This document shows, one piece after another, positions 1 to 64,000 of a stretch of 64,000 nt of DNA (within the stretch, counting starts at the first letter, position 1; each line of letters begins with the position of its first letter). The notes beneath the pieces are model-generated. The model was given only the letters and a program-made list of their open reading frames with translations, did not search any database and was not told the origin of the DNA. The DNA is from Hexactinellida sp. DTS-2022 (Eukaryota > Porifera > Hexactinellida), in the NCBI GenBank assembly GCA_028753945.1, contig JAPNXP010000003.1, positions 5,456,001-5,520,000 on the forward strand, given 5' to 3'. The translations under genes and the position numbers were made by a program.

Positions 1-87
1 TATCCTGAAATTTCTGGGCTAGAAAGTCTAGCCAGAGACCCGGAACCAAAATGGAATCACACTGCAAACAGCTTGGCACCTATATAA
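1..87 (+). CDS. possible 3' end of a gene cut by the window edge
   Basis: Frame 1 is open from the window edge for 28 codons and ends at a TAA at 85-87. The peptide begins YPEISGLESLARDPEPKW and has a non-random, coding-like composition. No family is recognised. It is too short to exclude chance, and the rest of the gene would lie outside the window. Low confidence. Confidence 0.18.
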   Translation, partial: YPEISGLESLARDPEPKWNHTANSLAPI

Positions 88-704
88 AGCCATCCTAAAC
101 CCGCCAATGATAATTGCATTAATCTTCTATATAAAATTGAGACAAATGATAAGCAATCTTTTTGGCAGATATAAAGTATCTTCATAAACCACACTGACTC
201 TATAAGCAAGTAATTAGTTGATGGAATGGTACAAATGCTATAATATCTCAAATATTTCAAGAAAAACAAAATAATTAAATTAAACATACTTTGTTGCTTT
301 ATAAGAATTTCACAACTTTGCTAACTTACTAGAACTAATACATAAGCTATAGTAGAATAGCCACGAGTGGGAGCTAAGGTCAATATGCTATATTTGAGTT
401 AATTAATATGAAACAATGGAAATTAATATATTCATAAAATTAGTAGTAACTGTGACCAATAAAATCCGATTCTCCTACACATATTAGCTTCGTTTATTAA
501 GTAATTCTTATGTAAAAATACAAATCTCGAACTAGCGAGTTGTTAGTACAGAAGTATTATAACCATGGATAAGAGTTAAGCCAATGAATTATGGTTCCAC
601 ATAATTCATATATATAAAGTTATCACTGTTAAGAGCGTAAATACATTTAACAATTCAGAAAAGAAATAGGTTTAAAACTTCTTAAAAGGAAATTCAAAAT
701 TGAA
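88..704. other. AT-rich intergenic stretch, nothing recognised
   Basis: No convincing coding region, RNA gene or repeat is seen. It is presumably the 3' flank of the NHL gene that is transcribed towards it. Confidence 0.4.
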
Positions 705-2120
705 TTAAAATGAATCAAAAAGTAGATGACTGCATTCACCAGATCTAAATGCAACTACCACCTTGTCAGTGTCTGTAACAGCAATAGCATTAGGCTGGTA
801 ACATTCCATTGCACCAGTATCCACTGTTTTAATGAAAGTTCCATAAGTATTTATCTTCTTAACCAAGTGACACTTCAGGTCTGTGATAAAGAAGTTACAA
901 TCACTATCCATACAAAAGTTATTTGCATGAGTGAAGTTAACACTATCTTTGTTGGTTGGAATCTGTGATATTATACACCCAGTTTTCGAGTTAAGCAAGT
1001 GTATTAGATTAGTTTCTAATTCCAGAATGAATAAACAGCCTTTTCGAGCTACGATTCCAGTTGTGAATGTCAACTGTTTTGTTTCCAAAGTTCTAACAAG
1101 TTTGAGTTCACAGGTAAATACAGAAATACTCGGCACATCATTTGCTACGAATATCTCTCCACCATCGCAACAGATATGGTCAGGGAAATGTGTATATTCT
1201 GGTGACATCACCATTGAATTCGTGATGAGACAATAATTATCAATTGTGAATTTGAAAATACAAGATTTTCCCATGTCAGTCACAAAAATGAAATTATTCA
1301 TTACAACTACTCCGTAGGGATTTTTCAAAATTTCTCCGCCAAATTCGAATAAATAATCTCCGTCTAAAGACCATATATGGATTCTGCCACTGTTATCGCA
1401 CATAAGCACTCTATTTGACTCATTGTGTATACAGATACCATTCGGATATGTCACTACTCCCTTATTCGCACTAAATCTAACTACTTTAGAAATATCAGAA
1501 GCCAATAGGCTGGGATTTCTCAATTTCCTAGGAAGGCTTAATTTCCTAATAGAATCTTTCCTCAAGGTTTGTTCGCTAGGAATAATTGGATTTCGTATTT
1601 CTGGAGGAATTGATTGACTCGTTTCCTTATAAAGTTTCAAATCTGATTCAATTGGTAGGATTTGTTCGCTCGTATTGCCAGTAATATTTAACTTTTTTGC
1701 AATTTCTGGAGGAAAGGGTTTAGCTTGTTTCCTAGGAGCTACGGTTAGTAATACAACTTTGTTATTAATTATATCCTGTAGAGTAGGTATGTCACAGTGG
1801 AATACTGTGGTAGGCTTTGGCAGTTGTGATTCCAGATCTGTTTTCTTCTTGTTAGCTTCAGCAATGGAATTATTAATCTGTTCAACAGAATGATTTCCTT
1901 TCAAGCTCCCAAGTACGGTTTGTAACTCTCGAATTGAATCCTCTAGTCCCTTCAAATCATCAAAAATTGGCTGATGCTTTTCATTAAAAATTTGTCTCAA
2001 AGTACTGAGCTCTTCCAAGAGAAAACATTTCCGTTTGTCAAGCAACCTAACTAAAGTATCAAAACTGCTACGGATATCCGATTCTAATCGGGAGAAGTGC
2101 TCTGACGCTGCAATATCCAT
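705..2120 (-). CDS. coiled-coil / NHL-repeat protein (TRIM-like, no RING or B-box)
   Basis: Single-exon gene of 471 aa. Residues 1-100 are charged and heptad-like (RLESDIRSSFDTLVRLLDKR, then EELSTLRQIFNEKHQ), which fits the coiled coil that follows the B-box in TRIM proteins. Residues 101-215 form a Pro/Lys-rich linker. Residues 215-471 hold NHL-type beta-propeller repeats (YPNGICIH, NPYGVVVMNNFIFVTD, HFPDHICCDGGEIFVAND, QPNAIAVTD). The protein resembles the C-terminal part of TRIM2/3/71 and invertebrate RING-NHL proteins, but no RING or B-box cysteines are present. It is therefore more likely a scaffold or RNA/protein-binding propeller than a ubiquitin ligase. The first ATG opens the domain directly. 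Upstream exons cannot be excluded, but a hAT-like element begins 40 bp upstream. Sure of the fold, unsure of function. Confidence 0.85.
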   Translation of the reverse strand: MDIAASEHFSRLESDIRSSFDTLVRLLDKRKCFLLEELSTLRQIFNEKHQPIFDDLKGLEDSIRELQTVLGSLKGNHSVEQINNSIAEANKKKTDLESQLPKPTTVFHCDIPTLQDIINNKVVLLTVAPRKQAKPFPPEIAKKLNITGNTSEQILPIESDLKLYKETSQSIPPEIRNPIIPSEQTLRKDSIRKLSLPRKLRNPSLLASDISKVVRFSANKGVVTYPNGICIHNESNRVLMCDNSGRIHIWSLDGDYLFEFGGEILKNPYGVVVMNNFIFVTDMGKSCIFKFTIDNYCLITNSMVMSPEYTHFPDHICCDGGEIFVANDVPSISVFTCELKLVRTLETKQLTFTTGIVARKGCLFILELETNLIHLLNSKTGCIISQIPTNKDSVNFTHANNFCMDSDCNFFITDLKCHLVKKINTYGTFIKTVDTGAMECYQPNAIAVTDTDKVVVAFRSGECSHLLFDSF

Positions 2121-2159
2121 TCACACTAACAGACAGACAGCAAGGTATATACTATAGAG

Positions 2160-2506
2160 CAGGGTTCCCAGGGGCGCCAAGAGGGGGGGGGGGGGGGGGT
2201 AGGGGGGGCAGTTGCCCCGGGGCCCGTGAAAATAAGGAAATCGTGTAAAAATGAACATTTGGGTTTGGGAAAGGTTCCAGAGGGGCCCATCATTATTGTT
2301 TTGCCCCGGGGCCCGCAAAGCCTCTGGTAATCCTCTCGGCGGCCCTGAGGGTTCCCAAACTGGGGTCCGAGAGGTATAAATAAAAGCAATTTTATAGTGA
2401 GATAGCTTAGAAAAAATTTCTATATTATTTAATGGGGACCGCAAGACGTTCAGAAATTACCATGGGGACCAAAATGCCATTTTTTGAAAAAGTTTGGGGA
2501 CCACTG
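2160..2506. mobile_element. hAT-like nonautonomous element
   Basis: Ends are CAGGGTTCCCAGGGGC on the left and the inverse of CAGTGGTCCCCAAACT on the right. The flanking octamers CTATAGAG (2152-2159) and CTGTAAAA (2507-2514) match at 5 of 8 positions, consistent with a decayed hAT 8-bp target duplication. The interior contains a second hAT-like end (GGTTCCCAAACTGGGGTCC near 2350) and a long G tract at 2186-2209, suggesting a composite. It sits just upstream of the NHL gene, so it may provide that gene's 5' untranslated or promoter sequence. Confidence 0.55.
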
Positions 2507-2537
2507 CTGTAAAATTATAGATAAGAAAAGGAGTATA

Positions 2538-2790
2538 CAGTAGAACGGTACTAGAACCACATTAGTACAACAACGGTTAATACAAACACTATTCAATCCC
2601 CTTCAAAGCATTTTTTTTTTTCAATACAAATGATATTAGTTAATACGAATTTGGATAAGGCGAACACTATTCAATCCCCTTCAAAGCATTTTTTTTCAAT
2701 ACAAATGATATTATTAGTTAATATGAATTTCGGATAAGGCGAACGTATTTTGCCCTGGTGTTCTAACTACGAACTAACGCGGTTTTACTG
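2538..2790. mobile_element. pogo-like MITE, family A, with internal duplication
   Basis: TA-flanked. Starts CAGTAGAAC and ends GGTTTTACTG. The internal segment with CAATCCCCTTCAAAGCATT is present twice in tandem (about 2594-2640 and 2667-2712), each followed by GGATAAGGCGAAC. Confidence 0.6.
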
Positions 2791-3503
2791 TAAGTAATTA
2801 TAAAATCATAAATTATAAATATAAAGTAGCTTTCAAAACAATGGATTCCGCTTAATTAGGAATTTATATAATTTATAATTTCTAAGATCTAGTATTCATC
2901 CCAATAAGTGCAATAATTATTCCTGACAATGCGTGGTAGAAATAAATGTTACCATGTTAATCCTATAATATCTGAAAAACATGTACAAAATATAATAAAT
3001 AAAAAATTGTCTTGATTAAAGTGATAAAAGCAAAATACTAATTTGTACTCTAATAACCTTCTCTACCTCCCATCACCTATCCAATCATTCTAATCTAGAA
3101 GAGTTGAGATCTGTAATACTCAAGTAAAGCCAAGTTTATCTAAAACACTGATTCTTATTCTTAACCTTTTCTGGACCATTTACCCCAGGGCCTACCTATA
3201 GTGAGCAAACTCCATTTACCCCTCCTTCGGAAATAAATGTATTTATGTGAGCTGAAAATTCGAACAGTAAACGATAACTAACATTAGTAACACCTGAATA
3301 GACGCCCAGGTTATTAATTAAAACGCTTACTTTATTTCATACTACATTCGTTTTGAGTAAGAAATATATGAAATTATTAGGGTAATTATCAACAGTTTGC
3401 AGCAACTACTAACTAAGAATTATATTTTATCGTTGGTGTACTATATAAATAGCACCTTGTTATTAATAACCTAAAGGAATATTTATATGCCGTATAGCAC
3501 GTA
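2791..3503. other. intergenic, nothing recognised
   Basis: AT-rich sequence without a convincing ORF or a repeat I can define. Confidence 0.35.
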
Positions 3504-3677
3504 TAGCAGAACCTCGTTAAACTCGAATAATACGAATTTATGGTTAGTACGAATACAATTTTTGGATTCTTTTCAAATGATTTCAATTCAAATTACATCC
3601 GTTAAATTAAGAATTTCACATTTAGCTATAAGCGGGTATTTCGTTATATCCAGCATCGAAATAACGGGAGTTTACTG
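3504..3677. mobile_element. chimeric pogo-like MITE (A-like left half, B-like right half)
   Basis: The left end reads CAGAACCTCGTTAAACTCG and the interior has TACGAATTTATGGTTAGTACG, as in family A. The right end reads GCGGGTATTTCGTTATATCC then AACGGGAGTTTACTG, as in family B. Diverged copy. Confidence 0.4.
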
Positions 3678-3713
3678 AATTAATTTACCCCCAACAACGG
3701 CAAAATTAACCCC

Positions 3714-5320
3714 AGGTTAAGAAAGCCTGATCGAAAAGAACTGAATTAATTAAGTTGATTATTAACGTACTAATTTTCTTTTTCTTCTTTCCCTAAGATG
3801 AAAATAGAAAGAGAAATAAAGTATCACGTCAATCTTGAGATTTATGGTAAATAAAGAAGAATATAATGGAACAAATTTTCCCAATGTCTAAACAGTAAAA
3901 CTCACTCGACACACTCGTATCCAAGTAACAGAGTGACTTCGGCTTCGTTGCAAAAGAGTGTACCCTGACAAACAATATACTTACTGGATTGTAAACTATC
4001 TTATTCACACCCCTTGGTCGGGATGGGGCTCTCTAATCTTCAGCTATATAAGAGAAATCAGGATAATTAGAGCCAACAAAGTGTACCGTGACAAACAATA
4101 TATTTACCAGAATTATATCCTTCTTCGTTTTGATTTAGTGTTTTTATATCAGACATTAAGTCAACCAAAGTATCAGCTTGCTATCAATATACCTCCCTTC
4201 AGTATCTGAGTCTAAAATAAATGTTTTAACAATTTAATAATTTCTTAACCAAATTTCACTACTTTTAAACACTTACAAAGCTCCATGAGGTCGGTCCGGT
4301 TTCTGAGTTTCTTTACGCATCTAAGTCCCAATAACATTTATAATTAATTGATATACTACAGTGGTAGCCGCTTAATGGGACAGCTAGGGAACAAATCCAT
4401 TTCCTAACAATTGTCCCGATTATCCGTCTTCCCATTAAGCGGACTCGACTGTATTATTATATTCCAGTTCTCGTGGTCGCTAAAACTCACTCATATCCAA
4501 GATCCAGAGGGGCTTCGTTTATCACATCAGAGAAGAGAATATGCAAAAAGTGTACCCTGACAAACGATATATTTACCGGATTTTCTATCTTTCTTCGTTT
4601 TGATTTAGTGTATCTATAACAGACATTAAGTTAACCAAAGTTAAGAACCCTGATCTAAAAGAAATGTATTCACGTACTGAAATTCTTCCTCTTTTTCCCT
4701 AAGATAAGATAGAATAGAAATAAAGTATCAGCTAAATATTTTGCGATTTATGGTTAATAAAGAATTATATAATGAAAAACATTTGACAATGAATAAACAA
4801 TACATAATGTAAAACTAACTCGGCTAACTCAGCGGCACCGGCCCTGTTGAGTGGCTTCGTTTCTTCTACATCAGAATAGAAATGATAAGAAACGCAACCA
4901 AAGTGGACCCTGACAAACAATATACTTACGGCTGCATTTGACCACTGATCCCATTGGTGGGCCGCGGGGTCCACTTTCTGTGTTCGAACAATAAACTCAC
5001 CGATTATCTCCCTTCAGCATCTGAGTCTAAATAAATGTGTTTTAACAATTTAGTAATTTCTTAACCAAATTTCACTATTTTAAATATAGTGAAATCTTCA
5101 AACATTCCACAATTAGGTTGGCTAACACAGTCGGAGTAGCCAACTCCTTTTCCCCTCTACTCACCCTCTCCTATTTTCCATTTCTTTAGGCATCTAAGTC
5201 TCAATGTTAAATAACATGTATAATTAATTGATGTACAGTGGAAGCCGCTTAACGGGCTAGGGACAAATCCGTTTGCTAACAATTTGTCCCAATTATCCAT
5301 CTACACATTAAACGAAAGAA
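3714..5320. repeat. decayed local multi-copy duplication with embedded E-family MITEs
   Basis: A unit at about 3714-4360 is repeated at about 4620-5240, with a shorter middle piece at 4466-4640. Shared landmarks are TTCTTCGTTTTGATTTAGTG (near 4121 and 4591), ACCCTGACAAACAATATACT (3963 and 4908, variants at 4085 and 4555), TTCTTAACCAAATTTCACT (4243 and 5053) and a shared end at the start of an E-family MITE (4357 and 5233). Each block has ATAAAGTATCA followed by TTATGGT. No functional gene is evident. On the minus strand the TGTCAGGGT boxes follow a GTAAGTATAT that resembles a splice donor. Confidence 0.5.
4359..4451. mobile_element. pogo-like MITE, family E
   Basis: Starts CAGTGGTAGCCGCTTAATGG and ends CCATTAAGCGGACTCGACTG, with TA on both sides. 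93 bp, strongly palindromic ends. Confidence 0.6.
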
Positions 5321-5430
5321 ACAATGAGGAGATTTTCTGATTCAACTATTGAAAACCTTGGAAAGTGTTCGCAATTTTTAAAATATGGGAGACCCTCAAT
5401 AAATACGTACATATTTTTGTAAAAATATAT

Positions 5431-5555
5431 TAGTCAACTCTCGTTGTAACGAAGTGCTTGGGACCTGTAAATCCCTTCGTTATAAGCGGATAATAATTAA
5501 TGCATTTAGTGCTCTGGGGAAAAATCTCCTTTTAGTTATAACGGGAGTTTACTGT
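5431..5555. mobile_element. pogo-like MITE, family B
   Basis: Contains AACTCTCGTTGTAACGAAG and ends TAACGGGAGTTTACTG. The interior GCATTTAGTGCTCTGGGG is diagnostic of family B. It is followed directly by a TA and a family G element. Confidence 0.6.
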
Positions 5556-5557
5556 AC

Positions 5558-5886
5558 AGTCTGTTCTCTCTAATTGTCCGCTTATTTACTTGTCCAAATC
5601 AGCTATGTATATACAATCAGGTCTGCTTATTATGAACAAGATTTCGTCTGCTTAATATGAAGATTTTTTATTATGAACAAACCCTACGGTCCCAATTTAA
5701 CAATTTACATAGGGTTTGTATTAAGTTGAGTTCGCTTATTATGAAGTATCTCTATTATGAACACAATTTTTGGTCCCTTGAATGTTCATAATAAAAGAAA
5801 CTGACTGTATCTGCAATAGTCCATATTCTCTAATAGTCCACTTTGGGCCAATTTCCCACTGGTGGACTATTAGAGAGAACAGTGTG
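5558..5886. mobile_element. pogo-like MITE, family G, interrupted by family C
   Basis: Starts CAGTCTGTTCTCTCTAAT and ends ATTAGAGAGAACAGTGTG. It is split by a family C copy at 5614-5807. The other G copy at 12654-12778 runs through the same point without insertion (CTATTTCTGTATCTGTAAT). Confidence 0.6.
5614..5807. mobile_element. pogo-like MITE, family C
   Basis: TA-flanked. Left end CAATCAGGTCTGCTTATTAT, right end ATAATAAAAGAAACTGACTG. Characterised by repeated CTTATTATGAA motifs. Nested in family G. Confidence 0.65.
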
Positions 5887-6052
5887 TGCCATATAAGCTA
5901 ACAGGAATAATAGGAATACAATTGTGTGATTGATTAATAGCAAATATAAATATGATTAAAATACAAACACAAGCTGGTATAATCAGATAAAAGCAAACAA
6001 AAGATATATACACCAGAAGAAAAGCTAAAATCATAATACAACCAATGATTAA

Positions 6053-7003
6053 TTATAGCACACTAAGTAACCCAGCTAAAATAGCTAACACAAATACAAA
6101 CCCAACTATAATCCCAATAACAACTGCTATTATAATACAAATTATTATAAACTGTTTCCTTCTTGATTTCTTTCTATACACAACTGCTTTATGGGTCTCT
6201 ATTAATCCCCTATGGACATAATCCTTGGCTCTCTCGACATGCAAATCTATCCTATCGATAACTTCCCCTTGTTCCTCAATAAAGCGGGCGAGCTCATCAA
6301 ACATTTCTTGTAGCTCTCGCATGTTCTCCTCCAGTTGGAGAATATCTTTGTGTCTCTGTTCGATTTCGTCCAAAGCTTGTCTCGACTGTTGTAACTTCTG
6401 AGAACCGAATTCGTCAATGAATATATTCGGATTGTTAACATTCAGCATTTCGTCTATTTCGTTGTCGCTTTTTTCTTTCCCCACTATCTTTAGTTGTCTC
6501 TTTATGCGCTCCTTGCATTTAACCCGATACGTGGTCTGTTCATGTTGGTACTGATCCATTATTACATTGAATCTCTGCATAAGCGAGTTGTACTGCAGCT
6601 TATGCATTCGGTGATCAGCGTCATTTCCGTTCTCCTTATCCGCTTGCTGCTCCAGACGCCGCCCCATGCCCTGTATACTAGCCTGCACCTGTCGAGACAC
6701 AGTGGACACCTTTCCCATTACCTCGTCCAGCTCGCGCCGCTGGCTGTCAGGAGCCACGGCTTTCACTAAGAGCTCCCCATGCAGGTGCCCCACGTGACGT
6801 ACGTGGTTCTCTATCTCGTTAACCTTCTGGTTCAGAGACTCAATCTTTGTGAAGAATTCGTCTTCGAACACTGCATGTCGGTTGGCCGCTATCTCTATGT
6901 CCAGCGGCTCTATCCTGTACGCGCTGACTACGGGCAGTAGGGGGTCCTGGGGACCCGAGGCGGACAGGTGAGCCAGGCGGTCTCGCAGCGCAAGGGAAGC
7001 CAT
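6053..7003 (-). CDS. syntaxin (Qa-SNARE), plasma-membrane type
   Basis: t-SNARE of the syntaxin 1-4 class, driving vesicle fusion together with SNAP-25-like and VAMP partners. Numbered from the ATG at 7021: an Habc-type helical bundle at about 55-170, a linker, a SNARE motif at about 213-275 (LDEIEQRHKDILQLEENMRE) with the ionic zero-layer Gln at 251 (IEEQGEVIDRI), a basic juxtamembrane KKSRRK, and a C-terminal transmembrane anchor at 291-320. I prefer the ATG at 7003, giving MASLALRDRL, because syntaxins usually start M-x-DRL. The six extra residues from the ATG at 7021 overlap a possible splice acceptor (CTTATTAG), so a 5' exon could exist. Otherwise intronless. A MITE lies 33 bp upstream of the preferred ATG. 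High confidence for the family, moderate for the exact subtype and start. Confidence 0.92.
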   Translation of the reverse strand: MASLALRDRLAHLSASGPQDPLLPVVSAYRIEPLDIEIAANRHAVFEDEFFTKIESLNQKVNEIENHVRHVGHLHGELLVKAVAPDSQRRELDEVMGKVSTVSRQVQASIQGMGRRLEQQADKENGNDADHRMHKLQYNSLMQRFNVIMDQYQHEQTTYRVKCKERIKRQLKIVGKEKSDNEIDEMLNVNNPNIFIDEFGSQKLQQSRQALDEIEQRHKDILQLEENMRELQEMFDELARFIEEQGEVIDRIDLHVERAKDYVHRGLIETHKAVVYRKKSRRKQFIIICIIIAVVIGIIVGFVFVLAILAGLLSVL

Positions 7004-7035
7004 GCAGCAGCTAATAAGCAAATGTATATGTAGTA

Positions 7036-7213
7036 CAGTAGAACTCGGTAGTACGTACTTCGGTTAGTACTTCGGTTAGTAGGTACTAACTTGTAAAACA
7101 AAGTTTGTCAATATGTATGTAGTGTCAATTCGGTTATAATTCATTACGTACACTCGGATAATACGTACTAATTATTCTCTCCCAAGGGGATACGTACTAA
7201 CCGAGTTCTACTG
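7036..7213. mobile_element. pogo-like MITE, family L, at the syntaxin 5' end
   Basis: Starts CAGTAGAACTCGGTAGTACG and ends CGTACTAACCGAGTTCTACTG, between TA dinucleotides. Its end lies about 15 bp from the longest possible syntaxin ATG, so transcription or the 5' untranslated region probably uses MITE sequence. Confidence 0.6.
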
Positions 7214-7348
7214 TAAGTGACATTTTGCATGGGATATTGGTATACGTACTTACAAATTCACATTCGAAAACTAGATTGGAATTACACGTAATATCTCCAA
7301 TATAAGACTTTACTGTCAGGTCACAAGTACATAGTAATATTTTTAATA

Positions 7349-7462
7349 CAGTAGAACCTGGTTAGTACGAACGCCAGGGACCTTAAAAGTTATAAATGCC
7401 TTCGTATTTTAACCGGAATTTCGTATTTAACCGTGTTCGTAACTACTAACGAGGTTCTACTA
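7349..7462. mobile_element. pogo-like MITE, family A, internally deleted
   Basis: Starts CAGTAGAACCTGGTTAGTACG and ends ACTAACGAGGTTCTACTA, TA-flanked. 114 bp, about 60 bp shorter than full family A copies. Confidence 0.6.
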
Positions 7463-7934
7463 TACTACATTAGAATAAATTTATTCCTAATGAAGAATAG
7501 AAGTAAAAGTATACACACAAATATCGTACTGTATAAATCAGAGAATTTTAAAGATTTCCAGACAAGAAATGATTCAATTTAGTAAAACTAAATGCAAATA
7601 CAAATATACATATTACTCTCACTTCGTGATAACCGTTATCAATAATGGTAATAATTAACTATGGATAAGATGAAACGTATTACACTGGTCATCTTGCTTC
7701 CTCAAAACATCCTTTGTATATGCTTACGGCACACGTGGTCCATTTTGGTTAAATTTGAATAATTAATTGAATGCAAGTGTGCCATAAATTCGCAACTAAG
7801 GATAATCGTTTAATTAAATAAAAATGGTTCATAATATTTATCACGCCTTTGAAGAGAAGATATTAAAATTAAAATAGAGGTGAGCTTGCTTTGAATAATA
7901 AGCTTGAAAATAATTAACTTATTATTCAGTTCCT

Positions 7935-8128
7935 CTCAAGGAATTATCCAGGAGCGCGAGACGCTCCTTCGGAGCATGATTTTGTGGAAAATTTAAATTT
8001 GGGAGCGCGAAAATTTGGAATCCTCTCCTATACCGTAACATTAATTTGTGATTTAGGCGTATGAAAATTGGACCAGACCAGGATTAGGAGCGTATTTACA
8101 AATGGCTGTATAATACACTGGTTCCTCT
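7935..8128. repeat. dispersed repeat, family J, copy 1
   Basis: Shares AAGGAATTATCCAGGAGCG, GGAGCGCGAAAAT, ATTAGGCGTATG-type sequence, GACCAGGATTAGGAGCGTAT and TTACAAATGGCT with the copy at 10103-10285. Same orientation, near full-length match. No terminal inverted repeat seen. Class unknown. Confidence 0.6.
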
Positions 8129-8259
8129 AGTAGCAAATAATCAACATATTTGTACAAATGAGATTTGTTATTGTGCAAATATAAATTGTGGCAGTAATCA
8201 CGGTAAACCCCTTGCTTCTTAGTAAAAAATTCTTACTATAAAATTCTTACTATAAAATA

Positions 8260-8441
8260 CAGTGGATGCCGGTTATAAGCACATCATCGGGAACTGCACT
8301 TAATGTGCTTATCACCGTATTAACCGGCATGTTCTTATAACCGACATAAATTATATAGGTATATGGCAACCGTTTTCCAACATAATGTTCATATATCCGA
8401 TATGTTCTTATAACCGGTGTGCTTATATCCGACATCTACTG
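8260..8441. mobile_element. pogo-like MITE, family D
   Basis: Starts CAGTGGATGCCGGTTATAAG and ends CTTATATCCGACATCTACTG, TA-flanked. Two other copies at 11593 and about 15951. Confidence 0.65.
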
Positions 8442-9275
8442 TACTATAAATATAAAGAAGTCATGTAACAAATAGTCCATGTAATAAACTCTTAATAAAT
8501 GTATTAAATTGCCTTTACGAAATATCCATGTAAAGAACTGTCCGTATCTCCTGTTGATGTGTCATAATTATATAAAGTAATGAGTTGAGAAAACTGCTAA
8601 CAGCATTCTAATGAAAAGCAGTATGGTAATAATATCAATATTATATAATAGACCAGTAGACTATACGAATAAAATACGTAACATAATATTCAAAATTAAG
8701 AATTATTATACTGTAAACTGTAAGTATAAATCAATTGCAAATGCAGGATCAATGAGAACTAATTTCTATTCTCGTATTTGATAATAAATTTAATAAATAA
8801 ATTAATATAATTATTAATTACACAGAATATAATAACTATGCTGCTAATGTTTTGAAACCATAAGCCATAAGATTGCTCGCTATGTGGTTTCATATTATGC
8901 ACAAACACAGCCACTGAAGCTCTACGTATTTCTACTGATACTAAACTGATAATGATGCCCTAGAGAATGCTATGGAAACCTAATCGCATTATACGTATTC
9001 TACATGTATGCATGATTTACATTCTTTTCAAGGTTTTTCTCCTTTTGCATAATGAGAATTAATTAGGTCAAACCAAGGACTTAATGTGTATACTATTTCG
9101 GCACCATTTAATTCTTGGAGAACATCATTATTAGATGAAATAACTGAATTAGTTAGATCACTCGTTGTAGGACGAATATTCATTGATTTATTATTCAGCT
9201 GTGTAGTGATTGAGAAATAAATTCTACAGTCTTAGTTAGTTTCTGCATTGCATTTCTTACGGAATAGATTTAGTT

Positions 9276-12200
9276 ATGGCAGTTATTAGTTCTGATACAA
9301 GGAAGGCTGTTTTTTTCTCTGAACAACAAGGATTTATTTCAAACCTAGAAAAGCACCATGCTTCTCTTGGGTAAGTAACAATAAATAAAATAGAATAATT
9401 GAAGACTTTACTTTGATTATATTTTGCTTTTGAAGCGACCAAAATCTTCTCATATAAGTTCACTCCATTAGCCTGTTTTACTGAATGTAAGATAGTACTG
9501 ACATGTACTCAGAGTTAGAATATCAAGCTGTATAACTAGCTATAGAGTATATTGTTGCTTGATTTATTCTTATATACTTACTATCTCGCATCCACTATAG
9601 GGCTAATAGGACGCTCGTCCTATAGCTAGCTACCTGCTTGAGAGCAATACATACTCGCTACACTACTGCTAATTCTATCTCTATCTAGCATTCTAAAACC
9701 TAAACTACTGCTTTTTATATTTCTTACGACATACTAGCAGCACTCATTTCAGTATATAACTTTCCTCGTTTTATCATTGCTTGATTTATAGGCTTGTTAG
9801 TTACTTATTGACTGGGATTATTCCTAGTCGTACTAATCAGGAATACAATTCTATTATGAACTGGTAAATAAGTTTTTCTTATAAAATGAATAATTGAACC
9901 ATTTTGAAAGTATTACTACTACTTTTTGACTTTGACTTCGTTCCGCCCATTCTTTGTACACGTGTTATAAACCGCGAGTCCTTCTCAGAGGTGTGTGGAG
10001 ACTTGACACCCTCAGTCTATAAGCTATTATGGAATTGTTTATTCTCATCAATCACCACGCGTATTCCCTTAGATCCGCCCAACTAACTCTACTGTGCTAC
10101 AAAGGAATTATCCAGGAGCGCGAGACGCTACTTTTTGGAGTATGCTTTTGGGAAAATTTGAATTTAGGAGCGCGAAAATCTGGAATCTTATCATATACCC
10201 TAACATTATTTTGTCATTAGGCGTATGGAAATTGGATCAGACCAGGATTAGGAGCGTATTTACAAATGGCTCTATAATACACTGTGTATACTTCCGTGTG
10301 ATCATGTCCCGCCGTATTGTCTATAGCTTAGCGACATAATGCGCTATTGTTATGTGCCAGGTCACGTGATGAGTTATACTTTCACCTTATTTACGCAAAT
10401 AATAGCTGAGTATTGAATAGGTCAAAGATGTATTTATATTTCCGCATTATACATAATGGAAACAGAGTATCAAACAGTTATTTCCATTGTATTTGAAAGC
10501 CACACGCGGCGCCAAACGATTTTACTAAACTTATAATTAAATATGTGTAATATTAGCAAGTGTCTATCTCCCATTTGGTTTGTTCTACATAAGAAACGAC
10601 CTTTTCCCTAACTATTGTATTATTACGCCCTTCTAACTATTGTATTATTACGCCCTTCCGTGTTTACGTACGTACAGCACATCAACTAGCATATAATGTG
10701 TAATTCCGTTATGACAAACCCTATCAGTACATGAATTCAGGTTGTCTGATAAAGTTATGATTAGGAGAACACCGACACTCAAACTAATTGTAACTATTAT
10801 GCTGTGTAATTAGTTCAGATTATTTGTTGTTATTTGTGTTTATCTTGCTAGAACCTTGTACCGGAATATTCCTGTCCTGCCCATCAACATAAATCTATTC
10901 AATCTCTACCACTGCGTTAGACTGAGAGGCGGATTCAATGAGGTAACTGCGGTTATTTTATATACAGTGAACTCTCGTTATAACCAAGTTGGATATATAG
11001 AAATACCCGCTTATAACGAAATGGAGATTTCCCCCCAGAGCACTAAATGTATTAATTATATCCGTTTATAACGAATATCTGATATAACGAAGGAATTCAC
11101 AGGTCCCTAGCACGAGAGTTCACTGCATATTTATCATTATTATTGGCCCCTTGGAAATTGGTCCGGGGGGACAAAAAATTCATGGAAATTTGGTCCTTCT
11201 GTGGAAAATTTTTCCTCTGAGTTTTGTGTTTATTAGTTACCGTATTTACTCGAATAGTAGCCTAGGCGATTTTCGCCATATTGGGACCATAAATTTTTAT
11301 TTTGAATAAGCCTGTCACTGGAAAATTGGCCCCCGAAAAATTGATCCGGGACCAAAATTCCATATAATATTGCTCCCCCGGACCCCAATTTTTCGGGGAC
11401 CAATTTTCCAGTGACAAGGCTTCTTATTTACTGTCAACACCTTTCAATATGAAACCCGGATTCCCAATGGGGAATTTTTGTTGTCAAGAAATGACTTGCT
11501 AGTACCTGTAAAAGTGTTGGCCAATATTAATTAATTAAGCAATTTCTAGGTATAATTGTACAATTTTGAAATGCTTTCTGTTTTTGTTTGTACAGTGGAT
11601 GCCGGTTATAAGAACATAGTCGGGAACTGCATATAATGTTGTTATAACCGGCATAAATTATATAGGGGTATATGGCACCGTTTTCCAGTATAATGATCTT
11701 ATAACCGGCATCTACTGTATATTCGTGTAATGAAAATTATATTGAAATTCTTTTGAGATTATCCAATGCTGTCTATTATATGTATTGTTACGTGTTGCTA
11801 GGTAGCGAGAAAGAGAGAATGGAATTCCATAGCTCAACAGCTGTTCTACCCACAACACACCATAACCAGAGTGGCTCCTCTCCTCTGCTACCAATACTCT
11901 CAGTTAGTCTCTGTTACAGCCAATAATGTTACACATATCATGGATAATGTTATATACTTAATTCTGTTAAAAATATTCCTATTTACAGTAGAACCTCGTT
12001 AGTAGGGACACCATGGGACATTAAAAATTCGTTCGCCTTATCCAGAATTCGTATTAACCAATTTCATTTGTATTGAAAAGGCTTTGAAATGGACTGAAAT
12101 AGTGTTCGTATTAATAACCGGAATTTTGTATTAAACATGTTCGTACTAACGAGGTTGTACTGTATTCTATAGATAAGAAAAGTATTCTATTATTGATACA

Positions 12201-15200
12201 ATTTGTTGTTTGTTTACATCAAACTAGTTATTTAATTTTATTACCTCCTTTTTGATATAAAACCTCGGCTTCGCAAAGCTGAATGTTTTATTAACAAAAT
12301 TATCTTGCCAAGTACCTGAAAAAAAGATAATGGCCGATGTATACAGGTAAACCTCCCAAAGCGGCACCCATCGGGAGAATGATTTTGTGCCGCTTCTCGG
12401 AGGTTGCCGCTACTCGGAGGTGCCGCTTTGGGAGGTTTACCTGTATATTATACGTAATTCCCTATTACTATTAGAGCAATCTGTTTATTACTCTCTATAT
12501 TCCCTAGACTGCTGTACAGCTTTGAGATTAGCCATTCCCGGATGCCCCCAGGGCTCCGCTCCGCCTCTAGCTCTCTCCCGAGTATCGTAGTTCCTGCTCT
12601 CTACGACCCTCCTATCGACGAGACACAGGGTAAGTAGCGTAGCCGTTCTATTATAGTCTGTTCTCTCTAATAGTGCACTTATCTAATAGTCCAATTATTT
12701 AATTGTCCAAATAAACTATTTCTGTATCTGTAATAGTCCACCATTGAACACTGGTGTACTATTAGAGAGAACAGAGTGAATACAGTTTACTCCCGTTATA
12801 ACGAAGTCCGATATATCAAGATAACTGTTATAACCTAATGGAGATTTCCCCCAGAGCACTAAATGTATTAGTTATTATCCGCTTATTACGAATACCCGGA
12901 TATAACGAAGGAATTTACAGGTCCCAAACACTTCGTTATAACGAGAGTTCACTGTAGTAATTGTTGTGAGATTATGTAATTACTGACGAATGTTTGATAG
13001 ATAATTATACGAATAATTAGGGTGTATTTTGTATACTTTCAATAATATTTAGCTCTTGTTGACATGTGTTATACACATTTCTAAGATCCTCTTTATTTAA
13101 CTGGAAATTTGATATTTACAGTCTATTGTTTATATAGATCTACTCATTGTTTATACATTAGATTTACTTATAGTGTATAATTTCATGTTATCGCTCAACT
13201 ATACTAGTAAACTAAATTAAGGTTTACATTTCAGTAACTTATTTAGAAATCTGATTCAGTAAATATATTTGTCATCGCTCCTTGTCGAGTTTATATTAGA
13301 AATTAATTCTGTTTTGTAGAGGTTTCTCTGACAAGATTGAGATGCTCTCTCCTTTGTGGATTCCCAAATGAAGTGGAATTAGCAATAAATACACTCGTCA
13401 TACTCTCCTCGAGGAAACAAGTTTATCTCAAAAATGTTAGTTATTCATTAATTTATTTAACAAGACATTTCTACCTTATTATGTATAGCAGAGAAATTAT
13501 AGAAATAATCCATTGTATAAAAGATCCGAGAAATATTCTACAGAAATATTCACGTAATAGCAAGTCGAACTTGCTATTAGAATTAGAGGAACAGAATTAA
13601 CATTAAATGTTCGTTTGGAAACTGAAAATAATTTGCTAATAGAGCAATATTGCTATTAGGCAACACCGCTGTAATTCCATTTATCGCAAGACAAACATAC
13701 AAAAATTAATTGCAAATACCATATTATTATTTGGTAAACTAATATACTATGGATAAGTTGAATAAGATTTAAAGTCAATTTGTTTGTGTAGGAGCTCAGT
13801 CTCTTGGATTTGCTTCTAGCACACGTTGGAATATTCAATGGTGAGTACTAAGTACTAAGTACCATATATTATGAGGTGTATACTAGTTATAACAGGCCTA
13901 GATAATTGGAAGATTCACTATGTATTCCCATAACTTAAGTAATGCAGTCAGGTCTGCTTATTGTGAACAATTTTTCGTCTCCTTAAATTGACTTTTTATT
14001 ATGAACAAGCACTATGGTCCCAATTTAACAATTTACATGAGTTCGCTTATTATGAAATATCTCTTTATGGACACAATTATTAACACTTGAATATTCATAG
14101 CAAAAGAACCTGACTATATTCCTATAACCAATGAAAGAAGAGCATCCTTATATGTAAACGGTCTATAAAAGCCCATACAAACTAAGCCAAAAATTTGTAG
14201 ACTGTCTATAAATTATGTAGACCAAAAGCCCTGCCGTCTATGGGTAATACTAATGTAATGTAAGAAAACCTGGTCTAGAAATAGGCGGTCTACATACAAG
14301 TTATTTCATAAAAGAACCTGACTGTATTCCTATAACCAGTATACCCATAACAGAGAACTGACTATACCCCAATGCCTATAGGAGACGACCTGTGTAACCT
14401 GTTTAACTCGAGTGGGTACGCGGGGAGACACAGCTTTCCGGCCCTGTGGTACCAGCTGTTGACACCTGCTCGCTATCTCCGCTACATAGACTCCACAGGG
14501 AGCTCTCTCTGTGTTCCTGAGGCGTACAGAGATGTGCTGGCCCCGCCAGAGATGCCAGAGAAGCCAGCCTATCTATATAGACTATACTCGGTTAGTAGTG
14601 TACTAGAGTATACTACTGGTTTATGTTGATAGGCAGGACAGGAATATTCCGGTTCAAGGTTCTAGCAAGATAAACACAAATAACAACAAATTATCTGAAC
14701 TAATTACACAGCATACTCTAGTCACCTTACAGTTAGGAGAGTTCAATTCTACTCCTGTATAATACCCTGCTATCCAGTGATTCTGAAAATCCATATTAAT
14801 CATGCATTGTGTTTTACTGCATATTTCACAAGGCCTATACAGTAGAACCTCGTTAGTACAACACGATTAATCCGAAATTCCGGTTAATACGAACACTATA
14901 CTCGGTTAGTGTACTAGACTACTGGTTAAGCTATACTCTATACTCTAGAGTCTATACATTGATTCTGAAAATCCATATTATTCATGACAGTAGACCTCGT
15001 TATTACGAACACGGTTAATACGAACACTATTTATCTCAGTCCTCTTCAGAGCATTTTCAATATAAATCAATGGTTAATACGAATTCCGGATAAGCGAACA
15101 CATTTTGACGGTCCCCTGATGTTCGTACTGTATGTTGTATGTAATCACTTGAATTCCAAATATTCTAAATCTTTTAGAAATTATGGTACTTCAAACAAGA

Positions 15201-18200
15201 TTTTAATATATAGAAAATATTATTTATGTAACTATCTAGTTTATCACTCACTGGAGTGCTATTATTAGCTACGTATATAATGTGTTACGAGAGTTGTCTC
15301 TCACAGGTGGCTACTGTTCTATACAACTCAAGCTATCTGGAAGAGAACAGCTGTTTCTTGTTAGAACACAACCAGTCTGTTAGGTACGTTATTGGTAATC
15401 TCACATAGTTATTGTTTGTTGGAATGGAGTGTATTAATTAACACTATTTTTTGGTATTTGTATATACAGTAGTTAGTACGAACACGGTTAATACGAATTT
15501 CCGGATAAGACGAACAACAGTTTCACAAAATCAGGTCCTACAATGGCTATTCAATGAGTATTACTCCGGTTAACACGAACTCCGGATAAAGCGAACAAAT
15601 TTTTACTTTTCGTTGGTGTTCGTATTAACGAGGTTCTATTGTATTTGAATTATTTGGTTATTCCTTATAGATTTATATTGGCTTGTATCTCCTGCAATAA
15701 TGTTATTTTGCAGCATTTCGCTTGGGATTCTCTCTCAATTATCGGAGAAAAGGTTTGCTTTAACAATCACATTAATTCCTAACTTATATATTAATCAATT
15801 AACCTGTAAATAACAACACAAGGGAATTGGGCCAAATGTTGTTTATATAAATATACCGTTGTAACAAGTGTTCTATTGATATATCATATCATGTTATACA
15901 GTTATCTATCCATGTCCATAACAGACATGTCTATAACAGACATGTCCATAACAGGCATTAATATCAGAACACTATGTTGGAAAACGGTTGCCATATACCC
16001 TATATAATTTATGTCGGTTATAAGCACATTAAGTGCAGTTCCCGACGATGTGCTTATAACCGGCATCCACTGTACTATCCTTTAATACACTATACTACCG
16101 TATAATACATTGCATACCACTATATACTACATGTAATATACTGTATAACTATCGTATAATACACTGTATAATACACGTATAATATCCTGTAATACACTAT
16201 ATACTACGTGTAATATCCTGTAATACACTATATACTACGTGTAATATCCTGTATACGTATAAATTATTACACTCTATACTACTACAGTATAATTATCACA
16301 CTCTATACTTAGTTAGTCTACTACCGTATAATATACTGTATAATACACTATACTATACACTCTATACTACCGTATAATAGTACCACTATACCACTACGTA
16401 TAGGTGCCGCTGTGCTCTACGCTGCTGCCCTCGCTGTCGCTGCTGGCGCTGGTGGAGGAGGCGGCGGAGTCGGACGACAGCTTCGTTCTGCTCAGAAACC
16501 TGGAGCTGCTCAGGTGTCTCGCGGCCGCAGACACAGACGTGGAGATACCGGAACAGCTCACGCGGCACATTCTCAGACTCCTCACGCTTAACGACGTACA
16601 GGTAGTTATGTGGTAGATACGTAATACGTAGTAGTGATATGTTAGTATAGGATATAGTACAGTGAACCCAGCTTAATGGGGTCATTTCCCAGGAACAGAA
16701 TCATGCCAATACTGTAGATAATACAAAATATCTTCGGTTAATTGGGTTAAATTTCGGTTAATCGAATCAAAATTATGTAATGCGAGTTCAAATTTATTTA
16801 TTTTCCATAAAATTTGGATTAATTGTCAGTGTATTTGACACATATTCGCATTATAAAAATAATGCAAAATTTCATTTAATCTGGTCAAATTATCCTTGGA
16901 TTGGTTATTTAATTTTTTTGTTATTATTGCACATATCAGAAATGATCAGATATTCTTTTGTGTACTTACATTGCTTGCTACATTTACTGCTATCATTCCA
17001 TTCTCCTATAGCTGTTGCTACGGTGTGTAGAGACGTTGTATCAGCTGACAGAAAGCAGCATAGCTAACTGCAGCTACATCAGCTGTTCTGCTCACGGAAT
17101 CGGTAAGCCGTAAGCGAGAATAATAGAGAGGGGTATAATATCGGGAGTAGACTGTATATAAATTTTGGCAACTTCGGTATGCATACTATACTGTCGCTGA
17201 GAACCAATAGTAAAATTTGAGGATAAATTTGGCCCACGAAAACAATAAGCGCAGGGGTGCTTATTCGAAGCAATACTTTATAACATGTCCAATATATTAA
17301 TTACATTTCCGATATACGTATAATAACATGTCCATTATGTGATGTAGTCAACTCCGCTTAATAGAGCCATCGGTTAATCGGTTTCTCCGCTTAATCGGGT
17401 CAAAACAACTTGGTCCCGAGGTGGCTCTATTAAGCGGAGTCGACTGTATAACATGTCGAGTATATAATATATCAACATTTCCAATATATTAATTCATGTC
17501 CGGTATATGTATAATAACATTTCCAATATATTATGTCCGGTATATTATGTATAATAACATGTCCATTACAATGTATATAATAACATATCCATTACGGTGT
17601 GTAGATGTGCTGGTGACGTGTCTGACTCGGGACCTAGACTCGCTGGCTTCTGTCTCAACAGACAGATTCTCTCTCCTCCGAGAGGTCCCTCTCCAGGAGG
17701 AGCTCACCCGCGGTATACCCGGCAACATACACTACTCTATCTCCTCTCTATATGAAGAGTCTAACCATACCTTATCCGCCGCAAAGCGAGCTCCAACAGA
17801 GACACTAGGGTTCGGACCTGACGAGCTGGCTAAGAAATGGCTACGGTCCTGTTTCGAGACCTGTACCGTTGGGACTATCTCTAAGACTCAGTTATACTCG
17901 GGCTACCACACCTATCTTAAGAATATATATCAGATGCAGTCCTCTCTCGGGTTCATGCGACTACTGGAGCACATTAGGTACATATTCCCGAAGGCCACTC
18001 TCAAGAAATCTATTGCTCCAGATGGGAAATCGAGGTAACGTTGTTATCCGAGTTATATATTGCAAGCTAACTACAAATATAGTCATACATATGATATTCC
18101 GGTTATTTTGGACACTATTTCAGTCCCCTTCAAAGCCTTTTTGATATAATTTGTTTTGGTTAATACAAACTCCGGATAAGGTCCCCTGGTGTTCGTAATA

Positions 18201-21200
18201 AAGAGGTTCTACTGTAATTCTTGCTAAGATAATTAACTTCTTATCCAAGGTATCAACATAATTAAAATACTTTTGCTTAATTTTACGAATTTTATTCACT
18301 TATTTTCGAATCTATTTTCCAAACAGATTTCTTCCCTAGCCCGCTGATAACCACTTGTGACCCACATGCCCATATATGGGCATAAAGTGGTTTAGTTCCA
18401 TTTCCGTGACCCATCGGTGGTAAACGTCGTGCTAGCCTAACTTGGTTGTTCACATATCAAACACAATCCTAACTTATTAGAATATTGTTATATGATAACA
18501 GAATTGTGTTATCCTATTCTTGCTTACATAATACTGCTTTTAATATCAGTTATTCAGTATCCATTGCTGATAGAATAAATCCTGTACAAATCACTATTCG
18601 CTACCAAATACATCAAATGAATTTAGATTTATCGTCTCTGATTATATGGAATAACAATTCGTTTCTTATATTGGCAGTTAAATATTTTGCTTTTACATTC
18701 TTTATATGTGGTTATACATCAACAAATAATTGTGATATTCTAACCAATTAACTTGATTAGAAGAATGGCTTTATATTATCCATGGTTTATTCCTGTAGTT
18801 TCGTGTTCTATTTTCTCCGTATCAAGCAGCATATAACTCCAGACGAGATTTCGAGTCCGTCTGTAATCACTTCTAGCCCGAGCTCTTTCACGACTCCAGT
18901 CAAACTTAAAATGAATCCCGCATCCAAAATATCTCCCCTACCCCCCCTTATGAACCATCCTGTCCCAAACAACAGAATATTAACACCCAAATTACGCAGC
19001 CTAACTGAGCCATCCAAACCATCACATTCACATAACTTTGTTATTAAAAATATATTTAACAACACCAAAGCTATCGCTCCAAAAACCGCATTTTCGCCCC
19101 CACTCAAGTCCCCACCCCTCCACAACCCGGTACAATCCAAGCACCCCCCATTCCCTCCTCCCGACGCTCCTACCTCCCCTCTCACCTCTCCCCCTGATCC
19201 CTCTACAGATCCCTCTACAGATCCCATGTTGCTACAGATTCCAATCAAACTGCTGCAGAATAAACCGAACGGATCTCCTCTACACTCACAAGAGGAACCC
19301 GATTTATTCCCAGAACAGAATGGCCACACAGACAATTCACACGAAGCTTCTGTTCCAAAAAAGCGACCGCAACCCTCGAGTCCCAACTGTCTAATCTCAA
19401 AGAAACCGACTCCAAACAGTCCGACCGAAACTCACAAAGAGTTCTCTGCGAAACCTGACACCCCGATCCTAGAGAACGGAGACACTCATTTGGTTAACGG
19501 AGAGGTGGATGCGTTTAATTGGGACGAGCCAACTGAGCTTAATACGTCACAGAAAGACGAATCGCCTATCGATGATAATCAAACTAATTCAGTTACTCCT
19601 GTTGATGAGAACATTTGTAAAAGAATTAGTCACATTGAAAATAGCGAATTTCCATTCATTTCTATTTCACTGAGGGAAAAGGTGGATATTAGTAACATTG
19701 AATCTCAGATTATAGATTATACTCCAAAACCGGTTTCCCCTGCGGTTAATGACACTCCCACAACTTCTATAACAGAGGAGTTGGACTCTACTTTAGTCTC
19801 TAAGAAACTGAAGAAATCTTCTAAAGATAAATCACAAACTCCAACTTGTCAGTGGCACAACTGTCAAAGGTTAGTTTTATCTCTTATTATACTACAGTGG
19901 TGTTCGCATAATAGCAATTTATTGCTCTATTAATTAACAAGTTATTTTCAGTCTTCAAGCTTCAAGAGATCATTTAATGTTAATTACCTATAGCAAGTTC
20001 GCCTATTAGAAAGCAAATTTCATGCAAATATGCAACTTGCTATTACGCGAACACCACTATATTATGTGAAGTCTAAATATTAACCTGGAGATTTCGCGAT
20101 TACATTATTATAAGTGCCAAACTTTGCCACTCACGGACTCTATTCATGGTTTCTATCGCATTAGTTTATTTCACTTGCAACAATATTAGTTAACTAAAAT
20201 ACTGTTAAGCCATGGGTATGTTGCTATCCAGAACGATTTTCCGCTAAACTCATTTAAATATGATTATTGTTATTTATAATATTATAATATTTATTATATT
20301 ATTAATAATATTTCGGAAATGAATTATCTTTAATTAAAGATGCCTTTATTAAAAGCAACAGCATACTTTATTAATACATACAGTTCTTTCGTGACAGCAT
20401 AATTACGATATACAGTGAACTCTCGTTATATCGAAGTGCTTGGGATCTGTAAATTCCTTCGTTATAAGCGGATAATATTTAATTCATTTAGTGTTCTGGG
20501 GAAAATATCCATTTTGTTATAAGCGGTTATTTCGTTACTTATATCCGACTTGGTTATAACGTGAGTTTACTATATTGCTAGATCATTCGATGATTGGGAT
20601 TCGCTATTGAAGCACGCCTGCAGTGAGCATGCCCAGGTAGAGTACCCCAGCATTTGTCTGTGGCTGGGCTGCAAGACCCACAGGAACACCAGGAGCAGGC
20701 CCTCCCTCATGCGGCACTTTCAGGTACTCTATACTCTCACACGGTTAATGCATTGAAGTTGTTTCTTTATACAGTATAGTAGACATTGGGTTTAACTACA
20801 CTCGTTTTGGCTAAAATTGTCACTATATCCGATATGTCACTAAATCTGAAGTAGCTTCAATTATTGGTACGGACCTCTGGACAATTATTATTAGCGATTT
20901 GTTGCTAAAGCCAATGTCGTTAAATCCAATGTTTACTCTAGCTCTAAAATCGTTATTAAATGAATTCTAATTTCACCTTTTGACAACTACCTTAATAATA
21001 CTATTGCTATATCAGCATTACCCTTGGGTCTAATAACAAATTGGCTCAATTTGCAATCATATTTGTGCTGAATTTACTTGTGATTAGAGTCAAAATTTGT
21101 TCGTATTATCCGAATTCGTATTGAGTCAATTGCATGCATTATATAGGTAGGCTAGGGGAATCACACTTTGTTCGCCTTAACCAATATTTACTTTATCCTT

Positions 21201-22325
21201 ATTCGTATTATTAAATAGATTCAACTATACATATCCCAACTCTTTTATTTCTAAATTAACAATAGTTTCGTTTAATTAGGTTTGTCACTGTACACCGAAT
21301 CCAATTCAGTCTAAAGTAGTGTCAGTAGCACATCTCCTGGACAAATTGAAACGAACCCCACCTATGGAGGTAAATTGATTGTTGTTGGTTACGTTTTAGG
21401 AGAGTTCATTCATTATGGCTTTTATTCTTTGTTATTTTGTAGAAACATTTTGAAGGAATTCTCTCACGCAGCTTACATCTAACAACTACTCTAATACTAC
21501 GAAACATCTTGTTAAAATGTCCAGAGTCAATAAGGTAGGTTAATATTAACATTGCGTTACAGTGTTACAATATATTATCGAATAGCATAGTTAATAGAAT
21601 GGGAGGGCCAATATAATTGCGTGTTTCTTACAGTACAATGTTGAGAATTTAATCAAATATTTAATCTGAGTGTAACTAATCCTCTTTTGAATGATTCGTA
21701 TATTTCTGAGTAGCGAAGATAACAGATTAAAATATTTATGTTTGTTATCATTAGTTATTTGATTCACTGTGATTATTCACGGAATTGTATTTTTTTTTTG
21801 CAACATAATGGTCGATTTCTAAGCGAATTTGTGTTTTTTGCAAACAATTTTTCTATCGTGTTTAGAAAAATATATTAATGCAACCTGATCAGTGAACTAA
21901 TTTGTAATTTTTAATAGCTTGGGAATTAATAAAATACATTAGCACAAATTCAGAACCAATTAATCATTATTATCAACTTGATAAATTTTTATGAAAGTAT
22001 TTTGTTTATTTTTTGGGTGCGAATATTAAATGTTATGTTAAGAAAGCTTTTAATTTAGCTAAGATAACTTAACTGATTAATACCGAATAATATATCCACT
22101 GTATCTAAACCAAAGCCAATTGTTTATAAACTATACTGTTGATCTTGACTATACATTTAACAGGTTCTATTAAAAAGTATTTATACATTTTCTCCTTTTC
22201 ACTGTAGCTATTTCGCTGTGCACGAAGACATCCTTCTAACAGTGGCTACCACAGAATCACAAGCAGGGCGTTATATTACAGAAATTCTATCTGAAATTTC
22301 AAGTTTCAAACATACCAAGTTGTGA
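9276..22325 (+). CDS. ARID2: ARID2 / BAF200 / Bap170 orthologue (PBAF chromatin-remodelling subunit), 17 exons
   Basis: Exons: 9276-9370, 10852-10942, 11802-11902, 12508-12629, 13320-13435, 13792-13840, 14382-14590, 15307-15383, 15671-15752, 16404-16601, 17012-17102, 17605-18034, 18799-19869, 20582-20723, 21280-21369, 21443-21534, 22208-22325. All phases agree and total 3174 nt (1057 aa). Parts: ARID DNA-binding domain at about 10-110 (exons 1-4: RKAVFFSEQQGF, NLYHCVRLRGGFNE, REWNSIAQQLF); armadillo-like helices at about 137-440 (LLCGFPNEVELAIN, VATVLYNSSYLEEN, LLLRCVETLYQLTESS); RFX-type domain at about 482-565 (ELAKKWLRSCFE, LEHIRYIFPKA); Ser/Pro-rich disordered exon 13; two C2H2 fingers at about 903-924 (CQWHNC...HACSEH) and 932-961 (CLWLGC...HFQVCH); conserved C-terminal helix (LHLTTTLILRNI). 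Domain order equals animal ARID2, but the protein is shorter than the human one (about 1.8 kaa) because the Gln-rich middle is reduced. Acts in the nucleus as the PBAF targeting subunit. Exon 3 uses donor GTTAGT, and this join restores the reading frame. Confidence 0.93.
10103..10285. repeat. dispersed repeat, family J, copy 2 (ARID2 intron 1)
   Basis: Second copy of the repeat at 7935-8128 (AAGGAATTATCCAGGAGCG to CAAATGGCTCTATAATACA). Lies in ARID2 intron 1, in the same orientation. Confidence 0.6.
10798..10892 (+). repeat. 95-bp inverted duplication, arm 1 (spans ARID2 exon 2 acceptor)
   Basis: Covers the last 54 bp of intron 1 and the first 41 bp of exon 2. Its reverse complement is found at 14621-14715 with 92 of 95 positions identical by eye. 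The splice acceptor AG is at 10850-10851, inside the arm. Confidence 0.85.
10965..11125. mobile_element. pogo-like MITE, family B, just after ARID2 exon 2
   Basis: Starts CAGTGAACTCTCGTTATAAC and ends GCACGAGAGTTCACTG, TA on the left. It begins 22 bp past the exon 2 donor site. Confidence 0.65.
11593..11717. mobile_element. pogo-like MITE, family D
   Basis: Starts CAGTGGATGCCGGTTATAAG and ends ATAACCGGCATCTACTG, TA-flanked. Shorter than the copy at 8260. In ARID2 intron 2, 84 bp before exon 3. Confidence 0.65.
11986..12162. mobile_element. pogo-like MITE, family A
   Basis: Starts CAGTAGAACCTCGTTAGTAG and ends ACTAACGAGGTTGTACTG, TA-flanked. Has the typical interior GTTCGCCTTATCC and TTGTATTGAAAAGGCTTTG. 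ARID2 intron 3. Confidence 0.7.
12344..12443. mobile_element. pogo-like MITE, family I
   Basis: Starts CAGGTAAACCTCCCAAAGCG and ends GCTTTGGGAGGTTTACCTG. 100 bp between TA dinucleotides, with essentially perfect 24-bp inverted ends. The only copy in the window. It ends 64 bp before ARID2 exon 4. Confidence 0.65.
12654..12778. mobile_element. pogo-like MITE, family G, uninterrupted copy
   Basis: Starts TAGTCTGTTCTCTCTAATAG and ends CTATTAGAGAGAACAGAGTG. 125 bp. Serves as an empty-site reference for the family C insertion at 5614. ARID2 intron 4. Confidence 0.6.
12783..12954. mobile_element. pogo-like MITE, family B
   Basis: Starts CAGTTTACTCCCGTTATAAC and ends GTTATAACGAGAGTTCACTG, TA-flanked. 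Lies 4 bp from the family G copy. Confidence 0.65.
13945..14115. mobile_element. pogo-like MITE, family C
   Basis: Starts CAGTCAGGTCTGCTTATTGT and ends AAAGAACCTGACTA. A second short piece of its right end plus flank (AAAGAACCTGACTGTATTCC then TATAACC) recurs at about 14307-14338, indicating a local duplication. ARID2 intron 6. Confidence 0.6.
14621..14715 (-). repeat. 95-bp inverted duplication, arm 2 (ARID2 intron 7)
   Basis: Reverse complement of 10798-10892 with three mismatches. It begins 31 bp past the end of exon 7. Flanking sequence is itself rearranged: TATACTCGGTTAGT recurs at 14584 and about 14899, and GATTCTGAAAATCCATATTA at 14780 and 14960. Confidence 0.85.
14841..15130. mobile_element. 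cluster of broken family A MITE pieces
   Basis: One left end (CAGTAGAACCTCGTTAGTAC, 14841-14905) and a nearly full copy at 14988-15130 that lacks its right terminal repeat (ends GATGTTCGTACTG). ARID2 intron 7. Confidence 0.5.
15467..15641. mobile_element. pogo-like MITE, subfamily A2
   Basis: Starts CAGTAGTTAGTACGAACACG and ends ATTAACGAGGTTCTATTG, TA-flanked. The interior TACAATGGCTATTCAATGAG separates A2 from A. Sister copies at 24455 and 37237. It ends 30 bp before ARID2 exon 9. Confidence 0.65.
15951..16072. mobile_element. pogo-like MITE, family D, inverted and partial
   Basis: Right end GCTTATAACCGGCATCCACTG. Interior TTGGAAAACGGTTGCCATAT is the reverse complement of the copy at 8260. 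The left end is blurred by a short tandem repeat of ATAACAGACATGTC at about 15910-15956. Confidence 0.5.
16075..16400. repeat. degenerate AT-rich minisatellite before ARID2 exon 10
   Basis: Irregular tandem array built on TATACTAC, TGTAATATCCTG and CGTATAATACACTG. A 29-bp unit with GTAATATCCTGTAATACAC is repeated exactly near 16190. It runs up to the acceptor of ARID2 exon 10, whose AG is at 16402-16403. Confidence 0.55.
17280..17600. repeat. degenerate tandem repeat with inserted MITE before ARID2 exon 12
   Basis: Repeats of ATAATAACATGTCCAATATA-like units on both sides of a family E MITE (17345-17446). It ends at the exon 12 acceptor region (AG at 17603-17604). Confidence 0.5.
17345..17446. 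mobile_element. pogo-like MITE, family E
   Basis: Left end AGTCAACTCCGCTTAATAG, right end TTAAGCGGAGTCGACTG then TA. Inserted into the tandem repeat of ARID2 intron 11. Confidence 0.6.
18090..18213. mobile_element. family A MITE, left end lost
   Basis: Interior TTTCAGTCCCCTTCAAAGCC and right end AATAAAGAGGTTCTACTG then TA. It begins 56 bp after ARID2 exon 12. Confidence 0.55.
20413..20571. mobile_element. pogo-like MITE, family B, abutting the ARID2 exon 14 acceptor
   Basis: Starts CAGTGAACTCTCGTTATATC and ends GTTATAACGTGAGTTTACTA. It stops about 10 bp before exon 14 (20582), so the polypyrimidine and branch region of this acceptor must lie inside the MITE. Confidence 0.65.
21086..21211. 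mobile_element. family F MITE fragment
   Basis: Interior TTGCATGCATTATATAGG and GGCTAGGGGAATCACACTTT match family F. Both terminal repeats are lost. Located in ARID2 intron 14. Confidence 0.45.
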
Positions 22326-24148
22326 CGCGCGCTCTCTATGTGCTAATACTGTTTTATTTTCGTTCTGAACTACATATCACTTGGTTTGATAGGTAGCTAC
22401 AGTATACTCCGTCTGTGAATGGAAACTGCTATCTAGCTGGGCTGTAGTTATTTGGTTTTTGACTTTTCTCTTCTGAATTGGTAGTATTTGATCGCATTAT
22501 AATTTGTGAATACTGATTTTATGAGCTGCACAGCGAATTAAACTAGTCTTATTCAGAATCTCAAATTTAACATAATTTATGGGAATGTTGGAATCATAAA
22601 AAGTTCAAATAATTAGAATATTTTCTAGAGAGGGTCTCATTTGGTAATCAGCTCAAAAACCCACAAATATATCCATGTCATCATTTTAATTGCATGTATT
22701 ACAGTATGAATTTGATCTTTCACTCGATTAAATGCAATTTACTTTCTATACGTGTTTTATCACTGGCGCGCTTTATTGAGGTAAGTAGATTGTAATAACA
22801 GTATTGTAATAGATTGAATAATATCTCGCTTATTTGAATACAATTAACACATTTTGGCATAAAAAGTAACTTCTTGTTCAAATATTAACATGAAATTTTA
22901 TATTAGTTATTGACCAAAATCACCAAACTGACTTTGCGAAATCTATCAAAGTTTAATATATTCGATACATACTCTGTACTTGTATATAGTATATTGTATG
23001 TATATTTGGATGAGATGAAATGTTTGGTACTACAACATACATATTTCCTACTTACCAACGCCTTCAAACGTTTCCTGGTTATCACTGCTGAATTACTCTA
23101 TATTTTGAGATTTTGATTTTGTATTGCAAAATATCTATTACCGTATTTACCAAGAACTTAAGTTCGAACTTAAAACTTAAGTTCAAACTTAGTGCATAGG
23201 TTATTAGTAAATACGGCTACTAATAATGGATATATTATAATTTCTATTACACGTTCCGTTTTACAAAACTAAGCCAATTTAAATGCGCTAAATCCCTGGA
23301 TCTGTTATGAAAATCTCGAGTCACTGAAATTTCCAGGTATCCTTGGAAATATGACAAGTATTGAATAGTTTCAATGAAAAACATCGAAATCCCTGAATTC
23401 CTTAATTAGAGATGAAATCTTCCAAGGATGCATAGCGGGTTGGAAAGTATGAATTTCTACTATTTCAGCTCCCAAAATTATTTCAGATATTCTAGTATAC
23501 GAATATATTACTTGAATCAAATATTATCACTAAATTCATTGGACTATCATTTTCCTTAATTGAATCCCCGTCTGAAGAATGTTACGTATTTTGATAATAA
23601 ACCCAATCCACCAACGCAAGAATTTTTTCTTATTTTACAACTCTCATTACTTTTCCCAATCTTTTACACAAGCTTCCTACATCATTCATATGTATACGCT
23701 AGTAAGATAGCAAATTTTTACATTTTATCACATTGAACACTAATACTAATACTTATAACTTGAAAATATATAATATGAGCGCGATATTCCATTTGAAGAC
23801 TTAAACTAATTAGTTCGGCAAGATCTATTTTTATCCACTTTTATCCACCAACTCAATTCATTATCACCTGCAAACAAATTTATAACGATTCAAAAATTAC
23901 AATGGTTTTCGAAATTAGTGTGGGTTTCACATCATATATTAAGTCGCATTTTGTTGAAGTATAAATTATAATATGCAATTAGAGAACATAATTGACATTA
24001 AACGCTTGCTTTGAACTTATTTAATAGAGCAATTGAAATTAAGCGAACCTCACAAATACACCTGCTTCCACCATAATTAACACTAAATTTGTTTTTTATT
24101 AGCAAAACATTCACCAGAATATTTGTATATGCTTTACTGTAGCGGATA
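22326..24148. other. ARID2 to E2 intergenic region
   Basis: No convincing ORF. Contains one small palindromic element at 23141-23216. The rest is AT-rich sequence that should hold the ARID2 3' untranslated region and the E2 promoter. Confidence 0.4.
23141..23216. mobile_element. small palindromic MITE (76 bp)
   Basis: Starts CCGTATTTACCAAGAACTTA and ends GTTATTAGTAAATACGG. The middle repeats TTAAGTTCGAACTTAA-like arms. The start CCGTATTTAC also occurs near 11240 (ACCGTATTTACTCGAATAG). Confidence 0.45.
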
Positions 24149-27100
24149 ATGCCACAGAAGAAGTCTATTCCCCAACAATTGAGTAGTCTCATCAAAAACA
24201 TAGAACGGACTTCAAATGGACAGGCCAGTGTTAATCTAAAAATGCTAGCCGAGACTGAGCATCCGGAGTGCATATTCATTGAGATTCGTCCGAAAGAGGG
24301 TCCCTACAAATACGGTTTGTTTCTGTTCGAGATTCAACTGGCCAATGGATATCCTCTCAATCCTCCTGTTGTATCCTGTCATACTGCAGTGTACCATCCC
24401 AACATAGAATTTGATGTAAGTACTATGTACGTAGTTGGTAATACATAACATGTACAGTACAACCTCGTTATTACGGACACGGTTAATACGAATTTCCGGA
24501 TAAGACGAACAAACAGTTCCACAAAATTAGATCCCTACAATTACTATTCAATGGGTATTACTCCAGTTTATACGAACTCCGGATAAAACGAATAAATTTC
24601 ACCGTCCGTTAGTGTTTGTATTAAGAGGTTCTACTGTAGTTAGTAATACAGTAGATTCTCGTTAATACGAACATCAGGGGACCATCGAAATTTGTTCGTA
24701 TTAACCTGAATTCTATTTAAGCGGAGTCACTTGCATGTATTTGTATAGGCTAGGGGAATTAAACTTTGTGCTCCTTAACCGATATTTCGCCTTATCTGTG
24801 TTCGTAATAACGAGTGTCTACTGTATCGCTTAGATTTATTACCTTAATTGGCGATGAAATCGGATATCTAGAATATTGATGTCATAGGGGTGTAGACGGG
24901 GTAGGTTTTGCTAAGGCTTTACGGATTAAATGTCTTTTTAGTAGAAATTAACAATATTGTGACCACCTCATTTGGTTATGCCCCTGGGTGTCTTGTTTCT
25001 ATTACCGTCGAGAGGGAGGGGGGTAATTATAGGACCGTCATTGTATTGTATTATGATTCCTGTTGGCTCGGACAATTTATTTTTATTTAGATGCGCTCAT
25101 TAATAAATATCAAGTTAATTCTATATTTATAAAGTCAAAGAATACATTACGTATTTCTCTATACCAGGGGTCGACATTAGGCAAAAATATGTTTGGCACA
25201 CAAGGTCATAATTATGTTGGCATTATATGTAAACTGGCACTTTTCATTCAAAAGGTTGCCGGCCCCTGCTTTATACAATTATAGTGTCTGCATTTTCCCA
25301 TTTATTAAATACCCGCATACGAATTTGACCCAGAACTCCTCTTGATATAGACTGCCCTGTTATATTTAAACGGAATACAACTAACATCTCCTTTGATTAG
25401 TAAATCCTGTGTCTGCAAATTTAGTTTGTTATACAGTCAACTCCGCTTAATCGGGTCAAAGCTTGCTGGTCCCAAGGTGACTCTATTAAGCGGAATTGAT
25501 TGTACTAATAATTATATTTGGTATTACAAAAAACTTGTGCTCATCTACCAAACTATGGTATCTAAAAAATTGAAGCTCCAAATACCAAATAGATTAATTA
25601 ATTGTCTAATTTGAAGATACAATTAGTGCGCACAATAATTCTATCTTTTAAATCTATCCAATTGCGTTGGTTGTACTGTTGTATGAAAATTGCCTTCAAA
25701 TTGCTTTCAAATTTCTCAGAATTTCTACGTAAGTAAAGTATACCCATGCTTTGAATGTTTATTTATTTCAAGAAATTATCTTAATTAATAGTTACAAATG
25801 TAACAGGTGCACCAACCTGAATTAAGTTATTTAAAGCAACTCAGCTTAACATGTAACTATGTTTTTATTTCTTTTAAGTTGGTCTAGCAATTAGCCCTTG
25901 AATTTATTGCAGAAGGTTTAACCTTAGACTCATGTAGAATTATGTTGATAATATTGGACAAACTCAAAGAGTTATGTTGTTGTGAGAGCTATCAAAGTAT
26001 TTATTTACGCAATAATACGCAAGATTATGTTACATTTGGAATATCAGATATATTTTGTGATAAGAAAATTAAATCCCAATCGCTCAAAACGAAATACAAT
26101 TAGATATGATGTGTTTATATGTTACAATGATAATAAAACTAAATTGGAAATGGCTTAGGAACTTAACAAGAAATTTATAAATATAATTTATTTATATCAG
26201 TGGAAAGAACTTGCTTGGAATATCTAACTATACAAATAACAAGAGACTGTCTTAATATGTTCGTATTAACCGTAAATTCGTATTAAGTATTAACCGAGTT
26301 ACCTGCATGCATTTGTATAGGCTAGGGGAATAAACCTTGTACTCCTTAACCGATATTTCGCCTTATCCGTGTCCGTATTAACGGGAATCTACTGTATTAC
26401 TTTATGAAATTTATACTTATACTTGATAAGGTGTGTTTATCTATGCTGGACGAGTGGACTGGAGACATGGACCTGGAAGACATAGTAATGGGACTCCTAT
26501 TCCTAATGCAAAATCCACAGATAGACGATCCACTCAATGCAATGTTCAGAGGAGACGAAAAATACACGGACTTCGTTCGTAAGGCATGTAATACATTTAA
26601 TACTTTAATATTATATACAGTCAGGTCTGCTTATGTGAACAACTTTTCGTCTGCTTAATATGAAAAACTTTTATTATGAACAAGCTCTATGGTATCAAAT
26701 ATCACAACTTATTAAGTTGAGTTCGCTTATTATGAAGTCTCTCTATTATGAACACAATTTTTGGGCCTTGAATATTCATAATAAAAGAACCTACTGTATT
26801 GGTTACTTAACTATTTTGTTGTTGTTGATAATCTTCGGAAAAGGAAAGTAAGCAAATAACTATGTTCACCGACAAAGTATAATTACATAATTATATTTCT
26901 ATACATTACTAGTTAGCATGGTTGCATAATTCACTTCTTTCTTCTTCCAATTGATTTGTAGTCAGTTTACATTATTAACGAGGGTTTAACTATTTTTACG
27001 TACTATATAATATTTCTTAGTAACCTATTGAACAGATATTGTGGTTTATTACAACATTTTAATTCAACAAGTTTGCATATTTATGATACAGCTTCTCAAA

Positions 27101-27898
27101 TTTTACTCTGCTAGCAACTTCTAACGTAAGTTTAAAGTGCATTAGATTCGACATAGTATCTAGAGGAAAATTGGCTCGCATTTCTCAGTATTCTTTTGTT
27201 AAATAAAATTCCAATTAATTTGATCACCTGTAACTTTAATTTGTTGTAGGCTTTTTCGATTTCGCGTAAATGCTTATTTACAACAAATTGATGGATTTCA
27301 TATGATATATCCCTTATTCGTCAATTGAGCGCTTTTCTTAATTTCAGCAAATTATATTTTTTTTAAACATTAATTACTAGAAATACAGTAGTACGAACAC
27401 GGTTAATACGAGCACTATTTCAGTCCCCTTCAAAGCTTTTCATTACAAATAATATTGGCTGATATCAATTCCTGATAAGCCCAACTAATTTTGACGGTAC
27501 CCTGGTGTTCGTATAACAAGGTTCTACTATAGATTTATATTTACAATCATCATTTCTAGGTACGTAAATCTTTGAAGGGACAGCTTAAGGATTCAGCAGG
27601 TCACGCATTTGAGCGCAACTGGCACAAACCAGATAATTCTACCCCTTCAGAATCAGAGAGTGACGAAGAAGTGAGTTTATACTCTCCCGCTTCCACTCCC
27701 GAAATATACGATAGCACAGATGATCCCTATCGGTTGGTAGCAAGACAAGATTCTGTCCAGCTATTCACCGGGGAAGGAAGACATTCCACCTACGCAGGGA
27801 GAACACTGAACAAAGCGCTTAGCTACGCTATCTTTGGAGTGGTAACCGTGTGTGTATCAACTTTCATAATTTATAAATGTATAAAAAAAGTTTTATAA
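24149..27898 (+). CDS. UBC12-like E2 conjugating enzyme with C-terminal membrane anchor, 3 exons
   Basis: Exons 24149-24415, 26431-26574 and 27560-27898 are all phase 0 and give 249 aa. The UBC fold spans about 1-145: RPKEGPYKYG, GYPLNPPVVSCHT, the HPN motif at 83-85 (VYHPNI), the catalytic Cys at 91 (VCLSML), a following Trp, and DDPLN. Among E2s the core is closest by eye to the NEDD8 enzyme UBE2M/UBC12 (PDEGFYKSG, GYPHDPPKVKC, VYHPNI, VCLNIL). It lacks the N-terminal docking peptide of UBE2M. HPN to Cys is two residues shorter than usual, exactly at the exon 1/2 joint. After an acidic Ser-rich linker (SESESDEE) residues 225-244 form a transmembrane helix followed by a short basic tail (KCIKKVL), so it should be tail-anchored with the enzyme facing the cytosol. 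UBE2J/Ubc6 enzymes are anchored similarly but their core differs and lacks HPN. Exon 2 donor GTTCGT is unusual. Family certain, modifier specificity inferred. Confidence 0.85.
24455..24636. mobile_element. pogo-like MITE, subfamily A2
   Basis: Starts CAGTACAACCTCGTTATTAC and ends ATTAAGAGGTTCTACTG, TA-flanked. In E2 intron 1, 39 bp after exon 1. Confidence 0.65.
24649..24823. mobile_element. pogo-like MITE, family F
   Basis: Starts CAGTAGATTCTCGTTAATAC and ends AATAACGAGTGTCTACTG, TA-flanked. Diagnostic interior TTGTATAGGCTAGGGGAATT. E2 intron 1. Confidence 0.7.
25165..25268. mobile_element. hAT-like MITE (104 bp)
   Basis: Starts CAGGGGTCGACATTAGGC and ends GTTGCCGGCCCCTG. Flanked by octamers CTCTATAC (25157-25164) and CTTTATAC (25269-25276), 7 of 8 identical, as expected of a hAT target duplication. 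E2 intron 1. Confidence 0.75.
25434..25502. mobile_element. pogo-like MITE, family E, minimal
   Basis: 69 bp. Starts CAGTCAACTCCGCTTAATCG and ends CTATTAAGCGGAATTGATTG, TA-flanked. Confidence 0.65.
26258..26394. mobile_element. family F MITE, left end lost, before E2 exon 2
   Basis: Interior GCATGCATTTGTATAGGCTA and right end TATTAACGGGAATCTACTG then TA. It ends 36 bp before E2 exon 2. Confidence 0.6.
26618..26796. mobile_element. pogo-like MITE, family C
   Basis: Starts CAGTCAGGTCTGCTTATGTG and ends ATAAAAGAACCTACTG, TA-flanked. It begins 43 bp after E2 exon 2. Confidence 0.65.
27386..27528. mobile_element. pogo-like MITE, family A, before E2 exon 3
   Basis: Starts CAGTAGTACGAACACGGTTA and ends ATAACAAGGTTCTACTA, TA on the left. 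Ends about 30 bp before E2 exon 3 (27560). Confidence 0.6.
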
Positions 27899-29529
27899 AT
27901 TTGAACGGAAACATGTTATTGGACAATACAATTGCCTCGAGTTTTATTTGATTAGTGAGTTTGCTAAATCTATTCTTGATCTTTTTTGGTTTGTTGAGTT
28001 CGCGTGTTTAATGTGCATTTTTATTGATCCCAAACCCCTATGGTATTTAACTTACCGCTTAATATATTTAATACCCTGGAATAAAACTGACCCTATTAAG
28101 CGTAGTCAACTGTATTTCCTTTCAGAGAATTGATTAGCTTTTAATTTGTCTGTTGACATACATATAGTGTATACTGCGTAGACTTATGACATTAGCGAGT
28201 GTCTGTAAACTTTATAATTGTTTCCTTTATTCAATAAACTATAGTAATTGTTTTGCAAATAATGCAAAGATTCGCAAAAAACTTCAACGTAGTATATGCT
28301 AGCACTCTAAATTTCTTGTATTTTGATTGCCCTACAGTCTTAATTCTTATACTTTGGTTAAAGTATACTTGTAATTGTATTTTTAATTTGATTGAGATTA
28401 TAAATACTAAGAATCTAAAACAGATGGAGTTTTGCGTAGAATTCTAGACACTATAGTGCAAAGTACTTTATTTTAGGATGAATATTGAGTTCTAACTTAA
28501 GTTGTATTTTATGTACTATTATATAGTGGTTTGTCACCCCTTTACAATATCCCGATGAATTCTTTCAATATTATGGGATTCCAATTATTATATATTATTT
28601 ATTACCGAAGAAATTAACTTCGATCAGCTGGTAAATGGTTATTAAACCATTTAACAATTTCAAACCTAAATACTTTCTGGCTTTTTATATAATTATTCTA
28701 TTGTTTAAGTAAAAATTCATAATTTTGTCTCCTGTATTGTGTGGTTTATATACAGTAGACCTCGTTAGTACGAACACCAGGGGACAGTCTGAATGCGTTC
28801 GCCTTATCCGGAATTCGTATTAACCAATATCAATTGTATTGAAGAGGCTTTGAAGGGGACTGAAATAGTGTTCGTATTAACCAGAATTTCATATTACACG
28901 TGTTCGAACTAACGAGGTTATACTGTACAAATATTGGTGTGTTGTATCCAACAGTTAATCTAGGACTAGATACAACAAAAGTGCCTGAATTTATCCTCTT
29001 AAATGAGTATTTTGAAATTAAATTCACTTACATACACTTAAAGTTGTTCAATCATATAAATTTGAGTTTCCGTTACGAGAGAGCATATTTAGCATTTTAC
29101 CATAGTTATTTTCTCTATCATTATAAATTAGTTATTCAAGAGGAATAATTTCCTTATCAGGTAACTATTTCCCCTCCAAATATTGGAAACATGTTTAATT
29201 GAGAAACTTTGGATTCCTCCTACTCAAATCATATGTAAACCTTAAACTTAATGGAATTTGTATAATTTAATCTACGTATTTAGCATAGCTCAACGGCTCA
29301 AGCTGAACGGATATTAAAATGTGACTTTTTAACTGTTCTAAGAATTATTTTATAATTTATTAATACAGTACAAATTCATTGCCACCTCAATTTTCAATAA
29401 TAATTAAAATAAAGCTTTGATTTAGTTAAAATCTTATCAATTTAATAGTATTCAACTTTTAATTGTACTAAGTTAATCATAAATTTGTGGTTAATTAGCT
29501 GTGGATTTAACTCATAAATAATTAATTAA
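27899..29529. other. convergent intergenic region
   Basis: Lies between the E2 gene (+) and the membrane-adaptor gene (-). An AATAAA at 28233-28238 is a candidate E2 poly(A) signal. Contains a decayed family E piece (about 28052-28112) and a full family A MITE (28753-28925). No gene seen. Confidence 0.4.
28753..28925. mobile_element. pogo-like MITE, family A (well preserved)
   Basis: Starts CAGTAGACCTCGTTAGTACG and ends ACTAACGAGGTTATACTG, TA-flanked. 173 bp, close to the family consensus length. Confidence 0.7.
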
Positions 29530-31377
29530 TTAAAAGGGTCCAATTTCTCTGTGTGCAGGTTCAGGTTTTATTCTGATGAGATCAGCTTCATTAATCTTTT
29601 CGTAGTCGTGAATACTTCTTGTGCGCCCACTTAAATTCGGTTTAAAAGCTTCGTCTTCGCCCTCTGACAGACAATCGTATTGGTTCTGTTCCAGATGTGC
29701 AGGCTTGGCCATTTGGAATCTATTCGTGTTTAAACTTGGGGTGGAATTCCATTTATCCAATTTTGAGGGCCGACATGGGAAATGTGTTAGAGTATCGTAG
29801 TTCTCGCAGCCTTCAATAGGCAATGGGTTTGGCATGAATTTCCCGTAGGACGAGTCTTCGCTGCGCCCGCTTGTACCGTTTGATTCGTCAGAATCGTCAA
29901 CGCGCATCATCGTAATGCTATCGTAGAATGTCATGTTTTGTTTGCCTGAATCTGATCGTTCGAGCTCTGAGTCAAAAACGTAGCCATTCGTGCTGGTGAT
30001 GTGTGAATTATTGGAATAGGATTTGTTTGATATTTCACTTCCCAACATTGTGGCATCCAGATCATCTTCAATGCTTTCATACAAACAGTTTTCGTGATTG
30101 GAAAAGTTTCCTTCGCTGCTACTTGATGCGTTCGTGTATCGCTTTTTAGAAGCGTCACTAATGCCGGAGCTTTCTGATGTCTGTGTGTCCTGACTGGATA
30201 GGATTTCGTTGAGGTTGTAAATTGAGTTCTCATGGATCTCGGAAACAACAGGGGAGCCACTACGGTGATTGGGCGAATAATCCAACTCATCAACTGGTCT
30301 CAGTGATTCATCGAAGATTTCCCTATTCATGTTGCTGATGATAACGCTAAAAATAGGTTTGAGTTCAGAAGCGTATTGGTTCGGTACGCTCGTCTCTTTC
30401 TGAAGTAGCGCAGTGTCTTGTGGCGATACACGGAACGGGGAAGATTCAGGGTCGATTGAAATCGAGCGGCCTCGATTGTTTTTGCTATTTTTCTGCTGAA
30501 AATCGAATGATTTTACTGTTTGCGCGGAATTTGGTGGGGTGACATCACTTAGGGATCCGTGGTGCGAGTTTTTCTTGAGTTGTGCGTAGTGCTTGGGCCT
30601 TGCATAGTTTTCCTGTATGACCATCTCTTTCACGATATCCTCTTGATGACGTTTCTTGTACTTATTCCTGTCTATTGTCAACGCTTCATATCCGAGATCT
30701 ATATTGGGACTCCCTAAATCGAGATCTCCTTGCGATTTTCCTCGCTTCAATAAGGCAACGGGTGAAGTGCAAGGATAGGCTTCATCAGGTGTCGAGGGTA
30801 GCGGAATTAACGAACGTTTGCTTACTGAGTTTTCGAGAGGATGGTCATGTTTCGACTGTGTAGAATTGATGTTCTTCTCGACATCAGATTGACTCCTATG
30901 CAGGTGATGGTCTACAGTTATTATTTTCTGCATATGAGGCGGTAGCGGTAGGGCTTTTTCCTTCATATTTGCTTTCGAAGCGATGTGTGCGTTCATGAAT
31001 ATAGTTGAGTCTTGCTGTGTGAGAGAATTAGTATCGTTCTGCGTTGAACTCATTAAAGACGTGGTACTGTCTTTATCTAAATCGATACGTTGTGGGGAAT
31101 AGGAATCTACGGATTTAGGAAATCCCTTTTCGATGTCAAGCGAGGTGTTTTGTTCGGTTGATTTAAATTTGGGTAATTTCGTTCCATTTTTCTTATGCTG
31201 CGGTTTACCATTTTTCTTTAAACCCTTCCTCGGCTGATTTTCCAATTCGTTTGATTCATGTAAACATTCGTTTTTTCGCATTTTGTCCTGCACATGATAT
31301 TTGTTCCTTGCACAGATAAATGCAAGCATCGCTAACGTGGATATAGCGGCAATTGTTACGAGGAATAGTTCTAGCAT
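29530..31377 (-). CDS. single-pass membrane protein with many tyrosine signalling motifs (adaptor-like)
   Basis: Single-exon gene of 615 aa, family not recognised. Residues 1-22 form one hydrophobic helix (LELFLVTIAAISTLAMLAFI) with no extracellular domain, followed by Cys22 and a basic stretch, giving an N-out, C-in topology like the LAT/LAX/NTAL transmembrane adaptors. The ~590-residue tail is hydrophilic and disordered, with YxxL/I motifs at about Y230 (YEAL), Y264 (YAQL), Y433 (YESI), Y485 (YDSI), Y527 (YDTL), Y567 (YDCL) and Y592 (YEKI), plus a proline motif ALPLPPHMQ near 142-150. These are candidate tyrosine-kinase/SH2 and SH3 docking sites or endocytic signals. The spacing of Y527 and Y567 is too long for a canonical ITAM. 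No catalytic domain. The adaptor role is inferred from architecture only. Confidence 0.8.
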   Translation of the reverse strand: MLELFLVTIAAISTLAMLAFICARNKYHVQDKMRKNECLHESNELENQPRKGLKKNGKPQHKKNGTKLPKFKSTEQNTSLDIEKGFPKSVDSYSPQRIDLDKDSTTSLMSSTQNDTNSLTQQDSTIFMNAHIASKANMKEKALPLPPHMQKIITVDHHLHRSQSDVEKNINSTQSKHDHPLENSVSKRSLIPLPSTPDEAYPCTSPVALLKRGKSQGDLDLGSPNIDLGYEALTIDRNKYKKRHQEDIVKEMVIQENYARPKHYAQLKKNSHHGSLSDVTPPNSAQTVKSFDFQQKNSKNNRGRSISIDPESSPFRVSPQDTALLQKETSVPNQYASELKPIFSVIISNMNREIFDESLRPVDELDYSPNHRSGSPVVSEIHENSIYNLNEILSSQDTQTSESSGISDASKKRYTNASSSSEGNFSNHENCLYESIEDDLDATMLGSEISNKSYSNNSHITSTNGYVFDSELERSDSGKQNMTFYDSITMMRVDDSDESNGTSGRSEDSSYGKFMPNPLPIEGCENYDTLTHFPCRPSKLDKWNSTPSLNTNRFQMAKPAHLEQNQYDCLSEGEDEAFKPNLSGRTRSIHDYEKINEADLIRIKPEPAHREIGPF

Positions 31378-33502
31378 TTATGAGGAATTTTATCTTCTAA
31401 TTTAAATGTGCTTAAAATGTCTTATTTATACTTGGTACGATTGGCCGTCTATTTCTAGCTTCTATCCGATAGGTTTCTGTCGTAGTATGTTACAACACAC
31501 ACTATGCTATAGCTATAGTAATTAGACCAGCCTACATAATTGGCAATGGGAGTTTTATTTGGGAGGTAAAGTACACAATCTAACAAGTAGAATGTTTGTA
31601 TTTATGGACCCTGTGGAATAAGGCCTTCCTCTATTCCTAAGTATAATCTCATTATCAGGTTTCTAACCTGCCCAATATTGCTTGTTGGGTTTATAGAACT
31701 GTGATTTGATTGAAGATCATAATTAGATACTGTTTATAATTAGATTTATTATGTTATATGCTAATTTGATTTAAAATCAAGTCGTCTTTGTCATTAAATT
31801 CATTAATTTTATTACCAATTATTAACACGTGTGTTTGCATCTCCACACCTTTACGTAAATTAATAATTCAGAATAGTATATACTATACTTTCGAATTGTT
31901 TCTAATAATTAAATACAATTGTAGATTTTGAACTTCATGAATAAATTTGTTGTTTAAATTATATAATTAATTAATGGTACAATAGCCTACGTATTATACC
32001 ACTACCTACACTTTTACGCAAGTATTAGCATTACTTTTCAGATTATTTAACTTTATATTACATAACCACTTGTTTTATGTTATCGAACTTTTGCTTTATT
32101 CAATTTTCAGGTGGATTGCATAATGACAATATCCATTCAGTAGAAGCGAAATAATACAAAGAAATTATTAACAGATTTTCACATACTCTTCAAAATATTA
32201 AATTACTTAAATTTAAAACCCACTCTACCTGACTATGAGAATTCACTGAATTCCTAACTGCCAATACTGAAACTGACGTTCTTTGGTTTTTCTCCATTTT
32301 GTTAAATGGGTAACTCGAATTATATTGGTATTTTTCGTCCAATTTTTGTTTATAAATATGTCTTTTTGTTGTTATTCTCTGGCAAAGTACACATTTTTAC
32401 GAATTTGGAAATTTTTATAATTAATTAACATTCTCTGATACTATCAAATTTGTAACTATATTCTATCATTCATGATTAGTTTACACTTTAAAGTTTAAAC
32501 CCACAAGTTTTGAGTCCAGACATCATTTCCTTTGAGGGTTTATATTATCACTGAGTGGTATATTCATTAGGAATAATTACATATATTAAGTTTAACTGAG
32601 ACAGCCAGCTTATATGACTCATATTCAAACATTTTTGAAGATAAATTCACTGAAAAACTTAATTATTTACAGTACGTATATAGTTGCAAACTTAAGGCAC
32701 TCAGAACTTGTTTATATTAGCATGGGGATCAAGTCATAGTGAAATTAATACTTTTGTTTGAGAAATAACTTTACAGCTCGCCATATATCCCTCCTTATTC
32801 ATGCAAGTTCATTATAGAATTACAAAAATAGGAGTGTTCATTTACTAGTATTCGGTTACTCTGTAGTTTTTATTGGTAATTCAAAGCTAATTTTCTTATT
32901 ACCACACCTCTATGCCTTCCCTCTCTGTTTCATGGACTTATCTAAGCAAACACATATTTGTATTGTCATTAGATAAGAAATTACCAAAGTTAATTAACAT
33001 ACACTATGTTCTTTGAAGCTTACGCGGTACATCCTATACAGCATAAAAACAATGATTATTTAATTAGGTTCTTAAGTTTAATTGTTTAGTTATTTGTAGC
33101 ATTTGTGTTATAATTTATATATACTTATGTAATTGCGTAATTTACCTGACATTATGTTCCAATTAATTGTAATTCTATTTCTTCCAAGACTACAGTTTAC
33201 ATTGGAAAATTGCTAATTCTGTTTACGACACCACCGTAACACCTGTATGTATGTCGAATTAAACTTATTTGGTTAATTAACCTATGACCACTGTGTATAT
33301 ACCAGTTTAGGAACCTATTAACCTCTGTATATAATGCGGGTATTTATTTAAATTAATACTTCCTGAACTTTATTGTAATACTGTTTAACAGACCGCAAAC
33401 AAACAAATTCAGATAACTAATTGGTTAATTAATTAATGCATATTATTTCCGAACTACATATTATCTTATAACGTATTATTTAGTGAAACAGAACTGTTAA
33501 TA
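31378..33502. other. intergenic region, nothing recognised
   Basis: About 2.1 kb of AT-rich sequence upstream of the membrane-adaptor gene. No ORF of note, no clear repeat. Confidence 0.4.
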
Positions 33503-34697
33503 CAGTAGAACCTAGTTTGTACGAACACTGTTAATCCAAGTTCCGTTAGTACGAACACTATTTCAGTCCACTTCAAAGTCTTTTCAATACAAAATATATT
33601 GGTTAATAAAGCCCACCATACAAGATGCAACAAAGTTGCATCGTGTATGTTGATTGTTGCACACAATATTGTTGCATGGAAATTGGACATGTTCAATTTT
33701 CTTGCAACATTATTTCCCGAAAATATGGAAATTCAGTACATATTTTTCAGATTATTTCGTTTGCATTTTTTTCACCTACTCAAAACAATTGAAAAATTCA
33801 CATGTTGTTTCTAGTGTACCTATTTAAGTTACTACTTACTTTCTCAGTATTCTTAATCAAGCCACCTATGATGCGAACACAAATGTATATATTATAATTT
33901 TGAGTACGGTTTTAAAATCACTGATCGTATTGCTGCATATTATTTTTCCTAGAAATACTACACATCTTAAATTATCCACGACACGTTAATGACATTTTTT
34001 GATTTTTGAATTAATCTAGAAAATATGAATTAAACACTTTGGGATTGCACATACTAACCATTGTAACTCTAAGATCCGGGTTAATTCTAGTTATGGGCAG
34101 CCTCCGGACGACAGTGCCCGAATAAGGGAGGTTTGGATGTATGTATAAATATCCAGTTCTAACTAAGAATACCAAAATGGCTATACCTATGATAATAAAT
34201 ATAATTATAATTATCCTGGATAGACGATCCATCCTTACGAAATTTCTATAACTGGATGTGTCAACTAAAAAATTTATTTCATCAATACTGTAGATGAAAT
34301 GCACTTTAAGTCTCTCGATTTTGATCCAATCCTTAACCCATGAGATCTCAATTTGCGTTGACGGGTCAAATGCAATTTCCTCCGCCGAAGTATAATAATT
34401 TGGAATGCAGAAAAGACAACGTGTGTTTTATCCACAATAATGAATTGAGAAATAACAAATCCATTGGGATTATACAATTTATACGTATAGTACTGATTTA
34501 AAATAATATTTTTACCATGTGTAATAGAGTAATTTCATGCAACAATGTTGCACGAAAATAAATGTTGCATGCAACAATGTTGCGTGCAAACAGTTGCATG
34601 CAACAATGTTGCATCGTGTATGGTGGGCTTAAGAATTCCAGTTAAGGCGAACGCATTTTGACGGTCCCCTGGTGTTCGTACTGACGAGGTTCTACTG
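33503..34697. mobile_element. pogo-like MITE, family A, split by a nested element
   Basis: Left end CAGTAGAACCTAGTTTGTAC, right end TACTGACGAGGTTCTACTG, TA at both sides (33501-33502 and 34698-34699). The internal order is normal apart from a 1020-bp insertion at 33610-34629. Confidence 0.7.
33610..34629. mobile_element. PIF/Harbinger-like nonautonomous element nested in family A
   Basis: Terminal inverted repeat AGCCCACCATACAMGATGC, flanked on both sides by TAA (33607-33609 and 34630-34632), the 3-bp TWA target typical of PIF/Harbinger. Subterminal regions carry repeated GTTGCATGCAACA-like palindromes (34533-34615 and 33623-33677). No transposase ORF recognised. The two ORFs inside have no recognisable family. 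Confidence 0.65.
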
Positions 34698-34699
34698 TA

Positions 34700-35474
34700 C
34701 ATATTTAATTAACATAGGTTGTAATACTAATGAACTTACCATATGGTTAATGCATTACTTTATAATACCGACTTCGAGTGGGAGGCTATAGTGTATTGCT
34801 TAATAATATTTGTGATTACACCATTGTTTATTAGTGCAAGTGTTCTGTTAATACAAAGTTCAAAACTATGTCACGGGCCTACAAATGGATTATATAATAT
34901 ATATTACTCTCTACGCAATTGTGGGAATTCTACAATTGAATTAGTGATGACTTATATAATACGGAGAAAAACTAACAATCAAGGAAATACTGACTGACCA
35001 CTGCTTGTGGCACAGTAAAATTGAATTCACAATTCAGCTGTTATTTTGCATTTGATTTAAGTTTTAATAATTCTGGGATCCGTTAGTATACTTTGTTAAA
35101 ATCAGCGTTAATGATAATTCAAATTATTGACTAGTAAATACTACAAACAATGACATTTTTGGATCAATGTTAGTGATAAATATCACTGATTTGATTACTG
35201 GGAGGCGTTGCGACTAAAAAACTTGGGTCTCCCTTTATCACACGACTATGTTTCTACTATGCTTATTTACCTTAATTAAATACTTTATTTTCTCTTGAAT
35301 GAATAACGAAGTTTATAAACAGTATAGATTGCGTGAGAATAGTCTTTAACTTTTCACAAGGGATCTAACCGAATTCAAATATTAACCTGCTTAGACCAGG
35401 AATATCTGATGGTATTCTGTTTAACACAAATTCAGTCATCCGAATTGAAAGACGTTGGTTCAAAACAGTAAATA
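34700..35474. other. intergenic stretch before the RhoGAP gene
   Basis: AT-rich. One 84-codon ORF with a hydrophobic segment (34743-34997) is not supported by any homology I recognise. Otherwise nothing seen. Confidence 0.35.
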
Positions 35475-35670
35475 CAGTAACTAATGAACATAATATGGAC
35501 CACAAATTGTGTTCGTAATCGAGATACTTTATATTATAAGCAAACTTAACCTAATAGAAAGTATTCGAAACCCTATGTACAATTTGTTAAATTGAGACCA
35601 TAGGCTTGTTTATAATGCAATATGTTTCATATTAAACAGACGAAAATTCGTTCACAAAGCTTGCAGACTT
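35475..35670. mobile_element. decayed family C MITE upstream of the RhoGAP gene
   Basis: In inverse orientation, with recognisable TTGTGTTCGTAATCGAGATAC, CCATAGGCTTGTTTATAATG and CAGACGAAAATTCGTTCACA. It ends about 60 bp before the RhoGAP start codon, so it may overlap the promoter or leader. Confidence 0.45.
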
Positions 35671-35730
35671 TGCTAGGCCTACACATTTGAATATTCATTT
35701 GGATTATTATTAGTTATAGCAATTAGTAGC

Positions 35731-38700
35731 ATGGCGAGTAAATATGAGAATTATAGTCCGATTCCTGAGAGAGATTCCTCTGAAGAGATAGATGAGCCAA
35801 CAGAGTTGCCTAATAATAATATAATCAAGAGCAGACCGGGGATAAGAAGTAATACTTACACGCCGGAGTCCACTAGCAGTCAGGAGGAATGCAGAATGCG
35901 AAATAAAACAGTTAGAGCACACACTGATAATGCATTCGAGTTAATTTCAGAAGATGATGATAATGGCATTGAGTGGGAGAAGGTTAATTGGGTAATGGTA
36001 GCCAATCAGGCCTACACGACTGATGAGAAACTGACTACACTTGTTAGGAAAGGTGAGATATCAGCTTTATTGACAGGTTCTTTTATAATGAATATTCAAG
36101 GGACCAATATTGTTCACAATAAGCAGACCTGACTATATTGTTAGTATTTAATTTATGATTAATACAAGCGTAGTTTTACGATATAAATAGTTACAGTAGA
36201 CTCTCGTTAATATGAGTCGAATTTGTTCGTATTATCCGGAGTCATTTGTATCCATTGTATATGAGCTAGGAATTAAACCTTGTATTCCTTAACGAATACT
36301 TCGTCTTATTCGTGTTTGTATTAATGAGACTCTACTGTAGTTTAATAAAAGTCCCATATTAATAAGGTGTACAAATATTTGTTGATACTAAACAATATTT
36401 CAGTATTATAATGCCGACGAATTTCGACGGTGATGTTCGTATTAATGAGAATCTACTGTAAATGATTCACCATGTCACTAATCCCTGTCTTAAGTTAATA
36501 TAATTGTGAACCACATACGTATGTATACAATTATAACAAAAAACAAAGCACATTTATGACCTGAAACACGTATTCTGCTATTCAGCTATTTACTTAGGTA
36601 CTTCTGATTAATTATTTAGCGAATACTTATTGTACACAATGGTTGTCAGGTATTGGTTCATAACAAAATCAGTTGATTTGTATTTTTGTACAATTATTTA
36701 GCACAGCTCAACTAAGATGCGAATTTTAAACTATTGACGTAAATCTAATTGAATTAAAGGACTCTTTCGATATAGTAGTTTAATAATTCAGTGATTTTAT
36801 TCCAGTATATAGCGAAGTCAGTTTTATTGGTATAATTTATTGTTTATTGTTGTGCGCGAAAACACGTCTGTACTTTCATTTCAAATTCGAAATGGAACTA
36901 TTGTATTTCTTATTTACCTGTTTATATGCAGCATTTATGTTAGTATTTGTGTTTACGAATTAAATTTATACAATAGATTAACTTGCGTAATCCTACAAAC
37001 AAGTTTTATCGGTTTTAACTTCCAATTTAGAAAGACACTATTTGTAAACAAAATTTAACAAATTAACTTTAAAATTGAATTTAACAATTATACTTGTAGA
37101 TGACGTCATATTTGTGTCCGCTCACAGCAAGTGTGGACAGTGGTACAAAGGTGTGAATCAATCTACCGGAGTTATTTCTACTATCCCATCCAACCTATTA
37201 CAGAAGAGTAAGTATATTTATATTATATTAATTATACAGTATAACTTCGTTAGTACGAACACAAGGCGAACAAACAGTTCCGAAAAATCAGGTCCCTACA
37301 ATGGCTATTCAATGGGTATTACTCCGGTTAATACGAACTCCGGATAAAACGAACAAATTTTTACTGTCCGTTGGTGTTCGTATTAACGAGTTCTATACTA
37401 TGTATTATGCACTTGACATACCAACTAACCATCTTTATTTCTTGTTATTTCATAAAATAGTTATTTAATAGTTATTTGAAATCAAAACAACTCATGATTA
37501 ACCATGGTATATTCCACACAAGGTATTCTTGGTATTATTTAGGATTGAATTCATCTAAAATTTTTAGCAACGTAATTTAGTAAGCATCAAACCATATTTT
37601 TGATTAACTCCCAATTTTCTAGCTCTTAGAAGCCAAAATTATTGTGTGTATAACTTCCTACTGCAAGACGAAGGGTTAAACTTAAATTAAGAAAAAAGTT
37701 TTTCCAAATTCTATGTTTTGCTTATACGTACTTACCTAGTGTTTGCTTAGTTTTACCTTAAAACTTGGCAAGATTAGTCCGAAGTTAACCTGATAAATTA
37801 TTATTTATTGAATTTTTTTAATTATATTCATTGCAACAATTATTCCATACAAATTTCTATAATGGTTAATAAACTGTTAATAAATTAAATAGTAAATTAG
37901 CTATTTAAGTTCGCTTCGTACTAAACTTAGATTTTGCTTAGTTTTTCAGTAAGAACTAATTATAAACTTGGTTTAAGTTTAATTAATAGTAAAAACTAAC
38001 TTTTTAGAAAAACTTTCGAAGCGAAAACTAGTTTTTTCTTAGTATAGGATTAAACATAGCATTCTATAGTTCATATTTAAGAAATTTAATGAGTCATTTA
38101 TCACCTTGTATCCCTTTCTCTTGACACTCTTTCAAACTGAGCCCCAAGCATTAAAATGTCTGCACTCAATAAAAGCGAGCTCCCATACTATTATATGCTG
38201 AGTATGAGTTATAACAGATATATTTGCAATATCATATTATAACAATTTGAGATATATTTTTGTATTTGTAATCTAAATAAGCGCTAACCATTTTTAAGCT
38301 AACCGATTTGAAATCAACATTAGACCCCTAAGATATAGAATTAAGTGAGTATTGAAAGGGAATTTACATACAAAAGATAATATATAGATATTACGTAATG
38401 CTATTAACTGATATTAACCAACATTTCCTCTTGTAAACCCTCTTTAATTCAGAATTCTAAATTGCTTGCTAATACACTTAGTATCGACAGTAAGCAGATT
38501 GCGGAGTTATATTTCAATTTGTAGTAATTTTTAATAATGAAAGCAGATTCTATTCTGCCTAATTTTTAACCTTTAATGGCAATTTTATCCCTCTAACTCA
38601 AGCTTAGAAAGTATTACGATGTATAATTACCTTTGTTTAATTGGAATTCACAAGTTATATTCAGGGCCGGGGCATCACAATATAGAACATGTCCAGGTAC

Positions 38701-41700
38701 CTCCAAACGTTTGTGAAATGTACCTGTAATTAATTAAGAGACTGTCCCGGCGAATTTATTAAAACTTAGATTTCTATATACTTAGTAGAACCTCGTTACT
38801 ACTAACACGGTTAATACGAACACTACTTCAATCCCCTTCAAAGCCTTTTCAATACAACAAATGTTATTTCTTAATATCAATATGGTATAAACTATAAAGC
38901 GAACATATTTTACGGTCCCCTGGTGTTCGTACTAACGAGGTTCTATTGTATTAAGTTGATTAAAGTGCTTCAATTCAACGTATGTGTATGTAGGTTGTAT
39001 TTTACTTCGGGAGATATTGTTTGATATTCCACAAATATTTAAATTGGAACTATTCAATGATGACTACTGGCTTATGTGAACTATCTCTGTCCCTTTCAAT
39101 TTCATTACTTGACCAGTTAAACTATCGAAAGCATAAAATTGACAACCTGGTTTGCCATCAAATGTTCTGCCTATCACGTAACCTTAATTTGCCATTCAAA
39201 TTTAATAACCACAAATGCAATTGGTCAATTAATCATAACTATTACTATTCCTTTCAAAATGAATACCTGCTGAAAGACATTAATTCCAAATTTATATTTC
39301 TTCGAAAATCCAAACATTATTTTGCTCAAATATGTAGCATTTGTCACTAAAAATATTTTATGTTTTACGAGTTTGTGTTGCAATTTAATAATGTAATAGT
39401 ACAGGGAAATTCATGAACTGTGATGTTTAGTTTAAATAGTATATTATAATTATAATCATGGGATATGTTGATGTAATCTTTTGGAAATCTCCCTAGGGAA
39501 TTTTCAGTTTCAAATAATTATCTAGAGTTCTTATTACAGTAGATATATTATCCAATTTCAGCCACAAATTGCAACTAATAATCATAAAGAATTAAACCTA
39601 CTATTATTCACAATTCTACAACTTTGTTTGGAAATTGTTTTTCAGTAGTTTTATACTGCGGGTGATGCCAACTGGGATTTGATACTTACAGTCATGATTC
39701 ATGAATTAAATCAATGTGATAATCTCAGATACCCATGTGATTTTTAAGAACTTTATCTGTTATTATTTAATTCTAATATATACAGTATACTCTGCTTAAT
39801 GGGGTCAAAATTTCACAGGATTTATAGGACGGAATTACAGTTTGACTCCTAATATTTTCGGTTATTAAATTTCTCCGCTTAATTGGGTAAACTACCCTCG
39901 GACCAAAGTAACTCTATTAAGCAAGTCAACTGTATTTATATTATACAACATAATAAGATCAGTTCTATACAACAGTTAACATTTATATTCCGTACTTCTG
40001 ATAACTTAGAACAATGGTGTCACTAAAAATATTATCCGTAGATTCGTATTAACCGGAGTCACTGCATACATTTGTATAGACTAATGGAATTATACCTTTG
40101 TGCTGAGGTCAAAATACTTGATAATGAAAATTTGACCTTGCAGGTTTTTGGGAACAATATATACAAAATATAATTTTTTCTAAAACAAATATTATTTTGT
40201 AACAATTGTAAAAATACCTCTCGTATGATCGTTAACAGACATTTCGTCTTATCCGTATTCCTATTAACGCGAGTCTACTGTACCAAGTTGTCTCCTTTTC
40301 AAAACTACTTTTATAGAAACACAAGAGGACCCGGAAGTAGGAACAAACCGAGGCGCAATTATCCTCGACAAAGGTCCCCAATGGGAGAGCAGTGCCAGCA
40401 CCAGCGACTGTACCCCTAGCCTAACTTCTGATGACACGCGGTTTTTCTCGGATATGCATACAGGTGTTAAACCTAGTGCTATCCTACCTGTTATTCAAAA
40501 TCCGGACATCCCATCTATACCTATGGTGTGTGAAGAGTTCTGTAGCGTAGCGAAGCACCAGATATTTAATGTAGCAGGTAAGAACTATTGTGTATTAATG
40601 GCATAACAAATTTTATACTTAGTTTATGAATGAATATGAATTTGATTGGGACTGTTTTTGTAATTTTTTTACAAATTTGTCTTATCTGTTATTATTCAAC
40701 ATCTCATGATGTAAATCATTTGATGTAAATTATTTTTAATTTATCAATTTCTTTGTATTTATTGATATATGAAATCTATAATTTTATTTGTAGAATTTGT
40801 TAACTAGAGTTTGTAATAACAGGTAGCATTTCTAAAACGTTCAGAAATATAATAAATATTCGCTAGGAAATTTATACCTGTTGTTTTTTTCCAATTTCTT
40901 TTCTTCGTAACTTATTAACATAAGTTACGAAAAAAGAAAAATTTCTAAAAAAATTAAAAAATATTGTGTATTCTGGTTTCAACATCATAGATAATATTGC
41001 ATTAAATTAGCATTGTTTACAATTAACTTTTGCTTAACCTTCTTGCGCAAATTATTTGTTAATTAACATTTCGATTACTATATACTATCATGCTTTCTTA
41101 TCTAACTTAAAAATAATTTTTTAATTATTCATTATCCAAATTTACTTTTGCTTTAGGAGTGGACAAAGCAATGAGACCAGTAATTACATTTTCTGCTTGC
41201 AGACTCCCTTCTGCATCAGCTATAGATCATAACATACTGTTCAAGTAGGAATTATTATAATTATAATTTACTTATCCACCGATCATCGGCGTTTGTATTA
41301 AATAACCTGGCTAGTTTCTACCGATGGTGTTTTTTATAAACATACAAAAACAATCGGTAGAAAGTAGCGAGGTTCTTAATACAAACGCCGATGATCGGTG
41401 GATAAGTAAACTCTTATAATTATTACTTACTTAATTGCGAAACGGACATAAGATATTTCAATAGTACACAACTATTTGTTAACTTTTGTTGCTCTTTTAT
41501 TGAATGTTTGTATTTCAGGTATATGATGCATACTCTAGATCACTACGTAGAGACCGACTATACTGTGGTATATTTCCATTATGGATTGAATTCTACTAAC
41601 AAACCTAACTTACGTTGGCTTTGGTCGGTTTACAAAGAATTGGATAGAAAGTTAGTTTCAATAACTAGGTTTTACCAATGTATTTTAGAAATTTTTGATT

Positions 41701-44700
41701 AATTGAGTAATTTAGAATCTAAAGCATGTTTTGACAACAAATAACATTTTTATCGGATTAAAAAATCCCAATTGATCCAAGTATTATTATATCATCAATA
41801 ACAATTTGCGTTTAATGTATTTGTACCTAAAATGACTCATTAACCACTATCTTACTAAGTTATGATTATATAATTATACCCTAAATTATACAATAATTAT
41901 ATTACAACTCACCAATATAATATTACAAAGTTCGTTCAAAATTTATGAGTCTTATTTAGTTTTCCATATTTTGGAACTTTTCATCGCTCCATTAATAACA
42001 CTATACTGTTTTTTATGGTAATATAATAGACAATAATAAAGAACAAAGATAATAACTGACCCTTTGTAACTTTATTTTTGCGTTTTTTATTCATTAAATT
42101 ACACACACAATAATAGTTAACAGTAAACTCTCGTCATAACGAAGTGCTTAGGACCTGTAAATCCCTACGTTATATCCGGATATTCGTTATAAGCGTTAAT
42201 ATTTAGTGCATTTAGTGCTCTGGGGGAAAATCTCCATTTTGTTATAAGCGGTTATTTCGTTATATCCGACTTGGTTATAACGCGAGTTTACTATATATTT
42301 CTTTATTTCTATAAACTATTCCCAAATACGTATATCCACTTAGATACAAGAAGAATCTAAAGAAACTCTACATAGTTCATCCCACAAGTTTTATCAAACT
42401 AGTTTACACATTTTTCAAACCTTACATTAGGTAATTAGATTTGTATTTCAGATTGTAAATAATAATAAAATTATAATTCTATTTTATTTAGTGCTAAATT
42501 TGGTAAGAAAGTACAATACATTAACCGAATGGAGGAATTAGAAGATTCGCTGTACCTCTACCAGATAGATATTCCGCAGGAAGTTAGGAGGTTAATTCTA
42601 TACATTCTTTAATTTTACTTAAATTTTACTAATATGTAATATTAAGTTTATACAGTAGAACCTCGTTAGTACGAACACCAGGGGACCGTAAAAATGTGTT
42701 CGGCATATCCAGAATTCGTATTAACCAATATGATTTGTATTGAAAGACTCTGAAGGGGACTGAAATAGTGTTCTAACGAGTGTCTACTGATTACTGTATT
42801 TAAAAAATTACTGTTTTTTATTGCATTTCTTTTAATATTTTATATAAATTATAATTGGATAAGTTACAACATTATTTACCAATAAACTCTTTAATTTATT
42901 GATTTAGACACAATGATTCGCTGCGAACTAGAAAAGTATCTCGCAGCTTAACAGATATTACAAAAACTGGTGGCTATTCAAGAAACGGGGTTAATACTCT
43001 CTCCAATGAGAAAGACAGACAATTTGGTGTCCCTCTCAGAATGTAATTATTGCAATTCCCTGTGTTTTAACTTAATCAACATTGACGAATGTATGGACCA
43101 GTTGCACTATTTTGTACCATATCACTAGAAATCTTTTAGGGAAATATTACAAAATGAAAGAATGTATAACTTAGACGTTTTCCAGATATTGTCTAGGGGT
43201 TTCTAATTTCTCGTAAAAAGAAAAGTTCCTATTATGTCATTTGGATCATTTCTATAGATTCACTAATTATATTAAGCATCTTGTGACCGTTTAACTTCAG
43301 GATTATATTGTATTTTTTATGATTATAGGCAAAACTTGTCCTATTCAATGTATCTTCGCCATAATATCTAAGGTCTACATAATCACAAATTCGATTTTCT
43401 GAGATCATTTTAGCTATTAGTCCTCGTATCTTTTTAAATTATTTGTCTTTTTTTAAAGTAATTATTGGTTTATTTTCTTGAGTAGACTTATAGAGCGTCA
43501 CAAACAACAGATTCCATTTATTGTTGAAGATTGCGTCACATACATTGAATCAGAAGGTAATTATTAATTTGTAACTTTTAGATAATATTATGCTGTCTCT
43601 CGTTGTTTAATATAAATTGATATGCAATTTTAAATAAAGAGTTTGTGCCATTTTCTTGTCTAATTTAATTTCCCTAAAGCCATTTGAGTATTTTTATTGA
43701 TATTTTATGTATTTCATATTTTTCAGACCTAATATATTTTGTTTTGTAATAAATTTCATTAATTACAGCCAAGTTTTCCAAGGCTGGTTTCAGGTATTTT
43801 CAGGAATGAGGAGTGATCTTTAATTCGATTCTTAGCAAATGTGACAGCATTACGGTTGTTCTTGCGTTTCGTAACAAATATCGTTTATGCCCATTGGCTA
43901 ATTCGAACCATAAGTTTATTACTCTTGTCAGTTCAATCAGGTGATTTTCGTTCAAATTACGAGTCTGTTCCTTTTAATTGTTTAATTAGTTAATCTCCTA
44001 CATAATATAATAATAATTTAATTTCTCAATATTTGAAATAAATGCTGTAGAAAACTACTTACCACTCGTTATTATCAGCTAAATAACTTAACATTTATGA
44101 GGGCTAATTAGATATTGTGATATAGTGTGGCATAGCCGCATAGGGAGGGGTTTGTCATTTTTGGAGATTCTTTAATTACGTTGAACATCCTTATTATACT
44201 ATACATACGTATATTCAAACTAGTTAATAGAAATAGTGTAAACAAGTGATACTGTCAGAAAAGATGCTTTCTTTTGATATAATAAGCCATTATACATATG
44301 TAACAATTTGGAGCACTGATTTCAGTCGATATTTTTGCTCCAAAACTGAATTATAACTCTATTTAATTATTTATTTCCCTCATTTTTGGTATCAATATAA
44401 TTTGTCACCGTGTGTCATTTTGTTTGAATGTTGAATATTTTGTGGTTCTATTGGTATTTGTACTATCAGCTTATCCAGGTTAGGAAAAGCGACATTACTA
44501 AATATATTTATTCCGTTCATTATGAACTATTTCTATTAGAGTTGCAATATTACTTCCAATATAACCCAACTTAATCAGTTTTTCTTAAATTTCCATTTAG
44601 TGGTCGATTGCTAGAAAACTATTACATATTTCTTGTAATTGTATACATTTATTTAAAACAGTCAGTTTCACTCTCATTTTGATTTTGCTAGAATAATTAT

Positions 44701-47700
44701 TTAATATATTAACTAAGCGACCGCTTAAATAACCTTTATAATACAATAATTAACTAAATTAAGTAAATAATTGAATTAAGCTAACTAATACCACTAATTT
44801 TGGTTAAAACTTGAAATTTATAATTTATAATTTATCAAGTTATCATTCTATAAACTCAGTTGTTATACGAACGTAACTTAAGTGGATAAATTGAGTGATT
44901 TTCTTGCTAAATTGTTAATCAACCAAGCAATTTTACTTTGGTTAATTAATTTTTACATTATTAATTCTTTCACAAATAAGTTTATAAACTTTCCCCCATA
45001 AGCAGAGAATATTAACTTCAAAACTTCAAATCTTAGAAGAACGTTCAACATTTCACTAACTAGTCTGGTAATCTCCTTTTAGTTCTAATAAGTTGTCCCA
45101 ATCCTTAAAATCAAATAGATATTTGAAATCACAAATCCAATGAGAAGTGCATTCAAATATAATAAGTTGAGAATAAACAGTGTTCAGTAGAAGGTTTCTA
45201 CATAGAAAACTTTACAAGAATAGTAAGATTTTCTTTAAATTAATTAACTGAACATATAGAATTGAGAGCTTGTTTCTTGCTAAATCCTTTATCGGTTAAT
45301 TGCTTTTAAGAAATAACATGATAAGAGCTAAAGGTGAAATTCGTGGAGAGATGCTTGTGTATTTCCATTCAGGTTTCTTCGCGACGACTTTCCAGTCTAC
45401 TCTATAAGTGTTCTGGTATTCCATATGCGAAATCAATAATTCTAGTGACTAATAACGAGTTTATGCTTATCACTATTGTTTTGGATATTTTGTAATTGTT
45501 AATTTTAAGAACCTTTCAAATTCCGATCTTACTAAGCTTCCATTCCTGTGTAATGAAATTTTTTAGATTCTTTTCTGTATAAAAAAGTAATTCCAAAATC
45601 TTACATTTCCTATGCTTGTCTTTTCTAGGCTTGCAATCAGTAGGGATTTTCAGGAGGGGCCCTGGACAAGCGATTATGCAAGAAATAAAATCGAAAGCCA
45701 ACAGAGGTATTAAATTGTGCAACTTATAAAATAATCATAATTGTAAGCGTCTTTTACGCATAAGAAATATGCGTCAACTTGTAAGTATTATTTTGAAAAG
45801 TAATGGGATTATATTTTGCAAAATTGTAATTTACATGTTACGCAATGGAGACGTACTAATAAACCTTTGTTGTTAATTAATACACACAGCATAATGTCTA
45901 TATTATAGAATATACCAGTTATTACTTTTGAAACAGAAAAACTCCCTTTATTTTATTATATAATAATAACACATACTACGTATTGTGTGATTTTGTAACC
46001 AAATATAATGAGGAATGACCTTAAATTGATTACATAATAATTGCACTATCATCCACCCATTCACTTTAAATTACTGCCATCGGATACAAGATCAGAAGAA
46101 ATTGAATACTAATCGAATTCCTTTTAAACTAATCACAGGACTACCAATATATAGTGATTATTATTAACTCCCTTAATTATCAGGATTATGACCTAAAAGT
46201 TGAATTCTTGGTAAGGAAGGAAGTTTAAGTTGAAAGTGATATCAACCTAATATTCTACTAACACTCTAAATTATAATTAATTAATTAGTCAATTCATATG
46301 TTTATCAATTTCAGGTGAGCGAATTGACTTTAGAGAGATCGGAGATGTACATGTAGCTGCTGTTCTAATTAAAATGTTTATTCGGGAATTACCACAACCT
46401 TTGTTAACCGAAGAGTTATACGAGCCAATGAAAACTATTCACGGTAAGTCAAAATGCTCCAATAATATGTAACCATTGAATTAGGATAATTATTAATGAT
46501 TAAAAGTATGTATGTATTACAATAAATTAATTAAATGTCAATTCATTATAACATGACCATATGGTAAGTTCAATGAAACCAAAAACTCAGCTGAACCTAT
46601 GAATTATAACACTACTTTATTAATAATATTCTGTTTAATTAATAATAATGTCTGCTATGAGTGGCCAGTGATCAGAGGGGTTGTAAGGCGCATACAGCAT
46701 AGCTCGTACTTTCTCAGGCGTTCTGTAGAACCCTGCTACTCTGAAGCTATCGAGTGAATACCAAATGTAGTCTAAGGTTCTCCCATTGAGTTCCCCTGTC
46801 TCTTCAACCCATTGACAGGTGTAATTTGGCTCTGACACCTCCCCGTAAACACTCTTAATTCTGGGAATAACACATTGCTCTGATAAGAACTGGTAACTAA
46901 GTTCAGTTGGGTCAAAGTTTAAGTCCCCAGCTATAATAACCTTGCCGGTTTGAATTTTCTCAAGTTTGTTGATTAAATCTTTTGACTGTGCAAGTCTCCT
47001 TTGGTGCATATTTGGCATAGCTTTCAGGTGTGCGACTGCAACAGTTATATGATGGGAAGAAACCTTGTGTTCTAACTCTACTACCAATAGCACCTGATTA
47101 GAACTAATGTTCATCTCGTCAAGGAGCACAAATTCGTATTTCTTCACAAACCTTAAATGATACAAGCGATTTATCAATAGAATTTGAAATTCCCTATACA
47201 TGTGTAACAAATAAATGTGGTCATTTTAATTAACACAGCTATAATTGGAAGAATTTTCCAGGAAATTATGTCTCCAAATTTACTGTCCACTAAAGACTAT
47301 TATTCTTCAGGATTACAAACCATAACTTATACAAATGTATTTTCAACATCTGGTGTAAATAAGAAAATGTATTAGGAATTAATACATACGTAATTCCTAA
47401 TATTTTTGTAATTTTAAAGCACTGGCAAGGTTATTTTAGAAACATCAAAAATTAACCTTCGCTAAGCCTGATTAATATATTGAAAAGATGTTGGCAAATA
47501 TATATACATATAAGTCGGCCCAATAAATTTGCATTACCTAATTATGATTAATTTACTATATTAATGCACAAAATTAACATTTTGCTGCGAAATCTATTAA
47601 TTACTGCATCTAGAGCATGATTTGTTGTTATTCTATAATATGTCATGAACTTTCAGGATTTTTGTAACAGAAAGCTGTAAAAGAACAAATATAGTAAAAC

Positions 47701-50700
47701 AATTATTTGTTGACATATACATACGTCAATACAAATTGTACCTGAATATTTCTTCTTTATAAAACAATGCACATCCACAAGGTCCAATATTATCAGGTTT
47801 GTTTAAGCAGGGACTATTGACCTTTGGTAGGAAATATCCGGAGTAACCTTGTGTACTTAGAAATGGGTTAAAAAAGTCATAAAATAAATCTGCTTCTTGT
47901 AAACATATAATGTCCGGATTGTAAGCTCCGAATTCTCGTTTGAACAGTGGGACTCTCTCCTTGATTGGTTTCAGAATATCTTCATTCATTAATGCCTGTG
48001 CTAGCACATTCCATTGCATCAATCTGAACTTATTATTGCCTGCCTCTTTGTCACGGGTTATATACACTCTACAAGGAATCTCCTTTGTTGATTTCCCAAT
48101 CATCTCACGTGCGTATTCACCAGCCAGCACCTGGCAAGCTGTGGCTAAAATCTCCTCTCGAGAAGTGCCACTAAAGCGCTTATGAAAGTCGGCAGAAGGC
48201 ATATGAGGCATTTCCTTCTCAATAAACTTCCCAGCTGTTTCTGAGTAGCCCGTGCTCCTGAGATGGTAGCTGTCAGATGTCGCAGCCCTCGCTTGCTCCA
48301 CGAATTTGTTTGGAACGGAAATGCACTGCGAATAAGTTTCTAGTTTAATTAGGTTGTGTGGGTCATCCAATGCAATACAGCCGAAATCAAAATATTTGCC
48401 AGGTGTTACTTCTGTTATGAAATTCTCTATTGATACAGCCACCCTTGAGCTCATTGGGTGCGAATAGAATTGCTTTCTGAGATAATGGATTCGCCCCCAG
48501 GCCCCTTCCCTGCCTGCGTCGAATCCAATTGGTTGAGGCGCCACCTGATCAGGAACGGACACTCCTTCGCATAGAACATTCTCGAACACTCGAGAGAATC
48601 CGATCTTCACAGCGTTCAGCTTCAGGTCTTTGGTAGAAGTCACTACTAACTCCATTGAACAAGCTAAACCAGATAATAATGCCACCTTCATGCGAGATAA
48701 TTCTATATTTACGTAACACAGTCAAACTGTATGCTCTAGAGTATTCTCACCTCTTCTTACTAGTTTAAAGGAAATAAGAAAAGTATTTTCCTTTCCTTTA
48801 ACCAAGTAAAAAGAGGTGGAAATAGTGAGAAAGTAACACTATATTATTACCTATCTACAAATCCCTTTTGGTATATGGTATATTGGTCACACACAACTCG
48901 GTGACACAAGCTAATTATAGCTAGATTAGTATATTCAAAGATAAGCCAGTAGTAATGGTAATTGTCCGGGATAATTCCTCTTAAATATACTCACTTACAT
49001 CGAACTAAATGTAGAGGTCCCAAATACTTAGTTGAACCTAGTTAATCCTTATCTATAATGGTTAACTAGTGTACATGTAATCACACATACTTTTTTTGGC
49101 ATTGTACTTCTAACAACCCATTGAATATCACACATTTTCATATAAAATAAAACTCTTTTGGGCAATTTTATTTATTAAGTCATTGAACTATGTAGCGTGA
49201 CACATGTGAAATCTAATAAAACTGTGTAAGCCTGTTCATCTTAACCTAAAGCCTCTCAAATATATTTCAACTATTGTGTGCACTTAATGAGTTGTGCTTG
49301 TGTTTTCATATATTTGGAATAACATTGGTAGACAACAACATTGGAATTATTTGGAAACGATTTCTTAGTATCTTACCCATGTATAATTATTACAATTTAC
49401 ATGTCAGTTGAATTTCAGATTCGAAGATATAGAAATATATTCTCAGATTTAAACTTAATAGTTTCAACAATATTATGTAATATTATTACTCTTAGTTAAA
49501 TCATTGGCTAATGTTGTTTTACTAAAACACAAATATAATACAAAACTGGATTTGAATGATATACAATTGATAACTTTCCCTTTTGATTTGAGAATACCAG
49601 ATAATCTACGTTGTATAAACTAACTGAATGTATAATCGAATGTCAGAAATTACTACGTCTGTTTATTTGTTATCCTGTTGTTTACAAGTATTACCCAGGA
49701 TTACTCGTACTTTTTATTTGTCCTCGGCATTTTGCTTGGTTAGATAAATAAATAACTATTATAGCTATTTAGGATTGGAAGCAGCAGAGAAGATTGAAAG
49801 AGCAAAGGAGTTGATTGGGACATTACCATTGATAAACCTAGATCTCTTAAAATATGTACTGCGCATCCTTAGAAAGGTGAGCTCGACTACTTTTCTTACT
49901 CAAATAGTATTCATAATTATTCTTACAGAATCAAGGTTATTTTTGTTTCCTTTTACCGTTTTACGCATTGTAATATTCAATAAAAAGAGAGACAATTTTT
50001 AGTTGATGTTGTGATTACTTGATTCAATTAAGAGATTCACATACGTTGAGTCCCTACAGATTATTAAATTCAATTTGGTAATCAGAAAGCTGGGAATATA
50101 TTATGTTTACTTTCTTTAATAAACTGATTTATTCTAAGACAGATGTTCACTAGGTTAACTTGTTAGATTCCTTGCATTCAGATGGTTATATTGTAGTAAA
50201 ACTAACTTCAATCCTCCAAAATTGTTATGAATCTAAATAATTCCATTCATCCTACACAAGCGTGGTATCTCACATACTATCAAATCCACCTGAATATAAA
50301 TCTAATTATAAATATTATAACAGTATGGCATTGTAAGATCTGATTAATGGACTTCTTGTTTGGAAAGGAAATGAATAGGGAATCTTTGTTTTCGATTTCT
50401 ACAGATGTCCGTCATTGAAATTGCAAGAATACAATGTGTAGTTATCGAGGTTTCATTAGACTAATATTTCACTAAAAATTAGTGCACATTGCACTTACTT
50501 TCTTATTTAATTCTATAAAATATACTAATAATAGAAAATATTTTTTAAGATAATAATATTTACAACAATGATTGGCATAACTATTGAAATTTGTAGACTT
50601 CTTAAAATTAACAGGGAAACATATTGGGTTAATGTTGATTATTATAATACTAACGCAATGATTTAATTGTTAAGAATTGATTAATAGTTTAATACCCATG

Positions 50701-51452
50701 ATCATGATCGAATATTCAAAAAATTATAAAAAAGTAATTTATATTACATGGCCTGACTACTAATTATATTAGATCACAATAAATTACATGTTTTAATTCA
50801 GATCTTTTTATAAAATACAGCCTACGGTCGAGATTTTATTAAAGCATCATCCTAAGTCAAACAATAATAATAATAATAATTAAATTAATAAGAAAGGCAA
50901 TGCCCGATACAGTACAGTGAACTCTCGTTATAACGAAGTGCTTGGGACCTGTAAATCCCTTCGTTATATCCGGATATTCGTTAAAAGCGGATAATAATTA
51001 ATGCATTTAGTGCTCTGGGGGAAAATCTCCATTACTAACCTTATAAGCGGGTATTTTGTTATATCCGACTTCGTTATAACGGGAGTTTACTGTATACTAT
51101 TAAATTGGTACTGTAAATACAAGACCTATTAAGATTAATAAATGAAGAGTATTAGCTAATATATACTATTATGCATATGTTCTTAAAATAGTAATAACAT
51201 AAATCTGTATGCTGATTGGGACGATAAAAAAGTAGTTTATTTACATGGCCTTGTATCATTATTATTTAGGTGATAGCAAATGAGGAAACCAATAAAATGT
51301 CAGCCTCCAATCTCAGTATTGTTATTGGACCCAACATACTTTGGTCGTCACAAGACTCAGCTAGTTTAACAACATTAAATTACATCAACGCTTTCACCTA
51401 TATCCTCTTAACTCGCCTGGAAGATATATTTCCTGAAGAATCATCAATTTAA
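35731..51452 (+). CDS. ARHGAP1/p50RhoGAP-like protein with N-terminal SH3 domain, 13 exons
   Basis: Exons: 35731-36052, 37100-37207, 40317-40577, 41157-41244, 41519-41650, 42344-42430, 42492-42590, 42908-43042, 43486-43556, 45629-45706, 46315-46443, 49773-49876, 51270-51452. All phases agree and total 1797 nt (598 aa). SH3 domain at about 86-143, split between exons 1 and 2 ([37 protein letters not shown]). CRAL-TRIO/BCH lipid- and GTPase-binding domain at about 205-370 ([40 protein letters not shown]). RhoGAP domain at about 405-598 with the arginine finger R443 (GIFRRGPG), [13 protein letters not shown] and the conserved Asn region [13 protein letters not shown]. It should accelerate GTP hydrolysis on Cdc42/Rho-type GTPases at endosomal or plasma membranes. 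Vertebrate ARHGAP1 (439 aa) has no SH3 domain. Intron 11 carries an antisense gene. Several introns carry MITEs next to exons. Very confident of the exon chain; the exact 5' end is less certain. Confidence 0.92.
36070..36134. mobile_element. family C MITE, internally deleted (65 bp)
   Basis: Reads GACAGGTTCTTTTATAATG to ATAAGCAGACCTGACTA, i.e. the two ends of family C joined. It begins about 18 bp after RhoGAP exon 1. Confidence 0.5.
36194..36337. mobile_element. pogo-like MITE, family F
   Basis: Starts CAGTAGACTCTCGTTAATAT and ends TATTAATGAGACTCTACTG, TA-flanked. A right-end fragment of the same family follows at 36417-36458. RhoGAP intron 1. Confidence 0.6.
37237..37397. mobile_element. 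pogo-like MITE, subfamily A2
   Basis: Starts CAGTATAACTTCGTTAGTAC. Interior TACAATGGCTATTCAATGGG, right end ATTAACGAGTTCTA. It begins 30 bp after RhoGAP exon 2. Confidence 0.6.
38781..38948. mobile_element. pogo-like MITE, family A
   Basis: Left end TAGTAGAACCTCGTTACTAC, interior CCCCTTCAAAGCCTTTTCAA, right end ACTAACGAGGTTCTATTG then TA. RhoGAP intron 2. The rest of this 3.1-kb intron (37208-40316) shows no recognisable exon. Confidence 0.6.
39783..39932. mobile_element. pogo-like MITE, family E, long form
   Basis: Starts CAGTATACTCTGCTTAATGG and ends CTATTAAGCAAGTCAACTG, TA-flanked. RhoGAP intron 2. Confidence 0.6.
40028..40280. mobile_element. family F MITE with internal insertion, before RhoGAP exon 3
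   Basis: Interior ACATTTGTATAGACTAATGG and right end TATTAACGCGAGTCTACTG then TA. About 100 bp of unrelated sequence lies between the halves (about 40110-40225). It ends 36 bp before exon 3. Confidence 0.5.
40884..40954. repeat. imperfect palindrome in RhoGAP intron 3
   Basis: TTTCTTTTCTTCGTAACTTA pairs with TAAGTTACGAAAAAAGAAA around a short centre at about 40915-40920. A simple hairpin, possibly a MITE remnant. Confidence 0.5.
41264..41413. mobile_element. foldback (Mutator-like) MITE, copy 1
   Basis: 150 bp with long inverted arms (ACTTATCCACCGATCATCGG and its complement). Perfect 9-bp target duplication TTATAATTA at 41255-41263 and 41414-41422. Lies 19 bp past RhoGAP exon 4. Confidence 0.8.
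42121..42293. mobile_element. pogo-like MITE, family B, before RhoGAP exon 6
   Basis: Starts CAGTAAACTCTCGTCATAAC and ends GTTATAACGCGAGTTTACTA. It ends 50 bp before exon 6. Confidence 0.65.
42653..42789. mobile_element. pogo-like MITE, family A, shortened
   Basis: Starts CAGTAGAACCTCGTTAGTAC and ends TTCTAACGAGTGTCTACTG. Lacks part of the right half. RhoGAP intron 7. Confidence 0.6.
43557..45628 (+). other. RhoGAP intron 9 (2.1 kb), nothing else recognised
   Basis: AT-rich intron with no exon-like ORF and no repeat I can name. Confidence 0.5.
46635..48691 (-). CDS. YjjX/DUF84-type NTPase domain fused to nocturnin-like EEP phosphatase, 2 exons
   Basis: Exons 48691-47742 and 47151-46635 (minus strand), joined in phase 2, give 488 aa. 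Residues 12-165 resemble the non-canonical purine NTP phosphatase fold of YjjX/DUF84, also found in animal PRRC1: [76 protein letters not shown]. Residues 222-488 are an endonuclease/exonuclease/phosphatase domain closest to nocturnin ([31 protein letters not shown]). Likely active-site residues are N228, E266, H358 (HLKA), D393 and N395 (GDLNFDPTE), D444 (TLDYIWYS), and D477 and H478 (PSDHWPL). Human nocturnin removes the 2'-phosphate of NADP(H). Here a nucleotide-phosphatase role is likely but the substrate is unknown. Lies wholly inside intron 11 of the RhoGAP gene, antisense. The start could instead be the internal ATG at 48655 (MELVVTST). Confidence 0.88.
49877..51269 (+). other. RhoGAP intron 12 (1.4 kb) with one MITE
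   Basis: Contains a family B MITE (50915-51092) and a short AAT microsatellite at about 50864-50881. Nothing else recognised. Confidence 0.5.
50915..51092. mobile_element. pogo-like MITE, family B (well preserved)
   Basis: Starts CAGTGAACTCTCGTTATAAC and ends GTTATAACGGGAGTTTACTG, TA-flanked. Close to the family B consensus. Confidence 0.7.
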
Positions 51453-52597
51453 TTAAAGATAATTATTATAGCCAACCTTTAGCTGTATCTTATTGTTTTA
51501 TTTAATTTGGTTGATTTTTATGCTTATTTGGTGTGGCCGTATTCTGGTATAATTTTAATACTTGAGTATGTATATTATAGTTGTATACTAATTCAGTCTT
51601 TACGTACGTATGTTCATCAGATGTTTGATTAAATTATGTTTATGAATAATTATTTGTAAATTCAGATGGTTAAACACAAACTCTACAAAGGATGTTCTTT
51701 AGATTGGCTAAACTAGTCAAATAAACGAAAAATTATGCGTTTATATCTCACAGAGGTTATATAATTTTAAGGATTTTTATTACATATTAATGAAGAGTCT
51801 GAGAATTTTACTCAATACCAGGATTTATGTCTCGCTTCAATAGTATATTACGATCATAATTTCACATATTTTCCTAGACAATAACATTATTACTGATTCA
51901 GCTATATGATGTTTATATTGGAGTTTATGACCGCATAACTACTAGAAACTAATGAGTATTTCTAGATTAAATTATTATTAATATTGTCTGGGTATTAATC
52001 TCTACCGAGTATAACTATACAATGTCAATGTTGATCTAATCCTTCAATTAATCTTTTACGGTTCAACAGTAATTTGGCATATTCGTGTTCTATACAAACT
52101 GTCTAGCTTTGGGCTACAATTATAAACTATGAATTGATAATTAAATGGCAGCAAGAGTAATAATTCCATTCAGTTTCCTAGATTAGATAATTTCCTTTAA
52201 ATGCTACTCGTTTATTTCTAATTCCATTTTTTGTGTAACTTAGCTAAAATAGTTAATGGTATAGGTTTTTTCCAGTAATGGAAAAATATTCAAACAGTAG
52301 GCAGAAAAGACTTAAAAATACAGTCACTTACAATACGAATAAACTTAATTCAAGTTCTAAGCAATATTGAATTGAAAGGGATAGTAAAACTAATTATTAA
52401 TGAATTCACTTTGTTGTTTTTAACTAATTGTAATGGTACAATCCTTAAATATGCCTTGAGGTGGGAGTATCACAATCAGCGTAATATAACTTCTGATAAC
52501 TAGACACAGAAAAATATCTTCTACTTAGCAGTATTGCTTAGTGAAGTCAAGTTACATAGAATAATGAAAATGGCACAAATATGCCATCTATGTACTA
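51453..52597. other. intergenic region after the RhoGAP gene
   Basis: AT-rich, presumably including the RhoGAP 3' untranslated region. No gene or repeat recognised. Confidence 0.4.
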
Positions 52598-52740
52598 CAG
52601 TAGAACCTCGTTAGTACGAACACCAGGGACCGTCAAAATTCGTTCGCCTTATCCGGAATTCGTATTAACCAATATCATTTATATTTGAAAAGGCTTTGAA
52701 CTGAAATATTGTTCGCATTAATCGCTTTCGTACTAACGAT
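52598..52740. mobile_element. family A MITE, right terminal repeat damaged
   Basis: Starts CAGTAGAACCTCGTTAGTAC. Interior GTTCGCCTTATCCGGAATTC. Ends near TTCGTACTAACGATGAAG without the normal ACTG. Confidence 0.55.
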
Positions 52741-52922
52741 GAAGTATTAATGTCTTCTTATGAATACAGTTACTTACTACACATTGTTTCGTCCCGTTAG
52801 AACCTTTTTAATACGAATTTCGGAAATGCGAACGTATTCTTGGCCATCCCTATCTGAAAACAACAATGTAAGATTTCTGTTTTATGATGAAAAGTGGATT
52901 GTAAGTGTAAAGAAATCATATA

Positions 52923-53066
52923 CAGTAAACTTCGTTAGTATGATCACCAGGGGACTGTCAAAATTCGTTCGCCTTGTTTGGAATTCGTATTAACCAATAT
53001 GTATAATGTGTTTTGAAAAGGCTTGAAGGGGACTGAAATAGTGTTCGTATTATTAACTTTCTACTG
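52923..53066. mobile_element. pogo-like MITE, family A
   Basis: Starts CAGTAAACTTCGTTAGTATG and ends TATTATTAACTTTCTACTG, TA-flanked, shortened at the right. Confidence 0.6.
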
Positions 53067-53106
53067 TATTTATTTGGTACGTACTATATGTAATGTAATA
53101 AAATAG

Positions 53107-53255
53107 GAATTTACTTATCCACCGATCATCGGCGTTTGTATTAAATAACCTGGGTAGTTTCTACCGATGGTGTTTTTTATAAACATAAAAAACAATCGTA
53201 GAAAGTAGCGAGGTTTTTTACTACAAACGCCGATGATCGGTGGATAAGTAAACTC
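53107..53255. mobile_element. foldback (Mutator-like) MITE, copy 2
   Basis: 149 bp, the same foldback arms as at 41264. Perfect 9-bp target duplication ATAAAATAG at 53098-53106 and 53256-53264. Confidence 0.8.
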
Positions 53256-53584
53256 ATAAAATAGCATTATAACTCTTGATGAATTAAATACTAACCCGAT
53301 GAATCAAACTTTCTTAAAATGTCAATTGATTTATGTTTTGTTGCAATGTGGATTACTCGCGTGAGATTATAACCTTATACCTAGTCATGCTATCTACCCG
53401 AGTACCAATCTCATGGTAATTACCTGAATTCGTCAAGGCTTGTATAAGGGAATGAACTACTGGTAAGTTAACATGAATTGGTATAGTTTCAAGGTAAATC
53501 CAAAAGGTATTAGTTCCATTAACTCAAAACTGAAAGTATAGTCTAGTACTGTTCTATACTGTCGACAGTAAGAGCTATTTAGTA

Positions 53585-53590
53585 TATAAA
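53585..53590 (+). promoter_or_regulatory. candidate TATA box of the TKL kinase gene
   Basis: TATAAA in GTATATAAAGACTG, 75 bp upstream of the kinase ATG, leaving room for a leader of roughly 50 bases. AT-rich context lowers confidence. Confidence 0.35.
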
Positions 53591-53664
53591 GACTGAAAAG
53601 CAACTAGTATTTAGAATAAGATTTATAACTCTACAACAAATTAAATATATTAATAATTCACAAA

Positions 53665-55323
53665 ATGGTGCAATTAAAGGAAAATATTAATAACTACCTT
53701 CAAGATGTGAACATAATAACTGCCCCAGCTTATGAGCTTGGAAGAGGAACATTTGGCGTTGTGTACAAAGCAAAATGGTTAGGTGCAAACGTAGCCGTTA
53801 AGAATCTACACACGCATTTATTTTCACAACAACCTGAACGAGTTTGGAAAAAAATTGTTCGTGATTTCGAGAATGAATACAAATTCCTTGCCAACCTCCG
53901 ACATCCGAATATTGTGCAATATTTCGGTCTCACGAAACAGAATGAAGCGATTGGAATTGTCACTGAGCTCGCTTGGGGAAGTCTCTTAAAGAGAAATTAC
54001 ATGAAACCTCGACTGACTCTCAGACACATTGTCGATTGCGCTATTCAGTTGGGAGCTGGTCTCAGATACCTCCACGAACAGAATCCGCCGATTATTCACA
54101 GAGATTTCGCGTCGAAAAACATCCTTCTAGGATTCGACGGTCAGGCAAAAATCGCTGATTTGGGCGTAGCAACTCTGGTCACTCCTCACACCACACACAT
54201 GACACAGTCCCCTGGCACCGAACCGTACATCGCCCCAGAGTGCAGAATACACAAAACCTACAGCGAAAAAATCGACATTTTCTCATACGCGGTTACCATT
54301 TTAGAACTCTGCACAAACCAAGTCCCCAAACCGAAGAACATGTTCCACTGCTCCGAGGATCCCAACACGGGAATCCGGAGCATCACGCAAGTGCCAGAAA
54401 TAACCCGGAGGGAAAGCGACCTCAGGATAATCGGTTCTTCTCACTGTCTCTACAGCATAATATTGGAAGGAATAAAAGATGACCCAGATTCCCGACCCTC
54501 TGCACACCAAATGCTCACTCTATTAAACAAAATAAAGTCTATCCCTGATTACACTTCTTGTCCGAAAGAAGGAATACTCGACGGGATCCATTTGAACCGC
54601 GAGAAGAATCTCCAGCAACAGATCCACAACAAAGAGGTGGAAGTGGTACACATGATGCAGCAGCTCGAACAAGCGAAAAAAGAATTAGAAAATTTAAAGA
54701 CTACTACATACGTTGTGAAAGATACAACTGGTCCTTATAGGAATGTGCAACGTCCCAGTTTGCCTTCGGTTGATCACAACAGAATGCATCAACAGCGAAC
54801 AGATTTAACGCAACCGATAGAATCTACATCTCCAAATGAAAGAAAATTACAAAGACCAAAAGACTTGCAAATACAGAAAAATAATAATAACCTTGTGATC
54901 CGAGGGAAAAAGTTAAACGAAATTTCCAACAAAGATCCTTACCCTAAGGCATCTCCCACTCGCATGGATATTTCAAAACAAATTGCAAGCACCAATCAAT
55001 TGGAAATACAAAGGCAACAACAAATACAAAAAATGGCACAACTACAACAAGCGCAACATTTGTTAAAGCCACAAACACCTCTACTAAGCATTCAATCTAT
55101 AAACCAACAACTGAATCCAATTTTTCCAGCGCTTGAACAGAGAATACCCGTCTACTACATTCCAAGCAGACAATTAACAAACGAAACCATGGATATCAAC
55201 AAAATGTATTTAGTTCCAAATCCATACGACATGATCCCCAGGGGTCCGCATCCAAATATAGAAGTTTATCCAGTGACTGAAAACACAACAGCCAACTCTT
55301 CGTCATTCACTCGGAGTTGTTAG
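53665..55323 (+). CDS. TKL-type protein kinase with coiled-coil, Gln-rich tail
   Basis: Single-exon gene of 552 aa. Kinase domain at about 22-290: glycine loop GRGTFG (26-31), VAVK with Lys46, alpha-C Glu near 71, HRDFASKN catalytic loop (145-152), DLG instead of DFG (165-167), GTEPYIAPE ending with APE (190-192), and DPDSRPSAHQML. The loop HRDFASKN and overall pattern place it among tyrosine-kinase-like (TKL/RIPK-like) or invertebrate orphan kinases rather than true receptor tyrosine kinases. Residues about 311-345 form a coiled coil (LQQQIHNKEVEVVHMMQQL), followed by a low-complexity Gln/Pro-rich tail. No signal peptide or membrane segment, so cytosolic. The Lys, HRD and metal Asp are all present, so it is probably active. 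Intronless state suggests either a retrocopy-derived family or normal structure for this clade. Confidence 0.88.
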   Translation: MVQLKENINNYLQDVNIITAPAYELGRGTFGVVYKAKWLGANVAVKNLHTHLFSQQPERVWKKIVRDFENEYKFLANLRHPNIVQYFGLTKQNEAIGIVTELAWGSLLKRNYMKPRLTLRHIVDCAIQLGAGLRYLHEQNPPIIHRDFASKNILLGFDGQAKIADLGVATLVTPHTTHMTQSPGTEPYIAPECRIHKTYSEKIDIFSYAVTILELCTNQVPKPKNMFHCSEDPNTGIRSITQVPEITRRESDLRIIGSSHCLYSIILEGIKDDPDSRPSAHQMLTLLNKIKSIPDYTSCPKEGILDGIHLNREKNLQQQIHNKEVEVVHMMQQLEQAKKELENLKTTTYVVKDTTGPYRNVQRPSLPSVDHNRMHQQRTDLTQPIESTSPNERKLQRPKDLQIQKNNNNLVIRGKKLNEISNKDPYPKASPTRMDISKQIASTNQLEIQRQQQIQKMAQLQQAQHLLKPQTPLLSIQSINQQLNPIFPALEQRIPVYYIPSRQLTNETMDINKMYLVPNPYDMIPRGPHPNIEVYPVTENTTANSSSFTRSC

Positions 55324-56314
55324 TGCCAATCTGTTTAAGTTATATTGTATATATCGATTTAAATCACTGATTTGTTGTATTCAGATTTTTAACAATATAG
55401 AAAATAATAATATATTTTAACTCTGATTCAGTATAGCACAAATAATATGTAGAAATCGTATTAAGTTACTATTAACTAATCGATTCTATTTGAAGAAGGA
55501 AGCTACTATCATTTTAATGCCACTTCTAGGTTCTAAGGAACCTAGTTTATTTGGTTAGAAATTCAATTGTTTGCAGAATAGAAATTAAATCCGTGTGGAT
55601 GAAATATACAGATTCCTGATAACCGGAGTTATCTGGCAGTTATAATCTGAAATGAAGCTGTGTAGACAATTATGTACGGATTGAATTTGATAAGGCAACT
55701 CTTGGTAAGTTAACTTGTGAGAACTTACATCATTATGGAACTAATACCAGAACTAGAAGTATGTAAAACAGTTTCGTTCTATTTAGCATATAAATGATAT
55801 AACTATGACAGTGTTATAGATACTATACTACGTCATTAAAATTCATCTATTACGTCCAGAAAAGTACGAAATTAAATAATTAAACAAACACGTTTAATAA
55901 GGTAAATTCACCTAAATTGTATTATGTATACGATCTAATTTGATGAACTCATTTGATAACGAAAGCCTTATAATAAGAGTCTTATTACTAATTTCAATTT
56001 CTACAACTTATCCAAAAATATACCCCCCAATATAACCCTGATTATATTTCCCTATTATGCAAAGGTAGCATCATGGTAACGCACAATTTATTCTATAATT
56101 AGACAAATATAATAGCGATTATCAAATGTTTTTTAGTGACCTACAATTAACTAATCATTCTTTATAATTAGTAACCAATTTTATTCGGTAAAACTAATTA
56201 TATATTTATTACATTGAAATAAATCAATTCAAGACCAAAATAATATCCTGTCTATTATTACACGTGTTTAACCATAATGTATTAATATTCCAATAATATA
56301 AAGCCCTTATAATA
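55324..56314. other. intergenic region after the kinase gene
   Basis: AT-rich 3' flank. No gene or repeat recognised. Confidence 0.4.
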
Positions 56315-56475
56315 CAATGAACTCTCGTTATAACGAAGTGCTTGGGACCTGTAAATTCCTTCGTTATATTGTATCCGGATATTCGTTATAAGCGGATAAT
56401 AATTAATGCATTTAATGCTCTGGTGGAAAATCTCCATTTCATTATATCCGAACTGGTTATAACGGGAGTTCACTG
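56315..56475. mobile_element. pogo-like MITE, family B
   Basis: Starts CAATGAACTCTCGTTATAAC and ends GTTATAACGGGAGTTCACTG, TA-flanked. Confidence 0.65.
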
Positions 56476-58942
56476 TATTCCCAAATTTATTCAGACAATC
56501 AAGTAAAATCAGTGGAACACCTGCACTCAGGAATATTATTTATTACTAACCACTATCGAATATTACAAGGCGCTATCTAAATAGATTGTATGTTATTATA
56601 CTCATGATACCGTACATATTCGTGAAGGGTCCATTTACAATCCACTACCTGGCGAATAACAAGATAGTACCACATTTACAGGAAGTCAAAGTTCAAATAT
56701 TACCAATCCATAATGGAGACAAAAGAACATATGAACCTAATTAATTAGTTTGTTATCAAATTAGCGAATTTAGCACCAGTGTATAACGTAGTGAAACTGA
56801 ACTAATAAGTATATTCTGATGCTATAAATCAATGATTAGTTCTAAATGTGGGTTCCATAATGCTGTATTATAAAATTAAGCGATAAAATGTTAGTAGCCA
56901 TGATCAGCTGCAGTGAAGAACTAACGAATTTCTTCAGTAATAATTTAGCCGAATGATCACCAAGTTCTATACATACGTACGGTATTAGCTAGTAGATATT
57001 GCAACTAATTTGAGTTAATTAAGTTCCGAGAAATACAATGCATAGTGAAATCAGAACAATGTGTGAATTAATCTAAGATATATCACAGCAATTTAATTCA
57101 AATAATATATTGCAAAAATGCTATTACGTACTTATATAGGAATATTTAATTACTTAATACAGTAATTCTATAACTAGTAAAACGATAGGTAAATATATCT
57201 AAAACCAAATAAGGAATTTCATTTCATGCTCCGAAATGTAAGAATTAAATTGCTTTCTACAATTATACACCATTCTAGCTCGAGATCTATTACGTCGAAC
57301 TTTTGAGTACAAAATACGTTCATATTTAAGCAAAATTGTTGGAGAAGAACTGAGTGGCATGGCACACAGATCTCTGGTTTATCATAATATATTAAATATT
57401 AAGTGTAATCAGTAAATGCAACCCACTATTCTAACGATCACATGATGAAATGTAATTAAAATAATTGTAAGTACTTATTACCAGGTGGGAAGCATTCCTA
57501 AACGCCTTACTGTTGCTAACTTAAAATCCTATAGGATAATTACCACTTGTTATAATACTTATCACTGACGTTAGTTTGGAATATAATTACACTGTTATCC
57601 AGGTGGTAGCATGCATACAAATAATCATTTTTCTATAAACCTTAAAACTCTTAATATCAAGTCAATGGTATATAGTATGTTATGTGATTTTAGGTCATTG
57701 ATACTAAATATTTAACAATGCAATATGTGGTGATTTTACACACTAATTTAATTATAATTATTGCATAGTAGTTACTAGTTATATTATTATGGTGGGGCGT
57801 TGGATTGTAGAATTCCAATTAACAGTTCTTGTCAATAGTGTGGTTATTAGAAAACCATACAACTGTATTTTCATTTGCTTAGTTACAAAGGCTGTAGTTA
57901 AGAATTTGACAGTTATAATAGTGGTTAGAGGTGAAAGTTAATATTAAGAATCCTGAAATCCTGTGAATTATTAGGAAGTTATATAACATTTCCTTATATC
58001 CTAGTTACTATACTCACACAAAGATATTTCAAATGTGTCTATGTAATCTAATTTAATTCCAAATACTGATGTGATATATGATAATGTGTTTCAAACAATT
58101 TTACTAATACTTGATAGGAAATTAGGAATGCTTCATATATCATATATCATATACATACGTATAGATAGTATTATTACGACTTGTGTTTCCTCTAAATGTA
58201 CACAAAATATAATTAAAATTACGTAGTTTACTCAATTTCTAATCATATGAAGGTGTCATCATGTATTTCATTATAACATTCAACAACAGTGGAAAGTTAC
58301 AAGTATTTGGTTTGAAAATTTCACTTCCAAATAATTCGTGTTTCCATGATTCATTAGTTAATTAAGGTCACAATGAAATATTCTAATTAACTTGAAAGCA
58401 ATTAAAGTTATGACTAATTACAATACTAAATAAAGTACAGCCAACTTTCAAGGATTACTCATTAAATGATAATTTTGAAAGTGATAGAAAATAATAGGAA
58501 TTTACTGATCTAGTTTATTATGTAATACTTAATTATATTGATTTATTAAGATTTATGATGTGTACTCCAAAGTACGGTAAAATGTAGATTATATTTTGCA
58601 TAATAATTAATAAGGCCTGTGACATCTCATTTAGATTCCTGGAAATTGAATGATAATTCTAACTGAATAAATATGTTGTGCGGTCTAACTAATAATTATG
58701 TAATTGAGCTTAGTATCCAATTAATTTCAATTGTAATGCAAATACACAGGTTTAAAAAATTCGCATAGACATAATACAAACGATCCTCTTAGGTTTACAT
58801 AATTTAAAACCTATAAAATTATATGCCAAAGTTAGAATTAATAATATGCTGTATATGAAAAATCGTTTCACTGGTGCCAAAATTAACCAATTAAACCAAT
58901 ATTATATAATTTATATTCATAAATAGTTATATAACCACAATA
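56476..58942. other. AT-rich gene-poor stretch
   Basis: About 2.5 kb with no ORF worth noting and no clear repeat. Confidence 0.4.
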
Positions 58943-59051
58943 TAGTAACTCTCGTTATAACGAAATCGGATATACCGAAATACCTGCTTATAACGAACTT
59001 CACTTAGTATATTGAAGTAAACCAAGGGTCCCTTTTAATTTCGTTATAACA
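58943..59051. mobile_element. family B MITE, truncated
   Basis: Left end TAGTAACTCTCGTTATAACG and interior ACCGAAATACCTGCTTATAAC, ending TTTCGTTATAAC without the terminal ACTG. Confidence 0.45.
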
Positions 59052-59246
59052 CTATACAAAATTAGAAAAGTTAATTTCAACTTCCGTATAGAAGAAGAAC
59101 AGCTATTACCAAAATAATAAATAGCTTAATTGAAAATGATTTTATTTCCTGTTTTATTGAAAGTGGGTTGAACTATTAAAAGAACAATAAATAATGAATT
59201 CTGAGATCTGTATAGTTTTCATATACTCAACTTCCTTTCTTATACG

Positions 59247-59586
59247 CAGTGGCGGCGCGAGGGGGGGGCGCGGGGGGGCGGCCGCCCCCCCTGGCTTTTG
59301 ATCCGCCCCCCCTGTGGGGGGGCGGGAACTCGCTTGTCTGTTATAGGAGTACTAAATGTTAATGCGGAAATGCTAAATGTCCTGGACAGGGAGTTCATAA
59401 TTAGCCGTTTTGCACCACCGTACACTATTATAGGACAGATTATTTAACCAAGTTTGTCATTAAAAATATCGATTTTGGTTTGAATGTGAATTTTGGAATG
59501 TTTACAACTATTGGGTTTGCCCCTCCAGTGCATTGGTCGGCCCCCCTTTCGCCCCCCCCACTGGGGCTGTGCTGGCGCCGCCCCTG
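59247..59586. mobile_element. hAT-like element with perfect 8-bp target duplication
   Basis: Starts CAGTGGCGGCGC and ends GCGCCGCCCCTG. Flanked by identical octamers CTTATACG at 59239-59246 and 59587-59594. GC-rich ends with G and C runs, AT-rich middle, 340 bp, no transposase. Confidence 0.8.
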
Positions 59587-59596
59587 CTTATACGTA

Positions 59597-59903
59597 CAGT
59601 CGAAACCGGTTATTTCTAACACCGTTTTTTCCAACTAACTATTTATTCTAAGAATTTACTTATACACCGATCATCGGCGTTTGTATTAAAAAACCTGGCT
59701 AGTTTCTACCGATGGTGTTTTTTTATAAACATAAAAAACAATCGGTAGAAAGTAGCGAGGTTTTTAATACAAACGCCGATGATCGGTGGATAAGTAAACT
59801 CTTATTCTAAATGGTTAATTTACAATCTGTTTATTCTAACTATCGGATTTTTCTTACTTTATTTCCGTGCAAAGAATTAGTTAGAAAAATCCGGCTTTGA
59901 GTG
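59597..59903. mobile_element. pogo-like MITE, family K, interrupted by a foldback element
   Basis: Starts CAGTCGAAACCGGTTATTTC and ends AAATCCGGCTTTGAGTG, between TA dinucleotides. It holds the foldback copy at 59652-59801. Its left TA abuts the hAT target duplication. Confidence 0.6.
59652..59801. mobile_element. foldback (Mutator-like) MITE, copy 3, nested
   Basis: 150 bp, same arms as the copies at 41264 and 53107. Perfect 9-bp target duplication TTATTCTAA at 59643-59651 and 59802-59810. Inserted into family K. Confidence 0.8.
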
Positions 59904-60019
59904 TATTTGATGCAACTATTTGTGAAACCAACAATCTAGAATCTGGTAATTAGATAATGAATAAAGATAACAAGTCTGTACATCCTCAATTAAATATTTG
60001 GGTTTTGGTTAATTGATAG

Positions 60020-60081
60020 GTATATCGTCTAAATCAGCTCCGTTAATTAGTGGGCCAACGGTTGATCTGACTTTGCAAGAG
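60020..60081 (+). CDS. possible isolated exon
   Basis: 62 bp bounded by an AG and a GTTAGT donor, open in one frame (ISSKSAPLISGPTVDLTLQE) with less AT-biased codons than its surroundings. No partner exon with a matching phase was found nearby, so the call is weak. It could belong to a gene extending beyond the window. Confidence 0.2.
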
Positions 60082-60472
60082 GTTAGTTTAATTAATTAAC
60101 CTACACATTTTATCATCAGTTATCTTATGTATAGACAAGGAGACTAGAAAGAAAGTAGAACTGATTTCATTGCTTTTGGGAAATAATGCATTCTAGATTA
60201 GACATAGGTCTATAGTATTATATCAAATTACTGTTCAAGGCAATGTTTTAATTGAAGATTGTTATTGTTTAATTATTTAACTGTTTATCAATAATTTGAA
60301 CAGAAGATCATCAGATACCTTACACTGTCTGTCTTATTGTCTAACAGAGATTAAATAATATTATTCTCCTCGTATACTTTGTGATAGTATTGGTTTTACA
60401 AATCATCCAAATTGTTTTGAGAGTGATTATCATTGTATACCATAGTAACCATACTGTAATCTCTAATAATTA

Positions 60473-60650
60473 TAGTAGAATCTCGTTAGTACGAACACCA
60501 GGGGACCGTCAAAATGTGTTCGCCTTATCCGAAATCGTATTAACCGGTGTCATTTGTATTGAAAGCGAAAGTCTTTAAAAGGGACTGAAATAGTCTTCAT
60601 ACTAACCGCAATTTCGCATTAACCGAATTCTTACTAACGAGGTTTTACTG
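60473..60650. mobile_element. pogo-like MITE, family A
   Basis: Left end TAGTAGAATCTCGTTAGTAC, right end ACTAACGAGGTTTTACTG. Interior matches family A. Confidence 0.6.
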
Positions 60651-60783
60651 CACTGTAGTCCAACAATTGACAAGAAATGTTATGGTGAAACAACCTAAGT
60701 AAACTTTGTTTATTTTCAAAGTTGAATTATATAATTATCCCTCGCGTATTAACATGTATTATGTATTGCATACAAAGTAGGAG

Positions 60784-60834
60784 AGGGGGGGGGGACAAAT
60801 TTAATGCTGACCTTCGTAAAATCCCCCCCCCCCA
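60784..60834. repeat. G-run / C-run inverted pair
   Basis: A G tract of about ten bases and a C tract of about twelve bases enclose about 30 bp. Probably the remnant of an element like the hAT at 59247. Confidence 0.4.
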
Positions 60835-61383
60835 TTGTACGAATATCCATGGTACAACAGTGCATATTTTCATGCAACAGGGCTAATGAAATTGAAGGAT
60901 TCTATCGCATGACAGGAGAAATTTATTATTATACTGTCAAATATATCTTAGATGTCTCAATAATTTGGTTAATATACATTATTTACTAACAAGATATTTG
61001 CCTATAGATTGATTCTAGTTCGTTTCAGATTAATTAAATGTAAACTCCGATTAATTAAATTCGGCAAAAATATCACTGGACTTTCTAAGTACGTATAACA
61101 ATGATTAATTCATAACTCGTAATGGAGTACAATAGTATATTTACTGGTTTAAGTGTTCAACAGTTTCTATTTATGTTCGTTCAGGGAATAGCAAATCATT
61201 TTGGATACTAATGGATTATGAATCATAACAAGGACGGTCTTAATTCAAGTATTGAGAATTAGTAATTATTTCTGATAGCTTTTAATTTAATGCGTTATAG
61301 CAGTTTTATCGTTTTTGATTTAATTGATTATTAATTGTTGATATATATGGAGTTTTTAACATTTTGGAATTTAGAATAAAATA

Positions 61384-61584
61384 CAGTCAGGTCTGCTTAT
61401 TATTATGAACAATTTTTCGTCTGCTTAATTGAACATCTCTTTATTATGAACAAGCCCTATGGCCCCAAATTAACAACTTACATAGGGTTTGTATTAAGTT
61501 GAATTCGCTTATTATAAAGTCTCTCTATTATATTATGAACACAATTTTTGGTCCTTGAACGTTCATAATAAAAGAACTTGACCG
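61384..61584. mobile_element. pogo-like MITE, family C
   Basis: Starts CAGTCAGGTCTGCTTATTAT and ends ATAAAAGAACTTGACCG then TA. Two short TATTAT expansions inside. Confidence 0.65.
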
Positions 61585-63482
61585 TAATAGTATTCCTTTC
61601 TACTGGCATTTTGTAGTACAACTAATTATATTATATCAAATTATCCGAGTTAGTATACTGAGAAAGTGTATAAGCTGCATAATACAATTTATTAATCACT
61701 CACACTATACATGTCACAGGTTATTGATATTAATAATAACTGACATTATAGTACAAAGGTCTAATATCATATTGCTTCCTAGTAGCAAGAACTTGTGCGA
61801 TGTGTCATGTGATTTAAATTATTCATTTAATTAATATGTAAACTAAACAAAAACATCACCATTTTATTAAACAGATAAAAATATTGTCTCTACTAGTAAA
61901 CGTGTTAACCTTGTGTTAAACTTTTATTTTGAGTAAAGTATTAAGGTTTAAAACACAATACTTTATTCAGAACTAATCTCCCCCCAAAGGAATACTTTGA
62001 ATAGCATTTTAAAGTGACTTTGTATTTTAAGTGATTCCTCTACCGAAATTCCTAGAAAGGTATTATATCAGTTATGTTACAACTTGTGTATACTACTCTC
62101 CAGTGCAGGACAACTGCATGACTAGTTTATTAAACTATTTCTTAATTTGGATATACATATCATTAAAATGTTACGAACTTACTACTGTACTCTATTAATT
62201 TAAAGTATAATTATAAGAGACACAAGACATTCAATTTTATTTATTGTTCTAATAAGAACTTGGATTGTATAGCACATTGTTGTTAAACTAAATTTAACTA
62301 ATCAGTTTCTGAAGAGGAAGTCTATTCATTTTGATACAATAAATTTTTTATATTATTTGCCCAATTGTATTAGCAAATTAGTCGTAGCATATGATTAGTA
62401 TTATAATTAGATCTATGACATATGTAGAGAATTAAAATGTCTTATAAACCTGGTGAATAGAATAAGGAAGGCTGATAATTACTCAATTAAACATTCATTA
62501 TAACTGAATTCTGGTAAAAAAATTTATTTCGAAGAGATACCATAAAGATAATTCGATATTTCTCTAATTTGCAATGTTCTCATTAATAAGAAAGCTGTAT
62601 ATCCTTTCAAATTAAGGTTAAAATAAAAGTGAAATGGAATTAACAAATTTAATTAGTGAAATAAATGTTTTAATTAATCATCGGAAACAAATGCATTAAG
62701 AACAAATCACATTAAACACTAATTAATTTAGTTAATAAAATGAAAGTGACCTAAGCAAACATAAGCGGATACGATGGGAATAAGAATTATATAGAAATTG
62801 CTTATTTACTGATTTGGTACAAAGGCCTGAGAAAATATTTTGATTCATCGTAATTTTATAATATCAAAAATATTGTCATAAATAGCTTTTTTTGAAAAAT
62901 AAGCAACTTTGCATACTTAATTTCGGAAAATTAGATTTGTTATGACAGTTTTATTTAAATATAATAAATGTAGACTAATGTATAATTCAAATAAAGTAGA
63001 TCCCATTTTTGTATAAAATCAGTCTAAAAGAGAAAGCTATACCTTTGTACACAGACTCAAATTTCAACATCGTATTTGTCTGAATAAGCACAGGGGCTTG
63101 TATTCAAGAATAGTTAACTTAATTAGTAGCTGTTTGTTAGCAGAATTCTATAACGAAAATTATTATAATCACTTAATGAGCTTATTCTGATAAATTTGCA
63201 ATAAGTTAACAAGATGCTTATGTGTAAATACAGTATACGTATACGAAGTTACGAACGTCAATACCTACAACATACTTTATACATTTACGTACAAGTTTTA
63301 GCAAAACTGAACTAGAATGTATGTACTATTGAACCTAAATCAATTCGGGATTTCATCATAGATATTAACAGCTGTTACAGCCTAAACAAGAGTAGCTAAT
63401 AAAATACTGAATGCTACTCGTTAAAGAAATACATTTATTCAAAGAGATTGTGGATTTTGATTAACATTAGTACGTATGGATA
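61585..63482. other. AT-rich gene-poor stretch
   Basis: No ORF, RNA gene or definable repeat seen. Confidence 0.4.
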
Positions 63483-63638
63483 CAGTAGACTCGTTAATAC
63501 GAACACCAAAGGACCGTCGTAAAATTAGTATTTAATCGGAGTGACTTGCATGCATTTGTATAGGCTAGAGGAATTCAACTTTGTACTCCTTAATTAACCG
63601 ATATTTCTCCTTATCCGTTTTCGCATCAACAGAGTATG
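63483..63638. mobile_element. pogo-like MITE, family F, right end decayed
   Basis: Starts CAGTAGACTCGTTAATACG. Interior TTGCATGCATTTGTATAGGC. The right end is diverged. Confidence 0.5.
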
Positions 63639-64000
63639 TAAGAGCTTAATAGAATGCCACTCAAATTCAATACATCTGTAAATATTATTCTGAAGTATAC
63701 CTGTTTTAACGGTAACAAAAATTTTATATTATTGGAATAATAATAATTGTTTGCTGCTGCTGGTGTAGGTGTGAAATTATGAATCTTAACCTTATGCAAA
63801 TTTGCACCACATAATTAACTCCCTATAGCATTAGATATGTTCTAATAAATGATAAAAAAAGGAAATATACAATCTCCTTTTGCTAATTATAATATATATT
63901 ACATCATAGGATATGAAAACACCTAAATTGAATTGAATTATCTGTAATCACAAGTTTTTATGGGAAGAATTAACTGATTATGCTGTCAGAAATAACTTTA

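Follow-up and report, generated by a model that had tools for sequence, protein, structure and literature searches.

A hexactinellid sponge gene joins a PRRC1-like DUF84 domain to a nocturnin-type EEP domain

We report on a gene from a 64,000-nucleotide stretch of hexactinellid sponge DNA (the window), in which a domain of the DUF84 fold and an EEP domain of nocturnin type share one continuous reading frame (Table 1). The initial annotation had placed the gene at 46635..48691 on the minus strand with a 488-aa product, all of which is correct on re-checking; the two-domain fusion that it described is borne out by the joining of the DUF84-fold and nocturnin-type EEP domains within one open 950-bp exon. 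The coding frame of this exon (48691-47742, minus strand) has no stops, against 24 and 21 in the other two frames; residues 1 and 13, encoded at 48691 and 48655, are in-frame methionines, and the opening strands of the EEP domain, with MQWN and LQE, are encoded alongside the DUF84 half. Because the domain junction lies within this single open exon, the fusion is independent of any splice guess. The intron donor is GT and two AG dinucleotides are usable as acceptor, either of which gives the same fusion; an exon 2 from 47151 (488 aa) aligns to human nocturnin with a score of 420 and an E-value of 2e-46, against 403 and 1.1e-41 for an exon 2 from 47193 (502 aa). The second exon, as had been claimed, completes the EEP active site with the three motifs listed in the table.

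Table 1. Positions in the window of the fusion gene, its parts and the intron that encloses it.
Feature	Position	Strand	Remarks
Exon 1, 950 bp	47742..48691	-	Entire PRRC1-type DUF84 domain, linker and EEP start in one frame; Pfam support
Intron, 590 bp, GT-AG	47152..47741	-	Preferred model
Alternative-acceptor intron	47194-47741	-	Upstream AG, 502-aa model
Exon 2	46635..47151	-	Remaining nocturnin-type EEP domain; GDLN, LDYIWYS and SDH motifs; TAA stop at low end
PRRC1-type DUF84 domain, residues 13-197 of 488	48101..48655	-	
Inter-domain linker, 24 residues (198-221)	48029..48100	-	Sequence positions
Host intron of opposite-strand RhoGAP gene, enclosing the whole fusion gene	46444..49771 (upper limit approximate)	+	RhoGAP profile matches and splice limits

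The RhoGAP profile that defines the host gene is matched at profile positions 48-84 in 46281-46469 and at positions 89-124 in 49748-49999. A genome search identifies the fusion gene as the only DUF84 match and the top nocturnin match in the genome. The next EEP match, L006, is an ANGEL protein (ANGEL2 8e-69 versus nocturnin 2e-20), with HLLF in place of HLKA.

The Pfam search that had been proposed as a check on the 488-aa product places both halves above their cut-offs: NTPase_I-T (PF01931) at 48.0 bits over residues 19-136, with a gathering cut-off of 25 bits, and Exo_endo_phos at 65.5 bits, with a cut-off of 24.5. That the first half has the DUF84 fold is supported by this match, by a structure model of the N-terminal domain and by a fold match of that model to the DUF84 (YjjX-like) fold. 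The model rests on 14 bacterial YjjX-type relatives and has pLDDT below 50 at residues 127-161, and its resemblance to YjjX is in part imposed by the alignment, which consists of those relatives; a full-length AlphaFold model of the 502-aa product, made without an alignment, has a mean pLDDT of 33. The more specific claim, of a YjjX-like ITP/XTP phosphatase, is not supported. On TIGR00258, the NCBI equivalog for ITPase/XTPase, the domain scores 38.3 bits and misses the cut-off of 117.1 by 79 bits, while E. coli YjjX reaches 242.7 bits. Compared with the DUF84 inosine-xanthosine triphosphatases YjjX and VC0702 (PF01931), four residues of the two main motifs are replaced, N10 by K and P11 by D in NPxK, and E50 by A and T51 by G in EETxxGA, while the family residues K13, Q44, P45, G54, A55 and R58 are kept. 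In bacteria, 22-23 members of a non-redundant set of 24 sequences keep each of the four residues replaced here, and we take the NPxK and EETxxGA residues to be catalytic.

PRRC1 is the animal proline-rich coiled-coil protein 1; its C-terminal domain is presumably DUF84-like, and the provisional human sequence used here matches PF01931. The whole sponge domain can be aligned to this provisional sequence, with 72 of 183 residues identical (39%), one 2-residue gap and an E-value of 2.6e-40, a comparison that serves as a lead only, the reference being unverified; the alignment to E. coli YjjX has 18 of 60 residues identical. Both the sponge domain and provisional human PRRC1 cease to cover PF01931 at nearly the same point (profile positions 112 and 110 of 162, respectively), while YjjX reaches 161, and they share the departures from the YjjX motifs, the equivalents of N10, P11, E50 and T51 being K, D, A and G in the sponge and K, E, A and G in the provisional PRRC1 sequence. 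It is well supported, partly on the provisional sequence, that the first domain would be the conserved C-terminal domain of PRRC1 and not a YjjX enzyme. The two proteins differ on either side of this domain: a nocturnin domain follows it in the sponge, while the provisional human sequence ends, and the proline-rich region of PRRC1 was not found upstream, where 52 minus-strand stretches of at least 25 aa in 48692-53628 contain at most 11% proline. The juxta-domain stretch of the provisional PRRC1 sequence likewise did not score above shuffles in the 4.9 kb upstream, of which only about 1.1 kb falls in the RhoGAP host intron. PRRC1 is described as a vesicle-coat regulator that acts on COPII and AP-4 coats (PMC8536394, PMC12519218); one of these papers suggests the proline-rich part as a possible Sec23 binder and, in 2021, termed the cellular function of the protein unknown (PMC8536394). 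Excerpts of the literature on this role in vesicle traffic yielded no enzyme activity for PRRC1. The trafficking role may not carry over to the fusion, because the proline-rich part was not found upstream.

The assignment of the second half to nocturnin stands, since it is nearer to this protein than to CCR4, CNOT6, PDE12 or ANGEL: in a search of solved structures its closest matches are human nocturnin (2e-46), followed by 4b8c_D (2.3e-10), with CNOT6 at 4e-8 and ANGEL2 at 5e-4. It has the EEP domain and catalytic centre in common with ANGEL and CCR4-type proteins, but matches these far more weakly, and the genome has its separate ANGEL gene. The six catalytic residues checked against human nocturnin (N149, E195, D324, N326, D377 and H414) are all kept, of which we take N149, N326, D377 and H414 to be catalytic. 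As in nocturnin (human NOCT, fly Curled; an NADP(H) 2'-phosphatase), K219 and the HLKA stretch are also retained. Catalytic roles for E195 and D324 are given in PMC6542800, which also describes R290 and R367 as clamping the adenine of NADPH. In the sponge protein M and E take the places of R290 and R367, respectively. The earlier proposal of NADP(H) as substrate is weakened; it is uncertain because both adenine-clamping arginines are replaced. A further difference lies at the N-terminus, where the fusion has a folded domain and nocturnin is described as carrying a mitochondrial signal (PMC6542800); nocturnin occurs in mitochondrial or cytoplasmic forms, and its placement is thought to be important for its work (PMC6542800, PMC11273496).

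The altered base pocket bears on a reading in which the EEP half would no longer fill the role of a nocturnin but would act on RNA or a different phosphodiester, recruited by the N-terminal half. Five of the eight nocturnin-specific residues named in PMC6214945 are replaced (R290, R367, K365, P220 and, less surely since the site is beside an alignment gap, D160), among them R290, the lid thought there to exclude RNA. Against this, P223, L225 and N230 are kept, and the R290A change did not unlock poly-A cleavage by human nocturnin (PMC6214945). Deadenylases carry a tryptophan in place of a nocturnin alanine (PMC6542800, where the position is not numbered); we take this alanine to be that at 289, which the sponge protein keeps. 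On balance this reading is a minority possibility. The initial annotation had proposed a bifunctional clean-up enzyme, with an N-terminal half that acts on ITP/XTP-like nucleotides and a C-terminal half that strips the 2'-phosphate of NADP(H). The DUF84 fold and Pfam match, the retained family residues and the intact EEP catalytic residues are in its favor, but it is unlikely, because the N-terminal half misses the equivalog cut-off and has four motif replacements, and NADP(H) recognition is made doubtful by the loss of R290 and R367. It is very improbable that the locus makes two products, with an internal promoter or start giving nocturnin alone and the fusion being a minor transcript or an illusion of the gene model: an in-frame methionine at residue 197, which directly precedes the linker, could serve as the start of a nocturnin by itself, but the linker is in frame and without a stop, the opening EEP strands share an exon with the PRRC1-type domain, and the genome has no other DUF84 match and no better nocturnin match.

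The reading that we prefer, to which we give an even chance, is a fusion of PRRC1 with nocturnin, the first part of which would be a non-catalytic module that positions a nocturnin-type phosphatase. We propose that the N-terminal domain has lost the cleavage of inosine and xanthosine triphosphates and may serve for docking or for forming dimers, in the manner of PRRC1 on COPII and AP-4 coats, and that it could place the nocturnin half at secretory-pathway membranes. The EEP half, with its catalytic centre intact and its base pocket altered, would be a metal-dependent phosphatase or phosphodiesterase; it may still use NADP(H) by way of the sugar-phosphate backbone, or another 2'-phosphate or dinucleotide. 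The pairing is unusual and hints that both proteins may act together; a natural fusion predicts that PRRC1 and nocturnin interact or share a compartment. A bolder extension, decidedly unlikely, takes the fusion as a Rosetta stone for PRRC1 and nocturnin as general partners in animals: at the Golgi and at ER exit sites, the DUF84-derived fold of PRRC1, as a docking module or nucleotide/dinucleotide sensor, would recruit or gate a phosphatase of nocturnin type and tie NADP(H) levels to vesicle traffic.

Our literature searches found no paper that treats nocturnin together with PRRC1, and none that pairs DUF84/NTPase_I-T with either protein, the domain being merely tabled among coral domains. A search combining nocturnin, inosine and fusion protein gave one match, on CCR4-CAF1; nocturnin is absent among the matches listed for gene fusion in early animals, as is PRRC1 among those listed for NTPase, protein kinase A and C-terminal domain. 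Among viral contigs, none of 3 pattern matches to the fusion (in a search sensitive to close relatives only) and none of 27 to DUF84 was confirmed, and the N-terminal domain has no match in phages and plasmids at E-values up to 1.

A nocturnin with a replaced NADPH adenine clamp offers a natural test of the purpose of that clamp. In a DNA-level comparison, in which 40 of 75 candidates were scored, the gene matches itself alone, the remaining 39 rows all lying on a short repeat within its intron. Exon-by-exon searches of the genome gave at least two nuclear-receptor and at least 16 homeodomain matches, numbers that suggest a sponge. With the exon limits of the 502-aa model, the exons have GC contents of 43% and 40% and the intron 27%; that of the window is 33%.

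The two halves of the fusion protein are real domains, both above the curated cut-offs in a Pfam search, with NTPase_I-T (DUF84) matching residues 19-136 (48.0 bits) and Exo_endo_phos residues 225-478 (65.5 bits). As the initial annotation had claimed, a single stop-free frame of one 950-bp exon encodes the DUF84 half, a linker (residues 198-221) and the opening EEP strands, which include the metal-site glutamate. Because the DUF84 half and the start of the EEP half share exon 1 and its frame, their fusion is independent of splicing, and we regard it as secure with very little doubt. The intron begins with GTACAA at 47741 and has two candidate acceptors, either of which retains the fusion of both halves: exon 2 from 47193 gives 502 residues, while exon 2 from 47151 gives the 488 residues originally modeled. 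The latter is adopted here, since it drops a 14-residue insertion and improves the match to human nocturnin from 1.1e-41 to 2e-46. With the 502-aa exon limits, GC content is 43% and 40% in the exons and 27% in the intron. Searched as DNA against the 112.4-Mb genome, the gene matches only itself besides a short intron repeat (40 of 75 candidates scored). This dispersed repeat (window 47403-47514, about 100 bp) has at least 39 further genomic matches at 75-85% identity.

Features of the fusion gene and its surroundings (window positions)
Feature	Position	Strand	Remarks
Fusion gene	48691 to 46635	minus	
Exon 1	48691-47742	minus	950 bp; stops: 0 in coding frame, 24 and 21 in the other two
RhoGAP exon, profile positions 48-84	about 46315-46443	plus	
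RhoGAP exon, profile positions 89-124	from about 49772	plus	21.8 bits, below whole-domain cut-off of 24.5, but in order after the first
Open frame	53629-55323	plus	564 aa, single exon; by eye protein kinase, then Q-rich tail
Syntaxin-like SNARE (by eye)	6053-7063	minus	single exon

The assignment of the N-half to a YjjX/DUF84 type holds for DUF84 and fails for YjjX. On the NCBI inosine/xanthosine triphosphatase equivalog, which has a cut-off of 117.1 bits, the N-half reaches 38.3 bits and E. coli YjjX 242.7. We compared it with 24 bacterial DUF84 sequences below 85% identity, drawn from 50 (37 + 13; the loci L052 and L040 are the same gene), reading the alignment only to about residue 94, past which it is unreliable. 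N10, P11, E50 and T51, conserved in 22 to 23 of the 24, are replaced by K, D, A and G; the family residues K13, Q44, P45, G54, A55 and R58 are retained. Against a provisional sequence, which we take to be that of human PRRC1, the N-half is identical at 72/183 positions with one 2-residue gap (E 2.6e-40); in the same run E. coli YjjX gave 18/60 (E 1.4). The PF01931 match ends early in both proteins, at position 110 of 162 in the provisional PRRC1 and at 112 in the N-half. The provisional PRRC1 likewise departs from the bacterial residues at these four sites, reading K, E, A and G, so the substitutions look like PRRC1-family traits rather than gene decay. The N-half is thus very probably PRRC1-type, and the four replacements predict that it is non-catalytic. 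We know of no nucleotide assay of PRRC1.

The nocturnin-like identity of the C-half is borne out by 109 identities in 258 aligned residues of human nocturnin. All six catalytic residues checked are kept: E195 and D324, reported as catalytic (PMC6542800), and N149, N326, D377 and H414, which we take to be catalytic. K219, K288 and A289 are kept too. Of the eight residues described as nocturnin-specific (R290, P220, P223, L225, N230, D160, K365 and R367; 2018 structure paper, PMC6214945), three are kept. In human nocturnin R290 and R367 sandwich the NADPH adenine, and the stable NADPH contacts are to the sugar-phosphate backbone (Estrella et al. 2019, PMC6542800); in the EEP half, by contrast, M stands in place of R290 and E in place of R367, the region of R367 allowing two alignments by eye with arginine in neither. 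The C-half is therefore of nocturnin type, but its base pocket is altered. NADP(H), the substrate suggested by the nocturnin likeness, is still a candidate by way of the backbone contacts, though with both arginines lost it should not be taken for granted.

The two flanking plus-strand RhoGAP exons follow each other in profile order, which places the whole fusion gene within an intron of a RhoGAP gene on the opposite strand. Between the start of that intron's far exon and the ATG of the fusion gene there is about 1.1 kb, scant space for an initial proline-rich part. Published work describes recruitment of PRRC1 to ER exit sites, its binding to the inner COPII coat and its action together with AP-4 (PMC8536394, PMC12519218). 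Were such docking retained, the PRRC1-type module would bring a nocturnin-type phosphatase to membranes of the secretory pathway. We offer this targeting tentatively, as somewhat less than an even prospect: Sec23 binding may reside in the proline-rich region of PRRC1 (suggested in PMC8536394), and the proposal is weakened because a search of the 4.9 kb upstream of the fusion gene yielded no such region. More simply, the DUF84 fold may act as a module for dimer formation or folding. Our literature searches found no paper naming both PRRC1 and nocturnin and no description of the pair. Each domain is already known; what is unusual is their combination and the altered nocturnin pocket, at a single locus in a single genome, pending other species.

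In genome searches run exon by exon, which could miss a strongly split copy, PF01931 matched only the fusion gene, and with the fusion protein as query nothing but its own pair of exons came up at E up to 10. Human nocturnin matched these exons best (5e-21 and 5e-17), followed by locus L006 on contig C4 (2e-19), which encodes an ANGEL protein (ANGEL2 8e-69 versus nocturnin 2e-20). The sole PF01931 match and the ANGEL identity of the next nocturnin match suggest that the PRRC1-type domain and nocturnin are present in this species only in fused form. The ANGEL gene occupies a single exon (L006 1021-2496) and has a proline-rich N-terminus. The exon-by-exon search also gave two nuclear-receptor and 16 homeodomain matches, both lower bounds; with the small size and AT-richness of the genome, these counts would fit a sponge. 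Numerous EEP matches, scattered over the genome in open frames some 1,700 aa long, look like young LINE-type retrotransposon copies.
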